Of a DNA stretch of 64,000 bases, positions 1 to 64,000 are shown in pieces. Under the pieces are notes generated by a model. It was not told the DNA's origin and did not search any database. It saw nothing but the letters and a program-made list of their open reading frames with translations. The stretch lies in contig NZ_CP058579.1 of the NCBI RefSeq assembly GCF_013402875.1, positions 3,472,001-3,536,000 on the forward strand, in the 5' to 3' direction. The first letter of the stretch is position 1, and each line of letters begins with the position of its first letter. Source of the stretch: Halorarum salinum (GTDB lineage: Archaea > Halobacteriota > Halobacteria > Halobacteriales > Haloferacaceae). The translations under genes and the position numbers were made by a program.

Positions 1-823
1 CACCGACGGGGGGTTCCTGAAACTCGACGCGCTCGGCGGCTGGGACGCCCGGGTGCTGCGCGCCCAGCGGGTCCGCGTCCACGCCGAGGACGGCGACCTC
101 GCAGGCGTCATCGGCTCGGTCCCGCCCCACACGCTCACCGAGGAGGAGCGGGAGAGGGACGACTCGGTCGATGGAGTCGTCGTCGACCTCGGCATGGGAA
201 GCGAGGACGTCGAGGCGGCCGTCTCCGTCGGCGACCTCGTGACGATGGAACAGTCGACCGTCGAACTCGGCGACTGCGTGACGGGGAAGGCGCTCGACGA
301 CCGCGTCTGTCTGTTCGCGATGCTCGAGGCGGCCGCCCGGGTCGAGGAGCCGGACGTGACGGTCCGCTTCTGTGCCACCGTCCAGGAGGAGGTCGGCCTC
401 CGCGGCGCGACCGCGCTCGGCGTCGACGTCGACCCGGACCTCGCGGTGGCGCTCGACGTGACCGTCGCGAGCGACGTCCCCGGCGTCGACGAGGACAAGC
501 AGGTCACCGAACTCGGCGAGGGCGCCGCCATCAAGCTGAAGGACTCCTCGGTCATCACGACGCCGAAGGTCCACCGGCGCCTCCGCGCGGTCGCGGAGGA
601 GGAGGGGATCGACCACCAGCTCGAGGTGCTCCCGTCGGGCGGCACCGACACGGCGGGGTTCCAGAACACGAACGGCGCAAAGCCCGTCGGGGCCATCTCC
701 GTCCCGACGCGGTACCTCCACACCGTGACGGAGACGGCCAACGGCGACGACATCGCGGCGACGGTCGACCTCCTGACCGCGTTCCTCGGCAGCGAGACGG
801 GCGAGCACGACTACTCGCTGTAA
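1..823 (+). CDS. M42 family metallopeptidase, 3' part (5' end outside window)
   Basis: The reading frame is open from the first base of the window, so the true start lies upstream; about 273 residues are visible. M42 enzymes are cytosolic dinuclear-metal aminopeptidases (TET-type) that trim peptides. Family marks are visible: metal-binding ALDDR near visible residue 97, the general-base pair in QEEVGLRGA near 128, a further metal Asp in ALDVTVASD near 150, the SGGTDTAGF segment near 214 and the last ligand His in PTRYLHT near 236. The stop is TAA. The glucanase/aminopeptidase label within M42 cannot be settled from sequence; an aminopeptidase is more likely. Confidence 0.9.
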   Translation, partial: TDGGFLKLDALGGWDARVLRAQRVRVHAEDGDLAGVIGSVPPHTLTEEERERDDSVDGVVVDLGMGSEDVEAAVSVGDLVTMEQSTVELGDCVTGKALDDRVCLFAMLEAAARVEEPDVTVRFCATVQEEVGLRGATALGVDVDPDLAVALDVTVASDVPGVDEDKQVTELGEGAAIKLKDSSVITTPKVHRRLRAVAEEEGIDHQLEVLPSGGTDTAGFQNTNGAKPVGAISVPTRYLHTVTETANGDDIAATVDLLTAFLGSETGEHDYSL

Positions 824-905
824 ACCGATCCGCCGCCACACGGCGTTCACGGTCGAACCGCGCACCGGGGGCCCACGATTTCGGCCGCCAGGCCCCCTTG
901 CGGGA

Positions 906-1060
906 GGCACCAGCACGCTCACCGCGAGGGAGGGAGGCGGGGCGAAGCCCCGCCGACCGAGCGAGCGGCCGTTTTGGCATGAACGGGTTGTGCGGGGGGT
1001 TCGACGAGCGAGCGCGCCTCCGGCGCGCGAGCGAGGAGCGACCCCCCGCAAAAGAGGTTC
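906..1060. repeat. Intergenic stem-loop repeat, family A copy 1
   Basis: The 282-bp gap 824-1105 holds no convincing gene. Its right half carries a repeat found in inverse orientation at 57861-58117. Within it are a perfect 8-bp stem with a GAA loop (936-943/947-954), an outer 10-bp stem (991-1000/1041-1050) and, nested inside that, a 7-bp stem with a TCC loop (1012-1018/1022-1028). Positions 906-979 match 58045-58117 except for one substitution and one indel. The halocyanin gene starts 46 bp downstream. Confidence 0.85.
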
Positions 1061-1105
1061 GTCGTAATCGACGGATTCACCTTGGGGAGGCGCCAACCCG
1101 CGTGC

Positions 1106-1786
1106 ATGAGCGATCAGATGGACCGCCGGAGTTTCATCCGCGCCGCCGCGGGCGCGGCGGCGCTCTCGGCCGGCGCCGGGGCCGCGTCCGCGCAGGAGGA
1201 CGGCACCGGAACGCCGTCCGGGACCGGGACCCCGAGCGGAACCGGAACGGGAACGTCGGGCGGGGACGGGACGGGTACCGCGGGCGGGAACGAGACTGGA
1301 ACCGGCGGCGGTGATGGCGGCGGTGGCGGCGGTGGCGGCGGCAGCGAGACGGTCGCCGTCGGTCCGAACGGCGACTTCGTGTTCGCGCCCGGCACCGACG
1401 AGCCGCTCAACGTCCTCCCGGGCACGACGGTGACGTTCGTCTGGGAGTCCGACAACCACAACGTCGTCGTCGACAGCCAGCCGGACGAGGCGAACTGGGA
1501 GGGCCACGAGCCCCTCGAGAACTCCGGGTTCGAGTACGAGCACACGTTCGAGACGCTCGGCACCTACGACTACTACTGTGACCCCCACCAGCAGCAGGGG
1601 ATGGTCGGCACCATCGAGGTGATGGAGGAGCTCCCCACGGAGACGGAGGCAGCCAGCGGCCCGCCGCAGCTCCCCGACTCCGCCAAGAGCCTCGGGGTCG
1701 CCGCCTTCACGGCGATGTGCGCGACGCTCGGGTTGACGTACTTCTTCACCAAGTACGGCGGGGACTACAACGTCCCCGAGGAGTAG
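1106..1786 (+). CDS. Halocyanin-type blue copper protein, Tat-exported, C-terminal membrane anchor
   Basis: Predicted 226-residue electron carrier on the outer face of the membrane. The N-terminus has a Tat motif (RRSFIR, residues 7-12) and an Ala-rich hydrophobic stretch ending near residue 30. A Gly/Thr linker of about 50 residues follows, including a polyglycine tract. The plastocyanin-like domain spans about 80-175; its copper ligands are visible as the His of DNHNVVV and the Cys, His and Met of YYCDPHQQQGM. A hydrophobic segment near the C-terminus (about 195-215) should anchor it. The start at 1106 was chosen because it puts the Tat motif at the usual place; an in-frame upstream start would add 8 residues. 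The partner oxidase or bc complex is not in the window. Confidence 0.9.
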   Translation: MSDQMDRRSFIRAAAGAAALSAGAGAASAQEDGTGTPSGTGTPSGTGTGTSGGDGTGTAGGNETGTGGGDGGGGGGGGGSETVAVGPNGDFVFAPGTDEPLNVLPGTTVTFVWESDNHNVVVDSQPDEANWEGHEPLENSGFEYEHTFETLGTYDYYCDPHQQQGMVGTIEVMEELPTETEAASGPPQLPDSAKSLGVAAFTAMCATLGLTYFFTKYGGDYNVPEE

Positions 1787-1933
1787 CGGACCGGCCACTC
1801 GTTCTTCGGCGCCCGCCGGGTCCAACGGCCGGGCCACCCGGCTGATCGTCGACCGCCCTCCGGGAGCCGAGCGACGGTTCCGCGACCGTCGCCGCACGGG
1901 TCGGCGTGCGGACCGCCGCGTCGTCCCGCGGGG

Positions 1934-2803
1934 TCAGTCGAGCACCAGCCAGGGGACGTCCACGAGCGCCGGGATGTGGGTCTCGACGTGGTGTTCCCAC
2001 ACGTCGTGTTCCCCGAACGCCTCGCCGTGGTCCGAGGTGACGACGACCCTGCCGTCGAGGTCGGTCGCGAGGTCGGCCGCCGCCTCCATCGCGAGCCGGA
2101 GGTTCTCCTCGTAGTACTGCTCTATCGTCTCCCTGAGCCCGCGGTTCCCGACGTCCAGTACGCTCCCGAGGTTCAACTCGACGAGCATGCCGAGCGCCAT
2201 CGCCATCTGGCTCTCCCCCAATCGTCGCTCGACCCGCCGACGGAGCGAGTCCACGACCGGCCAGTCGCGGCCGGCGTCCGCGGGTTCCTCGTCCGGTTCG
2301 AGGACGCCCCCGCGGATGCGTTCGAGCTTCCGCCCGCGCCCGCGGCGGAGGTACGGCGCGTGCGGCTGGAGGTAGTGGACGACCATGCCGTCGTCGTCCC
2401 GGTCCTCGTCGAGCCGTTCGCGAGCGGCCGCGGTGACAGCCTCGGGGACGACCGCGCCGAGGTCGTCGTCCCAGTCGTCCTGCCAGAGGTCGACGACCTC
2501 CCCGATGTGGTCGGCGGCGGCCCACTCGTACTCGCACGACGCCCCCCACTTCAGTTCGCTCAGCGGGATGCCGAGGCTGTTGATGAACGGGTTCGCCGAC
2601 AGATACGTCACGTCCGCGTGGTCGGTGAACGTCTTCGCGGCCCATTCGGGCGTCGCCGACCCGGGGCTCCGCCGCTTCTCCAGACTGCCGTCGAAGTACT
2701 CGTCGTACAGCTCCGCGAAGAAGTCGTACCGGCACGCGTCGAGCACGATGAGGTAGTCCCACTCCTCCTCGACGACGTTCTGGTCGGGAGCCTGCGCGGT
2801 CAT
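1934..2803 (-). CDS. Sulfatase-like (alkaline phosphatase superfamily) hydrolase
   Basis: Cytosolic-looking protein of 289 residues from the ATG at 2803; an in-frame GTG at 2818 would add five. The alkaline phosphatase/sulfatase fold is indicated by an N-terminal metal-site strand ending LDACRYDFF, a mid-protein HYLQPHAPY motif, and C-terminal TSDHGEAFGE and HVETHIP metal-binding motifs. The classic sulfatase C-x-P-x-R modification site is absent, so sulfatase activity is unproven; phosphotransfer or phosphodiester hydrolysis on a surface glycan is equally possible. The upstream gene on the same strand is a glycosyltransferase, which suggests glycan or lipid decoration. Confidence 0.75.
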   Translation of the reverse strand: MTAQAPDQNVVEEEWDYLIVLDACRYDFFAELYDEYFDGSLEKRRSPGSATPEWAAKTFTDHADVTYLSANPFINSLGIPLSELKWGASCEYEWAAADHIGEVVDLWQDDWDDDLGAVVPEAVTAAARERLDEDRDDDGMVVHYLQPHAPYLRRGRGRKLERIRGGVLEPDEEPADAGRDWPVVDSLRRRVERRLGESQMAMALGMLVELNLGSVLDVGNRGLRETIEQYYEENLRLAMEAAADLATDLDGRVVVTSDHGEAFGEHDVWEHHVETHIPALVDVPWLVLD

Positions 2804-2911
2804 CGGGTCCGTGTTCACACAGTCGGTATGTTATTGCTGTGGTTTCAGTGCACCTCGTTGATAGTTACGGCGCACCGGCCGTGAACGCGACGTTCGCAGG
2901 CGCCGACAGGC

Positions 2912-3973
2912 TCAGAACAGCCCGTAGCCGTCCACGACCTCCCGGTAGAGGTCGACGTACTCGCCGAGGACCGCGTCGTGGTCGTACGCGGCGAACCCCT
3001 CGTCGACGGCCTTCGACTCCAGGCCGCCGCAGGCGACGATCTCGTCCGCCAGTTCCCCGGGGCTCGTGACGAGTCGCCCCCGGTCGAGCCCCTCCACGAG
3101 TTCGTGGGCGCTCGATCCGGCCTGGTACTCCACGATGCCGATACAGCCGCACGCGAGCCCCCAGAGCAGTCCGGTCGCGAACGGCTCGTAGGTGGCCGTC
3201 TGGGCGAAGACGTGCGTGCCCTTGAGGATCGGCACGAACTCAGCGGGCGGCAGGTCACCGAGGAACGCCACCCGGTCGTCGATGCGGAGGTCGCGCGCGG
3301 TGCGCTCGGCGTCCCCGCGGGCGGGCCCGTCGCCGACGATCGCCGCGGTCCAGTCGCGGTCCCGCAGTTCCGCCAGCCCGAGCAGCAGCGTCCCGACGTT
3401 CGCGTCCCCGTCGAGCCTGCGGCGGTAGACGACGTCGAACTCGTCGCTGACCGGCGCGTCCCGCACGAGGTCGAAGTCGATGCTCTCGGGGACGACCCGG
3501 ACGTCCTCGGCGGCCGCGCCGTACTCGCGGACCGCAGTGCGGACCGTCTCCGAGGGCGTGAACACGACGTCGGGCTTTCTCGCCGCCTTGCGGTACTGGC
3601 CCGACGAGCCGATCTCGGGGTCCCGTTCCCACCAGTCGACGACGACGGGGGTCCGGAGGAGGCGACCGGCGGTCCTGGCGGTCGCCGCGTGGGCCGGCGG
3701 CACGTTCACCGCGTGGATCACGTCGGGGTCGACCCGCCGGAGCGCGAACGGGAGCTTCGAGCGGAACGACCCGGACGAGGGGGTCTCGGTGACCGCACGG
3801 TACTCGACGCCCTCGCGCTCGAAGCGGTCGACGGCTCCCTCCCACCACTTGGCGCCGAGCCACACCGCGTCGTGGTCCCGCGCCGCGAGCCCCTCCGCGA
3901 CGCGACGCGTCCGCCCGAGCGCCGGGCCCGTCCGGTGGTCCGGCGTGTACATCGAGACGAACGCGACTCGCAT
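2912..3973 (-). CDS. GT4-family glycosyltransferase (glycosyltransferase group 1)
   Basis: Predicted 353-residue retaining GT-B enzyme transferring a sugar from a nucleotide donor. The N-terminal acceptor half begins MRVAFVSMYTPDHRTGPA with the glycine-containing loop of the fold. The C-terminal donor half has the AIVGDGPARGDAE strand, RVAFLGDL, and the conserved acidic region FAQTATYEPFATGLLWGLA. No signal peptide or membrane helix is seen, so it should act at the cytosolic membrane face. It lies upstream of the sulfatase-like gene on the same strand with a 108-bp gap. The substrate cannot be read from sequence. The 333-bp gap beyond its start (3974-4306) contains only the repeat motif at 4076-4100. 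Confidence 0.88.
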   Translation of the reverse strand: MRVAFVSMYTPDHRTGPALGRTRRVAEGLAARDHDAVWLGAKWWEGAVDRFEREGVEYRAVTETPSSGSFRSKLPFALRRVDPDVIHAVNVPPAHAATARTAGRLLRTPVVVDWWERDPEIGSSGQYRKAARKPDVVFTPSETVRTAVREYGAAAEDVRVVPESIDFDLVRDAPVSDEFDVVYRRRLDGDANVGTLLLGLAELRDRDWTAAIVGDGPARGDAERTARDLRIDDRVAFLGDLPPAEFVPILKGTHVFAQTATYEPFATGLLWGLACGCIGIVEYQAGSSAHELVEGLDRGRLVTSPGELADEIVACGGLESKAVDEGFAAYDHDAVLGEYVDLYREVVDGYGLF

Positions 3974-4075
3974 CCTATCCCGTCGCTCTCCACGGCGCGA
4001 TAAAAATCCGTGTGGTCCGATTCTGGCGGTCGAAGGCTTGCGGAGGCGGGTACGATTCGGAGGTGACGACCGCGG

Positions 4076-4100
4076 AAGCCCCCGCGGCTCTCGGCTCGGG
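4076..4100. repeat. 25-nt intergenic motif, shared with 9702-9726
   Basis: These 25 bases match 9702-9726 at 24 positions, and a degraded relative lies at about 32202-32222. The core is AAGCCCCCGCGGC followed by CTCGGCTCGGG. It sits in the 333-bp gap 3974-4306, where I see no other gene or RNA. It is part of the family whose inverted form GCGGGGGCTTTC occurs at 10051-10061 and 38267-38278. Confidence 0.7.
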
Positions 4101-4306
4101 AGTCGAACGGTTCGCCGCCGAGTAGTCCCCGAACGTCCCGCCCAGTGGGCTGATCGGCCGTGCGAAGCGGCCTAACTACCGCTGTCGTCCGCGGCCGGTA
4201 GTCGGGGCCGCCGCCCCGGTGGACGGTCCGGATACATCGCCGTATGGGACGTGCCCCCGCTTGGCCACCCGAACGCTTTCCGTCCGTCCCGCGGTAGCAA
4301 CCCACG

Positions 4307-6193
4307 ATGAGCGACACCTCCGCCCCCGAGGAGGGGTACGACATCGAGCGGTACCTCAACGTCAGGAGCGCCCACTCGGCTGACTTCGCGCCCGACGGCG
4401 CCCTCGCGTTCCTGATGGACACGACCGGGACGCCGCAAGTGTGGACCGTCGAGGAGCCGGGCGCCTGGCCCGTCCAGCGGACGTTCTACGACGAGCGCGT
4501 CACGTTCGTCGACTGGTCGCCCGAGCGCCGGGAACTCGTGTTCGGCATGGACCAGGGCGGCAACGAGCGCGTCCAGCTCTACCGTCTGGTCCCGGACACG
4601 GGCCGGATCAGGAACCTGACCCAGCGGCCCGCGGCGAAGCACCGCTGGGGCGGCTGGCGGTCGGACGGCGACCGGTTCGCGTTCGCCTCGAACCGGCGAG
4701 ACGAGGCCGCCTTCGACGTGTACGTCCAGGACCGGGACGCGGTGGGAAGCGACGCGGAGCGCGTGTACGAGGGCGACGGCTGGCTCTCGGTCGCCGGCTG
4801 GTCCCCCGACGACGGCCGGCTGCTCGTCCACGAGGCCCACTCCAGCTTCGACCACGACCTCCACGCGCTGGAGCTCTCCTCGAAGGAGTTCGTCCACCTC
4901 ACGCCCCACGACGGGAACGCCCGCTTTCTCAGCCCCGAGTGGGGACCCGACGGCGACGCGGTGTACCTCTGTACCGACCGGGACGGCGACACCCTCCGGC
5001 TCGAACGGCTCTCGGTCGACACGGGGGAGCTGACGCCGCTCGTCGACGGCGACGGCTGGAACGTCGACGGCGTCGCCCTCGACGAGGACACGCGGCGACT
5101 CGTCTACTCCCGGAACGTGGACGGCTACACCGAACTGACGGTCGCGGACCTCGTGGCGACCGACGACGTCGAACCCCTCTCGGAACCCGACCTGCCGCGG
5201 GGGGTCGCCGGCGGCGTCTCCTTCGCCGACGACGGCGACCGGTACGCGCTCACGGTCACCGGGAGCACCGTCAACGCGAACGTCTACGTCGCCGGCACGG
5301 CGAGCGGGGCGACCGAACGATGGACGTACGCCGCCACCGCGGGCATCCCCGAGGACACGTTCGTCGAGCCGGAACTCGTCCACTACCCGACGTTCGACGA
5401 CCGCGACGTCCCGGCGTTCTTCTCGCTCCCCGACTCGCCGCACGGGGACGGCGAAGGGGCTCCGGGCGGACGGGCGGCGGCCGAGGCGGCTCCGGGCGAG
5501 CAGCCGGCGGGCGACACCCCCGTGGTGGTGGACGTCCACGGGGGGCCCGAGAGCCAGCGGCGGCCGTCGTTCAACGGCGTGAAACAGTACCTCCTCTCGC
5601 AGGGGTACGCCGTCTTCGAGCCGAACGTTCGCGGGTCGTCGGGCTACGGGAAGGCGTACACCCACCTCGACGACGTGGAGAGGCGGATGGACTCGGTCGC
5701 CGACCTGCGGGCCGGCGTCGAGTGGCTCCACGACCACCCCGAGGTCGACCCCGACCGGATCGCGGTCATGGGGGGTTCCTACGGCGGCTTCATGGTCCTC
5801 GCGGCGATGACGGAGTACCCCGACCTGTGGGCGGCGGGCGTGGACGTCGTCGGCATCGCGAACTTCGTCACCTTCCTCGAGAACACGGGCGACTGGCGTC
5901 GGGAGCTACGGGAGGCCGAGTACGGCAGCCTCGAGGAGGACCGCGAGTTCCTCGAGTCCATCTCGCCGACCAACAACGTCGACGCCATCGCCGCCCCCCT
6001 GTTCGTCCTCCACGGGGAGAACGATCCGCGCGTGCCCGTCGGCGAGGCGGAGCGGATCGTCACGGGCGCCCGCGACCAGGGCGTCCCGGTGCGGAAGCTG
6101 ATCTTCGAGGACGAGGGCCACGGCTTCTCCAAGCTGGAGAACCGCATCGAGGCGTACCGAGCGGTCGCGGAGTTCCTGGACGAACACATCTGA
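4307..6193 (+). CDS. S9 family prolyl oligopeptidase-like serine peptidase (acylaminoacyl-peptidase type)
   Basis: Predicted 628-residue cytosolic serine peptidase. The N-terminal part (to about residue 370) looks like the beta-propeller of the family, with repeated WSPDD/W..DG-type blades. The C-terminal alpha/beta hydrolase holds the catalytic Ser in GGSYGGFM (near 490), the Asp in HGENDPRVPV (near 569) and the His in DEGHGF (near 603). An Ala/Gly/Pro-rich insertion interrupts the propeller-hydrolase junction near 390. The length is normal for the family. It is transcribed divergently from the glycosyltransferase and appears monocistronic. Confidence 0.92.
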   Translation: MSDTSAPEEGYDIERYLNVRSAHSADFAPDGALAFLMDTTGTPQVWTVEEPGAWPVQRTFYDERVTFVDWSPERRELVFGMDQGGNERVQLYRLVPDTGRIRNLTQRPAAKHRWGGWRSDGDRFAFASNRRDEAAFDVYVQDRDAVGSDAERVYEGDGWLSVAGWSPDDGRLLVHEAHSSFDHDLHALELSSKEFVHLTPHDGNARFLSPEWGPDGDAVYLCTDRDGDTLRLERLSVDTGELTPLVDGDGWNVDGVALDEDTRRLVYSRNVDGYTELTVADLVATDDVEPLSEPDLPRGVAGGVSFADDGDRYALTVTGSTVNANVYVAGTASGATERWTYAATAGIPEDTFVEPELVHYPTFDDRDVPAFFSLPDSPHGDGEGAPGGRAAAEAAPGEQPAGDTPVVVDVHGGPESQRRPSFNGVKQYLLSQGYAVFEPNVRGSSGYGKAYTHLDDVERRMDSVADLRAGVEWLHDHPEVDPDRIAVMGGSYGGFMVLAAMTEYPDLWAAGVDVVGIANFVTFLENTGDWRRELREAEYGSLEEDREFLESISPTNNVDAIAAPLFVLHGENDPRVPVGEAERIVTGARDQGVPVRKLIFEDEGHGFSKLENRIEAYRAVAEFLDEHI

Positions 6194-6241
6194 GCGCGAG
6201 CGGAGTTTCCCGACGAGGGGGGCTGGCGCGCGGACGAATGA

Positions 6242-6250
6242 GTTATACTT
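6242..6250 (+). promoter_or_regulatory. Probable TATA box of the GAF/PAS gene
   Basis: TTATACTTA lies 25-33 nt before the ATG at 6275, the spacing of a leaderless or near-leaderless haloarchaeal transcript. It is a clear AT-rich island in GC-rich DNA. Confidence 0.65.
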
Positions 6251-6274
6251 ACCGAGCTATACCACCTGATTATC

Positions 6275-7456
6275 ATGCCGGACACCCTGACCGACGCGCG
6301 CGTCCTCGTCGCGGTTCCCGACGGCGCCGAGGGGGCGCGGGCGGTGTCGGAACTCGGCGAGGAACTGGGGGTGGAACCCGTCCCGAAGCGAGGGGCCATG
6401 GCGACCGAGTACCTACGGGACCTCGCGCCGACCGTCGACTGTATCGTCTGTCTCTCGGACCGTGCCGAGTGGGTGAAGGACCTCTCCGAGGCGGCCCCGA
6501 GCGTTCCGCTCATCGTCTACGGGGACCACACGCCGCCGGCCCCCGTGGACGGGATCGTCGCCAGCGACGGGGGCATGGGAACGCTCTCGAAGCGGGTGGC
6601 CGACCAGATCCGGCGGAGCCGCGAGCGCGACCGGCTCGCGGAGGCGAACGCGAAGCTGACCGCGCTGGGCGCGTACTCCAGAGAGATCACGGCCTGCGAG
6701 TCGGTCGAGGAGGTCGTCGACAACGTCGTCGACGCGGTGACCGAGGCGCTCGCGTACGGCGAGTGCGTGCTCGCGCTCGCCGAGGGCGGCATGTTCGTGC
6801 CGTACGGCGACACCCTCCCGTACGAGCCGGAGATCACGCTGACGGTCGCGGAGGGCGTCGCCGGTCGGACCTACCAGACGCAGGAGTCCCAGCTCGTCGA
6901 CAAGTACCGGACCGACCCGGACAGGAACCGGCGGGTCCCGAACGTCGGGTCGGTGGCGAGCATCCCCATCGGTGACCACGGGGTCCTGCAGGTCACCACC
7001 GAACGGACGGACGCGTTCGACGAGCGCGACCTGGAGTTCCTCGAGATCGTCGGGTCGCACGCGCGGGAGGCGCTCTCCCGGCTCCGCCGGGAATCGGTGC
7101 TCCGCGTCGAGCGCGACCGGCTCCACGCCTTCTTCGAGGGGCTCCCCGCCCCGACGGTGTACGTCGAGGCGGAGGCCGGGGACCCCCCGGTACTCGCGGA
7201 CGCCAACGCCGCCTACGACGCGGCGTTCCCGGACGCCCCCGTCGGCGAACCGGTCGAGACTGCGTTCCCGACCGAGTGCGAGCGCCGGCTGTACTGCGAG
7301 TCGATCCGGTCGGAGGGTTGTCGGAGCGTGACCGTCCGCCGGGAGACGGCGGCCGGCGGGACCGAATCGATGACGCTCGCGTTCTTCCCGGTCCAAACGC
7401 CCGGGATCGAGGCCGCCGGCTTCGGCGTGTACGTCTCGGACGTGAGCCTCCCGTAG
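6275..7456 (+). CDS. Cytosolic sensor protein with receiver-like, GAF and PAS-like regions
   Basis: Predicted 393 residues. Residues 1-110 resemble a degenerate receiver domain (ARVLVAVPDGAEGARAV, later APSVPLIVYGDHTP). A short helical linker (RRSRERDRLAEANAKL) leads to a GAF domain at about 130-270 with the typical VAEGVAGRTYQT and SVASIPIGDHGVLQV strands. The C-terminal 110 residues resemble a PAS domain. No histidine kinase core and no HTH output domain is visible, so it may work by protein contact or be a truncated relative of the haloarchaeal bacterio-opsin-activator or kinase families. The signal is unknown. Confidence 0.8.
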   Translation: MPDTLTDARVLVAVPDGAEGARAVSELGEELGVEPVPKRGAMATEYLRDLAPTVDCIVCLSDRAEWVKDLSEAAPSVPLIVYGDHTPPAPVDGIVASDGGMGTLSKRVADQIRRSRERDRLAEANAKLTALGAYSREITACESVEEVVDNVVDAVTEALAYGECVLALAEGGMFVPYGDTLPYEPEITLTVAEGVAGRTYQTQESQLVDKYRTDPDRNRRVPNVGSVASIPIGDHGVLQVTTERTDAFDERDLEFLEIVGSHAREALSRLRRESVLRVERDRLHAFFEGLPAPTVYVEAEAGDPPVLADANAAYDAAFPDAPVGEPVETAFPTECERRLYCESIRSEGCRSVTVRRETAAGGTESMTLAFFPVQTPGIEAAGFGVYVSDVSLP

Positions 7457-7501
7457 CCCGGTTCCCCGTCGCGGGACGTCCAGAACCCGTCGCTCTCCGC
7501 C

Positions 7502-7508
7502 GTTTTTC
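7502..7508 (+). terminator. T-rich candidate terminator after the sensor gene
   Basis: A five-T run follows the sensor stop codon by about 45 bp, in the short gap before the convergent RDD remnant. Archaeal termination often needs only a T tract, but the evidence is weak. Confidence 0.3.
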
Positions 7509-7537
7509 GAGGGGTTTCGGAGGCCGGGGGTCGGCCG

Positions 7538-7941
7538 CTACCGGGTCCGAACGACGACGGTGTCGGCGACGAACGTCACGATCAGGCCGACGAGGTACGG
7601 GATGCCGATGCCCAGTTGGTCCACGACGCGGAGCACGTTCCGGATCGCGGACGCGCCGTACTCACAGTCGGTCCCGTCGTCCCCGACCACGACGACGTCC
7701 ATCATGCCCTCCCGGGCGTCTGGCCTGACTCGCCCTCGAAGTAGATGAAGTAGCCGAACTGGAGGAGGAGGAACGCCGGCGTGAGCAGGAGGACGGCGCC
7801 CGCGGCCCCGCCGTCGCCCGCGAGGCCGACTCCGATCCCGACGACGACGATGCCGAGCACCGCCGCGACGACGCCGATGAGTATCGAGCCGATGACGAAC
7901 GCGACGATCCGCGCGCCGAACACCTCGCCGTGGGCGTCCAT
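7538..7941 (-). pseudogene. RDD family membrane protein broken by a single-base frameshift
   Basis: Two overlapping reading frames together give one RDD protein. The first (7941-7702) starts MDAHGEVFGARIVAFVIG, has two hydrophobic helices, and runs through FEGESGQTPGRA to a TGA. The second (7705-7538) continues with MMDVVVVGDDG, AIRNVLRVVDQLGIG and ends VADTVVVRTR. Adding one base before the second frame's ATG joins them as the normal RDD order (GxTPG-x-VVV...RxxLRxxD). The usual RQRLGDL stretch before the final VADTVVV is also missing, an in-frame deletion. Either the gene is decaying, or the sequence has an error plus a real deletion. The two frames overlap as ATGATGA, so a split, coupled pair is a less likely alternative. 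Confidence 0.8.
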
Positions 7942-7992
7942 CCGCGGTTGGGACGGCTCATGGCGGGCCGGTACCCGTCGGGAAACGAAGTC

Positions 7993-8008
7993 GTTACGGA
8001 GACGTAAC
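7993..8008. promoter_or_regulatory. Palindrome GTTACG-N4-CGTAAC between divergent genes
   Basis: A perfect 6-bp inverted repeat with a 4-nt spacer lies between the start of the RDD remnant (7941) and the mutase-subunit gene (8086). The same GTTACG/CGTAAC half-sites occur in the palindrome at 16742-16760 in opposite order. It could bind a dimeric regulator. Confidence 0.4.
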
Positions 8009-8085
8009 CAGTCGGCGTGCTCCGGGCCAGGTGGACGACACGAAAGTCCGTTAGAGTCAAACGGTCCGCCTCCGATGTTTTCGGC

Positions 8086-8508
8086 ATGAGCACCCAGGAA
8101 CGGGAGGAGCGGACGATCCGCTGTCTCATCGCCAAGGTCGGCCTCGACGGGCACGACCGGGGCGCCCACGTCATCTCGCGGGCGTTCCGCGACGCCGGCT
8201 TCGAGGTCATCTACTCCGGGCTCCACCGGGCGCCCGACGAGATCGTCCAGGCGGCCGTCCAGGAGGACGTCGACGTGCTCGGCATCTCCATCCTGTCGGG
8301 CGCTCACAACACGCTGGTGCCGAAGATCGTCGCCGGCCTGGAGGAGTACGACGCGTTCGAGGACACCCTCGTGCTCGTCGGCGGCATCGTTCCCGACGAC
8401 GACCGGGAGGAGCTGCTGGAGATGGGCGTCTCGGCCGTGTTCGGCCCCGGCACCCCGATGGAGGAGACCATCGAGTTCGTCCGCGAGAACGTCCACGAGC
8501 GGAAATGA
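8086..8508 (+). CDS. Methylmalonyl-CoA mutase, B12-binding subunit
   Basis: A 140-residue stand-alone cobalamin-binding domain, as in archaeal two-part mutases where the catalytic TIM-barrel subunit is a separate polypeptide. The base-off B12 motif DGHDRGAHV (D-x-H-x-x-G) is near residue 21. The downstream SILSGAH and GGIVPDDD / GPGTP loops that cradle the nucleotide tail are also present. The start at 8086 gives MSTQEREERTIRCLIAKVGL, the usual N-terminus. The stop overlaps the MeaB start as ATGA, so the two are probably translated together. The large catalytic subunit is not in this window. Role: succinyl-CoA/methylmalonyl-CoA interconversion in propionate and odd-chain metabolism. Confidence 0.92.
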   Translation: MSTQEREERTIRCLIAKVGLDGHDRGAHVISRAFRDAGFEVIYSGLHRAPDEIVQAAVQEDVDVLGISILSGAHNTLVPKIVAGLEEYDAFEDTLVLVGGIVPDDDREELLEMGVSAVFGPGTPMEETIEFVRENVHERK

Positions 8509-16741: not shown

Positions 16742-16760
16742 ACGTAACTAACCGTTACGT
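16742..16760. promoter_or_regulatory. Palindrome ACGTAAC-N5-GTTACGT
   Basis: A perfect 7-bp inverted repeat with a 5-nt spacer lies in the 421-bp gap 16504-16924. A partial copy of its half-site (ACGTAACCGTT) lies 28 bp upstream, from 16714. An AT-rich TATA-like TTAATAT follows at 16780-16786. It probably controls the secreted DUF4397 gene. Confidence 0.5.
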
Positions 16761-16924
16761 CGACCCGATAGGGACGCGTTAATATCATTTCTTACCTGTC
16801 ATGAGTGGCGATCCGGCGCGGGAAATCGCGGTCGTCGTCGGAGGAGGGGAACGAGGAGTACGTTCGGGTTTCGTTCCGGAAGGTACCAATAACGAAACCG
16901 ACCGGAGGCCATGTACGGGACGCG

Positions 16925-18091
16925 ATGCGAAAACACACCACCACGCGGCGGCGAGTCGTAAGAGGAGTCGGAGCCATCGGCGTCGCTAGCTTCGTCGGCG
17001 GCGTCGCCGTCACCGCACAGGAGGACGGAGGCGATCAGGGTTCCGCGGTCCGCGTCGTACACGCGTCGCCGGACGCGCCGAACGTCGACATCCGTCTCAG
17101 CGCGGCCGACGACGGCGCCGCCGGTGACGGAACCGAAACCCCCGGCGATGGCGGGAACGGCGAGGCCACCGCCGAAATCGAAGGGCTCGGGTTCCGGGAC
17201 GTGAGCGGCTATACGGAGCTCGACCCGGGGACCTACCGTGTGCAGGTCGTGGCCGCGGGCGACGAAGGGGTGTTGGAAGGCATCCTGGACGACTTCCTCG
17301 ACGGCGACGGAGGGGGAGGCGGGGAGGACGGCGAGACGGTCGTCTTCGACGAGGAGGTCGACGTTGAGGAGGGCACGACCTACACCGCGGTCGCCTTCGG
17401 CGAGGTCTCACGGGGACCGGCGTCCGGAGGCGACGGCGGGGGCGACGACGGCGGTACGGCCACCGAGACGGACGAGGACTCGGGGGAGGACGGCACCGGC
17501 GAACAGGGGACCTCCGGCCAGGGGTTCCAGGTCGAGGTGCTCGAGGACGACATCAGCGACCCCGGCGAGGACAACTCCCGGGTGCGGATCTTCCACGCGG
17601 TCCCGGACGTCGAGGCCGTGACCATCGCGACGGCCGGCGGCGGGGACGGCGGGGGCGGCGAGGGCACCGGAACGCCCGAGGACGACGGAGCGCTCGGTGA
17701 CGGCACCGGGACGTCCGGCGCCGACGGCGCGGGCGGCGAGACGCTCGTCGACGAGCTAGCGTACGGCGAGTCCGAGACCGTCGAGGTCCCGCCCGGCGAC
17801 TACACGGTCCGGATCAGCGAGGCGGGTGACGACGCCGGCGCCGACATGGGGGAGGGCGGCAACGTCCAGGAGGCGGAGCTCTCCACCGAGGGGAGCACCG
17901 CGTACAGCGCGTTCGCGCTCGGCTACTTCGACCCCGAGTCCGCGGGCGGCGAGGACGGAGGCGACGGAACCGAGACGCCCGACGGCGGCGACGGTGGCGG
18001 GGACGGCTCCGGGGAGGAGTTCGAACTCGTCGTCGTCGAAGACTCGCAGGGCGGCGAGCGGTCCGACGGGGGGACCGACGGCCTGCTGTAG
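16925..18091 (+). CDS. Secreted protein with two DUF4397 domains
   Basis: Predicted 388 residues. The start at 16925 gives a basic N-terminus (MRKHTTTRRRVVRG) followed by a hydrophobic stretch ending VAVTAQ, a probable export signal. A start 120 bp upstream would put 40 residues before the signal, which is unlikely. Two DUF4397 modules are seen, each opening with VRVVHASPDAPNVDI (near 42) and VRIFHAVPDVEAVTI (near 219), the family hallmark. The linkers are Gly/Asp/Thr-rich and highly acidic. DUF4397 proteins are extracellular beta-sandwich proteins of unknown role; no anchor is visible at the C-terminus. Confidence 0.82.
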   Translation: MRKHTTTRRRVVRGVGAIGVASFVGGVAVTAQEDGGDQGSAVRVVHASPDAPNVDIRLSAADDGAAGDGTETPGDGGNGEATAEIEGLGFRDVSGYTELDPGTYRVQVVAAGDEGVLEGILDDFLDGDGGGGGEDGETVVFDEEVDVEEGTTYTAVAFGEVSRGPASGGDGGGDDGGTATETDEDSGEDGTGEQGTSGQGFQVEVLEDDISDPGEDNSRVRIFHAVPDVEAVTIATAGGGDGGGGEGTGTPEDDGALGDGTGTSGADGAGGETLVDELAYGESETVEVPPGDYTVRISEAGDDAGADMGEGGNVQEAELSTEGSTAYSAFALGYFDPESAGGEDGGDGTETPDGGDGGGDGSGEEFELVVVEDSQGGERSDGGTDGLL

Positions 18092-18301
18092 GTGAAGGCG
18101 CCGTCCCCACGTAGTCGGTCGACGTGGCCGGGCCACGGACTCCGACCGACCGCGGAACGCGCGATGCGGCGTCCGGCGTGCGTCCATGGACCACGGACCC
18201 GTGGCCGCGCCGGTTCGCGCTCCGCGGCGTACATCCCCCACCGCGTACTCCCTCCACTTTCCCCTCTCCACTTCCCCCTCTTCGCGTCCTCCCCCCTACT
18301 G

Positions 18302-19548
18302 CTATTCTCCGCCGGTCGAGTTCGGATCGGTCGATCGGCCGTACAGTTTGGTGAGTGGCGTGGCCGTGACGCCGTGGACCAGGACCGAACTCGCGACGAC
18401 GAGGCTGGCCGCCGGCCAGATCACCTCGTGGCCGACGACCGGTGTCCGACCGTCGCGTAGAAGACGGCCGCGACGCCGATCGGACCGAACCACGCCGCGA
18501 AGCCGGCGTCCCGCGTTCGCCCGACCGGGCCGCCGACGTGCCGGAACACGATCATCATCGGCGCGCGCCGCAGGAGCAGCACGCCCGCGGCGAGGGCGAT
18601 CCCGGCCCACCCCAGCGCCCGCCACTGCCCCCACGGCAGCGTCACGCCGAAGAGGACGAAGATCGGGAAGGTGAACAGTCGGAGCACCGTCTCCTGTACC
18701 TTCTGCTCGTCAGTCTCGTCGCCAGGGTTCGCGAACCGGTTGAACGCCATCCCGGCGACGAACGCCGCGAGGATGCCGTCGCTCCCCAGCAGTTTGACGC
18801 CGCCGAGGACGGCGAACGTGAACGCGACGGTCACGCTGAGCAGCGACGTCTCCTCCAGGAACTCGTGTTCGCGGGACTTCGCCTCCACCGCGCCCGCCGC
18901 CGCACCGACCGCCGCGCCCGCCACCAGGGCGAATCCGACCTCCCACAACAGCGTCCCGAGCACCCAGTCGACGACCGCTCGCCGGGGAGAGTGCTCGAGC
19001 AGCAGGATCGGAAGGAAGACGAGCGGGTACGCGAGCCCGTCGTTGGCGCCCGATTCGGCGCTGAGGAGGTTCCGGACCGGCGCCGGGATGTTCTCCTCGG
19101 CGACGTTCCCCGTCACGATCGTCCCGGCGAGCACCGGATCCGTGGGCGTGACGATCGCGCCGACGAGGAGCGCGATCCGGACGGGGACGTCCAGCAGCAC
19201 GTACACGAGCAGTCCGCCGACGAGCCACGTGGCGACCATCCCCGGGACGAGGACGGCCCCCATCGACCGGAGGTGGTCCCGGAAGTACCGCCGGGGCAGT
19301 CGGAGCGCGGCCGCCATGACCGCGAGCCCCACCGTCAGTCGCGCGAACTGCTCGACGAGGACGAACGGCTCGTTCGGGCCCGAGAGGCCGAGCACGCCGA
19401 GTCCGACGGGGCCGACGACGACGCCGAGGAGCACCGCCGTCATCGGCTCCGAGAGGACGTACACCCTGTTCCGCATGTACCCGGCGACGAGGCTCAACAC
19501 GAGCGTGAGATCGCCGATCGTGACGAGCGCGACGTTCAGCTCCTGCAT
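18302..19548 (-). pseudogene. CPA-type cation/proton antiporter with C-terminal frameshift
   Basis: From ATG 19548 the frame encodes a polytopic antiporter with about 11 hydrophobic helices. It includes the functional region IVTPTDPVLAGTIVTG and ESGANDGLAYPLVF, with the ND pair typical of CPA1 exchangers. The frame ends early at 18421 (FYATVGHRSSATR, stop). A second frame from about 18440 supplies the expected last helix (HEVIWPAASLVVASSVLVHG, then VTATPLTKLYGR) and ends at 18302. One missing base near 18440-18445 reconciles them. If real, the last helix and tail are lost. The pyrimidine-rich gap 18092-18301 lies between this and the convergent DUF4397 gene. Confidence 0.85.
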
Positions 19549-19676
19549 GGGTATCGGCGGGGCGTTCCCGGCGCGACCGGTCGACGTTCGTGGATCCGTC
19601 CCGGACCACGGAAAAGGGAGGGGCTGCGATGTCCGGCCGGGGTCCCCGACGCCGTCTCCGGCCCCCGCGCTGCCGG

Positions 19677-20819
19677 CTAGTCGGCTCTGAACTCGGCCAG
19701 CACGTCGGGGTCGATCTCCACGCCGATCCCCGGACGGTCGGGGATCGGAACGGACGTCCCGTCGAGTTCGACCGGGTCGACCGCGAGTTCGTCGCGGATC
19801 GGGTTGGGCGTCCGGTCGAACTCCAGCATCGGGTCGCCGGGGATCGCCGCGAGGGCCTGCAGGCTGGCCGCGAGCGCGACCGCGCTCCCGAAGACGTGGG
19901 GCAGACACTGGACGTTGTGAGCGGCCGCCAGCGCGGCGATGCGTCGGGTGGCGGTGAGCCCCCCGGCGCTGGTCACGTCGGGCTGTGCGTACGCGACGCC
20001 GCCGCGGCGAACCACCTCCTCGAACCCGCCCTCGAACGCCCAGCACTCGCCGCCGGCGACCGGCACCTCGATCGCCGCGTTCAGGTCCACGTAGCCGTCG
20101 AGGCGTCGCGGCTCGATCGGCTCCTCGAAGAAGTGGACGTCGAAATCGGCGAGCGCGTGGCCGACCCGTTCGGCGGTCGCCCGGTCGTAGGCGTGGTTCG
20201 CGTCGGTCGCCAGCAGCACGTCGTCGCCGACGGCCTCGCGGATGGCCCGCACGAGTTCGACGTCCTCCTCCCAGCCGTACGGGAACTCCGGGTGGCGGGT
20301 CATCCCGATCTTGTTCTTGAGCGCCCCGAACCCCGCCTCGACGTGTCCGACCGCCTCCTCGACGACGGACTCGCGCACCGCCTCGAAGGAGTCCACGTCC
20401 GGCCAGAAGTGTCCGGTCGCGTACGCGGGCACCGCCTCCCGGCGACGGCCCCCGAGCAACTCGGCGGCGGGGACCCCGAGTCGCTTCCCGTACAGGTCCC
20501 AGAGCGCGATGTCCACGCCGCTCAGCGCGCTCACCGGCAGATACGAGTGGTAGGAGGAGCGGAGCGCGAACCGCAGATCGTCGTGGACCTGTTCGACCCC
20601 CTCGACCTCCCGGCCGCGCAGCCACGGGGCGACGTACTCCTCGATCACCTCGCGGTTGCCCGCGACCGGCCCCCAGCACTCGCCCCAGCCGACCGTCCCG
20701 TCTGCGGCCGTCACCCGGACGAGACAGTACTCGCGGCTCCCGATCCACTTCTGGGCGTTGGCGAACCGGCCGTCCAGCTCCCGCCGGATCGGCACCGCCT
20801 CGACGTCCTCGATCTCCAT
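19677..20819 (-). CDS. Mandelate racemase/muconate-lactonising family (enolase superfamily) enzyme
   Basis: Predicted 380 residues, full length. The N-terminal capping domain ends near residue 125 and the TIM barrel follows. The K-x-K catalytic pair is in ALKNKIG near 185. Metal ligands are the Asp of ATDANHAYD (near 218), the Glu of HFFEEP (near 244) and the Glu of VAGGECW (near 271). The acid/base His is in LPHVFG near 321. These mark the mandelate racemase subgroup (sugar-acid dehydratases, epimerases). The substrate cannot be told from sequence. The upstream gene on the strand is tRNA-Phe, so it is not in an obvious sugar operon. Confidence 0.88.
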   Translation of the reverse strand: MEIEDVEAVPIRRELDGRFANAQKWIGSREYCLVRVTAADGTVGWGECWGPVAGNREVIEEYVAPWLRGREVEGVEQVHDDLRFALRSSYHSYLPVSALSGVDIALWDLYGKRLGVPAAELLGGRRREAVPAYATGHFWPDVDSFEAVRESVVEEAVGHVEAGFGALKNKIGMTRHPEFPYGWEEDVELVRAIREAVGDDVLLATDANHAYDRATAERVGHALADFDVHFFEEPIEPRRLDGYVDLNAAIEVPVAGGECWAFEGGFEEVVRRGGVAYAQPDVTSAGGLTATRRIAALAAAHNVQCLPHVFGSAVALAASLQALAAIPGDPMLEFDRTPNPIRDELAVDPVELDGTSVPIPDRPGIGVEIDPDVLAEFRAD

Positions 20820-20908
20820 GTGTCGGCGTCACACGGATCCGTACTGAAGGTTTTGTTCGGTGAGGCGGTCCCGCTCCGCTCGCTCGTAGTGTCGTCGCCA
20901 AAAGCGAA

Positions 20909-20982
20909 TGCCGCCTCCCCGATTTGAACGGGGGACAGCTCGATCTTCAGTCGAGTGCTCTCCCAGTCTGAGCTAAGGCGGC
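20909..20982 (-). tRNA. tRNA-Phe (GAA)
   Basis: A full cloverleaf is readable on the minus strand: acceptor GCCGCCT/AGGCGGC with discriminator A, D arm with TTAGCTCAGA, anticodon stem CTCGA/TCGAG with loop CTGAAGA (anticodon GAA), and T loop GTTCAAATC. CCA is not encoded and there is no intron. Confidence 0.97.
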
Positions 20983-21004
20983 CCGTTCGATTCGACTCCG
21001 GCGA

Positions 21005-21022
21005 CCGGAAAAAGGGTTTCGA
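21005..21022 (-). terminator. T-run terminator after the 21035 gene
   Basis: On the minus strand a five-T run (21009-21013) follows the stop of the 21035-21589 gene by about 22 nt, just before tRNA-Phe. Confidence 0.45.
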
Positions 21023-21034
21023 AACGCCCCGCCG

Positions 21035-21589
21035 TCAGGCGACCTGCCGCCGTTCCGTGAAGGTGAGCGTCACGTCCTCGGACCGCACCGTCGTCCGGAT
21101 GGTCACCCAGCCGCCGTTCTGCCGGGTCCGGTACCCGTCGCTGTAGGAGAGCTCCACACGCTTGGTGGCGCTCACGGCGTCCGTCGCCTCCATGGTCCCG
21201 ATGTCCTCCTTGCCCTGCCAGACGCGGTCGTCGGAGTCGGTCGAGTTGCCGGCGAACATCTTGACGTACACCACCACGTCGTTCGCCCGCTCGTCGCGGT
21301 TGTTCGTCAGTTCCACCGTGACGTCCCGGCACGTCCGCCCGCACTCCGCGATCTCGGTCACCTCGAAGTAGTACGCCGGGAGGTCGTCGCCGTCGGAGGC
21401 GGTGCCGCTCCCCCCGTCGTCGCTCCCGGACCCGCCTCCGTCGACGGGCGTGCCGGTCGGATAGTCGCCGAGTTCCTCCTCGTCGCCGCCCGAGTCGAAC
21501 GGCCCGACGCCGGCGATGAACGCCCCCGCGACGCCGGCCCCGACCATCAGGACCACCGCGACGCCGACGAGAACGAGTCGCATACTCAT
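21035..21589 (-). CDS. Membrane-anchored or secreted protein of unknown function
   Basis: Predicted 184 residues. One N-terminal hydrophobic helix (RLVLVGVAVVLMVGAGVAG) is followed by an acidic Gly/Ser/Asp linker to about residue 68. A soluble domain with beta-strand character follows (YYFEVTEIAECGRTCRDVTV, VVVYVKMFAG, GGWVTIRTTVRS). The paired cysteines in AECGRTCRD might form a disulphide. The domain recalls haloarchaeal immunoglobulin-like or FxLYD-type surface domains that carry TNNRDE-like turns, but I cannot assign a family. Probably anchored with the domain outside. Confidence 0.75.
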   Translation of the reverse strand: MSMRLVLVGVAVVLMVGAGVAGAFIAGVGPFDSGGDEEELGDYPTGTPVDGGGSGSDDGGSGTASDGDDLPAYYFEVTEIAECGRTCRDVTVELTNNRDERANDVVVYVKMFAGNSTDSDDRVWQGKEDIGTMEATDAVSATKRVELSYSDGYRTRQNGGWVTIRTTVRSEDVTLTFTERRQVA

Positions 21590-21829
21590 CAGTCCCGTCC
21601 CCCCGTCTTACGTCCCATCGACGCGGCGTTTATTCCGCGGGGTGAAAGGTCTGATGAGTGATTCGCTGACTCGTTCGACCGCTTCCCCGTCGGGGGACGC
21701 GGCCGGCGTCCGGCCGCGGGGCACCGCCCCGAACCTCGTCCCGGCCGTCCGGGCCGAACCGCCACTCGACATCGAACCGGTCACCTAACGCATCGAAACG
21801 GTCTTCTCGCCCGTCTCCGAACTTTCGCC

Positions 21830-23002
21830 GTGAACTGGCCGTACCGGTACACGGCACTCTCGCTCTGTACGCTCGCCTTCTTCGGCACGATGGTCGCGCG
21901 GCTGGTCATCAGCCCGATCGTCCCGGACCTCACCGCCGAGTTCGAGGTCTCCAACGGGACGGTCGGCCTGGCGCTCTCGGGGATGTGGGTTGCGTACGCG
22001 TTCTCGCAGTTCCCCAGCGGCGTCCTGGGGGACCGTCTGGGCGAGCGCACGGTCATCCTCGTGGCGGTCGGCGGGACCGCGGCGACGAGCGCCGGCCTCG
22101 CGGTCGCTCCGTCGTTCCCGCTCTTCCTCCTCTCGACGGTGTCGCTCGGCGCGGCCGCCGGTCTCCACTACAGCGTCGCGACGACGTTCCTCACCCGCCA
22201 GTTCGACGACATCGGTCGCGCCATCGGCGTCCACGTCGCGGGCGGGCCGCTCGCCGGCCTGCTCGCGCCCCCCGCTGCCGCCGTCGTCGGCGCGCGCTAC
22301 GGCTGGCGGGCGGCCATCGCCCTCGGCGCGGTCGTGGCGGTCCCCGTGTTCGTCGCGTTCGCGCTCTCGATCCGGCCGACCGACCCCCGGCGCCCCGACC
22401 AGCCCGTCCGGGAGCGGTTCGAACTCGCCCCGCTCGCCGAACTCCTCTCGCGGCCCGAGATCCGGTACACGACCGCGCTGGCGATCGTGGGCGCGTTCAC
22501 CTGGCAGGCGACGGCCTCGTTCCTCCCGACCTTCCTCGCCGCGCACCACGGCCTGTCGACGACGGCCGCGGGCGTCCTCTTCTCGGTCTACTTCGTCGTC
22601 CACGGCGCCTCCCAGCCGGTGCTGGGGAGCCTCTCGGACCGCCTCTCGCGCGAGTCGGTCGTCCTCGGAACGATGCTGCTGGGGATCGTCGGCTACGGCG
22701 TGCTGGTCGTCGGCGACCGGCCGGGCGTCGTCCTGGCGGGAGTGCTCTGTGTCGGCGTGGCGATGAGCTGGGGCGCGCCCCTCCAGTCCCGGTTCATGGA
22801 CGTGCTCTCGGAGGCCGAGCGGGGGGCCGGGTTCGGGCTGGTCCGGACCGCCTACATGACGCTCGGCGCGACGGGAAGCGTCGTCGTCGGCACGGTCGCG
22901 GACCTGGTCGGCTGGTCCGCGTCCTTCGGCCTGCTCTCGGCCGTCATGGCGCTGGGGGCCGCAGCCGTCGCCGGAAACCGGGCGCTCGGGCTGGGCTACT
23001 GA
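21830..23002 (+). CDS. MFS transporter
   Basis: Predicted 390 residues with 12 hydrophobic segments. The major facilitator signature GVLGDRLGERTVIL lies between helices 2 and 3, and a related SLSDRLSRESVVLG lies between helices 8 and 9. The start is GTG at 21830 (MNWPYRYTALSL). The substrate is unknown; the overall pattern fits drug-efflux or anion-type MFS. The 240-bp gap before it (21590-21829) shows no recognisable feature. Confidence 0.9.
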   Translation: MNWPYRYTALSLCTLAFFGTMVARLVISPIVPDLTAEFEVSNGTVGLALSGMWVAYAFSQFPSGVLGDRLGERTVILVAVGGTAATSAGLAVAPSFPLFLLSTVSLGAAAGLHYSVATTFLTRQFDDIGRAIGVHVAGGPLAGLLAPPAAAVVGARYGWRAAIALGAVVAVPVFVAFALSIRPTDPRRPDQPVRERFELAPLAELLSRPEIRYTTALAIVGAFTWQATASFLPTFLAAHHGLSTTAAGVLFSVYFVVHGASQPVLGSLSDRLSRESVVLGTMLLGIVGYGVLVVGDRPGVVLAGVLCVGVAMSWGAPLQSRFMDVLSEAERGAGFGLVRTAYMTLGATGSVVVGTVADLVGWSASFGLLSAVMALGAAAVAGNRALGLGY

Positions 23003-23106
23003 CGGGTGACGCCCCGGCCGCGCTGCCCGGCGGACCGATTCGGGTCGGATCGGCGCTCGCGACTCCGTCTCCACGTTATACGGGCCTGGGGCCCCAATCC
23101 GCGGGC

Positions 23107-23634
23107 GTGACCAACACCGACCGCGTCGCGATCCTCGGCGGGACGTTCACGCCGATCCACCACGGCCACCGTGCCCTCCTGCACGGGGCGTTCCAGACCG
23201 CCAGCCACGACGGCGACGGGGACGGGCACGTCGTCGTCGCGCTCACGTCGACCGACCTCGCCGAGCGGACGCGAAGCGACCCGTCCCACGCCGAACTGCT
23301 CGGCCCGTTCCGGGAACGGCGCGAGAGCCTCGACGCGGAACTCGACCGCCTGGGCGACGCCTACTCGGCGTCGTACGAGATCACCGAGCTGGAGGACGCG
23401 TACGGCCCCGCCGCCACCCGGGAGGACGTCGACGCGCTCGTCGTCTCCCCCGAGGCGGAAGCCCAGCGCCGCGCCCACGAACTCAACGATCGGCGGGCGG
23501 AGGACGGCCTCCGGCCGCTCGAGATCCACGTCTCCCCGTTCGTCATCGCCGAGGACGGGGCGAGGATCAGCAGCACCCGCATCCGGAACGGCGAGATCGA
23601 CGCTCACGGGCGGGTTCTGGACGGCTCCGGGTGA
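23107..23634 (+). CDS. coaD: Archaeal-type phosphopantetheine adenylyltransferase
   Basis: Predicted 175 residues. It catalyses 4'-phosphopantetheine + ATP to dephospho-CoA, the penultimate step of CoA synthesis. Nucleotidyltransferase marks: GGTFTPIHHGHRALL near residue 10 (H-x-G-H nucleotide motif), VVALTSTDLA, VVSPEAE, and the ISSTRIR motif near residue 158. The start is GTG at 23107. The spacing to the MFS gene is 104 bp, so cotranscription is uncertain. Confidence 0.92.
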   Translation: MTNTDRVAILGGTFTPIHHGHRALLHGAFQTASHDGDGDGHVVVALTSTDLAERTRSDPSHAELLGPFRERRESLDAELDRLGDAYSASYEITELEDAYGPAATREDVDALVVSPEAEAQRRAHELNDRRAEDGLRPLEIHVSPFVIAEDGARISSTRIRNGEIDAHGRVLDGSG

Positions 23635-23713
23635 GTTCCCGTCGTCGCTAGGGTGCCGGATCCGAGACCGTCGAACCGCTGCCGTGAGCGACCGTCCCGG
23701 GCGAGGCCGAAGC

Positions 23714-23736
23714 GGGCTCGGGCGGAGTCGAACCAC
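23714..23736. repeat. Duplicated 3' end of tRNA-Val (att-like direct repeat)
   Basis: These 23 bases are identical to 23848-23870, the T-arm and acceptor 3' part of tRNA-Val, in the same orientation 134 bp away. Such duplications are left by tRNA-targeting integrases. No integrase gene remains in the 134 bp between them, which contains a GC-rich inverted segment near 23800-23840. Confidence 0.8.
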
Positions 23737-23846
23737 GCCGGGACGTGCTCGATTCGCTGCGCGCGCCTCGTCTCCTTCGACTCCTCGTCCGCCACACGGC
23801 CGCCGCCGCTTCCTCGCTTCGCTCGTCGCGGTGGCGGCGGTAGAAG

Positions 23847-23919
23847 TGGGCTCGGGCGGAGTCGAACCACCGATCTCTTCCTTGTAAGGGAAGCGTCATA
23901 ACCGCTAGACCACGAGCCC
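23847..23919 (-). tRNA. tRNA-Val (TAC)
   Basis: Readable on the minus strand: acceptor GGGCTCG/CGAGCCC with discriminator A, D arm TGGTCTAGCGGTTATGA, anticodon stem CTTCC/GGAAG with loop CTTACAA (anticodon TAC), and T loop GTTCGACTC. No intron, no encoded CCA. Confidence 0.96.
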
Positions 23920-24009
23920 GTACCCGAACGAACCGGACCGGGTCGAATAACGCTTGTCCTTTCCGGCCCGCGGCGATACGCTTTCCACGGCCGAGCGCGA
24001 AACCCGACC

Positions 24010-24507
24010 GTGGATCGCCGTCGCCCCGTCGCCGTCGTGCTCGTCGCGCTCGCGGTCAGCCTCGCGGGCGTGCTCGCGTTCGCGCCCGGTCTCCTGATGC
24101 AGACGGGCGAGTACGAACGCACCACCGTCACCGCCGTGGACGCGAACGGCACCGAACTCGCGACCGTCGACATGCGCGTGGCCGACACGTACTCGAAGCG
24201 CTACACCGGCCTCAGCGACACCGAATCGCTCCCCGAGGGCGAGGGGATGCTGTTCGTCCACGACGGCGAGGGCCAGCACGACTACGTGATGCGCGACATG
24301 GACTTCCCCATCGACATCGTGTTCGTCGCGGAGAACGGGACGGTCACGCGGATTCACAACGCGGAACTCCCGCCGGAGGGGACGAGCGGCGGCGACCTCA
24401 CCCGGTACTCCGGGACTGGGAAGTACGTCCTCGAGGTGCCGTACTGCTACACGAACCGGACCGGGATCGACGAGGGCGACCGCATCGTGGTCGAGGGCGA
24501 CTACTAG
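24010..24507 (+). CDS. DUF192 family protein, exported or membrane-anchored
   Basis: Predicted 165 residues from GTG 24010. An N-terminal hydrophobic helix (VAVVLVALAVSLAGVLAFA) is followed by a DUF192 domain at about 40-160. Family marks are RYTGLSDTESLPEGEGMLF, the MRDMDFPIDIVFV strand, and the late VLEVP segment. DUF192 domains are small beta-barrels of unknown biochemical role, commonly exported in haloarchaea. The two closely spaced aromatic residues and cysteine in VPYCYTN may be a disulphide or metal site. No operon partner. Confidence 0.88.
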   Translation: MDRRRPVAVVLVALAVSLAGVLAFAPGLLMQTGEYERTTVTAVDANGTELATVDMRVADTYSKRYTGLSDTESLPEGEGMLFVHDGEGQHDYVMRDMDFPIDIVFVAENGTVTRIHNAELPPEGTSGGDLTRYSGTGKYVLEVPYCYTNRTGIDEGDRIVVEGDY

Positions 24508-24569
24508 GAGCCGGACCATTTCGATTCGAAGCGAACCCTTTAGGGTGGCGGATTCGTCCAGTCCGAGCG

Positions 24570-26531
24570 ATGAGTCACCCCGCCGACGAGGACGATCCCT
24601 TCGAAGACGTCCGCGAGCGGACGGACAACGCCATGCGACGGCTGTTCGCCGAGTACGGACGCGACAACTGGTACCAGTTCACCGTCGGACTGGTCGCCAG
24701 CGTGTTCGCGCGCGTGCTCGATCTGTTCCCCCCGCTCGTGCTCGGCGTCGCCATCGACGCGCTGTTCAACCCCGACGCGGAGATCACGTACGCCGAGGCG
24801 GCGGCCGACCTGCTCCCGGGAATCGGCCCCGCGACGATAGCGAGCGTCCTCCCCGCGGGGAGGCAGGCGCAGTTCGAGTTCTCCATCGCGCTCATCGCGC
24901 TGGGCTTCTTCGGCGGCGCCGCCTTCCACTGGTCGCGCAACTGGGGCTGGAACTCCTTCGCCCAGAACATCCAGCACGACATCCGCGTGGACACCTACAA
25001 CAAGATGCAGCGGCTGAACATGGACTTCTTCGCCGACAAGCAGACCGGCGAGATGATGTCCATCCTCTCGAACGACGTGAACCGGCTGGAGCGGTTCCTC
25101 AACGACGGGATGAACTCCTTCTTCCGGCTGTCGGTGATGGTCGTCGCCATCGCGACGATCCTCTTCACGATGAACTGGCAGCTCGCGCTGGTCGCGCTCG
25201 TCCCCGTCCCGCTCATCGCCTTCTTCACCTGGAAGTTCATCGAGACCATCCAGCCGAAGTACGCCGACGTGCGCTCGTCGGTCGGCGCGCTGAACTCGCG
25301 GCTGGAGAACAACCTCGGCGGCATCCAGGTGATCAAGACGTTCAACACGGAGGACTTCGAGTCCGACCGCGTCGACGACGTGTCGATGGACTACTTCGAC
25401 GCGAACTGGGACGCCATCGGGACGCGCATCAAGTTCTTCCCCGGCCTGCGGGTCATCGCTGGCGTCGGCTTCGTCCTCACGTTCCTCGTGGGCGGCCTCT
25501 GGGTGTTCTCGGGGGCGCCGTGGTTCTTCACGGGCGAACTCGCGCTCGGCCAGTTCGTCATCTTCATCACGCTCACCCAGCGGTTCATCTGGCCGATGGC
25601 CCAGTTCGGACAGATCATCAACATGTACCAGCGGGCGCGCGCCTCCTCCGCGCGCATCTTCGGGCTCATGGACGAGCCCTCCCGGATCGCCGAGGACCCC
25701 GACGCCGACGAACTCGTCGTCGGGGACGGCGACGTCGCCTACGACGACGTCACGTTCGGCTACGACGAGTCCGAGACCATCGTCAAGGACGTGAGCTTCG
25801 AGGTCGAGGGCGGTGAGACGCTCGCGCTCGTCGGCCCGACCGGCGCCGGGAAGTCGACCGTCCTGAAGCTCCTCCTCCGCATGTACGACGTCGACGAGGG
25901 GGCGATCACCATCGACGGGCAGGACCTCCGGGACGTCACCATCCCGAGCCTCCGCCGGCAGGTCGGCTACGTCAGCCAGGAGACGTTCATGTTCTATGGC
26001 ACGGTCCGGGACAACATCGCCTACGGCACGTTCGGGGCCGACGACGAGACGGTCGTCGAGGCCGCCAAGGCGGCCGAGGCCCACGAGTTCATCTCCAACC
26101 TTCCGGAGGGGTACGACACCGAGATCGGCGAGCGCGGCGTGAAGCTCTCCGGCGGCCAGCGCCAGCGGCTCTCGATCGCCCGCGCGGTGCTGAAGGACCC
26201 CGAGATCCTCGTGCTCGACGAGGCGACCTCCGACGTGGACACCGAGACGGAGATGCTCATCCAGCGCTCGCTCGACCAGCTGACGGAGGACCGGACGACG
26301 TTCGCCATCGCACACCGGCTCTCGACCATCCGCGACGCGGACCAGATCCTCGTGCTGGAGGACGGCCGAGTCGCGGAGCGCGGGGAACACGAGGAGCTCC
26401 TCGAACGCGACGGCCTCTATGCGCACCTGTGGGGCGTGCAGGCGGGCGAGATCGACGAACTCCCCCAGGAGTTCATCGACCGCGCAGCCCGCCGCGCCTC
26501 CCGGACCGAGGCCGAGACGGACGACGACTGA
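24570..26531 (+). CDS. ABC exporter, fused membrane and ATPase domains
   Basis: Predicted 653 residues, a half-transporter of the type IV exporter family that should work as a dimer. Six hydrophobic helices lie between about 40 and 355. The ATPase domain begins near 385 (VAYDDVTFGYDESETIV), with Walker A GPTGAGKST near 427, the Q-loop YVSQETFMFYG, the signature LSGGQRQRLSIARA near 530, Walker B ILVLDEATSDVD and the H-loop AHRLSTI. A TATA-like CTTTAGG lies about 30 nt before the ATG. Substrate unknown; lipid, drug or peptide export is possible. Confidence 0.93.
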   Translation: MSHPADEDDPFEDVRERTDNAMRRLFAEYGRDNWYQFTVGLVASVFARVLDLFPPLVLGVAIDALFNPDAEITYAEAAADLLPGIGPATIASVLPAGRQAQFEFSIALIALGFFGGAAFHWSRNWGWNSFAQNIQHDIRVDTYNKMQRLNMDFFADKQTGEMMSILSNDVNRLERFLNDGMNSFFRLSVMVVAIATILFTMNWQLALVALVPVPLIAFFTWKFIETIQPKYADVRSSVGALNSRLENNLGGIQVIKTFNTEDFESDRVDDVSMDYFDANWDAIGTRIKFFPGLRVIAGVGFVLTFLVGGLWVFSGAPWFFTGELALGQFVIFITLTQRFIWPMAQFGQIINMYQRARASSARIFGLMDEPSRIAEDPDADELVVGDGDVAYDDVTFGYDESETIVKDVSFEVEGGETLALVGPTGAGKSTVLKLLLRMYDVDEGAITIDGQDLRDVTIPSLRRQVGYVSQETFMFYGTVRDNIAYGTFGADDETVVEAAKAAEAHEFISNLPEGYDTEIGERGVKLSGGQRQRLSIARAVLKDPEILVLDEATSDVDTETEMLIQRSLDQLTEDRTTFAIAHRLSTIRDADQILVLEDGRVAERGEHEELLERDGLYAHLWGVQAGEIDELPQEFIDRAARRASRTEAETDDD

Positions 26532-26591
26532 TCCGGTCGGGCGGGACGGGCCGCACGAACCGTTTTATCCGAAACCGGGGCCAGACACCCC

Positions 26592-26606
26592 GATGGCATA
26601 GCCATC
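26592..26606. other. Perfect 6-bp stem with ATA loop
   Basis: GATGGC-ATA-GCCATC lies 60 bp after the exporter stop in the 237-bp gap before pgk. It has the same short-stem, 3-nt-loop style as the intergenic repeat arrays. No T run follows, so termination is unproven. Confidence 0.4.
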
Positions 26607-26768
26607 ACGGCGCGTCGGGAAGCGGTCGTGCGGCCCGACGGCGCGCCCGCCACGCCCCGAGCACGGCCGCCTGTCAGCCCAGTGAGCGGCGTTCCCGCGG
26701 GCCGCAAGCCCCGAGCGACTGCTCCGTTTCCCCATCATCTAAGTCTCGTACCGACGTCTCTCCACCCG

Positions 26769-27998
26769 ATGAGTCGCTTCCGCACGCTCGACGATCTCTC
26801 CCCCGAGCAGCGCGTCGTCGCCCGCCTCGACCTCAACTCCCCCGTCGAGGACGGACGAGTGCAGGACAACCGCCGGTTCGACCGGCACGCGACGACCGTC
26901 GCCGAACTCGCCGACGCGGGTCACCGCGTCGCACTTCTCGCCCATCAGGGACGTCCGGGCAGGGACACCTTCGTCTCGCTCGAGCAACACGCGGACGTCC
27001 TCGCCGACCACGCGGGCGTCGACGTGGACTTCGTCCCCGACACGTTCGGCGAGCGGGCGCTCTCGGCCGTGCGCGATCTCGACGGCGGCGACGTTCTCCT
27101 GCTCGAGAACACCCGGATGACCGACGACGAGCTCCCCGAGAAGGAGCCCGAGGAACACGCGAACAGCGCGTTCGTGAAAACGCTCGCGCCCGAGTTCGAC
27201 GCCTACGTCAACGACGCCTACTCGGCGGCCCACCGCAAGCACGCCTCGCTGGTCGGCTTCCCGCTCCGCCTGCCGAGCTACGCCGGGCGCGTGATGGAGA
27301 CCGAGTACGAGGCGAACACCGCCATCGCCTCGCGGGAGTTCGACGGCGACGTGACCATGGTGGTCGGCGGGACGAAGGCGACCGACGTGATCGACGTGAT
27401 GGAGGCGCTCGACGGGAAGGTCGACGCGTTCTGTCTCGGCGGCGTCGCCGGCGAACTGTTCCTCCGGGCCGCCGGCTACCCGGTCGGTCGCGACGTGGGG
27501 ACGGACCTGTTCGACGAGCAGTGGGCGGAGAACGAGGACACCATCCGCGACGTGCTCGACGAGCACGGCGACCGGCTCCGGCTCGCCTCCGACCTCGCGT
27601 ACGAGGGGCCCGACGGCGGGCGCGCGGAGGTCGACGTCGACGCCGTCGAGGACAAGGAGCACTCCTTCCTCGACGTCGGCGCCGGGACGGTCGAGGAGTA
27701 CGAGGCCGTCGTCCGCGACTCGGCCGCCGTCTTCGTGAAGGGCGCGCTCGGCGTCTTCGAGGACGAGCGGTTCAAGGACGGGACCGTGGGCGTTCTCCGC
27801 GCCATCGCCGAGACCGACTGCTTCTCGGTGGTCGGCGGCGGCGACACCTCCCGGGCGATCGAGATGTACGGCCTCGACGAGGCGGAGTTCTCGCACGTCT
27901 CCATCGCGGGCGGCGCGTACATCCGCGCGCTGACGGGCGAGCCCCTGCCGGCCGTGGAGCTACTGGAACGGAACGCGGCCGGCGAGTTCGACGGCTGA
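26769..27998 (+). CDS. pgk: Phosphoglycerate kinase
   Basis: Predicted 409 residues, the family length. It interconverts 1,3-bisphosphoglycerate and 3-phosphoglycerate with ATP. Substrate-binding motifs are visible in order: VVARLDLNSPVEDGRVQDN, LLAHQGRPGR, LLLENTRM, and FVNDAYSAAHRKHAS-like DAYSAAHRKHAS. The C-terminal nucleotide domain has TMVVGGTKATD, FVKGALGVFE and VVGGGDTSRA. The start at 26769 gives MSRFRTLDDL. With gap 570 bp further on the opposite strand it forms the lower glycolysis/gluconeogenesis pair. Confidence 0.97.
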   Translation: MSRFRTLDDLSPEQRVVARLDLNSPVEDGRVQDNRRFDRHATTVAELADAGHRVALLAHQGRPGRDTFVSLEQHADVLADHAGVDVDFVPDTFGERALSAVRDLDGGDVLLLENTRMTDDELPEKEPEEHANSAFVKTLAPEFDAYVNDAYSAAHRKHASLVGFPLRLPSYAGRVMETEYEANTAIASREFDGDVTMVVGGTKATDVIDVMEALDGKVDAFCLGGVAGELFLRAAGYPVGRDVGTDLFDEQWAENEDTIRDVLDEHGDRLRLASDLAYEGPDGGRAEVDVDAVEDKEHSFLDVGAGTVEEYEAVVRDSAAVFVKGALGVFEDERFKDGTVGVLRAIAETDCFSVVGGGDTSRAIEMYGLDEAEFSHVSIAGGAYIRALTGEPLPAVELLERNAAGEFDG

Positions 27999-28046
27999 GC
28001 CGCGACGACACCCGGCTTCTTGTGTCTCGCGGACGAAACACGGGAC

Positions 28047-28535
28047 ATGAAGATCGGCGTCGTCTCCGACACCCACGACAACGCGCGCTACGTCGACGCT
28101 GCGGTGGAACTGTTCGAAGGAACCGCCGAGGCGGTGATCCACTGCGGCGACGTCGTCGCGCCGTTCTCGGCGGTCCCCTTCGACGCGGACTTCGAGTTCT
28201 ACGCCGTCCACGGCAACAACGACGGCGAGTGGGCGCTCGCGGACGCCGTACGGTCCTTCGGCGCCTACCTCGGGGAGATGGGCGAGTTGAGCTTCGGCGG
28301 ACTGGATTTCGCCGTCTACCACGGGACGAGCGAGCCCATCGTCGACGCCCTGCTCGAGTCGGGGAACTACGACTACGTCCTGCGCGGGCACACCCACGAG
28401 CGCGTCCACGAGGAGCGGGGCGGAACCGTCCACGTCAACCCCGGCGGCGTGCCGATCCCCGGGAACGAGGAGGGGCCGGCCGGGGTCCTGCTCGACGCCG
28501 ATACCGGGGACGTGTCGTTCGAGGAACTGGAGTAG
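28047..28535 (+). CDS. YfcE-type metallophosphoesterase
   Basis: Predicted 162 residues, the usual length for YfcE/MJ0936 phosphodiesterases. All dinuclear-metal motifs are present: VVSDTHDN near residue 6, VIHCGDVV near 34, VHGNNDGEW near 59, YHGTSE near 93, and RGHTHERVHEE near 113. The product is cytosolic. Natural substrates of the family are unclear (cyclic or bis-phosphodiesters tested in vitro). It lies between pgk and the convergent gap gene. Its physiological link to them is not evident. Confidence 0.9.
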   Translation: MKIGVVSDTHDNARYVDAAVELFEGTAEAVIHCGDVVAPFSAVPFDADFEFYAVHGNNDGEWALADAVRSFGAYLGEMGELSFGGLDFAVYHGTSEPIVDALLESGNYDYVLRGHTHERVHEERGGTVHVNPGGVPIPGNEEGPAGVLLDADTGDVSFEELE

Positions 28536-28568
28536 CGACGGAAGGAGTTCCGTGCAGGGAGCGCCTGC

Positions 28569-29645
28569 TCAGTCGTCAGCCTCCCGCGGCACGACCCGCC
28601 GGCGCGCGCCGCGGAACAGCGACTCCAGGCCGACGCCGAGCGTCTCGTCGGTCGTCGCCATGCTCGTCTGCTTGTCCTCGCGGTCGAGCAGCGCGCGGAT
28701 CGCGTCGATGTTCTCCGGAATGACGTCGGACTCCTGGTGGATCGACTGGAACAGGTAGAGGTCGCTGCCCTCCGTCGAGACGGACTCCTCCCAGACGCAG
28801 TTCTCCCAGAGGTCTCCGCGCGGGCGGCCGGTGTCCTGTGCGAACTCCTTGAGCTTCCCGGTGCCGTCGATGCCGGCCTCCTCGGGCACGAGGAAGAGGC
28901 GCGACTCGTCCGAGAGCAGGTCGCGCACGTCGGCCGCCGACGGCTCGGCCTCGAGGGTCACGTTCACGGAGTGGAGGTGCATCAGGGTCGCGGGGACCTT
29001 CACGCCCAGCGTGTCGATGTCCACGTCGGGGAAGATCGTGTTCACGTCCGGACCGTGGTGGGAGGGCACCGAGACGGGGTCCGGGAGGATGTCGTTGATC
29101 GGCCCGCGGGAGGTCTGTCCGGGGTCGCCGCCCCGCCGGACGAGCGTGACGCGCGCCTTCTCGACGCCGTACGCCTCCCGGAGCGGGGCGAGCAGCCGAG
29201 AGAGGCCGGTCGTGTTACAGGAGACGACGCGGACGTAGTCGACGTCCTCGGCTGCCGCGGCGTCGTAGTTCGCGCGCGCGACGAAGCTCGTGTCGCCGAC
29301 GTCCGCGTCCTCGCCGCCCTGGAACGTCGCGGGGGTGTCGTACCGCTCGTACAGCTCCCGGTTCTGCTCCCCGATCCCGGAGGGCGTGGTGTCGACGACG
29401 ACGTCGGACTTCATCACCATGTCCTCCGCCTCGCCGGCGAGGTCGATGCCGGCCTCGTGGAAGCGATCCGCGCGGTCCGGGACCGCCGCGTAGAGGGGGT
29501 ACCCCTTCCGGACGGCGGTCTCTGCCTCGTAGTTCGGACGGGTCTTGGCCACTCCCGCGAGCTCCATGTCCGGTTGGGCGGCTACCGCGTCGGCGACGCG
29601 CTTACCGATGGTGCCGTAGCCGTTGACGCCCACCTCGATCATCAT
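28569..29645 (-). CDS. gapB: Type II glyceraldehyde-3-phosphate dehydrogenase (archaeal)
   Basis: Predicted 358 residues (357 from the second Met). This archaeal class oxidises glyceraldehyde 3-phosphate with phosphate to 1,3-bisphosphoglycerate, or runs in reverse in gluconeogenesis. Nucleotide-binding [17 protein letters not shown] opens the protein. The catalytic Cys is in [13 protein letters not shown] near residue 142, and the conserved RRGGDP and SHHGPDV phosphate-site loops follow. Haloarchaea use type II GAPDH chiefly for gluconeogenesis (established for the group). Its tail-to-tail placement with pgk supports the assignment. The 179-bp gap to the next divergent gene must hold both promoters. 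Confidence 0.95.
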
Positions 29646-29824
29646 CGAAACGTCGCCCGCCGGCGGGGTTAATCGTTACGGACGAAATGCCGAGAAAACA
29701 ACTACAGAGCGAGTAATACGGTGGATTACGGGTTCGCTTCCACGCCCGACCGGTCGAGCCGCAGGTCCGGCCGAGGGCGGGCCCTTTGACAAGACCTAAC
29801 GCCCGCCCGTCCGACGGGTCGACC

Positions 29825-30775
29825 ATGGACGAACGACTCCGGGACGCGGCGTCGACCGCGATCCACCAGTGTATGGCCCTCGGGGAGGACGAGTCCCTCC
29901 TCATCGTCACGGACGACGCGCGCGAGGAGATCGGCGAGGCGCTCTACGAGGTCGGCAGCGGGGTCACCGACGACTCAGTGATCGCGCGCTACCCGCCGAG
30001 CGACCAGCACGGTGCCGAACCCCCGGCCACCGTCGCGGCCGCCATGCGCGAGGCGGACGTGGTCGTCGCGCCGACGACCAAGAGCCTGAGCCACACCCGC
30101 GCCCGCGGCGAGGCGAACGACCACGGCGCGCGCGTCGCGACCATGCCCGGCATCACCCGCGAGGTGATGCTCGCCGGACTGGACGCCGACTACGCCGCCA
30201 TCGAGCGGCACTGTCACGACGTGCTCGAGCAGGTTGCGACCGCCGAGGAGGTTCAGGTGACGACAGAGAAGGGGACGGACATCACCTTCGCCCGCGGGGG
30301 GCGCGAGTGGCTCTCGGACACCGGGATGGTCCACGACCCCGGGCGGATGTCGAACCTCCCGGCCGGCGAGGTGTTCCTCTCGCCGGAGACCGCGGACGGC
30401 ACCTACGTCGTCGACGGCACGATGATGCCCCACGGGCTGCTGGAGGAGGGCCAGGAGCTCACCTTCGAAGTCGCGGACGGCTACGTGACCGACGTCTCGG
30501 ACGACGAGATCCGGGGCCAGATCGAGGCCGCCGCCGAGGAGGTCGGCGACGCCGCGTACAACCTCGCGGAACTCGGAATCGGGACGAACGTCGGCGTGAC
30601 CGAACTCGTCGGCTCCGTCCTGCTGGACGAGAAGGCCGCCGGGACGGTCCACGTCGCGATCGGCGACGACGCCGGCATCGGCGGGGACGTCGAGGCGCCC
30701 CTCCACCTCGACGGCATACTCCGGGACCCGACGGTCACCGCGGACGGCGAGCCCGTGGAGCTCCCGCGTCCCTGA
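29825..30775 (+). CDS. M29-like aminopeptidase family protein
   Basis: Predicted 316 residues from ATG 29825. It resembles the COG2309/M29 aminopeptidase and NicX-like dioxygenase group, short of the usual M29 length by about 90 residues. Motifs that fit are the metal-site region LPAGEVFLSPETADGTYVVDG near 190, NLAELGIGTN near 260, and HVAIGDDAGIGG with APLHLDGILRDP near the end. The His/Glu/Asp ligand set looks present. Peptidase activity is likely by family, but a ring-cleaving dioxygenase role cannot be ruled out. It is transcribed divergently from gap. Confidence 0.8.
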   Translation: MDERLRDAASTAIHQCMALGEDESLLIVTDDAREEIGEALYEVGSGVTDDSVIARYPPSDQHGAEPPATVAAAMREADVVVAPTTKSLSHTRARGEANDHGARVATMPGITREVMLAGLDADYAAIERHCHDVLEQVATAEEVQVTTEKGTDITFARGGREWLSDTGMVHDPGRMSNLPAGEVFLSPETADGTYVVDGTMMPHGLLEEGQELTFEVADGYVTDVSDDEIRGQIEAAAEEVGDAAYNLAELGIGTNVGVTELVGSVLLDEKAAGTVHVAIGDDAGIGGDVEAPLHLDGILRDPTVTADGEPVELPRP

Positions 30776-30777
30776 CC

Positions 30778-31245
30778 TCAGCCGGGTAGTTCTCGTCCGC
30801 CGTCCGCAGTGCGTGAGAGGGCAGTGGCGCGCTTCCGCACGAGGACGCCGACGAACAGGAGCTTCAGCGCGGTCGAGACGGCGGCCGCGAGCGTCGCCCT
30901 CGTCGGCCGGCGCCGGTAGGCCGACAGGAGCGCGTAGCCGAAGAGCAGGGAGTTCACCGCATTGAGTCGGGTCCACGCGCCCGGTTCGATCTCACCGCGG
31001 ATCCACGCCCGCTCGGCGTCCACGACGCGGGTCATCCACGCGGGGTCGCCCCCGCGGTCGACCGGGGGGAACGCGACCGGGTTGACGACGGTGAACCCGA
31101 GCGCCAGCGCGAGGACCCGCCGGTCGCGCGCGTAGGCGGCGTACAGGAGCATGGGGGTCGCGAGGAACCGCGACCACCCGCTCCACGGGTTCGCGTGGCG
31201 CTCCCAGAACGAGTCACGGTCCGCGAGACGGGCGGCGAGCCGCAT
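30778..31245 (-). CDS. Small membrane protein, DUF6653-like
   Basis: Predicted 155 residues. The N-terminal RHANPWSGWSRF motif is the landmark of a haloarchaeal membrane family I recall as DUF6653; that name is from memory. Hydrophobic segments: FLATPMLLYAAYA, VLALALGFTVVNPVAF and a C-terminal pair including LLFGYALLSAY and LKLLFVGVLV. An acidic/aromatic stretch (MTRVVDAERAWIRGE) separates them. The C-terminus faces the M29-like gene tail to tail with a 2-bp gap. Function unknown. Confidence 0.75.
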   Translation of the reverse strand: MRLAARLADRDSFWERHANPWSGWSRFLATPMLLYAAYARDRRVLALALGFTVVNPVAFPPVDRGGDPAWMTRVVDAERAWIRGEIEPGAWTRLNAVNSLLFGYALLSAYRRRPTRATLAAAVSTALKLLFVGVLVRKRATALSRTADGGRELPG

Positions 31246-31368
31246 GGCTTCGCTTCGCACCCGAACGACTAATCCGTTCGCCGCACTCGCCGGAGGGACG
31301 GCGGCGCTCGCCGGCGCACGTCCGGCCCGCACCCGAAGCACCATTGGCCGTCCCGTCGACGGTGAGGT

Positions 31369-32160
31369 ATGACCGACGGAATCCGACAGGGGTTCATGGT
31401 CGACAACGGCGCCGACCCGGAGCGGTGCTTTCGCCTGGCCGCGGAGCACGGCTTCGACTTCCTCGAACTGAACGCGGACCACCAGTTCGACCGGTCGCGG
31501 GTCGACGCCGACGGCGTTCGGACGCTCGCGGACGAGCACGGCCTCGACCTGGTGTGTCACCTCCCGTACCGGCTGGACGCCTGCTCGCCACGCGATCACG
31601 TCCGCGAGGGCGGCGTCCGGGAGCTGGAGGCTGCGATCGATCACGCGGCGGCGATGGGCGCCGGGAAGGGCGTGTTCCACCTCCAGACGCTGGCGAACGG
31701 GGACAAGTGGACGACCGCCGAGGTGCGCCCGGGGATGTACGAGACGGCCCGGCGCCTGACCGGCTACGCCGCCGAGCGGGGGGTGGAGGCGGTCGCGGAG
31801 AACCTCAAGTCGCCGTTCTTCGACGCGGGCGACCTCCCGGACCTGTTCGCCGAGACCGACGCGTCGGCGTGTCTGGACACCGGACACGCGTTCGTGACGG
31901 GCCAGGACGGCGCGGCACAGGCCGACCTGATCCGCGAGCACGGCGACCGAATCGGCCACCTGCACCTCAACGACACCCGCATCGACGGGGACGACGAGCA
32001 CCTCCCGGTCGGGATGGGGAAGGTGGCGTTCGACGAGATCGCCGACGCGATGCGCGAGACTGGTTGGGAGGGGACGTGTACGCACGAACTGTTCGCGTTC
32101 GACCGGTCGTACGCCGCCGCGGGGAAGGAGCGGTTCGATTCGTTGCTAGCCGGCGTCTGA
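31369..32160 (+). CDS. Sugar phosphate isomerase/epimerase-like TIM barrel protein
   Basis: Predicted 263 residues of the AP endonuclease 2 / xylose isomerase-like TIM barrel superfamily. Metal-site residues are probably the Glu of FDFLELNAD (near 25), VCHLPYRLD (near 63), EAVAENLKSP (near 144), CLDTGHAFVTG (near 167), IGHLHLNDT (near 200), and the final CTHELFAFD Glu. These line a TIM-barrel mouth as in sugar epimerases and endonuclease IV. The DNA-repair-specific inserts are not evident, so a sugar or inositol substrate is more likely. It is monocistronic. The 354-bp gap 32161-32514 after it contains a degraded repeat motif (32202-32222) and a short tandem repeat. Confidence 0.82.
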   Translation: MTDGIRQGFMVDNGADPERCFRLAAEHGFDFLELNADHQFDRSRVDADGVRTLADEHGLDLVCHLPYRLDACSPRDHVREGGVRELEAAIDHAAAMGAGKGVFHLQTLANGDKWTTAEVRPGMYETARRLTGYAAERGVEAVAENLKSPFFDAGDLPDLFAETDASACLDTGHAFVTGQDGAAQADLIREHGDRIGHLHLNDTRIDGDDEHLPVGMGKVAFDEIADAMRETGWEGTCTHELFAFDRSYAAAGKERFDSLLAGV

Positions 32161-32239
32161 TCGGCCGGCATCCGATCGGCCACGCGAGGTGGGTTGCCTC
32201 CGAAGCCCCGCGGCGTTCGGCTCCGATGTCCGTTTAGTC

Positions 32240-32275
32240 GTCGTGGCGAACGGTCCGGTCGTGGCGAACGATCCG
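32240..32275. repeat. Two tandem 18-nt repeats
   Basis: GTCGTGGCGAACGGTCCG and GTCGTGGCGAACGATCCG lie head to tail with one mismatch, followed by a truncated third unit (GTCGTCGTGCC). The array lies in the otherwise empty gap before the PAC2 gene. Confidence 0.6.
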
Positions 32276-32485
32276 GTCGTCGTGCCGTAGTTCCCGGGAA
32301 CCCGCGGGTTTGCACGAAGTCCGGTAAAGCAAGTGCCGCAGGCCGAAGGCCGAGTGACGAGGATCACGGTCGGCGCTCGTGGCCGACCGCCGCGGGGACG
32401 TTCGAGCCGTTCCGTTCCGACGGCCGGGTCACGTCGGTTCGTCCGGCGAGATCGCCGAGCGGCCACGTCCCCGAGCCGACGACCC

Positions 32486-32490
32486 TTTAT
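32486..32490 (+). promoter_or_regulatory. TATA-like box of the PAC2 gene
   Basis: TTTAT lies 25-29 nt before the ATG at 32515, which fits a leaderless transcript. Confidence 0.5.
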
Positions 32491-32514
32491 GAAGCGGACC
32501 CGCCTTTCACGGAC

Positions 32515-33276
32515 ATGGACCAGATCGACATCGAGGTCGTGGCGGACCCCGAACTCGACGAGCCGGCCCTCGTCGAGGGGCTCCCGGGCGTCGGCCACGT
32601 CGGTAAACTCGTCGCCGAACACCTCGTCGAGGAGTTCGACGGCACGCTCGTCCGGCGTGCCTACACCACCGAGTTCCCCCCGCAGGTGACCGTCGACGAC
32701 GAGGGCGTCACCGAACTCACCCACGCGGAGTTCCACCACGTCGACGCGGACGGCGTCGACCTGCTCGTGCTCACCGGCGACCACCAGGCCGCCAGCAACG
32801 AGGGCCACTACACGCTCACGGACGCCTTCCTCGACGTGGCCGACGACTTCGGCTGCGAGCGCGCGTTCGCGCTCGGGGGCGTCCCCACGGGCGAACTCAT
32901 CGACGACGACGAGTACGGCGTGCTCGGCGCGGTGAACGACGCCGACGCGAAGCCCGAACTCGAGGACGCCGACGTGGAGTTTCGCGCGGACGAACCCGCC
33001 GGCGGCATCGTCGGCGTCTCCGGGCTCGTGCTCGGACTCGGCGGCCGACGCGGCCTCGAGGCCGCCTGCCTGATGGGCGAGACGTCGGGCTACCTCGTCG
33101 ACCCGAAGAGCGCGCAGGCGGTCCTGGAGGTGCTCCAGACCGTCCTCGGGTTCGAGGTCGACTTCGCCGACCTCGAGGAGCGCGCCGAGGAGATGGAGGA
33201 GGTCGTCGGCAAGATCCAGGAGATGCAGGGCGGCGGCGGGATGCCGAGCGAGGACGAACTCCGGTACATCGGTTGA
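32515..33276 (+). CDS. PAC2 family protein (proteasome assembly chaperone-like)
   Basis: Predicted 253 residues. The opening region ALVEGLPGVGHVGKLVAEHL and the RAYTTEFPPQVTV strand are landmarks of the PAC2/COG2047 family, which folds like purine-nucleoside phosphorylases and includes proteasome assembly factors. GGVPTGELIDDDEYGVLGAV and SGLVLGLGGRRGLEAACLMGE complete the core. The C-terminal 40 residues form a charged helix. In many archaea this gene sits next to Nop10 and eIF2-alpha; here those genes are 11 kb away on the other strand. Chaperone function in archaea is inferred. Confidence 0.88.
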   Translation: MDQIDIEVVADPELDEPALVEGLPGVGHVGKLVAEHLVEEFDGTLVRRAYTTEFPPQVTVDDEGVTELTHAEFHHVDADGVDLLVLTGDHQAASNEGHYTLTDAFLDVADDFGCERAFALGGVPTGELIDDDEYGVLGAVNDADAKPELEDADVEFRADEPAGGIVGVSGLVLGLGGRRGLEAACLMGETSGYLVDPKSAQAVLEVLQTVLGFEVDFADLEERAEEMEEVVGKIQEMQGGGGMPSEDELRYIG

Positions 33277-33410
33277 GACCGCGAGCGGCATCTCGACGCC
33301 GCGAGGACGTGAGACCGCGAACGACAGCGCGACCCGCGTTATCGAACCACGAACCGGCCGTTCGACCCCCTGCCGCAACCCATTTCCCCGTCAGAGGCGT
33401 CGTTCCGACG

Positions 33411-34256
33411 ATGGTGAACCAGCAGCAGCAGCACGACCCGGCGGACGCGCCGTACGCGAACGGGATGCCGATGCTCGGGCTCGGAACCTGGCAGAACGAC
33501 GAGCCCGAGGAGTGCCGGACGACCGTGGAGACGGCCCTGAACGTCGGATATCGACACGTCGACACCGCCCAGGCGTACGGGAACGAGGAGGCGGTCGGCG
33601 AGGGCATCGCCCGCGCGGACGTCGACCGCGAGGACGTGTTCCTCGCGACCAAGGTCTGGATCGACGACCTCGCGCCCGAGGACGTCCGCGAGACGGCCCG
33701 CGCGAGCCTCGACCGCCTGGGCGTCGACTTGCTCGACCTGCTGTACGTCCACTGGCCCGTGCGCGAGTACGAGGCCGAAGAGACGCTTGGGGCGTTCGAC
33801 GATCTGTACGACGAGGGGCTGATCGACCGCGTCGGCGTCTCCAACTTCCTCCCCGAGCAGGTGGCCGAGGCCGCCGAGATCGCCGACGCGCCGATCTTCG
33901 CCAACCAGGTCGAGTGCCACCCGCTGCTCCGGCAGGAGGAGCTCCGCGAGACGTGCGCCGAGCACGACGTGGAGGTCGTCGCCTACTCGCCGCTCGCGCG
34001 CGGCGAGGTGTTCGAGGTCGACGTGCTGACCGACGTCGCCGAGAAGCACGACGCCAGCGCCGCGCAGGTGAGCCTCGCGTGGCTGCGCGAGAAGGGCGTC
34101 ACCGCGATCCCGAAGGCGACTTCGGAGGAGCACATCCGGGACAACTGGGGATCGCTCGGGCTCGACCTGGACGGGGAGGACGTCGCGGCCATCGACGACA
34201 TCGACCGGACGGACCGGCGCGTCGACCCCGACTTCGGCCCCTGGAACCGGGACTGA
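33411..34256 (+). CDS. Aldo/keto reductase
   Basis: Predicted 281 residues, a TIM-barrel NAD(P)H-dependent carbonyl reductase. The catalytic tetrad is visible: Asp and Tyr in HVDTAQAYGNE, Lys in LATKVW, and His in LYVHWP. The VGVSNFLPEQ and QVECHPLL strands are also family-typical. Cofactor-binding PKATSEEHIRDN near the C-terminus matches the NADPH pocket (usually IPKS...R..N). The substrate is not predictable. The N-terminal Gln run (NQQQQHD) is an odd extension. Monocistronic. Confidence 0.92.
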   Translation: MVNQQQQHDPADAPYANGMPMLGLGTWQNDEPEECRTTVETALNVGYRHVDTAQAYGNEEAVGEGIARADVDREDVFLATKVWIDDLAPEDVRETARASLDRLGVDLLDLLYVHWPVREYEAEETLGAFDDLYDEGLIDRVGVSNFLPEQVAEAAEIADAPIFANQVECHPLLRQEELRETCAEHDVEVVAYSPLARGEVFEVDVLTDVAEKHDASAAQVSLAWLREKGVTAIPKATSEEHIRDNWGSLGLDLDGEDVAAIDDIDRTDRRVDPDFGPWNRD

Positions 34257-34332
34257 GTCGCGACCGACGGCCGCGGGATCCCGCTCCGGAGAGTCGTAAC
34301 CTTCAATCGGGACCCCTCACTCTACCCCGCCG

Positions 34333-35073
34333 ATGGAACGACGCGCCTCGCCGGGGCTCCTCGACGCCCTGCGCATCGACCTCGAGCGGCTGCACGCGAC
34401 GTGGATGGAGCTCCTGTTTCCCCGCCAGCTCGACCCCGGGCGCGTCGTCGGGAAGTGGTCCCCGGAGACGGACGTGCAGAAGGTCGCCTACTACCTCTGG
34501 GGGACGCTGGGTCTCCCGCTCGTCGCGGTCACGTACCCGCTCCTGCTGTTCGGGTTCGCCGCCCGGTTCTACGCGAGCCGGGTGAACACCGCCGCGACCC
34601 GAATCGGCATCCTCGGCGTCGTCCTCGTCTCCGTCGTCGCGTGGGGGCTGTTGACGGTCGCGGCGTGGGCGAGCCAGTTCTCGCTCAGGGGGCTCGTCGC
34701 GGTCGCGGTCGCCGGCGGAGTGGCCACCGTCGCCGCGGCGCTCGCGGTCGTGTTCTCCCGCGTCGGCGGGCGGGTCACGAGCGTCGTGTTCGCGTACCCG
34801 GCCGGGATGACGGCCTTCTTCCTCCCGCCGGTCGTCGCGGCGCTCTACTCGCCGGCGCTCGCCGACGTGGTGTTCGTGAACAGCTACACGCTCGCGGTGT
34901 GGCTGCTGGACAACGTCCTCTCGGTCGGCGGCATCGACCAGGCGCTCCGCTCGCGGTTCGAGCTACGGGGGGTCGCCTACGTCCTCATGTGGTTCGGCAT
35001 CGCCGTCCCGCTCGGCTGGCTCGTCGGGCTCCTCGTCACGCTGGCGGACGTCATCCGGCCGACGTCGTCCTGA
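34333..35073 (+). CDS. Polytopic membrane protein of unknown function
   Basis: Predicted 246 residues. The soluble N-terminal part (about 1-50, LDALRIDLERLHATWMEL) is followed by about five or six hydrophobic helices: LPLVAVTYPLLLFGFA, IGILGVVLVSVVAWGLL, LVAVAVAGGVATVAAALAVV, TAFFLPPVVAALY and a C-terminal VAYVLMWFGIAVPLGWLVGL. No charged transport motif or catalytic signature is recognised. It is transcribed on the plus strand and ends 29 bp before the convergent DUF373 gene. I do not recognise the family. Confidence 0.75.
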   Translation: MERRASPGLLDALRIDLERLHATWMELLFPRQLDPGRVVGKWSPETDVQKVAYYLWGTLGLPLVAVTYPLLLFGFAARFYASRVNTAATRIGILGVVLVSVVAWGLLTVAAWASQFSLRGLVAVAVAGGVATVAAALAVVFSRVGGRVTSVVFAYPAGMTAFFLPPVVAALYSPALADVVFVNSYTLAVWLLDNVLSVGGIDQALRSRFELRGVAYVLMWFGIAVPLGWLVGLLVTLADVIRPTSS

Positions 35074-35102
35074 GCGCCGGACGTCCGTCCGACCGCCGCC
35101 CG

Positions 35103-36230
35103 CTACCCCCTGTCGCTCCCGCCGACGCCGTCCTCGATGACGTCGTCGAGCCGCTCGTCCGAGACCGTGGCGGCCACGCGCACGCCGACGAGCGCGAGGA
35201 CGATGCCGCCGACGATGAACACGGCGAGTCGTTCGGTGGGAGCGAGTGCGACGCCCAGCAGTTCCATCGGGGCGCGGTCGGCCTCCCGCTCGAGGAACCA
35301 GCCGGCGAACCCCCGGACCACGAGCCCGAGCGCGACGACGCCGAACGGGAGGTTCAGGTACGGCGTCCGGACGCCCTCGTCGCGGATGAGCTCGTCGAGC
35401 AGCCTGCCGAACGACGCGGTCAGCGCCGCGAGCGCGAGCCAGGGGACGGCGCTGTAGGCGAACTCCATGACTGCGACGAACGTCACGCCGTTCGTCGGGG
35501 AGGCCTCGAGCAGGCCGAGGAAGGCGCCGACGAGCGTCAGCCCGAGGCCGACGACGTAGGTGACGACCGACACCTGTCCGGAGTAGAGCGCCTCCCGTGC
35601 CCGTTCCGGGCTCCGTTCGACGACCTCGTCCACGCCGAGCCCGTAGTAGAGCAGCGTGGCGCCGAGCAGCGAGGCGAGCCCCGCGACGGCGACCGCGGTC
35701 GAGAACTGCACCAGCAGCACCGGGAGGATGAGCAGGCCGACCCCGACCGGGACGAGCACCGTCTCCCGGAGCTCCTCGTCGGCCATGAACTGCTTGAGGA
35801 GGTAGTAGGTGGACTCCAGGTCCCGCGCCTGCCGGACGACGACGCGGTCGACCGAGTCGACGGTGAGCCGCGACTCGACGATCGGGACCGCGCGCTCGTC
35901 GGTGGCGCTGTCGATGACCACGATGGCCGAGTCGACGTCGTTGCCCGCGAGCAGATCGTCTAGCTGGGCGGCGAGCGCCCTGTCGGCACGGACCGCGGAG
36001 TCGCCGGCCCCGGAGACGACCGCGACGACCGCCTCCTCGCCGCCGTCCTGCAGGTCGCGGGCGACGCGGAGCGACTCGAGGAGCGAGTTGACGCCGGCGT
36101 CCTCCGGGTCCGACAGCCCGAGGTCGGTCACGAGCGAGCGGACCGCCTCCCAGCCGACGACCGGAGGGGCGACGCCCGCCTTCCGGCCGACGTCGTTCGA
36201 GCGGTCCACACAGAGGACCAGCGTCGTCAC
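35103..36230 (-). CDS. DUF373 family membrane protein, copy 1
   Basis: Predicted 375 residues from GTG 36230. The cytosolic N-terminal half (to about 190) has a Rossmann-like pattern with TTLVLCVDRSNDVGRK, VVAVVSGAGDSAVRADRAL, SAIVVIDSATDERAVPIV, and RVVVRQARDLESTYYLLKQF. The C-terminal half has about six hydrophobic helices. DUF373 is an archaeal membrane family of unknown role. A paralogue of nearly equal length lies at 55228-56352 and keeps the same order, including the identical VVVRQA-DLES core. The conserved acidic and glycine residues suggest a ligand or nucleotide site, but no known motif is seen. Confidence 0.9.
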   Translation of the reverse strand: MTTLVLCVDRSNDVGRKAGVAPPVVGWEAVRSLVTDLGLSDPEDAGVNSLLESLRVARDLQDGGEEAVVAVVSGAGDSAVRADRALAAQLDDLLAGNDVDSAIVVIDSATDERAVPIVESRLTVDSVDRVVVRQARDLESTYYLLKQFMADEELRETVLVPVGVGLLILPVLLVQFSTAVAVAGLASLLGATLLYYGLGVDEVVERSPERAREALYSGQVSVVTYVVGLGLTLVGAFLGLLEASPTNGVTFVAVMEFAYSAVPWLALAALTASFGRLLDELIRDEGVRTPYLNLPFGVVALGLVVRGFAGWFLEREADRAPMELLGVALAPTERLAVFIVGGIVLALVGVRVAATVSDERLDDVIEDGVGGSDRG

Positions 36231-36314
36231 GGCGGGGAGATGGGACCCTGGAGTGAAAAACCCCTCACATGAGCACGACGGTGCGTTTTCCCGTCGTGGC
36301 GTCGACCCGGCCGT

Positions 36315-36704
36315 ATGGCACGGAAACGCGTCGCCAGCGGCACGGAGTGGGAGTCGAAAGTCGGCTACTCGCGGGCGGTTCGCGTGGGCGACCGGATCGA
36401 GGTCTCGGGCACCACGGCGACGGACGAGTCGGGCGAGGTCGTCGGTCACGGCGACCCGGGGGAGCAAGCGCGCGTCGCCATCGGGAACGTCGAATCGGCG
36501 CTGCTCGAGGCGGGGAGCGGGCTGGGGGACGTCGTCAGGACGCGGCTGTACGTCACCGACGTCGACGACTGGGAGGCGATCGGGCGCGCCCACGGGGAGG
36601 CGTTCGAGGACGTGGGGCCCGCGACGACGATGGTGGAGGTGTCGGGGCTCGTCGACCCGGCGATGCTCGTGGAGATCGAAGCGATCGCCGTCGTCGAGGA
36701 GTGA
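36315..36704 (+). CDS. RidA family protein (YjgF/UK114)
   Basis: Predicted 129 residues, the family length. RidA enzymes hydrolyse reactive 2-aminoacrylate and related enamines/imines from amino-acid metabolism. The chorismate-mutase-like fold is marked by VGDRIEVSGTTA near 27, EQARVAIGNVESALLEAG, the key Arg in VVRTRLYVTDV near 75, and the C-terminal MVEVSGLVDPAMLVEIEAIA. The Arg that binds the carboxylate is present. It starts 85 bp after the divergent DUF373 start. Confidence 0.93.
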   Translation: MARKRVASGTEWESKVGYSRAVRVGDRIEVSGTTATDESGEVVGHGDPGEQARVAIGNVESALLEAGSGLGDVVRTRLYVTDVDDWEAIGRAHGEAFEDVGPATTMVEVSGLVDPAMLVEIEAIAVVEE

Positions 36705-36755
36705 GAACGGGGACGACGGAAGGGGGAGCCCGTCGCGGGACGGGGTCGACCCGGA

Positions 36756-37751
36756 TCAGAACTCCAGCCCGTCCTCGCCGGCGACGACCGAGGCCGCGCC
36801 CGCGCCGACCGCGAACGCGACCGACGCCGCGCCGGACCGCAGGCGCTCGGCCAGCCCCCGTTCGGGTTCGAACTCCCGCCTGACGACCTCCTCGCCGAGC
36901 AGTTCCTCGACCCGGTCCTCGACGTCCTCGTCGGTGCCGAGCGCGGTCACGAGCCCCATCTCCACCGCGTCCTCGCCGAGGAACACCCGGGCCTCGGTGT
37001 CGCGGACCGCGGTCTCGGTCATGTCGAACGACTCGGCCACGCGCTCGACGAACGTGTCGTACCACGCGTCCGAGAGGCCCTGGAGGTAGGTGCGCTCGCG
37101 GGGTTCCAGTTCCTTGAACGGCGCGCCCAGCGAGTCCTTGTAGTCGCCCGAGACGATGCGCTCGTAGCTCACCCCGTAGCGGTCGGCGAACTCGTCGAAG
37201 CGGGTCTGGGAGAAGCGGACGCCGATGCTGCCCACGAGCGAGGCGTCCCGCGCCCACAGTTCGTCACAGCCCGCGGCGATCCACATCCCGCCGGACGCAC
37301 AGAGGTCGGTCGCGTAGCCGAGGGTCGGCCCGTCGAACTCGGCGGCCGCGAGTCGGATGTCGTCGCTCGGCACGACCTCGCCGCCGGGCGTGTTGAGCTT
37401 CACCATCAGCGCGTCGACGTTCGGGTCCTCGTCGGCGCGCTCGATCCCCTCGACGATCTCGTCGGCGTCGGGCGTCGACGGCGAGCGCGGCAGGCGTCCG
37501 CCGCCGCCGTCGCGGGTGATCGGCCCCGAGACCTCGACCTCGGCGACGTTGTAGTCGGCGAACCTGGACTCGAGCGCCCGGGCGGCGAGCCTGACCGCCG
37601 CCAGAACGAGCGCGACCGTGAGCAGGATGCCGAGCAGGTCGGTGAGGTCCGCGGGGACGCGGTACAGGAGGACGTAACCGAGCAGCGCGGCGAGCAGCGC
37701 CGCGGCGAGGACGCCGAGCGCGCGGAGCGCGGTCTGGATGGAATCAGCCAT
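36756..37751 (-). CDS. sppA: Signal peptide peptidase SppA-type (S49) protease
   Basis: Predicted 331 residues. Two hydrophobic helices at the N-terminus (ALGVLAAALLAALLGYVLLY and LLGILLTVALVLAAVRL) anchor it. The protease domain has VEVSGPI, VDALMVKLNTPGGEV, the nucleophile Ser in DLCASGGMWIA near residue 170, and the catalytic Lys in SGDYKDSLG near 222, the Ser/Lys dyad of single-domain archaeal SppA. The active site is expected outside the cytoplasm, clearing signal peptides or membrane fragments. A final hydrophobic segment (ASVAFAVGAGAASVVA) lies at the C-terminus. It starts at ATG 37751. Confidence 0.9.
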   Translation of the reverse strand: MADSIQTALRALGVLAAALLAALLGYVLLYRVPADLTDLLGILLTVALVLAAVRLAARALESRFADYNVAEVEVSGPITRDGGGGRLPRSPSTPDADEIVEGIERADEDPNVDALMVKLNTPGGEVVPSDDIRLAAAEFDGPTLGYATDLCASGGMWIAAGCDELWARDASLVGSIGVRFSQTRFDEFADRYGVSYERIVSGDYKDSLGAPFKELEPRERTYLQGLSDAWYDTFVERVAESFDMTETAVRDTEARVFLGEDAVEMGLVTALGTDEDVEDRVEELLGEEVVRREFEPERGLAERLRSGAASVAFAVGAGAASVVAGEDGLEF

Positions 37752-37904
37752 ACCCCCAGCAGGGAGGCGTGGGACGTAAATACCGGGTGCCGCCGCCCCG
37801 ACGAGTGGCCGACCCCTCGACCGCCCGGCGCGCGCGACTCGAGCCCCCTCGTGGGGGTCTCGTGAGCGAAGCGAACGAGAGCACGCGGGTCGAGCGCAGT
37901 CGTT

Positions 37905-37954
37905 CGAAAATCGAAGATTTTCGTGATGACGAGAGACGCCTGTGGCGTCTCTCG
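37905..37954. repeat. Tandem perfect hairpins with 3-nt loops
   Basis: CGAAAATC-GAA-GATTTTCG (37905-37923) and an 11-bp stem CGAGAGACGCC with loop TGT (37930-37954) stand side by side in the 686-bp gene-free stretch 37752-38437. The stretch around them is rich in GAGCGAAGCGA-type direct repeats and contains no supportable gene. Confidence 0.75.
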
Positions 37955-38111
37955 AACCATGAGTCCCGCGAACGAGCACACGCGCGCGAGGGACGAGCAC
38001 CGCAGCGTGAGCGACCGCAGGGAGCGAAGCGAGGAGCGCAGGAGGCTGGTCACGCGAGCGAGCTTGCGAGCGAGGGTGACTTCCGAGGAGCTCGCTCCGA
38101 GGTAAGGGAGG

Positions 38112-38298
38112 GTGGGGTGCGGTCGGGCGGGACTGAAAGGGGCCGGGGCTTTCACGGGCGCACGCGCCCGTGAACTCGGGAGAGCGTGCTCTTCAGTAGG
38201 TCGGCGAACCCCGACGAAGCAAGCACCACAAGGAAGGAGCGCAGCGAGGCGCGGAAGCCGACAGCCGCGGGGGCTTTCACAGGACAGTGCCGCGACGG
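38112..38298. repeat. Intergenic repeat, family B copy 2
   Basis: This is the partner of 9925-10080: it shares GGGCGGGACTGAAAGGGGCC (38125-38144), AAGCACCACAAGGA and GCGGGGGCTTTC...CAGTGCCGCGACG. After the first block it carries a perfect 10-bp hairpin TTCACGGGCG-CACG-CGCCCGTGAA (38151-38174) that copy 1 lacks, plus a GTCGG/CCGAC-type inverted segment near 38202-38215. Confidence 0.65.
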
Positions 38299-38437
38299 TG
38301 ACCTCACGGGTTCCGGAACGGCTAGATACAGGGGACGTCCACGGGCATCGTAACGGCTAATCACCGACGCCGTCCGACCGACGGGGCCGCCGCTACCCGA
38401 ACCATCGAAACCGCAGAACGCGAAATCGAACGCCGGC

Positions 38438-39361
38438 TTAGAGAAGCCCCGTCTTCTGGAGCTTCATCAGGTCCTCGGTGTCGAGGGTCTCGCCGTCCTT
38501 GAACTTCTGGTAGATCTCCTCGGCCTCCTCGCGTTCCTCCTCCATCTTCTCCTCGCGCTCGGCCTTGCGCTCCTGCTCCTCCTCCTTGTCCAGTTCGCGC
38601 AGGCGCTTCTGGACGCTGACGAAGTCCTCGTGGTGGCGGTCGGCCGCCTCCTGGGCCTCGACGAAGAGCTCGTGCATCTCGTCGGCCTCGTCGCGGATGT
38701 CGTCCGCCTCGCGGTAGGACTCGATCATCCGGTTGTGGTGTTCCTGGGCCTCGTCGGCGAGCTCGGTCACCTTCTGGTGGTGGGTCGACGCCTCGCTACG
38801 GACCTCCTCGGCCTCCTCGATGAGCTCCTCGAGGTCGCCGCTCTGCTCGACCTTGCCTTTCTTCTCGGAGAGCTGTTCGCGCTTGTCCTCGATCTTCTCG
38901 ATGAGTTCGCGCTCGTCCTCCGTGGAGAGCACCTCGGTCTGCTGTTTGAACTCGAGGTCCTCGATCTCCTCCTTCAGCTCCTCGATGGACTTGCCCGAGT
39001 TGAGCTCGAGCTCCTGCTTGCGGGATTCGACCTCGTCGAACAGCTCGTTCGCCTCGGCGTTGAGCTCGTTTCGCGACTCCTTGTGCTCTTGCACCTGCTC
39101 GTTGAGCTCGTCCCGCTTCTCGCGGTGTTCCTGGGCCTCGTCGACCTTCTCGCGGGTCTTCGCGTTCAGGTCGTCGCGCTTTGACGCGCGCTCGGAGGCC
39201 ATCTGGTTGAGCTCGTTGCGGCGGTCGCGAAGCTGACCTGCGAGTTTGATCAGTTCGCCCTTGGAGCCGCTCTCGAGCTTTTCGTCGTCGAGTTCGACGT
39301 TTCGCGATTCGTCAAGCTGGTCAAGTCCGTACTCTTCGAGAACTTCCTCTTTCGTTACCAT
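38438..39361 (-). CDS. Long coiled-coil protein (COG1340-like)
   Basis: Predicted 307 residues, almost wholly coiled coil from about residue 40 to 290. Heptad-rich blocks include QLRDRRNELNQMASERASKR, EKRDELNEQVQEHKESRNEL and EEIEDLEFKQQTEVLSTEDE. It begins MVTKEEVLEEYGLDQLDESR and ends with a short conserved tail (DGETLDTEDLMKLQKTGLL). This architecture is widely conserved in archaea and sometimes misannotated as a phosphatase; no catalytic motif is present. Sequence suggests a structural or scaffold role. It is lower in GC and Ala than its neighbours because it is rich in Lys/Glu/Gln. The gap 39362-39609 after its start shows no other gene. Confidence 0.88.
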   Translation of the reverse strand: MVTKEEVLEEYGLDQLDESRNVELDDEKLESGSKGELIKLAGQLRDRRNELNQMASERASKRDDLNAKTREKVDEAQEHREKRDELNEQVQEHKESRNELNAEANELFDEVESRKQELELNSGKSIEELKEEIEDLEFKQQTEVLSTEDERELIEKIEDKREQLSEKKGKVEQSGDLEELIEEAEEVRSEASTHHQKVTELADEAQEHHNRMIESYREADDIRDEADEMHELFVEAQEAADRHHEDFVSVQKRLRELDKEEEQERKAEREEKMEEEREEAEEIYQKFKDGETLDTEDLMKLQKTGLL

Positions 39362-39609
39362 GATTCGTTACCTCGACACCATACTGCTCCGGTCGTGGCG
39401 GACGCTACGGAAAAGCTGCGTGTGATCGGATGTGTGTGAGAACCCCGTATCATTCAGCGTGCGATGCCACCACGCCCCGGAGGCGTTCTGGTAGTCGTTT
39501 CTACACGGCTGCAACATATAAACCCACCGGTGGACCAGCCGGATGAAAACTGGTAGCACACGCCGCACAACCCCCGGAAACGTGTGATAACGGTTGACGC
39601 AATCGGGCG

Positions 39610-40431
39610 TTAAACGGACCGGTAGTCGCCGAGCCGCGTCCCGTCGAGGAGATACGCCTCGCCGCGCTCGAGCCCGTCCGGCAGGAACGGCGAGAGGAAC
39701 GACTGTCCGTCGACGTTCACCCACGTCCCCCCGGAGCGCTCGTTGAACGCGGGGAAGACGACGAGTTCGGGACTCCTCCAGCCGGAACCGTCCTCGCTCC
39801 CGGCTCCCGCCACGCCGTCGGCCACGTCGCGGGGACCGCCTCGCTCGTCGAGGCCCGCCACCTCGCCGACGAACGCCTCGCGCGCGAGCGGGCCGCGCAG
39901 CCACGCGCGTTCCACCCGCGTCCCCCCGACGTCGTCGGCGAGCCTGACCGCGGGGTGTTCGTGACCCATGCAGACCACGTCGGCCGTGAGCACCTCCGGT
40001 GCGGGCCACGTGTGCCCGTGGAGGACGCCGACGTCGCCGATGCGGGCCCCGTCGGCGGGCGTCACGTCGAGCCGGTCGCCGAACGCCTCGACGACCCCGG
40101 GGTCGTGGTTGCCGAGCGCGAGCGTCACCGGCACCGCGAGCGAGTCCAGGAGCGCACCGATCTCGTCCCGCTCGGCCCCGCTCGTCTCCCCGATCCTGTG
40201 CCCGAAGTCGCCGAGCACGACCAGCCGATCCGCGCCGGTCCGGGCGAGCAGGTCGAGGACCCGCTCGCGTCGCTCGTCGGCCGCGCTCGCCAGTTCGACG
40301 CCGCGCTCGTAGCGCAGGCCGACCTCGATCCCGGCGTGGTAGTCGGCGATCACCAGCGCGGTCTCGCCGCCGAGGGCGGCGGTCGCCGCGGGCGCGCCCG
40401 GCACCGGTTCGACGAGCGCGTCCGCCGCCAT
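39610..40431 (-). CDS. rpe: RPA-associated calcineurin-like phosphoesterase
   Basis: Predicted 273 residues. Metallophosphoesterase motifs are in order: VIADYHAGIEVG near 27, LVVLGDFGHRIGE near 70, LALGNHDPG near 104, and VLHGHTWP with CMGHEHPAV near 137-155. Haloarchaeal rpa operons (studied in Haloferax) carry a phosphoesterase of this kind after rpa and rpap, exactly the order seen here. Its start directly abuts the stop of the upstream rpap1 gene. A role in DNA-end or nucleotide processing is inferred from that context. Confidence 0.9.
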   Translation of the reverse strand: MAADALVEPVPGAPAATAALGGETALVIADYHAGIEVGLRYERGVELASAADERRERVLDLLARTGADRLVVLGDFGHRIGETSGAERDEIGALLDSLAVPVTLALGNHDPGVVEAFGDRLDVTPADGARIGDVGVLHGHTWPAPEVLTADVVCMGHEHPAVRLADDVGGTRVERAWLRGPLAREAFVGEVAGLDERGGPRDVADGVAGAGSEDGSGWRSPELVVFPAFNERSGGTWVNVDGQSFLSPFLPDGLERGEAYLLDGTRLGDYRSV

Positions 40432-42126
40432 TCAGATGGACTTCAGCGTTCCCTCGCTCGGCTCGTAGCACTTCCCGCTCATCAGCGCGTCCTGGACGGC
40501 CGCGTCGGCCGCCGACTCGTCCGCGCCGAAGCGTTCGACGGCCGCGGAGACGACCGCGCCGCGGTCGGCGCCGTCGCCGTCGTCGAGCTCGTCCATCAGG
40601 TCGACGACCGCGTCCTCGAGGTCCACGTCCTCGGCCGAGCCCTCGTCGGCCGGTTCGGCGGCCGGCGCGGTCCCGTCGGCTTCGGCGTCCGCTCCCGGTT
40701 CGGCGTCCGTGCCGGGTTCCGCGTCTCCGTCGGGTCCGTCGTCGGGTTCGGGTTCGACCTCTGCGTCTCCCTCGGGCTCCGCGTCGGACTCGGGCGTCTC
40801 GATCCCGGCCTCCCCGGGTTCGCCGACCTCGCTGCCGGTGGAGAACCCGACGTCGTGTTCCGCCTCGACCTCGCGTCGCTCCTCCTCCGTGAGGGCGTCC
40901 TCGAAGTCACCCGGTTCGGCGTCCTCCAGGTCGGCCGGTTCGGCGTCCTCGAAGTCGCCGAGGTCGTCGGCCGTGTCCCGGAAGTCGCCCGGGCCGTCCT
41001 CCCCGTCCGGATCCGTCGAGGGGGCGGCAGCTGCCCGCTCGGACTCCGCCGACTCGGAGTCGTCCGCCGCGTCCATCGGCTCCTCCTCTGCCGATTCGGA
41101 GTCGACCGAGGCGGACCCGGTCGATTCGGTTCCGGTCGGCGTCGGCTCCGTCGACCCGGAATCGCCGCCCTCGGAGCGGAGTTCCTCCGCGGTCTCGCCG
41201 GAGGCCGTGCCGCCGGTCGACGCCGTCGCGCTCGCCGGTTCGGGTTCCTCGTCGGCCGGCTCCGCGGCGTCCGCGGGTTCGGCGGCCGACTCGGTCCCGT
41301 CGTCCGTCGCCGTCTCCGCCGTCGTCGTCGAGGGGACGGCCGAACCCCCCTCGACGTCCGCGGCGGTAGCCGCGTCGAGGTCGAGACCGTGCTCGGGCAG
41401 GGGTCCGACCTCGGTCGGGCCGGCCGCGTCGGGGTCGGCCGTCAGGGGCCGCACCTCCTCGCGCTCGTCGGCGACGACCTCGAGCGCGTCGACCGCGAGT
41501 CGGCGAACCGCTTCGACGTAGGCGGGCGTCGTCCCGTAGTGGTCCAGCGCGCGCGGGATGCCCGCGGCGAGCGCCTCCGGCGCCTCCGCGGCCTCGAGGC
41601 GGGCGCGGAGGGCGTCGCCGCGCTCGTCCAGTTCCAGGGCCGCCGCGAGCACCGCGAGGCGGTCGAGCGTCGCCTCCGCGGCCGAGACCGTCCAGCGGTC
41701 CCGCGTCTCCGCGTCGACCTCGCTGAGGCTCTCCGGGCGGACCGAGGTGTAGACGACGTCCGAGTCGTCCGGCTGGAAGGTGCGTGCCTTCCCGGTGAGC
41801 GCGACGAACGCCGGCGGCGTGGTGCGGTCGAGGAACGCCAGTTCGTCGGGCTGGTACTGCCCGGCGTAGGTGACGAACGCGCCCGTGGGGTCGACGACGC
41901 GACCGCGGACGGTGTCCTCGTTCACCGACTCGACCTCCGTGAGCACGCCCACCGCGAACAGGCGGTTCACGCGCAGGCCGGTCGGCGTCACGACGTAGTT
42001 CGGAGCGCGCTCCTCGTCGCTCTCGGAGTACTCCATGGAGGCGTCGTCGAACTCGGCGGCGAACAGCCTGTGGGCGACCTCGCGGGTGCCGGGCCCGGAG
42101 TCGTCGCCGTCGCCGTTCGAACTCAC
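40432..42126 (-). CDS. rpap1: RPA-associated protein with long acidic insert
   Basis: Predicted 564 residues from the GTG at 42126, which overlaps the rpa stop by 4 bp (GTGA). The N-terminal region (about 1-250) resembles the COG3390 RPA-associated OB-fold protein: REVAHRLFAAEFDDA, NYVVTPTGLRVNRLFAVGVL, and the YAGQYQPDELAFL strand. From about 250 to 500 it is a very acidic Ala/Ser/Glu/Asp/Thr/Pro-rich tract, likely disordered. A short folded C-terminus (VVDLMDELDDGDGADRGAVV) closes with a winged-helix-like segment. In Haloferax such proteins bind RPA and help it in DNA repair. Confidence 0.88.
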   Translation of the reverse strand: MSSNGDGDDSGPGTREVAHRLFAAEFDDASMEYSESDEERAPNYVVTPTGLRVNRLFAVGVLTEVESVNEDTVRGRVVDPTGAFVTYAGQYQPDELAFLDRTTPPAFVALTGKARTFQPDDSDVVYTSVRPESLSEVDAETRDRWTVSAAEATLDRLAVLAAALELDERGDALRARLEAAEAPEALAAGIPRALDHYGTTPAYVEAVRRLAVDALEVVADEREEVRPLTADPDAAGPTEVGPLPEHGLDLDAATAADVEGGSAVPSTTTAETATDDGTESAAEPADAAEPADEEPEPASATASTGGTASGETAEELRSEGGDSGSTEPTPTGTESTGSASVDSESAEEEPMDAADDSESAESERAAAAPSTDPDGEDGPGDFRDTADDLGDFEDAEPADLEDAEPGDFEDALTEEERREVEAEHDVGFSTGSEVGEPGEAGIETPESDAEPEGDAEVEPEPDDGPDGDAEPGTDAEPGADAEADGTAPAAEPADEGSAEDVDLEDAVVDLMDELDDGDGADRGAVVSAAVERFGADESAADAAVQDALMSGKCYEPSEGTLKSI

Positions 42127-43388
42127 GCTCTCACCTCCTCGAGCGCGGCCGTCGCACGCTCGATCGGGTCGTCCTCGCTCGGTTCGAACTCGCTCGCGTC
42201 GAGGTTCGCGCCGTACTCGTCCACCGAGAGGTGGCCGCGGACGCGGTACTCCCGCCCGACCAGCTTCTCGCGCACGTCCTCGGCGACGACCTCGCGGCTC
42301 ATCGCGTCACGCGCGGCCTCGAGGGCGTCCTCCAGCGTCCCGCCGTACACCGTTTCGGTGATCTCGCGGTCGAGGATGGCGGTGACCGTGGCGGTGCCGT
42401 CGTCGAGGATCGCCTTCACCCGAAGGTCGTCCTCGGGGTCGACCTGCCCGTGGCTGCGGCACTGGCCGTTCTGGACCAGCCGGCCGCAGTCGGGACAGCG
42501 CTCGATGAGCCCGGAGCCGTCGCGCACTTCGAGCACGTTGCCGGTCACCTCCACGTCGTACATCCCGCCCGAGGAGACTGCCTCGCCGATGGCGACGCGT
42601 GGCGCCTCGTCGGTTACCTCGACGGTCGCCCCGGAGACGGTCGTGAACTCGGTGAGGTTGATCGAGGGGACGCCGCGGAACTCCCGGACGTACACGTCCT
42701 CGACGCGGAGTTCGGCGCCCTCCTCGACCTCGGGCGTCGGGTCCCAGTCGGTGAACGGGAGCCGGGCGGTCTCGTCGCCCAGCACGCCCGAGAGGATGGT
42801 GGTCTCGCCGTCCCGGCCGTCGATGACTCGCTCTTCGACCTCCGTCACGCGCGCCTCGACGGTCAGCCCGCGGTCGCCCGCCTCGACGTCGATGAGGTCG
42901 CGCTCGCCGCCGACGTCGTACGGGACCGCCAGGGTCTCCGATTCGAGCGCCACCGAGGAGGACTGGCCCATGTTGAGTTCGGGTTCGCCGTCCCACTCGC
43001 GCACGCCGGCGTTGCCGACCGTGACGGTGTCCCCGGGCTCGAAGCCGAAGTCCTGCCACGCGGTGTAGCTGATCGTCCCGGTTTCGTCCGCGAGTTCCCC
43101 CTCGCGGATGGTCGTGTCCTCGCCCTGGTAGCGGATGCTACGCGTCCCGACCGTCAGCACGCGCGCGGTGACGCTGACGTTGCCGGAGTCGGTGGTGACG
43201 TCCGCGACGTCGACCGACGTGGGCGTGGCGTCGCCGCCACCGCCGCCGCCGTACTTCCGGCGGACCGACTGCTTGGCCTCGTCGATGGGGACGCTGTACT
43301 CCAGTAGGTTCTGCAGGTCCTGCTTGACCTCCTCTTTGTCTTCGCCGAGAGCGGAGGCGAGCTCCTCGGCGTGGTTGTCGACGTCCAT
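42123..43388 (-). CDS. rpa1: Replication protein A (single-stranded DNA-binding), multi-OB with zinc finger
   Basis: Predicted 421 residues. It binds and protects single-stranded DNA in replication and repair. Three OB-fold blocks are apparent, opened by VSVTARVLTVGTRSI (near 72), LTVEARVTEVEERVI (near 173) and DVEVTGNVLEVRDG (near 277). A zinc-finger element CPDCGRLVQNGQCRSH sits near 296, C2CH type. The N-terminal 45 residues are a helical segment (EELASALGEDKEEVKQDL). The three-OB plus zinc layout and the coupled rpap/rpe genes match the Rpa1 type of Haloferax. The operon is rpa1-rpap1-rpe. Confidence 0.93.
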   Translation of the reverse strand: MDVDNHAEELASALGEDKEEVKQDLQNLLEYSVPIDEAKQSVRRKYGGGGGGDATPTSVDVADVTTDSGNVSVTARVLTVGTRSIRYQGEDTTIREGELADETGTISYTAWQDFGFEPGDTVTVGNAGVREWDGEPELNMGQSSSVALESETLAVPYDVGGERDLIDVEAGDRGLTVEARVTEVEERVIDGRDGETTILSGVLGDETARLPFTDWDPTPEVEEGAELRVEDVYVREFRGVPSINLTEFTTVSGATVEVTDEAPRVAIGEAVSSGGMYDVEVTGNVLEVRDGSGLIERCPDCGRLVQNGQCRSHGQVDPEDDLRVKAILDDGTATVTAILDREITETVYGGTLEDALEAARDAMSREVVAEDVREKLVGREYRVRGHLSVDEYGANLDASEFEPSEDDPIERATAALEEVRA

Positions 43389-43611
43389 CGCTCCCGTCTA
43401 GTTCGGGACGGCTGTTAAACTCTCCGTGCCGGTTCGTCGGCGTTCGGTGGCGGGACCGGACGGTTTCCGGAACCGGCGCCCGCCGACGAACGGTGCGGAC
43501 GACCGCGAAACCCCCGGGACGCTCCGCTCGGTCCGACCCGCCGTGACTCGCCCGAGCGTCGCTGGCCTAACCATCGAACGTGCACGCCCGTGGTTCCGCC
43601 CGACGAACCGC

Positions 43612-43797
43612 CTACTCCGAGGACGAGCGCTCGCGGGCACGCCGCCGATACTCGCCGTACGGATCCTCGGGGCTGAACGGCGCCGGCGCGGAGTTGACCG
43701 CGTCGGCGCCACACTCCGGACAGGCGTCGTGGAGCGTGTACACCGGCCGCTCGTGACGCCCCTTCCACGCCGAACAGACCCTGATGTCCGATTTCAC
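43612..43797 (-). CDS. nop10: Nop10, H/ACA RNP component
   Basis: Predicted 61 residues from a GTG start. Nop10 contacts Cbf5 and guide RNA in pseudouridylation particles. The start MKSDIRVCSAW, the Zn-binding CPECGADAVNSAPAPFS segment and the PYGEYRRRARE tail are classical. The first zinc-ligand pair of the archaeal protein is reduced: only one Cys precedes CPEC, as is common in haloarchaea. It lies 31 bp after eIF2-alpha on the same strand. Confidence 0.95.
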   Translation of the reverse strand: MKSDIRVCSAWKGRHERPVYTLHDACPECGADAVNSAPAPFSPEDPYGEYRRRARERSSSE

Positions 43798-43828
43798 GAG
43801 TTCCTCCCGTCCCGGCCCCCGAACGACC

Positions 43829-44629
43829 CTACTCGTCCTCGGTCTCGCGCTCGCGGTGGAACGAACCCGTCCCGCCGACGGCCGTGATGGACCGGCGCGC
43901 GCGGTCGGCCGACTCCTCCAGTTCGTCCTCGGCGGTCTTGTAGTCGGGGGCGCGGACGCGGATGCGGTACTCGGGGGCGCCGACGTAGGTCACCTCGAGT
44001 TCCACCTCGTCCGGCACCTCGCCGTTCCCCTCGGCGGCCTCGAGCGCGGCCTTCACGTCGTCGACGCCGTCGGCCTCGGGCGATTCGAGGTCGACGTAAC
44101 CCGTGACCGTCACGTACGGGACCGAGACGTTCTCCCGGGCCGTCTCGACGATGGCCTCGATCTCCCCCTCGTCGAGGTCGGTGTCCTCGAGCGCCTCCTC
44201 GCCGTGGATGGCCGCCTGCTCGAAGCCGTCGTACATCGATCCGAACGCCGAGTAGAGCGCCTCCGCGACGCGGGTGTACTGCTCGTCGCTCACGTCCTCG
44301 CCGAACGAGATGGTCATCCAGTTGTCCGCCTTGCGCTCGTTCTTCCACTCCTGTATCTTGTCCGAGCGCTGGTGGTCGTTGACGTCCTTGATCGAGAGGT
44401 CGATCTGCTGGGACGACTCGTCGACGTCGAGCACCTTCGCCACGACGCGCTCGCCGACGCTCACGTGGTCGCGGATGTTCTTGATCCACCCGCTCGCGAC
44501 CTCGCTCACGTGGACGAGTCCGCGCTTGTCCTCGTACTCGTCCAGATCCACGAACACGCCGAAGTCGGCGATCTCGTCGATCTCGCCGACGACGAGTTCA
44601 CCCTTCTCGGGCCAGCCGCTGAATTTCAT
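43829..44629 (-). CDS. eif2a: Translation initiation factor 2, alpha subunit
   Basis: Predicted 266 residues. Archaeal aIF2-alpha joins the gamma subunit to bring Met-tRNAi to the ribosome. The N-terminal S1-type OB fold ([36 protein letters not shown]) is followed by a helical domain and the C-terminal alpha/beta domain ([19 protein letters not shown]). It is followed by Nop10, the usual archaeal order. The start at 44629 was chosen over a Met in another frame. The usual upstream genes L44e and S27e are not adjacent; they lie 6 kb away at 50740-51200. Confidence 0.96.
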
Positions 44630-44745
44630 GCATGAGCGTTGACGCCGCCCCCTCTCAACAGTTTCGACTCGTGCGACTCGCCCCCGGAGGTGCTGATCGT
44701 CGCGGGACTCGCTCGGGCGGACTCGCCCGCCGAGCCGGCGGGCGT

Positions 44746-45018
44746 TCACTCCAGCCGCAGTTCCCCCGCGCGCTCGACCGCGAGGTCGGCGACCTCGTCG
44801 ACGCTGTCGTCCGACCGATCCGCGAGCACCCGGAGCAGCATCCCGAGCTGGGTCGCCGCCGCCTCCCGCAGCTCCCCGACGTCCTCGGTGTCGTTGCCGA
44901 AGTAGTACTCCCGCTCGCCGTCCTCGCGGACGATGCCGACGTACACGGACTCGAGCCCGTCCCCCGAGACCGCCTCGGCCGCCCGCGCCTGGAACGTCTC
45001 GAACTCTCGTTCTGCCAT
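44746..45018 (-). CDS. Small conserved-looking protein upstream of eIF2-alpha
   Basis: Predicted 90 residues, soluble and helix-rich, with an N-terminal [20 protein letters not shown] and a [12 protein letters not shown] beta hairpin, then a helical tail. I do not recognise a domain. It lies 116 bp upstream of eif2a on the same strand and may share its transcript, as a similar small gene does beside eif2a in other haloarchaea (recollection, not checked). Function unknown. Confidence 0.65.
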
Positions 45019-45111
45019 CGTCCGAGCGAACGGGCCGGCGCCCGGTCAATCCTCGGGTACCCGCGCCCGTGCGCCCCGAACCCCTATGGAGTGGGACGCG
45101 GTAGGCGATCC

Positions 45112-45246
45112 ATGGACTCCGACAGCCGGCGGACCGAAGCGGGACGGGCGGTGGGCTTCGCACTCCTCGCCCTCGCGGCGGTCGTCGCGGCGGTCGTGGT
45201 AGTCGGGCTCGGCCGGGACGAGCCGACGGTCTCGCCGCCGTTCTGA
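45112..45246 (+). CDS. Small single-helix membrane protein
   Basis: Predicted 44 residues: a charged N-terminus ([13 protein letters not shown]), one hydrophobic helix ([18 protein letters not shown]) and a short polar tail. It has an ATG and a stop at 45246. Such peptides are common and often unannotated in haloarchaea. Coding status is uncertain. Confidence 0.4.
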
Positions 45247-45307
45247 TCGTTCGGGGGCGCCGGTATCCGCCGAAAGCGATACGCCCCGCCGCGCCGTACG
45301 TGGCGAC

Positions 45308-45508
45308 ATGACCGACCGGAACACGCCGTCGAACCGACTCCGGCTCCTCGGCGCGACCGTCCTCGTCGCGGCCGTGGGCGGGGCCACGTTCCTGGCGTGG
45401 CGTCGGGCCGCACCCCTCTCGCGGCTGTTCGTTCCTGACCGACGGGACGGACCGCGCGGTCGGACCGAGCCGAACCCGCGACGGAACCCCGGCACGGATC
45501 CGGCCTGA
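45308..45508 (+). CDS. Small membrane protein with basic tail
   Basis: Predicted 66 residues. One hydrophobic segment ([18 protein letters not shown]) is followed by a tail rich in Arg, Pro and Asp. The tail is basic, unusual for a halophile protein, which argues either for a translation artefact or a nucleic-acid-facing end. It lies upstream of the NuoF-like gene on the same strand with a 73-bp gap. Confidence 0.35.
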
Positions 45509-45581
45509 ACGGACACCACGACCGTCAGGACGCCGTCACGGCGGCCCAACGTTTTCGTACGTTCTCGCCGAACTACGGAAA

Positions 45582-47219
45582 GTGAGCTACGTTAACGACA
45601 CTCACGTCGACGGGCCGGTCGTCCGCGTCACTGTCGGGCGAGGCGACCCCCCGAGCGTCGCCCGGGAACCGGGGGAGGCCGACGCAAGCGGCGAAGCGCG
45701 TCCGCTGGAACGGGGACGGAGGGTCCTCCAGACGGCCCGTACCGCGGCCGAAACGGCGGACGTCCGCGAGGTGGGTTCGACTGGCGTCCGCGCGCTCGAA
45801 CCGCTCGCGCTCGTCACGATCGGCGGGCGGACGGCGTACTACCCGCGCCCCTCCGCCGAGCAGACGCGGGCGTTCGTCGAGCGGGCCGAGTCGGGGGACG
45901 TCGGGGAGGACGTCGGCACGTGGGTCGTCGAGCACGACCCCGACGTCGGGACGCTGCCCACGCCGGCGGAGGGGCCGCTCGGGGTCGGGTCGCGGCGCGT
46001 GCTCGGCGGGTGTGGCTGGACCGATTTAGGTGACGGCGCCCACGCGACGACGGAGGCCGCGACGCTCGCCCGCGAAGACCCGGATGCGGCGCTCGAACGG
46101 CTCTCGGAGGCCGGCCTGCTCGGGCGGGGTCGCGGCGACGCGAGCCGGGACGCCCCCCTCGTCGAGGACCTGCGTACCGTCCGCGAGACGTCGGGCGACC
46201 CGGTCGTGGTGGTGAACGCCAACGAGAGCGACCGCCGCAACGGGACCGACCGGACGCTGCTCGGCGGGTCGCCGGCGACGGTGCTCGACGGGACGCTCGC
46301 GGTCGCCGCGATCGTCGGCGCGGACCCGGGCGACGTCGTCGTGTACACGAACGAGGACGACGACCTCGTCCGCTCCAGGAGCCGCCGCGCGGCCGTCGCC
46401 GCCGTCGACGCGCTCGGCGGAACGACGGGTGCCGGCGACCCCGACGCCCCGCAGGTCGTCGCCGGCCCCGACGAGTACATCGCCGGGGAGTTCACCATGG
46501 CGCTCGAGGCGCTGGAGGGGAACGACCGGCTGGAGGCGCGCCTGCGCCCGCCCGGCCCCGCCCGACACGGCCTGTACGGGCGCCCGACCGCCGTGCACAC
46601 GCCCCGGACGCTCGCGCAGGTTCGCGAGGCGCTGCTCGACCCCGACGCCTTCGACGCCGACGACGCCGACCCCGGGACCAGACTCGTCACCGTGACCGGC
46701 GACGTGGAGACGCCGGCGACCGTCGAGTTGCCGACCGGAAGTTCGCTGGCGGCCGCCCGCGACGCCGTCGACTCGACGGGACGGTTCAAGATGGCCTGCG
46801 TCGGCGGCCTGTTCGGCGGCTTCACCCGGACGCTCGACCACCCGGCGAACGCGCTGGCGCTGGAGAACGCCGGCCTCGGCACCGGCGGCGTCGTCGAACT
46901 GTTCGACCGTGACCGCTGCGTCGTCGCGACGGCCGGCGAGCGCGTCCGGTTCGCGAGCGAGGAGAACTGCGGCCGGTGTTTCCCCGGCCGCGAGGGGTCG
47001 AAACAGCTCCTCGGCCTCCTCCGGGAGGTGTACGACGGGGAGTACCGGGACGACATGATCCGGGAGCTCACGCGCGTGATGGACGGCTCCAGCCTCTGTG
47101 ACGTCGGCCGGTCGGTCGGCCGGTGCGTCGGGACGGCGCTCGACGGGTTCGAGACGGAGTTCGAGGCCCACGCGGCCGGTCGCTGCCCGAGCGGCGCTTG
47201 CGAGGTGGTGCAGTCGTGA
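45582..47219 (+). CDS. NuoF-like subunit of a formate dehydrogenase-type complex
   Basis: Predicted 545 residues from GTG 45582. The C-terminal two-thirds match the 51-kDa NADH-binding (NuoF/FdhB) subunit: PDEYIAGEFTMALEALEGN (FMN/NADH region), the VTVTGDVETPATVELPTGSS SLBB-like stretch, and the iron-sulphur signature EENCGRCFPGREG with a later SLCDVGRSVGRC. The N-terminal 150 residues are not recognisable as a 24-kDa (NuoE) domain, and no separate NuoE gene is nearby. It overlaps the downstream catalytic subunit by 4 bp (GTGA). It should carry electrons between NAD(P) and the FDH iron-sulphur chain. Confidence 0.85.
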   Translation: MSYVNDTHVDGPVVRVTVGRGDPPSVAREPGEADASGEARPLERGRRVLQTARTAAETADVREVGSTGVRALEPLALVTIGGRTAYYPRPSAEQTRAFVERAESGDVGEDVGTWVVEHDPDVGTLPTPAEGPLGVGSRRVLGGCGWTDLGDGAHATTEAATLAREDPDAALERLSEAGLLGRGRGDASRDAPLVEDLRTVRETSGDPVVVVNANESDRRNGTDRTLLGGSPATVLDGTLAVAAIVGADPGDVVVYTNEDDDLVRSRSRRAAVAAVDALGGTTGAGDPDAPQVVAGPDEYIAGEFTMALEALEGNDRLEARLRPPGPARHGLYGRPTAVHTPRTLAQVREALLDPDAFDADDADPGTRLVTVTGDVETPATVELPTGSSLAAARDAVDSTGRFKMACVGGLFGGFTRTLDHPANALALENAGLGTGGVVELFDRDRCVVATAGERVRFASEENCGRCFPGREGSKQLLGLLREVYDGEYRDDMIRELTRVMDGSSLCDVGRSVGRCVGTALDGFETEFEAHAAGRCPSGACEVVQS

Positions 47220-50200
47220 GCAGCCAGGACCCCGGACCGACCGAGCACAGCCCCACCGAGCAGCTCCCCGGCGTCCCCGAGATCGACGACCCGCGGCCGA
47301 CGACGCCGCTGGCCGAGGACTTCCGCACGGGAACGGCGAACGACCCCGACGTCGGCGTCGAGGGCGACGGGATGAGCACGGTGACCGTCGACGGGGCCCC
47401 CGTCGCCGTCCCCCCGGGAGCGACGCTCCTCGACGCCGTCGAGGCGGTCGAGGCCGACGCCGACGTGCCGGCGCTGTGCTACTACGGCCGCGACACCGAG
47501 CAGTCCGACGACATCGGGCCGCGGGGCGCCTGCCGCACGTGCATGGTCGAGACCGACGAGCACGGCCTCGTTCCGGCGTGTAGCTTCCCGGCCGAGGACG
47601 GCCTCGACGTCTCGACGGGCGCGACCGACGCGGCGGAGGCCCGCGACGTCAACCTCGACCTCGTGCTCGGAAACCACAACCTGCGGTGCACGACGTGCGG
47701 ACAGAACGGCCGCTGTGAGCTCCAGGACGTCTCCATCGAGCACGGCGTGAACCAGCCACGGTACGGCGTGTTCGACGAGCGCGACGAGTACGCGCCGATC
47801 GACGCCACGTCGGTCATCCAGATCGACCGCAACAAGTGCATCCTCTGTAACCGCTGCGTCGAGGCCTGCAACGACGTCCAGGTCGCGGGCGTCCTCCGGA
47901 TGTCCGGCAAGGGCGACGACCTCCACGTCGACTTCCAGAAGCCCGAAGCGGACACGATGGAGGACTCGACGTGCATCTCCTGCGGGCACTGCGTCACCGT
48001 CTGCCCGACGGGGTCGCTCGTCGAGGACGGCCTCGTGGACGCGACGACCATCCCCCTCCCCGGGTTCACCCAGAAGGTCTCCATCGGGACGGTCCGGGAG
48101 GGGAGACCCGTCGAGACGGCCGACACCGCCGAGGCGCCGAACCGCGAGGTCGCCGACGTCGGGGGCGGCCGACCCGACCCCGGCGCGCGGACCGACGGCG
48201 ACCTCTCGGGCGTCGCGCAGTTCATGGCGAAGGCCAGGCGGAACGCGTCGGGGCTGGCCGGCCGGGCGACCGACGACGCGCTCGCCACGGTCGAGCACGC
48301 GGCCGAACGGGTCGCCGAGGAGTCGTTGACGATCGGTCAGCTCTTCGACGCCGCGCGCGTCGTCAGCACCGCCCGGAAGCGCGAGCTCACCGTGGCCGAC
48401 ACGACCTGCACTTACTGCGGCGTCGGCTGCCGGTTCGAACTGTACGGCAGGGGCGAGGAGATCCTGGGCGTCCGCCCGGCCGACCCCGATCGGACGCCGG
48501 CCAACGACTTCTCGACCTGCGTGAAGGGGAAGTTCGGCTACGACTACGTCGGCTCCGACGAGCGGCTAACGACGCCGCTCGTCAGGGAGGACGGGGAGTT
48601 CCGCGAGGCGTCGTGGGACGAGGCGCTGGACCTCGTCGCCGAGCGCCTGACCGAGGTCCGCGAGGAGCACGGCGCGGACTCGCTGGCGGTGACCTCCTCC
48701 TCGAAGAGCACGAACGAGGCGAACTTCCTCGCCCAGAAGTTCGCCCGGCAGGTGCTGGGGACGCCACACGTCGACAACTGCACGCGCCTCTGTCACTCGT
48801 CGACGGTCGCCGCGCTCAAGCAGACGGTCGGCTACGGCGCGATGACCAACCGCATCAACGAGGACGTCGGCGAGACGGATTGCTATCTCATCACGGGGTC
48901 GAACACGACAGAGAGCCACCCGGTGCTGGCGACGCGCATCGTCCAGAACGTCCGCGACGGCGCGGACCTGTTCGTGTTCGACCCGCGGAAGATGACCGTC
49001 GCGGACCACGCCGACCAGTACACCCGGACCAGGCCCGGCACGGACATCGCCTGGCTCAACGGGATGATGCGCCACATCGTCGAGGAGGACCTGTACGACG
49101 AGGCGTTCGTCGAGGAGCGGACCAGGCAGTTCGACGACCTCGTCGAGACGGTCGAGCCGTACACGCCCGACCTGGTCGAGGAGGTGTCGGGCGTCCCGCC
49201 GGCGGACCTCGAGCGCGCGGCCGAGACGATCGCCCGGTCGGAGACCTGCGTCTACGGCTGGGCGATGGGGCTCACCCAGCACTCCCACGGGACGCGCAAC
49301 GCGCTCGCGATCGCGAACCTGGCGCTGCTGTGCGGACACGTCGGCAAGCCCCGCTCCGGGCTGTCCCCGTTCCGGGGGCAGAACAACGTCCAGGGCGGCG
49401 GCGGCGACATGGGACCGATCCCCAACAACCTCCCCGGCTACCAGCCCGTCGACGACGAGGACGTACTGGACAGGTTCGAGGCGTCGTGGGGCGTCAGGCC
49501 GCCGGACCGGGTGGGGCTGCGGATCACCGACATGTTCAGCGCCGTTCCGGGCGTCGAGGAGACCGTCTCCGGCAGGTCGGAGGCCGACGCGTACGGCGGC
49601 GACGAGCCCGGGACCGACGAGGAGGACCGGGGGACCGAGGACCCGGGCGCCGACGAGGGGTACACCCCCGAGAACACCGACGTTCGGGGGATGTACATCG
49701 TCGGCGAGAACCCCGCGCTCTCGGAACCGGACGTCCAGCACGCCGAGGAGGCGCTGGAGGCGCTCGACCTCCTCGTCGTCCAGGAGCTGTTCATGACCGA
49801 GACGGCCGAGCACGCCGACGTGGTGCTGCCGGCGGCGTCGATGGCGGAGAAGTACGGCACCGTCACGAACACCGAACGGCGGATCCAGCTCGTCCGGCCG
49901 GCGGCGGAGTCGCCCGGCGAGGCCCGCACGGACGTCGCCATCCTGCAGGACCTCGCCGGACGGCTGGGGTTCGACTGGGGGTACGGGAGCCCCGACGACG
50001 TGATGGACGAGATCAACGAGCTCACCCCCATCTACGGCGGCGTCACCCACGAACGGCTCGAGGAGAGGGGCGAGGGGCTCCAGTGGCCGTGCTGGGACGA
50101 GGACCACCCCGGGACGCCGTACCTCTACGAGGACGAGTTCAACTTCGACGACGGGCTGGCGCGGTTCGTCCCCTCGGAGCTACCCGACGAACTGTACCCG

Positions 50201-50641
50201 CTCGCGACCGAGGAGTACCCGTTCACGCTCACCACCGGGCGGGTGCTCTACCACTGGCACACCGGGTCGATGACGCGCCGCGGCACGGCGTCGATGAAGC
50301 AGGTCCCCGAGAGCTTCGTCACGATCCACCCGGAGGCGGCAGAGCGGCTCGGGGTCGTCGACGACGAGTACGTCAGCGTCGAGTCGCGGCAGGGCGAGGT
50401 CGTCGTGCGGGCGAACGTCGAGGAGACGTCGGGGCCGGACGTGCTGTTCATCCCGATGCACTTCGTCCACGGCGCCGTCAACAGGCTGACCAAGGAGGAG
50501 CTCGACCCGCTGAGCAAGATCCCGGAGTACAAGGTGACGAACGTCCGCGTCAGGCCGCTCGGGAGGGAGCCGGAAGCGGAGCCGTCGGGGCCCGAGGACC
50601 TGGCCGACGACGACTCCGAGGCGCTGGCGGGGGAGGACTGA
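47216..50641 (+). CDS. Formate dehydrogenase, molybdopterin catalytic subunit with NuoG-like N-terminus
   Basis: Predicted 1141 residues, start GTG 47216. Order: 2Fe-2S domain (GPRGACRTCMVE), a His/Cys cluster region (CTTCGQNGRC), two 4Fe-4S motifs (CILCNRCVEAC and CISCGHCVTVCP), then the molybdopterin domain with its 4Fe-4S motif CTYCGVGC. The Mo ligand is Cys in NCTRLCHSSTVA (TGT codon), so it is a Cys-type rather than a selenocysteine enzyme. The final part is the MopB C-terminal beta-barrel (LTTGRVLYHWHTGSMTRRG). The enzyme converts formate to CO2, or the reverse, and passes electrons to the NuoF-like partner. No export signal, so it is cytosolic. An acidic 30-residue insert precedes the GMYIVGENPA segment. 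Confidence 0.9.
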   Translation: MSSQDPGPTEHSPTEQLPGVPEIDDPRPTTPLAEDFRTGTANDPDVGVEGDGMSTVTVDGAPVAVPPGATLLDAVEAVEADADVPALCYYGRDTEQSDDIGPRGACRTCMVETDEHGLVPACSFPAEDGLDVSTGATDAAEARDVNLDLVLGNHNLRCTTCGQNGRCELQDVSIEHGVNQPRYGVFDERDEYAPIDATSVIQIDRNKCILCNRCVEACNDVQVAGVLRMSGKGDDLHVDFQKPEADTMEDSTCISCGHCVTVCPTGSLVEDGLVDATTIPLPGFTQKVSIGTVREGRPVETADTAEAPNREVADVGGGRPDPGARTDGDLSGVAQFMAKARRNASGLAGRATDDALATVEHAAERVAEESLTIGQLFDAARVVSTARKRELTVADTTCTYCGVGCRFELYGRGEEILGVRPADPDRTPANDFSTCVKGKFGYDYVGSDERLTTPLVREDGEFREASWDEALDLVAERLTEVREEHGADSLAVTSSSKSTNEANFLAQKFARQVLGTPHVDNCTRLCHSSTVAALKQTVGYGAMTNRINEDVGETDCYLITGSNTTESHPVLATRIVQNVRDGADLFVFDPRKMTVADHADQYTRTRPGTDIAWLNGMMRHIVEEDLYDEAFVEERTRQFDDLVETVEPYTPDLVEEVSGVPPADLERAAETIARSETCVYGWAMGLTQHSHGTRNALAIANLALLCGHVGKPRSGLSPFRGQNNVQGGGGDMGPIPNNLPGYQPVDDEDVLDRFEASWGVRPPDRVGLRITDMFSAVPGVEETVSGRSEADAYGGDEPGTDEEDRGTEDPGADEGYTPENTDVRGMYIVGENPALSEPDVQHAEEALEALDLLVVQELFMTETAEHADVVLPAASMAEKYGTVTNTERRIQLVRPAAESPGEARTDVAILQDLAGRLGFDWGYGSPDDVMDEINELTPIYGGVTHERLEERGEGLQWPCWDEDHPGTPYLYEDEFNFDDGLARFVPSELPDELYPLATEEYPFTLTTGRVLYHWHTGSMTRRGTASMKQVPESFVTIHPEAAERLGVVDDEYVSVESRQGEVVVRANVEETSGPDVLFIPMHFVHGAVNRLTKEELDPLSKIPEYKVTNVRVRPLGREPEAEPSGPEDLADDDSEALAGED

Positions 50642-50720
50642 CCCCCACGTCCGAACGACGGCGCCCGCATGGCCGACGCTCCACGTTCGACGGACGTCGT
50701 CGGGTCGACGGAACGCGATC

Positions 50721-50739
50721 CGACGGAAAAACGGCCGGC
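50721..50739 (-). terminator. Probable terminator after S27e
   Basis: On the minus strand the S27e stop is followed at once by GCCGGCC and a five-T run. Confidence 0.5.
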
Positions 50740-50916
50740 TCAGGCCCGCTGCTCGACCGTCTCGAGGACCTCGCCCGAGAACGTGGCGTCGCCGCCGGTC
50801 GGCGTGGCGAGCGTCGTCCCGCAGACGGCGCAGTTCACGGTCGTCGACGCCTTGCCGAAGACGACCTGTTCGTTGTCACAGTCCGGGCACCGGACGCGGA
50901 AGAAGTTCCCTGCCAT
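50740..50916 (-). CDS. rps27e: 30S ribosomal protein S27e
   Basis: Predicted 58 residues. Zinc-ribbon protein of the small subunit: MAGNFFRVRCPDCDNEQVVF then CAVCGTTLATP, giving the four Cys ligands. The start at 50916 is 2 bp after the L44e stop, so both are made from one message. Confidence 0.96.
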   Translation of the reverse strand: MAGNFFRVRCPDCDNEQVVFGKASTTVNCAVCGTTLATPTGGDATFSGEVLETVEQRA

Positions 50917-50918
50917 GC

Positions 50919-51200
50919 TCACTCCTGGAAGGTGAGGCGGCCGGCGCGCCAGCCCTCGCGCATGTGGGCCTTGCCGCAGTTCCCGCAGCGGTACTTGAGG
51001 TGGGTCTTCTTGGTCGGCTTGTCGCCACCCGGCACCTTCGAGAACTTGCCGGCGTTCCCGATGACCGCGGTGCCGCGTGCCTGCTGGCGGTCGGTCCACT
51101 TCATGCCGGTCTCGCGACCCTTCCGGACCTTCTCTACTTCGACCTCGTGGTGGCCGTTACAGTGCGGACAGTACGTGTTCATCCGTCGTGGCATCTCCAT
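50919..51200 (-). CDS. rpl44e: 50S ribosomal protein L44e
   Basis: Predicted 93 residues. [20 protein letters not shown] opens the protein with the first zinc-ligand pair, and [10 protein letters not shown] gives the second. The basic [17 protein letters not shown] segment is typical of L44e, which lies near the E site of the large subunit. The start at 51200 is preceded by a good Shine-Dalgarno-like AGGAG at 51208-51213 (minus strand). The pair L44e-S27e normally precedes eIF2-alpha in archaea; here a formate dehydrogenase unit lies between. Confidence 0.96.
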
Positions 51201-51317
51201 GGCGAACTCTCCTCTTGTGGGTCCGTACTGGGTGGGTCCTTAAAACGCATTTGGTCCGCGGACGCGACGGGGGCCGTCGCTTCCCCCGGAAACCGGGTCG
51301 CCGATCCGGAGACCGGG

Positions 51318-52151
51318 TCACCGCTCCCGGGTCGCCGGGTCGTCCGCTGCGCCGCCTCCCCCGAACCGTCCCCGCAGGGCCCCCTCGAGCAGCCCGACGA
51401 GTACGAGGCCGACCGCGAAGGCCCCGAGCAGCAGGAGGTGAACCGGACTGTCCGGGTCCCCGAAGACGGAGACGTGGACGGTCGATCCCAGGAGCCAGCA
51501 GCCCAGGAGAGCCGGGCTCACCAGCCCCCGGGTCAGCGCGAACAGGAGCGGGACGGCGGCGGCCGCGGTCCCCCCGAGGACGACCGTCGCGACGACCAGT
51601 AGCGCGGCCGGCGCCGGCGAAACGCCCTGGGCGAGGGTGTGAGCGCCGAGCGCGACGCCGAACGGACCCGCCACGGCGACCGTCACGCCCAGCGCTTGCC
51701 GGCGGGCCGGGACGCGGGCGGCGACCCCTCTGAGCCGCCCGTCGCCGACGCCGTAGTACCGTCGAAACGCGAACTCCACGGCGCCGATCCACGCCAGCGC
51801 CGACAGCCAGACGGGCCACGCCGTCGCGTAGTCCAGCACGAAGAGGTCGCCGCTGACGACCACGTATCCGCCCAGTTCGCCCCACTCCGGGGCGGGCGTC
51901 GTGGTCTCCCGCATCGCTGTCCAGCCGAGCAGCGCCAGCCACCCGACCGCCGGGGACGCGAGCCCGGTGTGAGCCGAGGCGAGCGCGGGGAGTCCCCCAG
52001 CCGCCAGCAACGTCAGCGCGAAGGCGATTCCGCCGAGGTCGAGGCCGGGCATCGGATAGCCGTACTCGGCGTACAGCGAGAGGACGACGCCGAGGTTGAG
52101 GAGGCCGCCCGAAGCGCACGCTGTGGCCGACCGGATGGAGGGCAGTCGCAT
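51318..52151 (-). CDS. Polytopic membrane protein of unknown function
   Basis: Predicted 277 residues with about eight hydrophobic helices and short loops. The Ala/Gly/Val-rich segments include LGGIAFALTLLAAGGLPALA, TVAVAGPFGVALG and ALLVVATVVLGGTAAAAVPL. The C-terminal tail (RFGGGGAADDPATRER) is hydrophilic. No transporter, enzyme or photoreceptor signature is recognisable. The start at 52151 is the first Met that gives a sensible membrane N-terminus; an alternative upstream start is possible. Confidence 0.7.
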   Translation of the reverse strand: MRLPSIRSATACASGGLLNLGVVLSLYAEYGYPMPGLDLGGIAFALTLLAAGGLPALASAHTGLASPAVGWLALLGWTAMRETTTPAPEWGELGGYVVVSGDLFVLDYATAWPVWLSALAWIGAVEFAFRRYYGVGDGRLRGVAARVPARRQALGVTVAVAGPFGVALGAHTLAQGVSPAPAALLVVATVVLGGTAAAAVPLLFALTRGLVSPALLGCWLLGSTVHVSVFGDPDSPVHLLLLGAFAVGLVLVGLLEGALRGRFGGGGAADDPATRER

Positions 52152-52252
52152 CGACGGACCTCGGCCGGCCGACGCGATAGTTCTTGTGGAGCCTGTGTCA
52201 CTTCGGAGGCGGTCGACCGACCGGAACGGCGCCACGCCTCGGCGGTCGCCGG

Positions 52253-53071
52253 TCACTCCGCGTCCGAGTACGGGAGCCAGTCGCGGTCCGGGTCGACGCG
52301 TCCCGCGAGCAGCGCGTTGAGGACGACGCCGAGGAGCAGCGCGAGCGCGGCGACGTACAGCCACGTGAGCACGAGCAGGACGGCGCCGGCGAGCCCGTAC
52401 AGTTCGACGCTCTCGGAGGCGGCGAAGTAGAGCCGGAACCCGAGCATCGAGACCGTCCACAGCCCCGCCGCGAACGCCGCCCCCGGGAGCACCTGCCGGA
52501 CCGTCGTGTCGACGGCGAGGAGGTAGTACATCGGGACGAACAGGCAGACGAGCCCCGCGAAGAGGAGCGCCGGCCCGAGCAGCACCCAGATGACGCCGGA
52601 GACGACGACTGCGAGCGCGGCCCCGCCGAGAGCCAGGCCGGCGAGTCCGACCGAGACGGTCGCCAGCACGAGGGCGCTGTCAAGGAGGCGGTTCGCGGCC
52701 GACCGGCCCTTCCGCTCGCCGTACAGCGCGGCGAAGTGACCGTCGAGCGCGCGGAACATCCGCAGGCCGCTCCAGCCGGTGATGAGAAGCGCCAGCGCCA
52801 CCGCACGGGCGCGACCCGGCGCGTCTCCGCCGAGTCGCTCGAGGAGCGACCGGAGGCGCTCGGGGCTCACTCCGGCGACCTGCTCGAGGAACGCCGGGAG
52901 CCCCTCCGGCGCCCCCACAGCCGAGAACGTCGCGACCACCAGCAAGAGCAGGGGGAGCAGCGCGTTGAACGCGTAGTAGCCGAGGCTCGCGGCGCTCGCG
53001 CCGACGTGCTCCTCCCTTCCGACGGCCACCATCGCCCGGAGCGTCTCCGCGGGTCCGCGTGGCCGGTCCAT
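52253..53071 (-). CDS. YihY/BrkB family membrane protein
   Basis: Predicted 272 residues with six hydrophobic helices. The SAASLGYYAFNALLPLLLLV opening is a landmark of YihY/UPF0761, once mislabelled RNase BN. Later conserved pieces are ITGWSGLRMFRALDGHFA and the VPMYYLLAVDTTVRQVLPGA-type segment. The molecular role of the family is not established; permease or virulence-factor labels are historical. It is upstream of the unknown membrane gene 51318-52151 with a 101-bp gap and might be cotranscribed with it. Confidence 0.88.
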   Translation of the reverse strand: MDRPRGPAETLRAMVAVGREEHVGASAASLGYYAFNALLPLLLLVVATFSAVGAPEGLPAFLEQVAGVSPERLRSLLERLGGDAPGRARAVALALLITGWSGLRMFRALDGHFAALYGERKGRSAANRLLDSALVLATVSVGLAGLALGGAALAVVVSGVIWVLLGPALLFAGLVCLFVPMYYLLAVDTTVRQVLPGAAFAAGLWTVSMLGFRLYFAASESVELYGLAGAVLLVLTWLYVAALALLLGVVLNALLAGRVDPDRDWLPYSDAE

Positions 53072-53184
53072 ACCGGGCGGACGGGGGACGCCCCCAAAGC
53101 TATCGTGTTGTTAACCGTGGTAGGGCGGCGACGATCGCCGCGTACGTGCGGGTCGCCCGTCCCCGTAACGGGGTTGAACGTGCC

Positions 53185-54180
53185 TCACGCCAGCGGCGTC
53201 CGCTCCACGACCGTCCCGTCGTAGGTCGGGTACTGCTCGACGAGTTCCCCCTCCTCGAGGTCGCCCTCCTCGACCATCTCCTCCAGCAGCCACCACGCGA
53301 CCTCGACGTGGTCCGTCTTCACCGCGTAGAACTCCTCGGGGACGCCGAGCGCCTCGAGTGCCGACGGGTCGTCGTACGTCTTCCCGTACACCAGCGTGCC
53401 GTCGTCGGTCACGTCGTCGAAGGGCCGGCGGACGTTCTCGGCCATCCGCTTCAGGCGGTTCCGGTGCTGGGCGGCGTCCTTGAACACGCTCGTACAGAAG
53501 TAGACGCGCTCGTGGTCGCCCATCGCCTCGAGGATCTCGGCCTTGGAGCCCTCGACCGCCGACATGTGGCCCTCCTGGAGTTCGAACCCCTCTTCCTGCA
53601 TCCGGCGGTAGTTCCCCTGGCTCATCTCGAACTCGTTGACGTTGCAGAACTCGGCGGCGCCCTCGTCGAGGAACTCGAGGAACTCCTCCTCCGCGCGGAT
53701 GCCGGGGATCTCGAACGCCGGCGTCAGTCCCTCCTCGCGCGCGACGTACAGTATATCCTCCCACTCGGTGCCGTGCATCTCGCCCCAGAGCTCGTACGGC
53801 GGGTGGAAACGAATCTCGTCGAGACCCGCCTCGGAGAGCCGCCGCATGTTCTCGCGGCCGCCCGTGATGCCGGTGTAGAGGTGCGTGTGGTGGTCCTCGC
53901 CGAACTCCTCCTTCAGGAGCGAGAGGTAGCGGCACGTCCGGTCGAGCGCCTCCTGGGGCTCGCCGCCGGTGATGGAGGTGCCCAGCGCGTCCATCCGGCG
54001 TGCCTCCTCGAGCACGTCCTCGTCGCGGGTGACCTCGCGCTCGTTGGCGTACACCGTGTTCACGTTCTTCCTGTTCTCGCCGAGCGGGCAGTAGAAGCAG
54101 TCGCGCTGGTCACAGTAGCCGTAGACGAAGAGGACCAGCTTCCCCCCCATCGCGCACTGTTCACAGCCCTTCGAGATCAT
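53185..54180 (-). CDS. Radical SAM protein (COG2108-like) with unusual cysteine spacing
   Basis: Predicted 331 residues. The N-terminus has a Cys pair (KGCEQCAMGG), then the radical SAM cluster motif in YCDQRDCFYCPLG, which is C-x4-C-x2-C rather than the standard C-x3-C-x2-C. SAM-binding features follow: LGTSITGGEPQEA (the GGE motif) and GLDEIRFHPP. The domain ends near 220. The C-terminal third is acidic and unassigned. It resembles the uncharacterised archaeal COG2108 radical SAM group. No obvious substrate gene is adjacent. Confidence 0.85.
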   Translation of the reverse strand: MISKGCEQCAMGGKLVLFVYGYCDQRDCFYCPLGENRKNVNTVYANEREVTRDEDVLEEARRMDALGTSITGGEPQEALDRTCRYLSLLKEEFGEDHHTHLYTGITGGRENMRRLSEAGLDEIRFHPPYELWGEMHGTEWEDILYVAREEGLTPAFEIPGIRAEEEFLEFLDEGAAEFCNVNEFEMSQGNYRRMQEEGFELQEGHMSAVEGSKAEILEAMGDHERVYFCTSVFKDAAQHRNRLKRMAENVRRPFDDVTDDGTLVYGKTYDDPSALEALGVPEEFYAVKTDHVEVAWWLLEEMVEEGDLEEGELVEQYPTYDGTVVERTPLA

Positions 54181-54367
54181 TCGATACCGGCGATTCGGCG
54201 TCGACCGGCAAAAGGGCCCCGACTCGGATCGCCCCCGGACGACACGCTACGCGACCACGGCCGACACGAGGTACCCCGTCGCGGCCACCGCGATCGATTC
54301 GACGGACATCAAATCGAAGTGACACGCACCACGAAGCTCATACGTCTCGACCGCATCCGGTTCCCAC

Positions 54368-55027
54368 ATGGACAGCAGACGAACGTTCCTACGGGCGGTC
54401 GGCGCGATCGGCCTCGCGGGCGCGAGCGCTGGCTGTATCGGAGTCATCACGGGGGAGGAGCCGGCGGGGTTCTCCGCCGGAGTCGCGACGGTCCCCTCGG
54501 CGACGCTCGAGGAGACCGGGTACGAACCGGTCGGGGTAGAGGACGTCGAGGTCGAACGGACGTTCTCGGTCGCCGGCCAGGAGCGGCGGGTCGTGGTCAC
54601 CAACCGACTGGCACAGTACGACAAGGCGGTCGAACTCCCGACGGGCGACAGCTACCAGGGGGCGCTGTTCGCCGCCCTGACGACGCCGGCCGTCGAGGTG
54701 TTCGGTCGGACGATGAACCCGGTCGCCGAACTCGGGTCCGGCGAACTCGCCCGCCGCGCGCTCGGGGAGTTCGAGGGGTTCGGCGACCTCCGGGAGGACG
54801 GGACCGAGACGGCGACGGTGCTCGGCAGCGAGACGGAGGTCGGCCTCTTCCTCACGGACGCCGAGATCGCCGCGGGCGTGACGGCGGAGGTCCGCATCCA
54901 CGTCGCGGAGGCGGTCCGCGCTGGCGAGGACTTCGTCGTCGCGATCGGCGCGTACCCGACGTTGCTGTCCGGGGAGGACGACCACGTCCGGACGATGATG
55001 GGCGACGTCGAGCACGCCGACGACTGA
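54368..55027 (+). CDS. Tat-exported lipoprotein, DUF6517-like
   Basis: Predicted 219 residues. Tat signal SRRTFLRAVGAIGLAGASAG runs into a lipobox AGC at about residue 22, so it is predicted to be lipid-anchored outside the cell. The mature part (ATVPSATLEETGYEPVGVED, VERTFSVAGQERRVVVTNRL) matches a haloarchaeal family I recall as DUF6517; the number is from memory. Function unknown. The 187-bp gap before the gene has no other recognisable feature. Confidence 0.82.
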   Translation: MDSRRTFLRAVGAIGLAGASAGCIGVITGEEPAGFSAGVATVPSATLEETGYEPVGVEDVEVERTFSVAGQERRVVVTNRLAQYDKAVELPTGDSYQGALFAALTTPAVEVFGRTMNPVAELGSGELARRALGEFEGFGDLREDGTETATVLGSETEVGLFLTDAEIAAGVTAEVRIHVAEAVRAGEDFVVAIGAYPTLLSGEDDHVRTMMGDVEHADD

Positions 55028-55197
55028 CCGGCGAGCGCGACGCGCGAGGTTCCCCCGACACCGCCCCGCAGTCGCGGGGCGGAGGCGGGGTTCGGGCCGG
55101 CACTCGGGTCGGAACCGCGATCGGATCGAGCCGCCGATCGGGTCGGGGTCGTGACCGGATCGGGGACCGTCGGCGAGCCGTCGCTCCCCCGAAAACA

Positions 55198-55205
55198 GAT
55201 ATACC
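55198..55205 (+). promoter_or_regulatory. TATA box of DUF373 copy 2
   Basis: GATATACC lies 23-30 nt before the ATG at 55228, the position for a leaderless transcript. Confidence 0.6.
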
Positions 55206-55227
55206 CTGACCGTCATACCGCACAACG

Positions 55228-56352
55228 ATGCTGTTGGTCCTCCCCGTCGACCTCGACGACGACCTCGGTCGCAAGACCGGGCGCTCTACCCCCGTCATCG
55301 GACGGGACGACGTCGAGGCGGCCGCCGTCGCGCTGGCGACGGCGGATCCGGAGGACTCGGACGTGAACGTGCTCTTCCAGGCGGTCCACACCTACGACGA
55401 GCTCGTCGCCGACGAGACCATCGAGGAGGAGGTCGCCGTCGCGGCCGTCACGGGCGTCGAGGGGAGCGACGTGCAGGCGAACCGGGCGGTGGGGGAGGAG
55501 GTGGACACCGTCCTCGCGGCGCTCTCGACCGGCGAGGACGTCCGCGCGATCGTCATCACCGACGGCGCCCAGGACGAGTCGGTGCTGCCGGTCATCCGCT
55601 CGCGGGTCCCGCTCGACGGCGTCCGCAGGGTCGTCGTCCGGCAGGCCCAGGACCTCGAGTCGATGTACTACACGATGAAGCAGGTGCTCTCGGACCCGGA
55701 GACCCGCGGGACGGTGCTCGTCCCGCTCGGGGTGCTGCTGCTCGTCTACCCGTTCTCGGTCGTCGCGGGCATGCTCGACATCCCCGGCGCGATGGTGCTG
55801 GGGCTCGTCTCGGCCATGCTCGGCCTCTACACCCTGTTCCGGGGGCTGGGACTGGAGCGGGCCGTCGACTCGGCGGCCGAACGGACCCGAAACGTCCTGT
55901 ACGCGGGCCGGGTGACCATCATCACCTACGTCGTCGCGCTGGCGCTGCTCGTCGTCGGGGGCGTGCAGGGCGTCGACACGCTCGGGGCGGTCGAGGACGC
56001 GACCGGGCCGCTCCCCGTCGAGGCCCAGCTGGCGGTGTTCGTCCACGCAGCCGTCCAGTGGGCCGCCGCGGCCGGAGTCACCTCCTCGATGGGCCAGGTG
56101 ACCGACGAGTACCTGAGCGACCGCTTCCGGTGGCGCTACCTGAACGCGCCGTTCTACGTCGTCTCCATCGCCATCGTGCTGTACGGGCTCTCGGGCTACT
56201 TCGTCCCCCTCGACGCCGGCGACGTCCTGACGCGGCTCACGCTCGGCGAACTCGCGCTCGCGCTGACGATCGGCACCCTGCTCGGCGTCCTCTCCACGCT
56301 CACGTTCGCGGTCGCGGAGTCGTACACCGAACGGAACCCCCGGCCGGCATAG
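55228..56352 (+). CDS. DUF373 family membrane protein, copy 2
   Basis: Predicted 374 residues. It is a paralogue of 35103-36230: both open with a short strand into DxxxDxGRK (LLVLPVDLDDDLGRKTGRS), then VAVAAVTGVEGSDVQANRAV, RAIVITDGAQDESVLPVI, and VVVRQAQDLESMYYTMKQVL, followed by about six hydrophobic helices. The two are of nearly equal length and same topology but clearly diverged, so they are old paralogues. Function unknown; the soluble half may sense a ligand for the membrane half (inference). Confidence 0.9.
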   Translation: MLLVLPVDLDDDLGRKTGRSTPVIGRDDVEAAAVALATADPEDSDVNVLFQAVHTYDELVADETIEEEVAVAAVTGVEGSDVQANRAVGEEVDTVLAALSTGEDVRAIVITDGAQDESVLPVIRSRVPLDGVRRVVVRQAQDLESMYYTMKQVLSDPETRGTVLVPLGVLLLVYPFSVVAGMLDIPGAMVLGLVSAMLGLYTLFRGLGLERAVDSAAERTRNVLYAGRVTIITYVVALALLVVGGVQGVDTLGAVEDATGPLPVEAQLAVFVHAAVQWAAAAGVTSSMGQVTDEYLSDRFRWRYLNAPFYVVSIAIVLYGLSGYFVPLDAGDVLTRLTLGELALALTIGTLLGVLSTLTFAVAESYTERNPRPA

Positions 56353-56412
56353 GGGCGAGCTCCCGGACCGGCGGGAAAGAGGACCCCGGGGGAACGGGGG
56401 CGACTCCCCGAC

Positions 56413-56435
56413 CGGCGGGCCGTGACCGCCCGCCG
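56413..56435. other. Perfect 8-bp hairpin between DUF373 copy 2 and the reductase gene
   Basis: CGGCGGGC-N7-GCCCGCCG lies 60 bp after the DUF373 stop and before the reductase promoter. It may contribute to termination or be a repeat module. Confidence 0.45.
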
Positions 56436-56451
56436 GGGGCGGATACGCGCA

Positions 56452-56458
56452 TTTTTTA
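56452..56458 (+). promoter_or_regulatory. TATA box of the geranylgeranyl reductase gene
   Basis: TTTTTTA lies 25-31 nt before the ATG at 56483, so the transcript is probably leaderless. Confidence 0.6.
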
Positions 56459-56482
56459 CGAGGGGCATTACAATTCGGTGGT

Positions 56483-57859
56483 ATGTCTGCGGCATCGCAC
56501 TCGTATGATATCGTCGTCGTCGGCGGCGGCACGGCGGGGGCTTTCGCCGCGGCGACGGCCGCCGACGAGGGCCTCGACGCGGTCATCGTCGAACGGAAGT
56601 CGGAGGCGGAGGCGGGCAACATCGCCTGCGGGGACGCCATCAAGGGGAAGTCGACGTTCCCGGACGTCGTCGACCTCGAGTACCTCAAGGACGAGTCGTT
56701 CACCAACCGGAGCATCCGGCGGGCGATCTTCGAGAACCCCCTCACCGGCGAGACCCTCGACGTGCCGTTCGGCGAGTCCGGCGCCGTGATCGACCGGAAG
56801 CGGTACGGCGAGATCATCCTCGAGGAGGCCGAACGCATCGGCGCCGACATCCACTACGACACGGTGGTCCAGGACGTGACCCAGGACGACGACGGCACCG
56901 TCACCGGCGTCCGCGCCAAGCGGAAGGGCGACGTCGTCCAGTACGACGCCGACCTCACCGTCGACGCCGCCGGCGCGCTCTCGATCCTCCAGGACAAGGG
57001 CGACTTCGGCGACGCCACCTTCGACACGAACGTCTCCTACTCGCAGTTCTGCTCCGCCTACCGCGAGGTCGTCGAGGTTCCCGAACCCGTCGACTACGAC
57101 GACGCCATCGTGTTCAAGCCGACCGAGGAGCTTGGCTATCTCTGGTACTTCCCGCGCACGAGCACCGAGATCAACGCCGGCCTCGGCTTCCAGATGACCG
57201 AGCCCCCGATGAAGCTCGTCGAGGTCCTCAAGGAGGACCTCCGAAGTCGCGCGGAGTTCGCCGGCGCGACGGTGAAGAACAAGCTCGGCGCCGCGCTCCC
57301 CACCCGCCGCCCGTACGACTCCGCGGTCGCGAACGGCTTCCTCGCGGTCGGCGACTCCGCGGGCCACGTCAACCCCACCACCGGCGGCGGCATCCCCGGC
57401 GCCGCGAAGTCCGCCCACTGGGCGGTGAAGCGCGCCGCGGAGGCCATCTCGGAGGGCGACACCTCCGAGGAGGCGCTGTGGGGGTACAACCGCGACGTGC
57501 TCACCGACTTCGGGAAGCGCTTCGCCGCGGTGGACCTGTACAACGTGTGGGGCACCGCCCACGACGTGGAGGAGCTGACGGGCATCGTGAGCTCCATCCC
57601 GGGCCAGCAGCTCGTCGACGCGATGAGCAAGGGCGAGGCCTCGATGGGGCTCGGCCTGAAGCTGAAGACCGCGTACAGGACGTTCGGCCACTGGGACGCG
57701 CTGTACGAACTGTGGCAGGTCCGCAGCAAGGCGGGCGAACTGAAGGACCACTACGACGAGTACCCCGAACACCCGGACGGCTTCGAGGCGTGGCGCGAGG
57801 CGCGCGACGCCATCATGGACGAGGTGTACGAGATCTCGGGCGCCGAGCCCAAGTACTGA
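56483..57859 (+). CDS. Geranylgeranyl reductase family flavoprotein
   Basis: Predicted 458 residues. It belongs to the digeranylgeranylglycerophospholipid reductase family, which saturates isoprenoid side chains of archaeal lipids using FAD. The dinucleotide motif VVVGGGTAGAFAA is near residue 11, the substrate-side IACGDAIKGKST near 47, the second FAD motif FLAVGDSAGHVNPTTGGGIP near 292, and the C-terminal domain follows. The length and layout are typical of haloarchaeal membrane-lipid reductases. It has a strong leaderless-type promoter and no coding partner. Confidence 0.93.
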   Translation: MSAASHSYDIVVVGGGTAGAFAAATAADEGLDAVIVERKSEAEAGNIACGDAIKGKSTFPDVVDLEYLKDESFTNRSIRRAIFENPLTGETLDVPFGESGAVIDRKRYGEIILEEAERIGADIHYDTVVQDVTQDDDGTVTGVRAKRKGDVVQYDADLTVDAAGALSILQDKGDFGDATFDTNVSYSQFCSAYREVVEVPEPVDYDDAIVFKPTEELGYLWYFPRTSTEINAGLGFQMTEPPMKLVEVLKEDLRSRAEFAGATVKNKLGAALPTRRPYDSAVANGFLAVGDSAGHVNPTTGGGIPGAAKSAHWAVKRAAEAISEGDTSEEALWGYNRDVLTDFGKRFAAVDLYNVWGTAHDVEELTGIVSSIPGQQLVDAMSKGEASMGLGLKLKTAYRTFGHWDALYELWQVRSKAGELKDHYDEYPEHPDGFEAWREARDAIMDEVYEISGAEPKY

Positions 57860-57860
57860 C

Positions 57861-58117
57861 GAACCTCCTTTGGCGGGGGCCTCCTCGCTCGGTCGCTTCG
57901 CTCCCTCGCTCGTCGACCCCCGCGAAGACCCGTTCATGCTGTGGGATTCCGGAGAAATCCCACTGCTGACGGGAGATCGAAGATTTCCCGTAATGCTGCC
58001 AGAACCCGTCGGTTTCTGGCCGCAAGACGAGCTTTGCTCGTCAGTGCCAAAACGCCGCTCGCTCGGTCGGCGGGGCTTCGCCCCGCCTCCCTCCCTCGCG
58101 GTGAGCCTGCTGGTGCC
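57861..58117. repeat. Intergenic stem-loop repeat, family A copy 2, expanded
   Basis: This is the inverse copy of 906-1060. It keeps the backbone: the AAAGGAGGTTC end (57861-57871), an outer 7-bp stem (57873-57879/57917-57923), CATGAACGGGT (57928-57938) and the 58045-58117 block with the GGCGGGGC-TTC-GCCCCGCC hairpin (58069-58087). At the point where copy 1 is continuous (TTTTGGCATGAACGGG) it carries about 105 extra bases with four further hairpins: 57941-57963, 57969-57991, 57998-58020 and 58026-58042. It begins 1 bp after the reductase stop. Confidence 0.85.
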
Positions 58118-58150
58118 ACCGCACCGCGACCGCCGGTACCGCAGCCGCCG

Positions 58151-58615
58151 TTACTCCCCCAGCGTCACGCTCTCGTCGGCTGCATTCCGGAGCGCGTCCG
58201 ACCGCCCGTAGCTACCCGGAGCGATGGCGAGCGTCCGCAGACCGCGCTCGTTGGCGGCCTCCAGCGCCGGCTTGAAGTCCGTGTCGCGGGAGGCGATGGC
58301 GATGGTCCCGGCGCGCCCCTCCGCGGCGAACGTCGCCACGTCGACCGCGAGTTTCACGTCCACGTCGCCGCTCGTCACGACGACCTGGAAGCCGCGCGCC
58401 TCGGCGGCCTGGATCAGCCCCGGCGTGGCGTGCTCGTTCAGGTAGAGCCGCGCGGTGACGAGGTTCCCCATCGCGGCCGCCGCCGTCCGGAGGTCGTCGA
58501 GGTCCACGTCGAACTCCTCGCGGAGCACGTTCGGGCCGTCGACGAACAGCGCGACGTCCCCGCGGGAGGACCCGCCGCCCTCGCGTACGCGGCGGAGACG
58601 CCCCAGTAGCCCCAT
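58151..58615 (-). CDS. NYN domain protein (PIN-like ribonuclease family)
   Basis: Predicted 154 residues. The NYN domain is shown by VALFVDGPNVLREEFDVD near 21, the second acidic site in SGDVDVKLAVDVATFAA near 83, and AIASRDTDFKPALEAANERG near 107. These Asp residues are the metal ligands of the PIN-like RNase fold (LabA/MARF1 type). A role in RNA processing is inferred from the family. It is stand-alone and transcribed towards the expanded repeat. Confidence 0.9.
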   Translation of the reverse strand: MGLLGRLRRVREGGGSSRGDVALFVDGPNVLREEFDVDLDDLRTAAAAMGNLVTARLYLNEHATPGLIQAAEARGFQVVVTSGDVDVKLAVDVATFAAEGRAGTIAIASRDTDFKPALEAANERGLRTLAIAPGSYGRSDALRNAADESVTLGE

Positions 58616-58787
58616 TGGTCGTGACTCCGGTCGCTGCCCGATACGCCTTCCGGTTCGGGACCGGTTCGACCCGTTCGCCGTCCGGACGCCACGCTCACTG
58701 ACGCCGTCCGACCACCCGACGACGGCCGTCGTCGACGGCCGCCGGGGCGCAGCCCGGTTCGTTTCGAGTATATATCCACCACCTTTT

Positions 58788-58823
58788 CCGTTAAATTCTC
58801 TATTTATTCCAAAGAATTAATAC
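58788..58823 (+). promoter_or_regulatory. AT-rich promoter region of the halolysin gene
   Basis: A roughly 36-bp AT-rich island (TTCCGTTAAATTC..., AAGAATTAATAC) lies in the 235-bp gap between NYN and halolysin, with a TATA-like ATTAATA about 30-36 nt before ATG 58851. It is the most AT-rich stretch of the neighbourhood. Confidence 0.6.
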
Positions 58824-58850
58824 AGCACGGATCGCTCGTCGGTCCGCAGC

Positions 58851-60428
58851 ATGACAGACCGTGACGCAGCCCCAGACCTGTATCGACGCGGACTCCTGAA
58901 GGCGGCCGGCCTCGCGGCCGGCGGCGCGGCGCTCCCGGGCGTGACGAGCGCGACGCCCGGTCGCGAACCCGGCGCCAAGGAGGACGAGGTGCTCGTGGGC
59001 GTGTCGGCGACGGCCGACGACGTGGAGGGCGCGGTCGCCCGGCACGTCCCCGGCGACGCGGAGGTCGTCCACTCGAACGAGACGCTCCGCTACGTGGCGG
59101 TGAAGTTCCCGAGCGGGGCTGCCGACGTCGCCCGCGAGAACTTCGTCGACGCGATCACGAAAAAAGAGCACGTCAAGTACGCCGAGCCGAACGCCACCCA
59201 CCGGGCGTTCGCGACGCCGAACGACCCGCAGTTCGGCGACCAGTACGCGCCCCAGCAGGTGGACGCCCCCGACGCGTGGGACGTCACCTACGGCTCCTCG
59301 TCGGTCACCGTCGCGGTGGTCGACACCGGCGCGCAGTACGACCACCCGGACCTCGCGGACAACTTCGCGGACGACCCGGGGTACGACTTCGCGGACGACG
59401 ACTCGGACCCGTATCCGGACGCCCCGAGCGACGAGTACCACGGCACCCACGTCGCCGGCATCGCCGGCGCAGTCACGGACAACGGCACCGGGGTCGCCGG
59501 CGTGAGCGACTCGGAACTCATCAACGGCCGCGCGCTCGACGAGAGCGGCAGCGGGTCGACCGCGGACATCGCCGACGCCATCGAGTGGGCCGCCGACCGG
59601 GACGCGGACGTGCTGAACCTCTCGCTCGGGGGCGGCGGCTACACGAGCACGATGAAGAACGCCGTCTCCTACGCGTACGACAACGGCGTCTTCATCGCCG
59701 CCGCGGCGGGCAACGACGGGACCAACTCCGTCTCGTACCCGGCGGCCTACAGCGAGTGTCTGGCCGTCTCGGCCGTGGACTCGAACGGCGACCTCGCGTA
59801 CTTCTCGACGACGGGCGAGAAGGTCGAACTCGCCGCGCCGGGGGTGGACGTGCTCTCGACGACGACGGAGGCGCGCGGGAGCTACGAGACGCTCTCGGGC
59901 ACCTCGATGGCGACGCCGGTCGTCGCGGGTTCTGCGGGCCTGGCGCTCGCGCAGTGGGACGTCGACAACGCCACGCTCCGCTCGCACCTCAAGGACACGG
60001 CGACCGACCTCGGACTCTCCAGCGACGAGCAGGGGAGCGGGCAGGTCGACGCCGGCGCAGCGGTCGCGACCGAACCCGGCGACGGCGGGGGTGGCGGCGG
60101 CGGCGGGGACACCACAACCGGGTCGGTCACCGACTCGCTGTCGGGCTACTGGGACAGCGACTGCTGGTCGTGGGCGTGGGAGTACGGTTCCCCCTCGAAG
60201 GTCGTGATCGAACTCGACGGCCCGTCGGACGCCGACTTCGACCTCTACGCGAACGAGGGCGACGGCACCTGTCCGACGACTTCCTCGTACGACTACCGCT
60301 CGTGGAGCACCGACAGCCAGGAGACGATCACCGTCGACGACCCTGACACGTCGACGGACCTCCACGTCCTCGTCGACTCCTACTCCGGCTCCGGCGAGTA
60401 CACGCTCACCATCACCGAGCACGAGTAA
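58851..60428 (+). CDS. Halolysin-type subtilisin (S8) protease, Tat-secreted
   Basis: Predicted 525 residues. A Tat-like YRRGLLKAAGLAAGG signal is followed by an inhibitor-I9-type propeptide (to about 120, LVGVSATADDVEGAV...YVAVKFPSG). The subtilisin triad is intact: Asp in VAVVDTGAQYDHP near 158, His in YHGTHVAGIAG near 200, Ser in SGTSMATPVVAG near 352. A Gly linker near 420 leads to a C-terminal PPC-type beta domain (VVIELDGPSDADFDLYANEG) with two Cys that may pair. It should be active outside the cell after autoprocessing, in salt. The long AT-rich promoter suggests growth-phase control (inference). Confidence 0.94.
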   Translation: MTDRDAAPDLYRRGLLKAAGLAAGGAALPGVTSATPGREPGAKEDEVLVGVSATADDVEGAVARHVPGDAEVVHSNETLRYVAVKFPSGAADVARENFVDAITKKEHVKYAEPNATHRAFATPNDPQFGDQYAPQQVDAPDAWDVTYGSSSVTVAVVDTGAQYDHPDLADNFADDPGYDFADDDSDPYPDAPSDEYHGTHVAGIAGAVTDNGTGVAGVSDSELINGRALDESGSGSTADIADAIEWAADRDADVLNLSLGGGGYTSTMKNAVSYAYDNGVFIAAAAGNDGTNSVSYPAAYSECLAVSAVDSNGDLAYFSTTGEKVELAAPGVDVLSTTTEARGSYETLSGTSMATPVVAGSAGLALAQWDVDNATLRSHLKDTATDLGLSSDEQGSGQVDAGAAVATEPGDGGGGGGGGDTTTGSVTDSLSGYWDSDCWSWAWEYGSPSKVVIELDGPSDADFDLYANEGDGTCPTTSSYDYRSWSTDSQETITVDDPDTSTDLHVLVDSYSGSGEYTLTITEHE

Positions 60429-60476
60429 CGACGGCGACCGGGCGGCGGACGGACGATGACCGCGGACGGCCGTCTC

Positions 60477-60483
60477 CTTTTTG
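60477..60483 (+). terminator. T-run after the halolysin gene
   Basis: A T-rich stretch (CTCCTTTTTGC) starts about 47 nt after the halolysin stop, before the antiporter ATG at 60506. It could equally be the weak TATA region of the antiporter. Confidence 0.35.
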
Positions 60484-60505
60484 CCGTCCCCGGGCGCAAT
60501 GGAGG

Positions 60506-62296
60506 ATGGACTCGAATGTCACGGACACCGACGGGGACGGAGGAGGGGTGACGCTTCTCCAGGCGGGCGCCGGCATCGCCGCCGAACTCGTCACGCTACT
60601 GACGGTGTTCCTCATCGCGGCGGGGGTCGGCACGCTCGTCGCCAAGGTCGGTCGGTTCCCGTACACCATCGCGTTGCTGCTCGCGGGGCTCGTCGTCTCC
60701 ATCGCGGGCGTGGAGATCGGCGCCGCGCAGGACCTCTCGCACGACCTCATCCTGCTCGTCGTCCTCCCGGCGCTGCTGTTCGAGGGCGCCGCGACGACGG
60801 ACCTTGAGCAATTCCGCCGGAACGTCGTCCCCGTCCTCACGCTCGCGGTTCCTGGACTCATCGTCTCCGTGCTCCTCCTCGGGTATCTGGGGTCGCGCGT
60901 GCTGGGGTTCTCGCTCGTCGTGTCGCTGCTGTTCGCCGCGATGATCCTCCCCACCGACCCGGTCTCCGTGCTCGCGCTGTTCAAGGAACTGGGCGTGCCC
61001 GACCGGCTCGCGGTGCTCGTGGAGGGCGAGTCGCTCATCAACGACGGGGTCGGCGTCGTCATCTTCTCCACGCTGCTCGCGCTGATCCAGGAGGGCGTGT
61101 CGCCGGAGACGCTACTCACCGTCCCCGGCGCGCTCGAGGTGCTCCGCGAGTTCCTCGTCGTGTCGCTGGGGGGACTACTGGTCGGGCTGGCGACCGGGTA
61201 CGCCGTCTACCGGGTGATGCGGAACCTCGACGAGCACATGACCGAGATCGTCCTGACGCTCGTGCTCGCCTACGGGAGCTTCCTCCTCGCCGAGCACTAC
61301 CTCCACGTGAGCGGCGTCATCGCCACGGTCGTCGCGGGACTGTTCATCGGTAACCGCGGCGCCGAGTACGCCATGGGCCCGCGGACGAAGGTGTCGGTGT
61401 TCAACACCTGGGAGACGGCGGCGTTCGTCGTCAACACGTTCGTCTTCGTCGCCATCGGCGTCCGGACGCCGATCGGCGACCTCCTCCGCTTCGCCGACCT
61501 CATCGTCGTCGGCATCGCCCTCACGCTGTTGGCGCGCGCGGTCGTCGTGTACGCCGCGACGGCGCTGGTGAACCGCCTGCAGGGGAACCGCGTGCCCCGG
61601 TCGTACCAGCACGTCATGGTCTGGGGCGGGCTCCACGGCTCCATCCCCATCGCGCTCGTGCTGGGGCTCCCCAGGCCGGGGACGACCGTGCCGGCGTCGT
61701 TCCCGCGCGCCGAGCTGACGGCGCTCGTCTTCGGCATCGCCGCGTTCTCGCTCGTCGTCCAGGGGCTCACGATGGGGCGACTGCTCGATCGGTTGGGTAT
61801 ACTCACCCGCTCGGACGCGGAGCGGTTGTACCAGCTCCTCGTCGGTCGCTCCCGGGCAGTGTCGGGGGCGCTCGACGCGGTCGAGCGTCTTCGCCGACAG
61901 GGCGACGTTCCCGGCGACGTGTACGAGGACTTCCGCGCCGAGTACGGCCGCGAGCGGGACGCGCTGAACGAGGCCATCGCCGAGCTGTTCGCGGCGAACC
62001 CCGAACTGCGGCGCGAGCGCGTGCTCGTCGGCGAGCGGCAGGTGCTCAGGCGGGAGAAGAGCGCGCTCCTGGACGCGGTCCGTTCGGGGGTCGTCGCCGA
62101 CGACGTGGGCGAGCGGCTGATGGAGGAGGTGGACCTGAAGCTCGACCTGGTCGACGACGGCCGGTCGACCGTCCGCGAGGACGCCGAGGGGTACACGGAG
62201 TTCTGGCGGGAGCGCGCGGAGTCGTTCGGCCTCGACGTTCCCGGCGGCGGGGACGACGGGGGCGTCGACGACGCCGACGACGTGCCGGACGGGTAG
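60506..62296 (+). CDS. CPA1-type Na+/H+ antiporter (NhaP family)
   Basis: Predicted 596 residues. Twelve or so hydrophobic helices occupy about 25-420. The core exchange motifs AAMILPTDPVSVLALF (near 155) and EGESLINDGVGVVIF (near 180) are intact, with the ND pair in place. The C-terminal tail of about 170 residues is soluble, helical and acidic, perhaps regulatory. It exports Na+ for H+, relevant to the salt-in lifestyle. A second, frameshifted antiporter of related type lies at 18302-19548. Confidence 0.92.
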   Translation: MDSNVTDTDGDGGGVTLLQAGAGIAAELVTLLTVFLIAAGVGTLVAKVGRFPYTIALLLAGLVVSIAGVEIGAAQDLSHDLILLVVLPALLFEGAATTDLEQFRRNVVPVLTLAVPGLIVSVLLLGYLGSRVLGFSLVVSLLFAAMILPTDPVSVLALFKELGVPDRLAVLVEGESLINDGVGVVIFSTLLALIQEGVSPETLLTVPGALEVLREFLVVSLGGLLVGLATGYAVYRVMRNLDEHMTEIVLTLVLAYGSFLLAEHYLHVSGVIATVVAGLFIGNRGAEYAMGPRTKVSVFNTWETAAFVVNTFVFVAIGVRTPIGDLLRFADLIVVGIALTLLARAVVVYAATALVNRLQGNRVPRSYQHVMVWGGLHGSIPIALVLGLPRPGTTVPASFPRAELTALVFGIAAFSLVVQGLTMGRLLDRLGILTRSDAERLYQLLVGRSRAVSGALDAVERLRRQGDVPGDVYEDFRAEYGRERDALNEAIAELFAANPELRRERVLVGERQVLRREKSALLDAVRSGVVADDVGERLMEEVDLKLDLVDDGRSTVREDAEGYTEFWRERAESFGLDVPGGGDDGGVDDADDVPDG

Positions 62297-62341
62297 CGGC
62301 GGAGGGAAACCCACATACGTTCGTCCCACGATGGCGGACGT

Positions 62342-62776
62342 ATGAGCAACTGGACGGACGCCATCGTCGGCGACCGGATGGCGGTGGATCGCGAGTTCTC
62401 CGAGCGCGTCCGGGGGTCGCGCTTCTCGAACCAGGAGTGGGGGCTCATCATGACCGCAGTCGAGTTCGAGATCGAACACGCCGACGACCCCGAGCGCGCC
62501 AGCATCGTCGCGGACACGAGCAAACTGTCGAGCATCGTCCCCGAACTCGAGAAGGTCTCGAACCAGATGCAGGGGATGGGCGGCGCCGGCGGCGACTCGG
62601 GCGGATCCGTCCTCGACGGCATCAGGGGGGCGCTGTTCGGCGACGGGTCGAGCGGCGACGATCGGGAGAAGCAGGAGGCGGCCGAGCGACTCTCCCAGGA
62701 GTACGCCGACGCGCTCCAGGCCCACCTCGAGTCGAAGGGGACCTGGGAGCAGGTGCGGATCGCCTACCAGGAGTAG
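62342..62776 (+). CDS. Small haloarchaeal protein, DUF5799-like
   Basis: Predicted 144 residues. It begins MSNWTDAIVGDRMAVDREFS and has a conserved-looking FSNQEWGLIMTAVEFEIEHA block, then DTSKLSSIVPELEKVSNQMQ, a Gly/Ser linker and a C-terminal helix (LSQEYADALQAHLESKGTWE). I recall the family as DUF5799; the number is from memory. No signal or membrane helix. It starts 45 bp after the antiporter stop and may be cotranscribed. Confidence 0.75.
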   Translation: MSNWTDAIVGDRMAVDREFSERVRGSRFSNQEWGLIMTAVEFEIEHADDPERASIVADTSKLSSIVPELEKVSNQMQGMGGAGGDSGGSVLDGIRGALFGDGSSGDDREKQEAAERLSQEYADALQAHLESKGTWEQVRIAYQE

Positions 62777-62837
62777 CGACTCGACCGACGGCCGACCGTG
62801 TCGGCCGTCACGAAACCGTTCGCACGCGGAGCCCGAC

Positions 62838-62987
62838 TCAGTACTCGTCGCCCGAGTGGAACATCGTCCGCTCCTCGGCCTCAAGGATGTTGATGAGCTC
62901 GTCGATCAACTCGTCGTAGCTCTCGCCGTTCTCGCGGAGCCCGTCGAGCCGCTCGATCGTCTCGTCGCTGACCTCGATCTGGGGCAT
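62838..62987 (-). CDS. Small helical protein (antitoxin-like or DUF7557-like)
   Basis: Predicted 49 residues (MPQIEVSDETIERLDGLREN opening). It has the beta-strand plus two-helix layout of ribbon-helix-helix or VapB-type small proteins, with TIERLDGLRENGESYDELID at its centre. No toxin gene is adjacent, so a toxin-antitoxin role is not supported. It resembles short haloarchaeal families such as DUF7557 (from memory). Confidence 0.6.
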   Translation of the reverse strand: MPQIEVSDETIERLDGLRENGESYDELIDELINILEAEERTMFHSGDEY

Positions 62988-63123
62988 GGACGTCCGTTCG
63001 TCGCCGCGGGACAAAAGGGTACAGGCGAACCGCGGCCGCGTCGGAGCGGAATGGTCGTGTCCGAGTCAGCGTGGGCGCGTCGATGTCGCCGTGAGTCGGC
63101 GTGGTACGTCCCGCCCGCGCGGG

Positions 63124-64000
63124 TTACAGGCGGGAACGCACCGCTTCGGCCACTTCGTCGGTGCCGGCGTCGCCGCCGAGGTCGGGCGTCCGCGGGCCGT
63201 CCGAGAGGACGGCCTCGACGGCCGCACGCACGTCCGCGCCCTCCCCGTCGTACCCGAGGTGCTCCAGCAGCATCGCGGCCGAGAGGATGGCCGCCGCGGG
63301 GTTGGCGACGCCCTCGCCCGCGATGTCCGGGGCGGTCCCGTGGACCGGCTCGAACAGGCCGCGCTCGGGGCCGACGTTCGCCGACGGGAGCAGGCCGAGC
63401 CCGCCGACCAGCCCCGCCGCGAGGTCCGAGAGCACGTCGCCCGCGAGGTTCGGGCAGACGACGACGTCGAACGCGGCCGGGTCGAGACAGACGCGCGTCG
63501 CGAACGCGTCCATCAGCACCTCCTCCGTCTCGACGCCGCGCTCGTCCGCGACGCCGACGACCGCGTCGCGGAACCGCCCGTCCGTCTCGCGCATCACGTT
63601 CGCCTTGTGGGCGAGGTGGAAGCCGTCCGCGCCGCGGTCGGCGACGAACTCGCAGGCGAACTCGGCGAGCCGTTCGGACGCCGAGGTGGTGACGACGCGG
63701 GTGAGCGTCGAGAGGTCCCCCGAGAGCCTGCTCTCGTGGCCCGCGTAGACGCCCTCGGTGTTCTCCCGCAGGAACACGACGTCCGTCTCGGGCCGGAGCG
63801 CGTCGACGCCGGGGTACGCGCGGGCGGGACGGACGTTCACGAACGAGTCCACCGCCTCCCGCAGCGGGAGAATGACGTCCGCCGCCGTCTCGCCGGCCGC
63901 GCCGAACAGCGTCGCGTCCGCGGCGGCGACCCGATCGTACGTCTCCGGGGGAAGCGCCTCCCCGGTTCGCTCCTTCACCGCGTCGCCCGCCTCGGCCTCG
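63124..64000 (-). CDS. leuB: 3-isopropylmalate dehydrogenase / isocitrate dehydrogenase family, 3' part
   Basis: The frame runs off the right edge; 291 residues are visible and the N-terminal GDGIG region is missing. Visible motifs: [13 protein letters not shown], the substrate Arg region [40 protein letters not shown] with the catalytic Lys, [20 protein letters not shown], and [13 protein letters not shown]. The short length and the [11 protein letters not shown] loop fit archaeal IPMDH, the third step of leucine synthesis, better than isocitrate dehydrogenase; homoisocitrate dehydrogenase is also possible. The stop is at 63124. Confidence 0.88.

Follow-up and report, generated by a model that had tools for sequence, protein, structure and literature searches.

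A dispersed family of hairpin-bearing intergenic repeats in Halorarum salinum and other haloarchaea

The block and its genome-wide copies

The window, a 64 000-nt stretch of the Halorarum salinum genome, holds an intergenic segment at 37752-38437, flanked on the left by an S49-peptidase ORF and on the right by a DUF7121 gene whose reading frame extends to 38438. A sequence-only reading had called this segment gene-free and had placed three perfect hairpins in it, exactly where we find them: CGAAAATC-GAA-GATTTTCG at 37905-37923, CGAGAGACGCC-TGT-GGCGTCTCTCG at 37930-37954, and TTCACGGGCG-CACG-CGCCCGTGAA at 38151-38174. Two have stems of at least 10 bp, against a mean of 0.0125 in shuffled DNA (0 of 2000 shuffles reached two); at a stem of at least 7 bp the count is three against 0.47 (33 of 2000 shuffles reached three).

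The same reading took the segment for a second block sharing a backbone with one at 9.9-10.1 kb (copy 1). The word GGGCGGGACTGAAAGGGGCC is common to the two, as it had proposed, and the 10-bp hairpin of 38151-38174 is absent from copy 1. The block does repeat copy 1, although a two-copy view is too small for a family of 60-95 copies. Nor are all the named hairpins parts of the backbone. The pair at 37905-37954 lies in a nested block inserted in a larger hairpin, A, and is absent from the orthologous copy in the congener G002; the hairpin at 38151-38174 sits within an arm of another, C, and the G002 ortholog has it too. Copy 2 therefore has two layers, a large element and small hairpin modules within it (Table 1). 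Copy 1 alone shows no enrichment of perfect hairpins, and its hairpin C is degenerate.

The genome-wide word search and the comparison with shuffled sequence that had been suggested both came out in favour of a family. The 4.26-Mb genome has 60 exact copies of the word GACTGAAAGGGGCC, spread over both contigs and both strands, and none of the reversed control. All 60 were read and oriented. Together they hold 38 hairpins with stems of at least 9 bp; dinucleotide shuffles give 2.15 (maximum 6), and pieces drawn at random from this genome 3.0. A chance origin is ruled out by the shuffles and the reversed-pattern control. Covariance model R1 gave 95 matches in this genome at E<=0.01, a figure that includes a few two-strand readings of one inverted copy or apical fragments, and we put the element at roughly 60 to 95 copies. 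Over all the DNA, hairpins (stem at least 8, loops 3-10) are in only about 1.5-fold excess because GC-rich coding DNA yields many chance hairpins; the excess resides in the elements. Several copies have no remaining hairpin. The most similar pair is 82% identical over 429 bp; as no copies are near-identical, nothing points to a recent burst.

Table 1. Features of element copies 1 and 2 in the window
Feature	Position	Strand	Sequence and basis
Copy 2 of element	37825..38278	+	Approximate 5′ end CCGGCGCGCG, 3′ end GGGGGCTTTC; single orientation, nested insertions; comparison of 60 copies
Hairpin A (CGGCGCGCG...CGCGCG), split by nested block	37825..37982	+	Insert-free copies read GAGCCCCCTCGTGGGGCGAGCACACGCGCG; G002 alignment
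Nested hairpin block with GAA-loop and TGT-loop hairpins	37858..37972	.	~115 bp; missing from G002 orthologous copy
Hairpin B, GAGGGACGAGCACCGCAG...GAGGAGCGCAGGAGGCTG	37983..38048	+	Recurs upstream of most copies; unrelated hairpin instead in G002 ortholog
Second nested hairpin block, TCACGCGAGCG...CGCTCCGAGGTAA, inside GGCTG^GGGAGG	38049..38105	.	Same insert in L037, L038, L042, partly in L009, and in G002 ortholog
Invariant 5′ word GGGCGGGACTGAAAGGGGCC, copy 2	38125..38144	+	Copy comparison
Hairpin C, copy 2	38131..38278	+	GAAAG/CTTTC foot, variable stem, apical module AAGCACC..GGAGCGCAG; fold
Nested double hairpin (TTCACGGGCG-CACG-CGCCCGTGAA, then CGGGAGAGCGTGCTCTTC) in 5′ arm of hairpin C	38151..38197	.	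Also in L020, L045 and G002 ortholog
End GCGGGGGCTTTC of copy 2 hairpin C	38267-38278	+	
Inverted end of copy 1, left half (GCGGGGGCTTTC on minus strand)	9700..9711	-	Inverted repeat I9
Word GGGCGGGACTGAAAGGGGCC of copy 1	9935..9954	+	
Hairpin C of copy 1, degenerate stem	9941..10061	+	Ends GCGGGGGCTTTC at 10050-10061; fold

Arrays of linkers and hairpins similar to the 37858-37972 block occur in L005, L037, L042 and L046. At 37905-37954 and in the regions upstream in L037 and L042, they are tandem hairpins with unrelated perfect stems and constant linkers (GTTC.., GTGATG, CGCTGA, GTACTG, GAACCA). They are probably what the earlier reading named family A, and would then form a distinct family of small hairpins lodged within the elements. 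Elsewhere in the window we noted a 200-bp direct repeat at 91% identity (15206-15716) and a 72-bp inverted repeat at 94% (903-974 and 58049-58120) that spans 57 kb.

Architecture of the element and fold of hairpin C

The minimal form, found in other genera, is two C hairpins head to head over about 250-330 bp, with inverted ends. Its clearest copies, in Haloarcula rara (L115) and Haloarcula mannanilytica (L153), end CAGCCAGAAAGCCCC...GGGGCTTTCTGGCTG, and close variants of these ends occur in L126, L144 and L148. In genome G046 we read eight pairs of this kind, mostly with a centre of just some 10-40 bases. The window's genome has a longer element, in which hairpins A and B and a G-rich spacer precede C; it also has head-to-head pairs, 300-420 bp apart. 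Copy 1 retains an inverted end together with C, its left half having lost the GACTGAAAG word; copy 2 is a single C end carrying three nested blocks. Model matches cover hairpin C of copy 1 (G000:C1:3481931-3482067, E=6.5e-13) and of copy 2 (G000:C1:3510121-3510284, E=3.2e-4). The ancestral unit was probably the head-to-head pair, of which the single C and the versions bearing A and B would be derivatives.

Hairpin C is ~115 nt long, with the GACTGAAAGGGGCC word as its foot. Nearly all intact copies fold in the same way, through GAAAG/CTTTC pairs, a GGG/GGG internal loop, a 14-bp stem and a middle stem to an apical module. The strands of this module, AAGCACCGCAG and GAGGAGCGCAG, are near-invariant and can be read as a dyad, each of them giving RA-GS-A-SC-GCAG. 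Across 22 aligned copies, two-sided change is seen at 11 of the 14 stem pairs; double-sided covariation amounts to 53 cells, against 13.6 after shuffling (0 of 500 shuffles reached it) and 6-16 when the structure was slid. The pattern that the earlier reading had described, of constant words separated by variable hairpins, holds across the genome and across the class. Runs of the form GGG.GGG.GGGG...GGGGG were also noted, a possible G-quadruplex.

GCGAAGC-type loops are unusually stable DNA mini-hairpins. Among 85 parsed apical loops 82 are triloops, with ties resolved by the parser toward three-base loops; 60 are GNA and 57 C(GNA)G. A GCGAAGC-type mini-hairpin is used, for example, in PMC4686876. 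Mispairs in 145 distinct stems comprise 60 G.T and 18 A.C (p=2e-6, the copies not being independent), and with the two innermost positions left out 36 and 13 (about 0.001, by our own arithmetic). This bias suggests that the strand reading GACTGAAAGGGG is the one that folds, whether as RNA or as single-stranded DNA; mutation that favours one strand would likewise give a G.T excess.

Some copies are rearranged. The apical part is inverted relative to the foot words in L012, L028, L039, L041 (+ copy) and L054, so inversion between stem arms happens. Downstream of the element in L004, L024, L045 and L048 is a 57-bp tail unit that ends GGGGGCTTTC and repeats the 3′ arm of hairpin C, which suggests a slippage duplication. 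The hairpin at L265:848-965, whose left arm is GGGACTGAAAGGGGCC and right arm ..GGATGCCGAGCGGCCGAGGGCTTTC, with the junction within the apical module, looks like a chimera of two subfamilies.

Distribution and comparison of orthologous sites

At E<=1e-4 model R1 matched 103 of 141 good haloarchaeal genomes, in 39 of 49 genera, and it had matches in 28 of 40 relatives; the genomes sampled from other orders of the phylum gave none. Copies per genome in the order run from 0 to about 80, in a patchy pattern that extends to closely related genera. Among the named genera with the word are Halobaculum, Haloarcula, Haladaptatus, Halorussus, Halosimplex, Haloglomus, Natronorubrum and Halonotius. Related stretches occur in 21 haloarchaeal plasmid records; 20 of these are annotated, and in none does the best match overlap an annotated gene; placement was intergenic wherever annotation existed. 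Rfam covariance models did not match the element even at E<=1, finding only tRNAs in the window itself; nothing was found in phage records, and a literature search turned up no description of the hairpin-C family. Word matches in non-archaeal assemblies were treated as chance or contamination, as those tested (Cyclobacterium L122, Corallococcus L124, Desulfobacteraceae L176, Nitrospirae L190) have the word and no model match.

Both copies in the window vary between species. Copy 2 is absent from the congener G001, which has about 65 bp between alignable flanks versus 613; G002 has it, minus the 37858-37972 block and with an unrelated hairpin in the place of B. G001 likewise lacks copy 1, which is present in G002 with another double hairpin inserted. 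At one site in another genus the element is present in G046 and G069, the site is short in five species, and three have other sequence.

The sister species G046 and G069 allow a broader comparison, made over regions around G069 matches at E<=0.01: 12 of 28 G046 element loci coincide with a G069 element. At these sites the flanks are about 86-91% identical and the words agree at 16-20 of 20 letters, and in 6 of 11 hairpins the arms are alike at no more than 6 of 12. The arms of these six pair with their own-species partners at 10-12 of 12 positions (one exception, 8) and across species at 5-8. Two of the other hairpins are essentially unchanged, and three have largely compensated changes. Since 6 of 11 stems are unrelated and nearly all of these self-complementary, stems are often replaced as units. 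The stem GAGGCTGTGGAC recurs in both genomes at different loci, which agrees with exchange between copies; independent insertion at the same site could instead account for the replacements. Another site has an internal deletion between TCGACCGTC direct repeats.

Neither the minimal elements nor the G046 site showed a target-site duplication, no junction there being clean to the base. Nor was a clean empty site found at copies 1 and 2, at three further G002 sites, or at one site in ten species, because the flanking intergenic DNA is too diverged or the difference is an internal deletion.

Possible mechanisms and related systems

We interpret the block as one member of a family of short mobile repeats in haloarchaea that carry no transposase, akin to MITEs or short mobile repeats (SMRs), whose ends are read as folded DNA and whose stems are exchanged. 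We lean modestly towards this account of a family with dispersed high copy number, patchy spread across the class, presence/absence between species, conserved words, covarying stems, stem replacement and nesting. Each end would be recognised by its hairpin fold in single-stranded form, on the strand whose 3′ direction leads to the element end (GACTGAAAGGGG...GGGGGCTTTC), and a recombinase or transposase supplied in trans would move the element; among the loci examined we saw no autonomous copy or transposase with these ends. Hairpins may be exchanged between copies by gene conversion, with the fixed words and apical module serving as homology, and one stem arm may template repair of the other. 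Smaller hairpin modules would insert into the element's palindromes, which would account for the GAA- and TGT-loop hairpins at 37905-37954.

Among described elements the closest are SMR-A and SMR-B, short mobile repeats of Haloquadratum walsbyi whose mobilisation their authors called enigmatic (PMC3119063). Both families are short and non-coding with dozens of copies, and both show nested insertion into the palindromes of other elements; SMRs have inverted terminal repeats unrelated to known transposons and show no target duplication (PMC3119063). SMR types are commonly more than 95% identical and belong to one species (PMC3119063), whereas here only words and fold are kept over a class-wide spread, the best pair being that at 82%, and stems are replaced at orthologous sites. 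PATEs and IS200/IS605 share with it near-terminal hairpins, heterogeneous copies and repeat-mediated core deletions (PMC3119063), and the single-strand recognition of IS200/IS605 is the mode proposed here for the element. PATEs lack inverted terminal repeats and are related to IS605 ends (PMC3119063), whereas the minimal element here is an inverted repeat; no transposon with its inverted ends was seen among the loci examined.

REP/REPIN-RAYT systems likewise comprise high-copy extragenic palindromes, often in inverted pairs, with a possible linked single-copy gene (PMC3116915, PMC2817692, PMC3733652). REPs are 20-40 bp with GTAG/CGTC tags and a Y1 gene, unlike the present ~115-nt hairpin with its GACTGAAAGGGG/GGGGGCTTTC feet (CTTTC in the latter) and its linked gene for an OB fold; among the loci examined, no Y1 transposase was identified. 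We know of no class-wide conserved words in mitochondrial double-hairpin or repetitive hairpin elements. These too are mobile palindromic repeats without a coding gene (e.g. PMC2800124, PMC5910586). They lie in organelle genomes and share no sequence with the family. Integron attC sites are recognised as folded single strands, with variable stem letters and conserved structure. Unlike them the element has no RYYYAAC/GTTRRRY core and no integrase link, its invariant base being GACTGAAAGGGGCC / GGGGGCTTTC.

A rather unlikely alternative, which the strand bias would suit, is that the hairpins are structured RNA (sRNAs or UTR structures) under transcript selection, spread as regulatory cassettes. 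The strand-specific excess of G.T over A.C would fit RNA hairpins too, as would the strong covariation around conserved internal-loop words and the stable predicted RNA folds, and C(GNA)G loops also occur in RNA. Against this, the minimal element, being an inverted repeat, folds on either strand, no promoter is seen by eye in its short centre, and the loops are DNA-type triloops rather than GNRA/UNCG tetraloops. The apical inversions in L012, L028, L039, L041 and L054, the wholesale swapping of stems between sister species and the lack of an Rfam match speak against it as well.

A C-type hairpin lies 0.4-0.7 kb upstream of an OB-fold gene, always pointing away from it, in four plasmids and in 6 of 20 genome loci located by protein search (E<0.001); further loci have a related hairpin by eye. 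By our own estimate this is far above chance, since at most ~2 hairpins per 100 kb would give about 0.2 of 20. The ~290-aa product has a C-terminal OB fold resembling replication factor A. The gene could be a dedicated partner, as in REP/RAYT systems, with the dispersed copies as its satellites or binding sites, and in low-copy genomes (e.g. G009, G012) the gene-linked copy stands alone or has few companions. We consider this quite unlikely: the protein matches only OB-fold/replication-factor-A models, with no nuclease or other catalytic domain seen, some gene loci have no hairpin, and G025 and G030, with 42 and 56 hairpins, have no full-length gene, both assemblies being incomplete. The association is real, but with the gene missing from these two high-copy incomplete genomes it was rejected as a necessary partner, and the protein is a weak candidate only. 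Upstream of the gene, ~450 nt of noncoding DNA are conserved, and the hairpin sits at their end. This stretch (L260:1957-2508, with equivalents in L259, L263, L264-L268 and L282) is hairpin-rich, is strongly conserved across genera and plasmids and has no credible Rfam match; it might act as a plasmid origin or as a large structured leader.

Fixed structural sites kept by selection (for nucleoid organisation, supercoiling or bidirectional termination), with presence/absence reflecting loss, would suit the intergenic placement, the words kept while stems diverge and palindromic pairs that work in both directions, but are very unlikely given 0 to about 80 copies among genomes of one order and only 12 of 28 sites common to two close species.

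A bolder extension of the mobile-repeat account, which we think doubtful, is that the family's identity is inherited as a DNA fold and not as sequence, with dedicated machinery, possibly involving the OB-fold protein, that would recognise hairpins in single strands by their C(GNA)G loops and swap entire stems from copy to copy. If true, orthologous elements of sister species carry stems that are unrelated yet self-complementary.

Haloarchaeal intergenic DNA is rich in unannotated hairpins, and part of it now has a defined family with a covariance model, approximate boundaries and a host range. The family poses a puzzle in that both stem arms change together faster than the flanking genes. It also opens the 'enigmatic' mobilisation of haloarchaeal short repeats to tests in species that can be cultured.

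Follow-up and report, generated by a model that had tools for sequence, protein, structure and literature searches.

A composite palindromic repeat of haloarchaea, dispersed mostly behind stop codons, with a possible two-sided role at transcript ends

Two intergenic regions near opposite ends of a 64,000-nt stretch of haloarchaeal DNA (the window, C1:3472001-3536000 of the 4.26-Mb host genome, G000) contain the same hairpin-rich sequence in opposite orientations, and one of the two copies holds four additional stem-loops at a single point. What kind of element is this, does it grow by taking up hairpins, and what might it do for the genes that it adjoins?

Two copies in the window and their family

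The initial annotation had described the region as an intergenic repeat that grows by the insertion of stem-loop modules. Both copies were found where it had placed them, and alignment of the copies confirmed a shared block of 73/74 nt with one substitution and one indel. Copy 1 runs continuously through TTTTGGCA^TGAACGGG, without an insert; in copy 2, an insert flanked by GCA separates the two words and contains the four extra stem-loops at the coordinates that had been given. The insert measures 108 nt, not about 105 nt as first estimated. The loops are short, as had been noted, and the stems, several of which had been called perfect, were found to be near-perfect, the last one (58026-58042) being perfect. 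The element was also found to extend further than first read, since it includes a second major hairpin (hairpin B; 57861-57936 and 980-1060) in addition to the hairpin within the shared block (hairpin A). The parts of the two copies are as follows.

Copy 1
906-921, + strand: outer flank, CACCAGC-type tail
922-968, + strand: hairpin A
972-979, + strand: junction word TTTTGGCA, followed directly by TGAACGGG, no modules
980-1060, + strand: hairpin B, with its outer end toward the 5′ part of a gene whose ATG lies near 1106

Copy 2
57857-57859, + strand: TGA stop codon of the abutting gene, read from the sequence, with hairpin B 1 nt away
57861-57936, - strand (the TGAACGGG strand): hairpin B, closed by a GAAC/GTTC base stem and containing tandem G.A pairs and a purine 3x3 internal loop
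57937-58044, - strand: 108-nt insert between TTTTGGCA and TGAACGGG, made up of two two-hairpin modules
57941-57963, no strand assigned: module hairpin of the GTGGGATTTC stem type, in the module on the hairpin B side
57969-57991, no strand assigned: module hairpin of the ACGGGAAATC stem type, in the module on the hairpin B side
57998-58020, no strand assigned: module hairpin of the GCCAGAAACC stem type, in the module on the hairpin A side
58026-58042, no strand assigned: module hairpin of the GACGAGC stem type, in the module on the hairpin A side
58045-58052, - strand: junction word TTTTGGCA
58055-58101, - strand: hairpin A, part of the block shared with copy 1 (73/74 nt), capped by a GAA loop and containing tandem G.A pairs
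58102-58117, - strand: outer flank, CACCAGC-type tail

The gene abutted by copy 2 encodes an FAD-binding, geranylgeranyl-reductase-like oxidoreductase (Pfam PF01494 and related FAD families). The hairpin B end of copy 1 points toward a gene start rather than a stop codon, a minority arrangement that recurs in the orthologous copy of G002 (L090).

The two copies are members of a dispersed non-coding family with dozens of copies in the host genome and its relatives. The host probably belongs to Halobaculum, as 10 kb of its second contig is 86.6% identical, over 94%, to a plasmid of Halobaculum halophilum. In a blastn search of the whole genome, the 73/74-nt block shared by the two copies scored E = 2e-28, and 61 matches were obtained, far beyond chance; seven of the copies were long and had the same insert, and many others were short. 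With a covariance model of hairpin B, at least 26 distinct loci were detected in the host genome and at least 16 and at least 17 in two congeners. The family comprises at least 113 copies in 15 genomes from at least four haloarchaeal genera, all family counts being lower bounds set by the limits of scoring. All 113 copies from the 15 genomes were retrieved and set in one orientation for comparison.

The element matched no curated covariance model of Rfam 15 at gathering or relaxed thresholds. No match was obtained in a plasmid collection searched with the core element, or in viral contigs searched with the exact core. Among GTDB contigs, the exact core was matched in Halolamina rubra and in one Streptomyces contig only, the latter being taken as a chance hit. 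One Halolamina rubra copy (L101) contains two hairpins with quite different stems, similar linkers and the TGAACGGG core; another (L103) has no module hairpins, and its abutting gene matches ETF-alpha in related loci. A literature search for haloarchaeal REP or MITE hairpin families yielded nothing relevant, and no description of an archaeal family of such composite palindromic repeats was found in the literature searched.

Outer hairpins and hairpin-pair modules

On the TGAACGGG strand, the parts follow in the order CACCAGC-type flank, hairpin A, TTTTGGCA (in some genera TTTTGATCA instead), any modules present, TGAACGGGTTTTGC, hairpin B, and AAAAGAGGTTC. The base stem of hairpin B was perfectly paired in 103/113 copies, through covarying combinations (GAAC/GTTC in 80, CGAC/GTCG in 19, and CAAC/GTTG in four). 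The base stem is followed by a 3x3 internal loop of purines, beyond which a further stem carries as many as three tandem G.A pairs. In counts that pool related copies and ignore kinship, the mismatches of hairpin B were one-sided (A.G 522 versus C.T 46; G.G 259 versus C.C 17; G.U 157 versus A.C 66), and hairpin A was one-sided in the same way for A.G (267 versus 10), with no bias between G.U (47) and A.C (46). The modules showed nine G.U and 16 A.C mismatches. As G.U pairs are thus no more frequent than A.C in either hairpin A or the modules, RNA is not favoured over DNA structure in these parts. The tandem G.A pairs occur in 5′-CGAG contexts on one strand. T4 tracts in hairpin B were kept on both strands (99/113 copies have one in the sense direction of the abutting gene, and 96/113 on the opposite strand), and a T4 tract follows hairpin A in 83/96 copies.

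Three copies (L010, L013, and L074) have a hairpin B whose inner part runs in the opposite direction to its outer arms, a pattern that strand switching at an inverted repeat would produce. Four others (L063, L083, L125, and L148) contain extra module-like hairpins inside the loop of one of the two outer hairpins, B or A, indicating insertion points besides the junction.

Among the 103 copies scored, by class limits that admitted even hairpin numbers only (10 of the 113 copies were unclassed, and L063 and L089 were classed by eye), the junction held no hairpins in 60, two in 28, four in 13, six in one, and eight in one. Because the classes of the scoring script fit even numbers only, the evenness was established from an unconstrained listing of insert lengths. 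The lengths found there were about 55-59, 108-116, about 164-169, and 216 nt, corresponding to two, four, six (L063), and eight (L133) hairpins. No insert of three-hairpin length was present in this listing, and near the one-hairpin length there was only L025, a degenerate copy with a 27-nt insert in which no hairpin was detected. One module unit reads TNA-hairpin-NAGCAG-hairpin-CNNCA. The proposal that hairpins accrete at one point was upheld as to the point, at which module number varies, and amended as to the unit of change, which is the two-hairpin module and not the single hairpin. That the repeat "grows" presumed a direction; zero is the commonest state, and the differences in hairpin number may have arisen by gain, by loss, or by both.

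The stems of the modules vary between modules and genera yet stay paired, with pairing retained in 97.5% of cells and double changes at 9/13 pairs. In total, 68 double changes were counted, compared with 21 in shuffles, and 0/500 shuffles reached as high a number. The loop triplets were used equally in both orientations (TTC 15 and GAA 13; GGA 9 and TCC 8).

Arrays of four hairpins were also found outside the element (L077 and L094-L098, in G000 and G002), with the order GGTTCGA-hairpin-TCAGTA-hairpin-TCAGCAG-hairpin-GGCATCA-hairpin-GAACGAC. These free arrays have stem and linker words in common with the modules, and several are followed by GAGAGCCGCGGGGGCTTTCGAG-type sequence. Pieces of about 30 nt from one array (L096:1450-1690) recurred at 97-100% identity, in many families, when compared with 89 genomes of the order, indicating that some of the hairpin words are widespread in haloarchaea.

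Placement behind genes and concerted evolution

In 79/113 copies, an open reading frame of at least 80 aa has its stop codon within 5 nt of the hairpin B end, most often at +1 or -2, an adjacency that the initial annotation had missed. At the hairpin A end, a convergent stop codon was found within about 30 nt in 10/103 copies only. The gene beyond hairpin A is in tandem orientation in 60 cases and convergent in 51, and adjacency to the stop codon without preference for the orientation of the next gene points to an association with the transcript end of the abutting gene. Most tandem neighbours begin at a distance of 70-130 nt, a spacing that leaves room for a promoter. In convergent gene pairs, each gene may have its own inward-facing copy (L064, L079, L081, and L159). 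The abutting genes belong mainly to core metabolism, and include those for PorB, enoyl-CoA hydratase, an AAA ATPase, AFOR, PhoU, and CarA; a DP1-like polymerase subunit, ETF-alpha, a member of the arginase family, and GlnA are further examples.

Clustering of the abutting genes identified 22 sites common to two or more genomes, several of which span three or four genera. In G006, 8/9 copies abut genes whose orthologues in the genus of the window also have the element. The number of hairpins differs between species at 20/22 shared sites and, within the genus of the window, at 13/15; this variation, and the many copies with differing hairpin numbers at the same point that were recovered from the genome and its relatives, support modularity and reject the alternative that copy 1 is a simple deletion without variation elsewhere. 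At one site (L004), the element has four hairpins in G000 and two in G001, and is absent from G002, G004, G006, and G032; at another (L010), it has none in G000, two in G001, a remnant in G002, and the site is empty elsewhere. Many orthologous genes lack the element.

The copies were also found to evolve in concert, a second feature not recognised initially: sites persist across genera, and sequences are homogenised within each genome. Within the genus of the window, genes that abut a shared site have coding sequences with 79% identity, yet the hairpin B sequences of same-site copies (66.6% identical) are no closer to one another than to those found elsewhere in one genome (66.8%). In G000, module states 0 and 4 were each found with every pairing of the two main types of hairpin A and the two of hairpin B. 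Two sites of this genome have an identical 79-nt hairpin B, with the match ending after 8 nt on the left side and 4 nt on the right side. This reassortment and the short identical tract fit an exchange between copies in short tracts.

Relation to known repeats and possible function

The element is best regarded, by analogy, as an archaeal counterpart of the BOX and BIME composite interspersed palindromic elements, without a claim of membership among BOX, REP or MITE elements. BOX elements of Streptococcus pneumoniae (boxA-boxB(n)-boxC) are also composite, intergenic and made of stem-loops, with two outer parts and a middle module that is absent or multiple, and they sometimes supply a gene's stop codon (PMC3049150). 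The haloarchaeal element likewise has fixed outer parts, with 0, 2, 4, 6 or 8 hairpins at one point between hairpins A and B, a likeness in the plan of parts drawn without sequence alignment to pneumococcal BOX. It differs from BOX in being archaeal rather than bacterial, in having as its module a pair of hairpins whose stems covary and are not identical, in its much stricter placement behind the stop codon, and in having sites common to several genera. REP and BIME elements of enterobacteria and pseudomonads are also palindrome mosaics with conserved imperfections, lie mostly downstream of genes and reassort their parts, and some REPs touch stop codons (PMC3733652). Intergenic palindromes with conserved imperfections downstream of genes were found here as well; unlike REP and BIME, however, the element occurs in a few dozen copies rather than hundreds, and occupies long-lived orthologous sites. 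The Y1/RAYT transposase (PF01797) had no match in G000, and RAYT/IS200-type mobilisation was rejected on the basis of its absence from this genome.

The initial suggestion of a MITE-like element fits weakly. MITEs are also short, non-coding, dispersed and internally palindromic, but the outer ends of the element differ (ACGAACCTC versus CACCAGC), no terminal inverted repeats were seen, inspection by eye showed no duplication beside empty sites, no related transposase was found, and the sites are kept across genera. Archaeal intrinsic (T-stretch) and FttA/aCPSF1-dependent terminators resemble the element in having a T tract a few nucleotides past the stop codon, and the sense-strand T4 of 99/113 copies lies shortly past it. 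To our knowledge, the known archaeal terminators do not form large repeated families with hairpin modules.

The sense placement, the lack of bias toward either orientation of the next gene, the room for a promoter, and the T4 tracts on both strands suggest a two-sided transcript end (terminator or insulator) as the most likely role of this composite dispersed repeat, whose copies would be mosaics produced by recombination. We favour this reading tentatively, on sequence grounds. On the side of the abutting gene, the element would supply a U tract (CUCUUUU) about 10 nt past the stop codon. Convergent or antisense transcription arriving from the opposite side would meet the GC-rich hairpin A and its U4, the optional module hairpins, a second U4, and hairpin B. 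The number of modules may tune the strength of this barrier, and recombination or gene conversion, by swapping hairpin A, modules and hairpin B, would keep the copies of each genome alike. T stretches cause transcription termination in Haloferax volcanii (PMC7237163), and FttA prefers U-rich RNA (PMC11616081), the kind of target that the element's U tract would offer. Several observations speak against a terminator. The better-folding strand of hairpin B, with the favourable G.A and G.U pairs, serves the abutting gene as template, which leaves that gene's own mRNA with the weaker fold. The T4 tracts are short, the hairpin B side of copy 1 adjoins no stop codon, and many orthologues manage without the element. 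A standard promoter/terminator scan for hairpins followed by T tracts gave nothing above chance, with no site within copy 2 and a single weak one bordering copy 1.

The main rival reading, which we consider doubtful, is that of a selfish, non-autonomous BOX- or REPIN-like element that is tolerated behind stop codons as safe places, its modules being by-products of recombination or slippage at palindromes, with no gain to the host. The authors of the bacterial BOX study read BOX in this way (PMC3049150), and the empty sites and remnants, which indicate gain and loss, the homogenisation within genomes, and the equal orientations of the module loops, as replication or recombination at palindromes would give, agree with it. 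The occupation of the same gene ends across genera does not, nor do the nearly fixed orientation toward the stop codon, the conservation of T4 tracts and base-stem pairing, and the lack of a Y1 transposase in G000 and of visible terminal inverted repeats or target duplications. In another reading, sense-mRNA hairpins might stop 3′-to-5′ exonucleases, with more modules giving more protection, and such 3′ protection has been proposed for BOX elements at operon ends (PMC3049150). The sense placement directly past the stop codon and the covarying stems would suit such a stabiliser, which is nevertheless improbable, because the sense-strand folds of hairpins A and B are the weaker ones and a transcript ending at the U tract before hairpin B would lack the hairpins.

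The tandem G.A pairs in 5′-CGAG contexts on one strand, the inversions of loops and hairpins, and the absence of a G.U bias in hairpin A and the modules raise the prospect of a BIME-like element that acts as DNA, through purine-strand hairpins or cruciforms that affect the supercoiling between transcription units or bind a nucleoid protein; the lack of bias toward convergent gene pairs argues against this, and we regard it as quite improbable. A family of small non-coding RNAs, transcribed off the TGAACGGG strand and complementary to the abutting gene's 3′ end, would explain why pairing so strongly favours that strand. It appears highly improbable given that no Rfam match was obtained, that no promoter was identified with a scan not specific to archaeal promoters, and that tandem contexts offer no upstream gene on the TGAACGGG strand from which the element could be transcribed.

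Composite palindromic repeats are well studied in bacteria, and the present family provides an archaeal case. It offers natural experiments, in which the same gene end carries 0, 2, 4 or 6 hairpins in related species alongside empty sites, and these make it possible to test what keeps archaeal transcription units apart where the genome is GC-rich, and by what means short dispersed repeats become homogenised between sites. The fuller proposition, that the element is a haloarchaeal gene-end device with its strength set by the number of hairpin pairs, its sites long kept, and its sequence rewritten from other copies, is possible, though somewhat unlikely. If it is true, the same gene ends would hold the device over long evolutionary time despite continual rewriting from sister copies.
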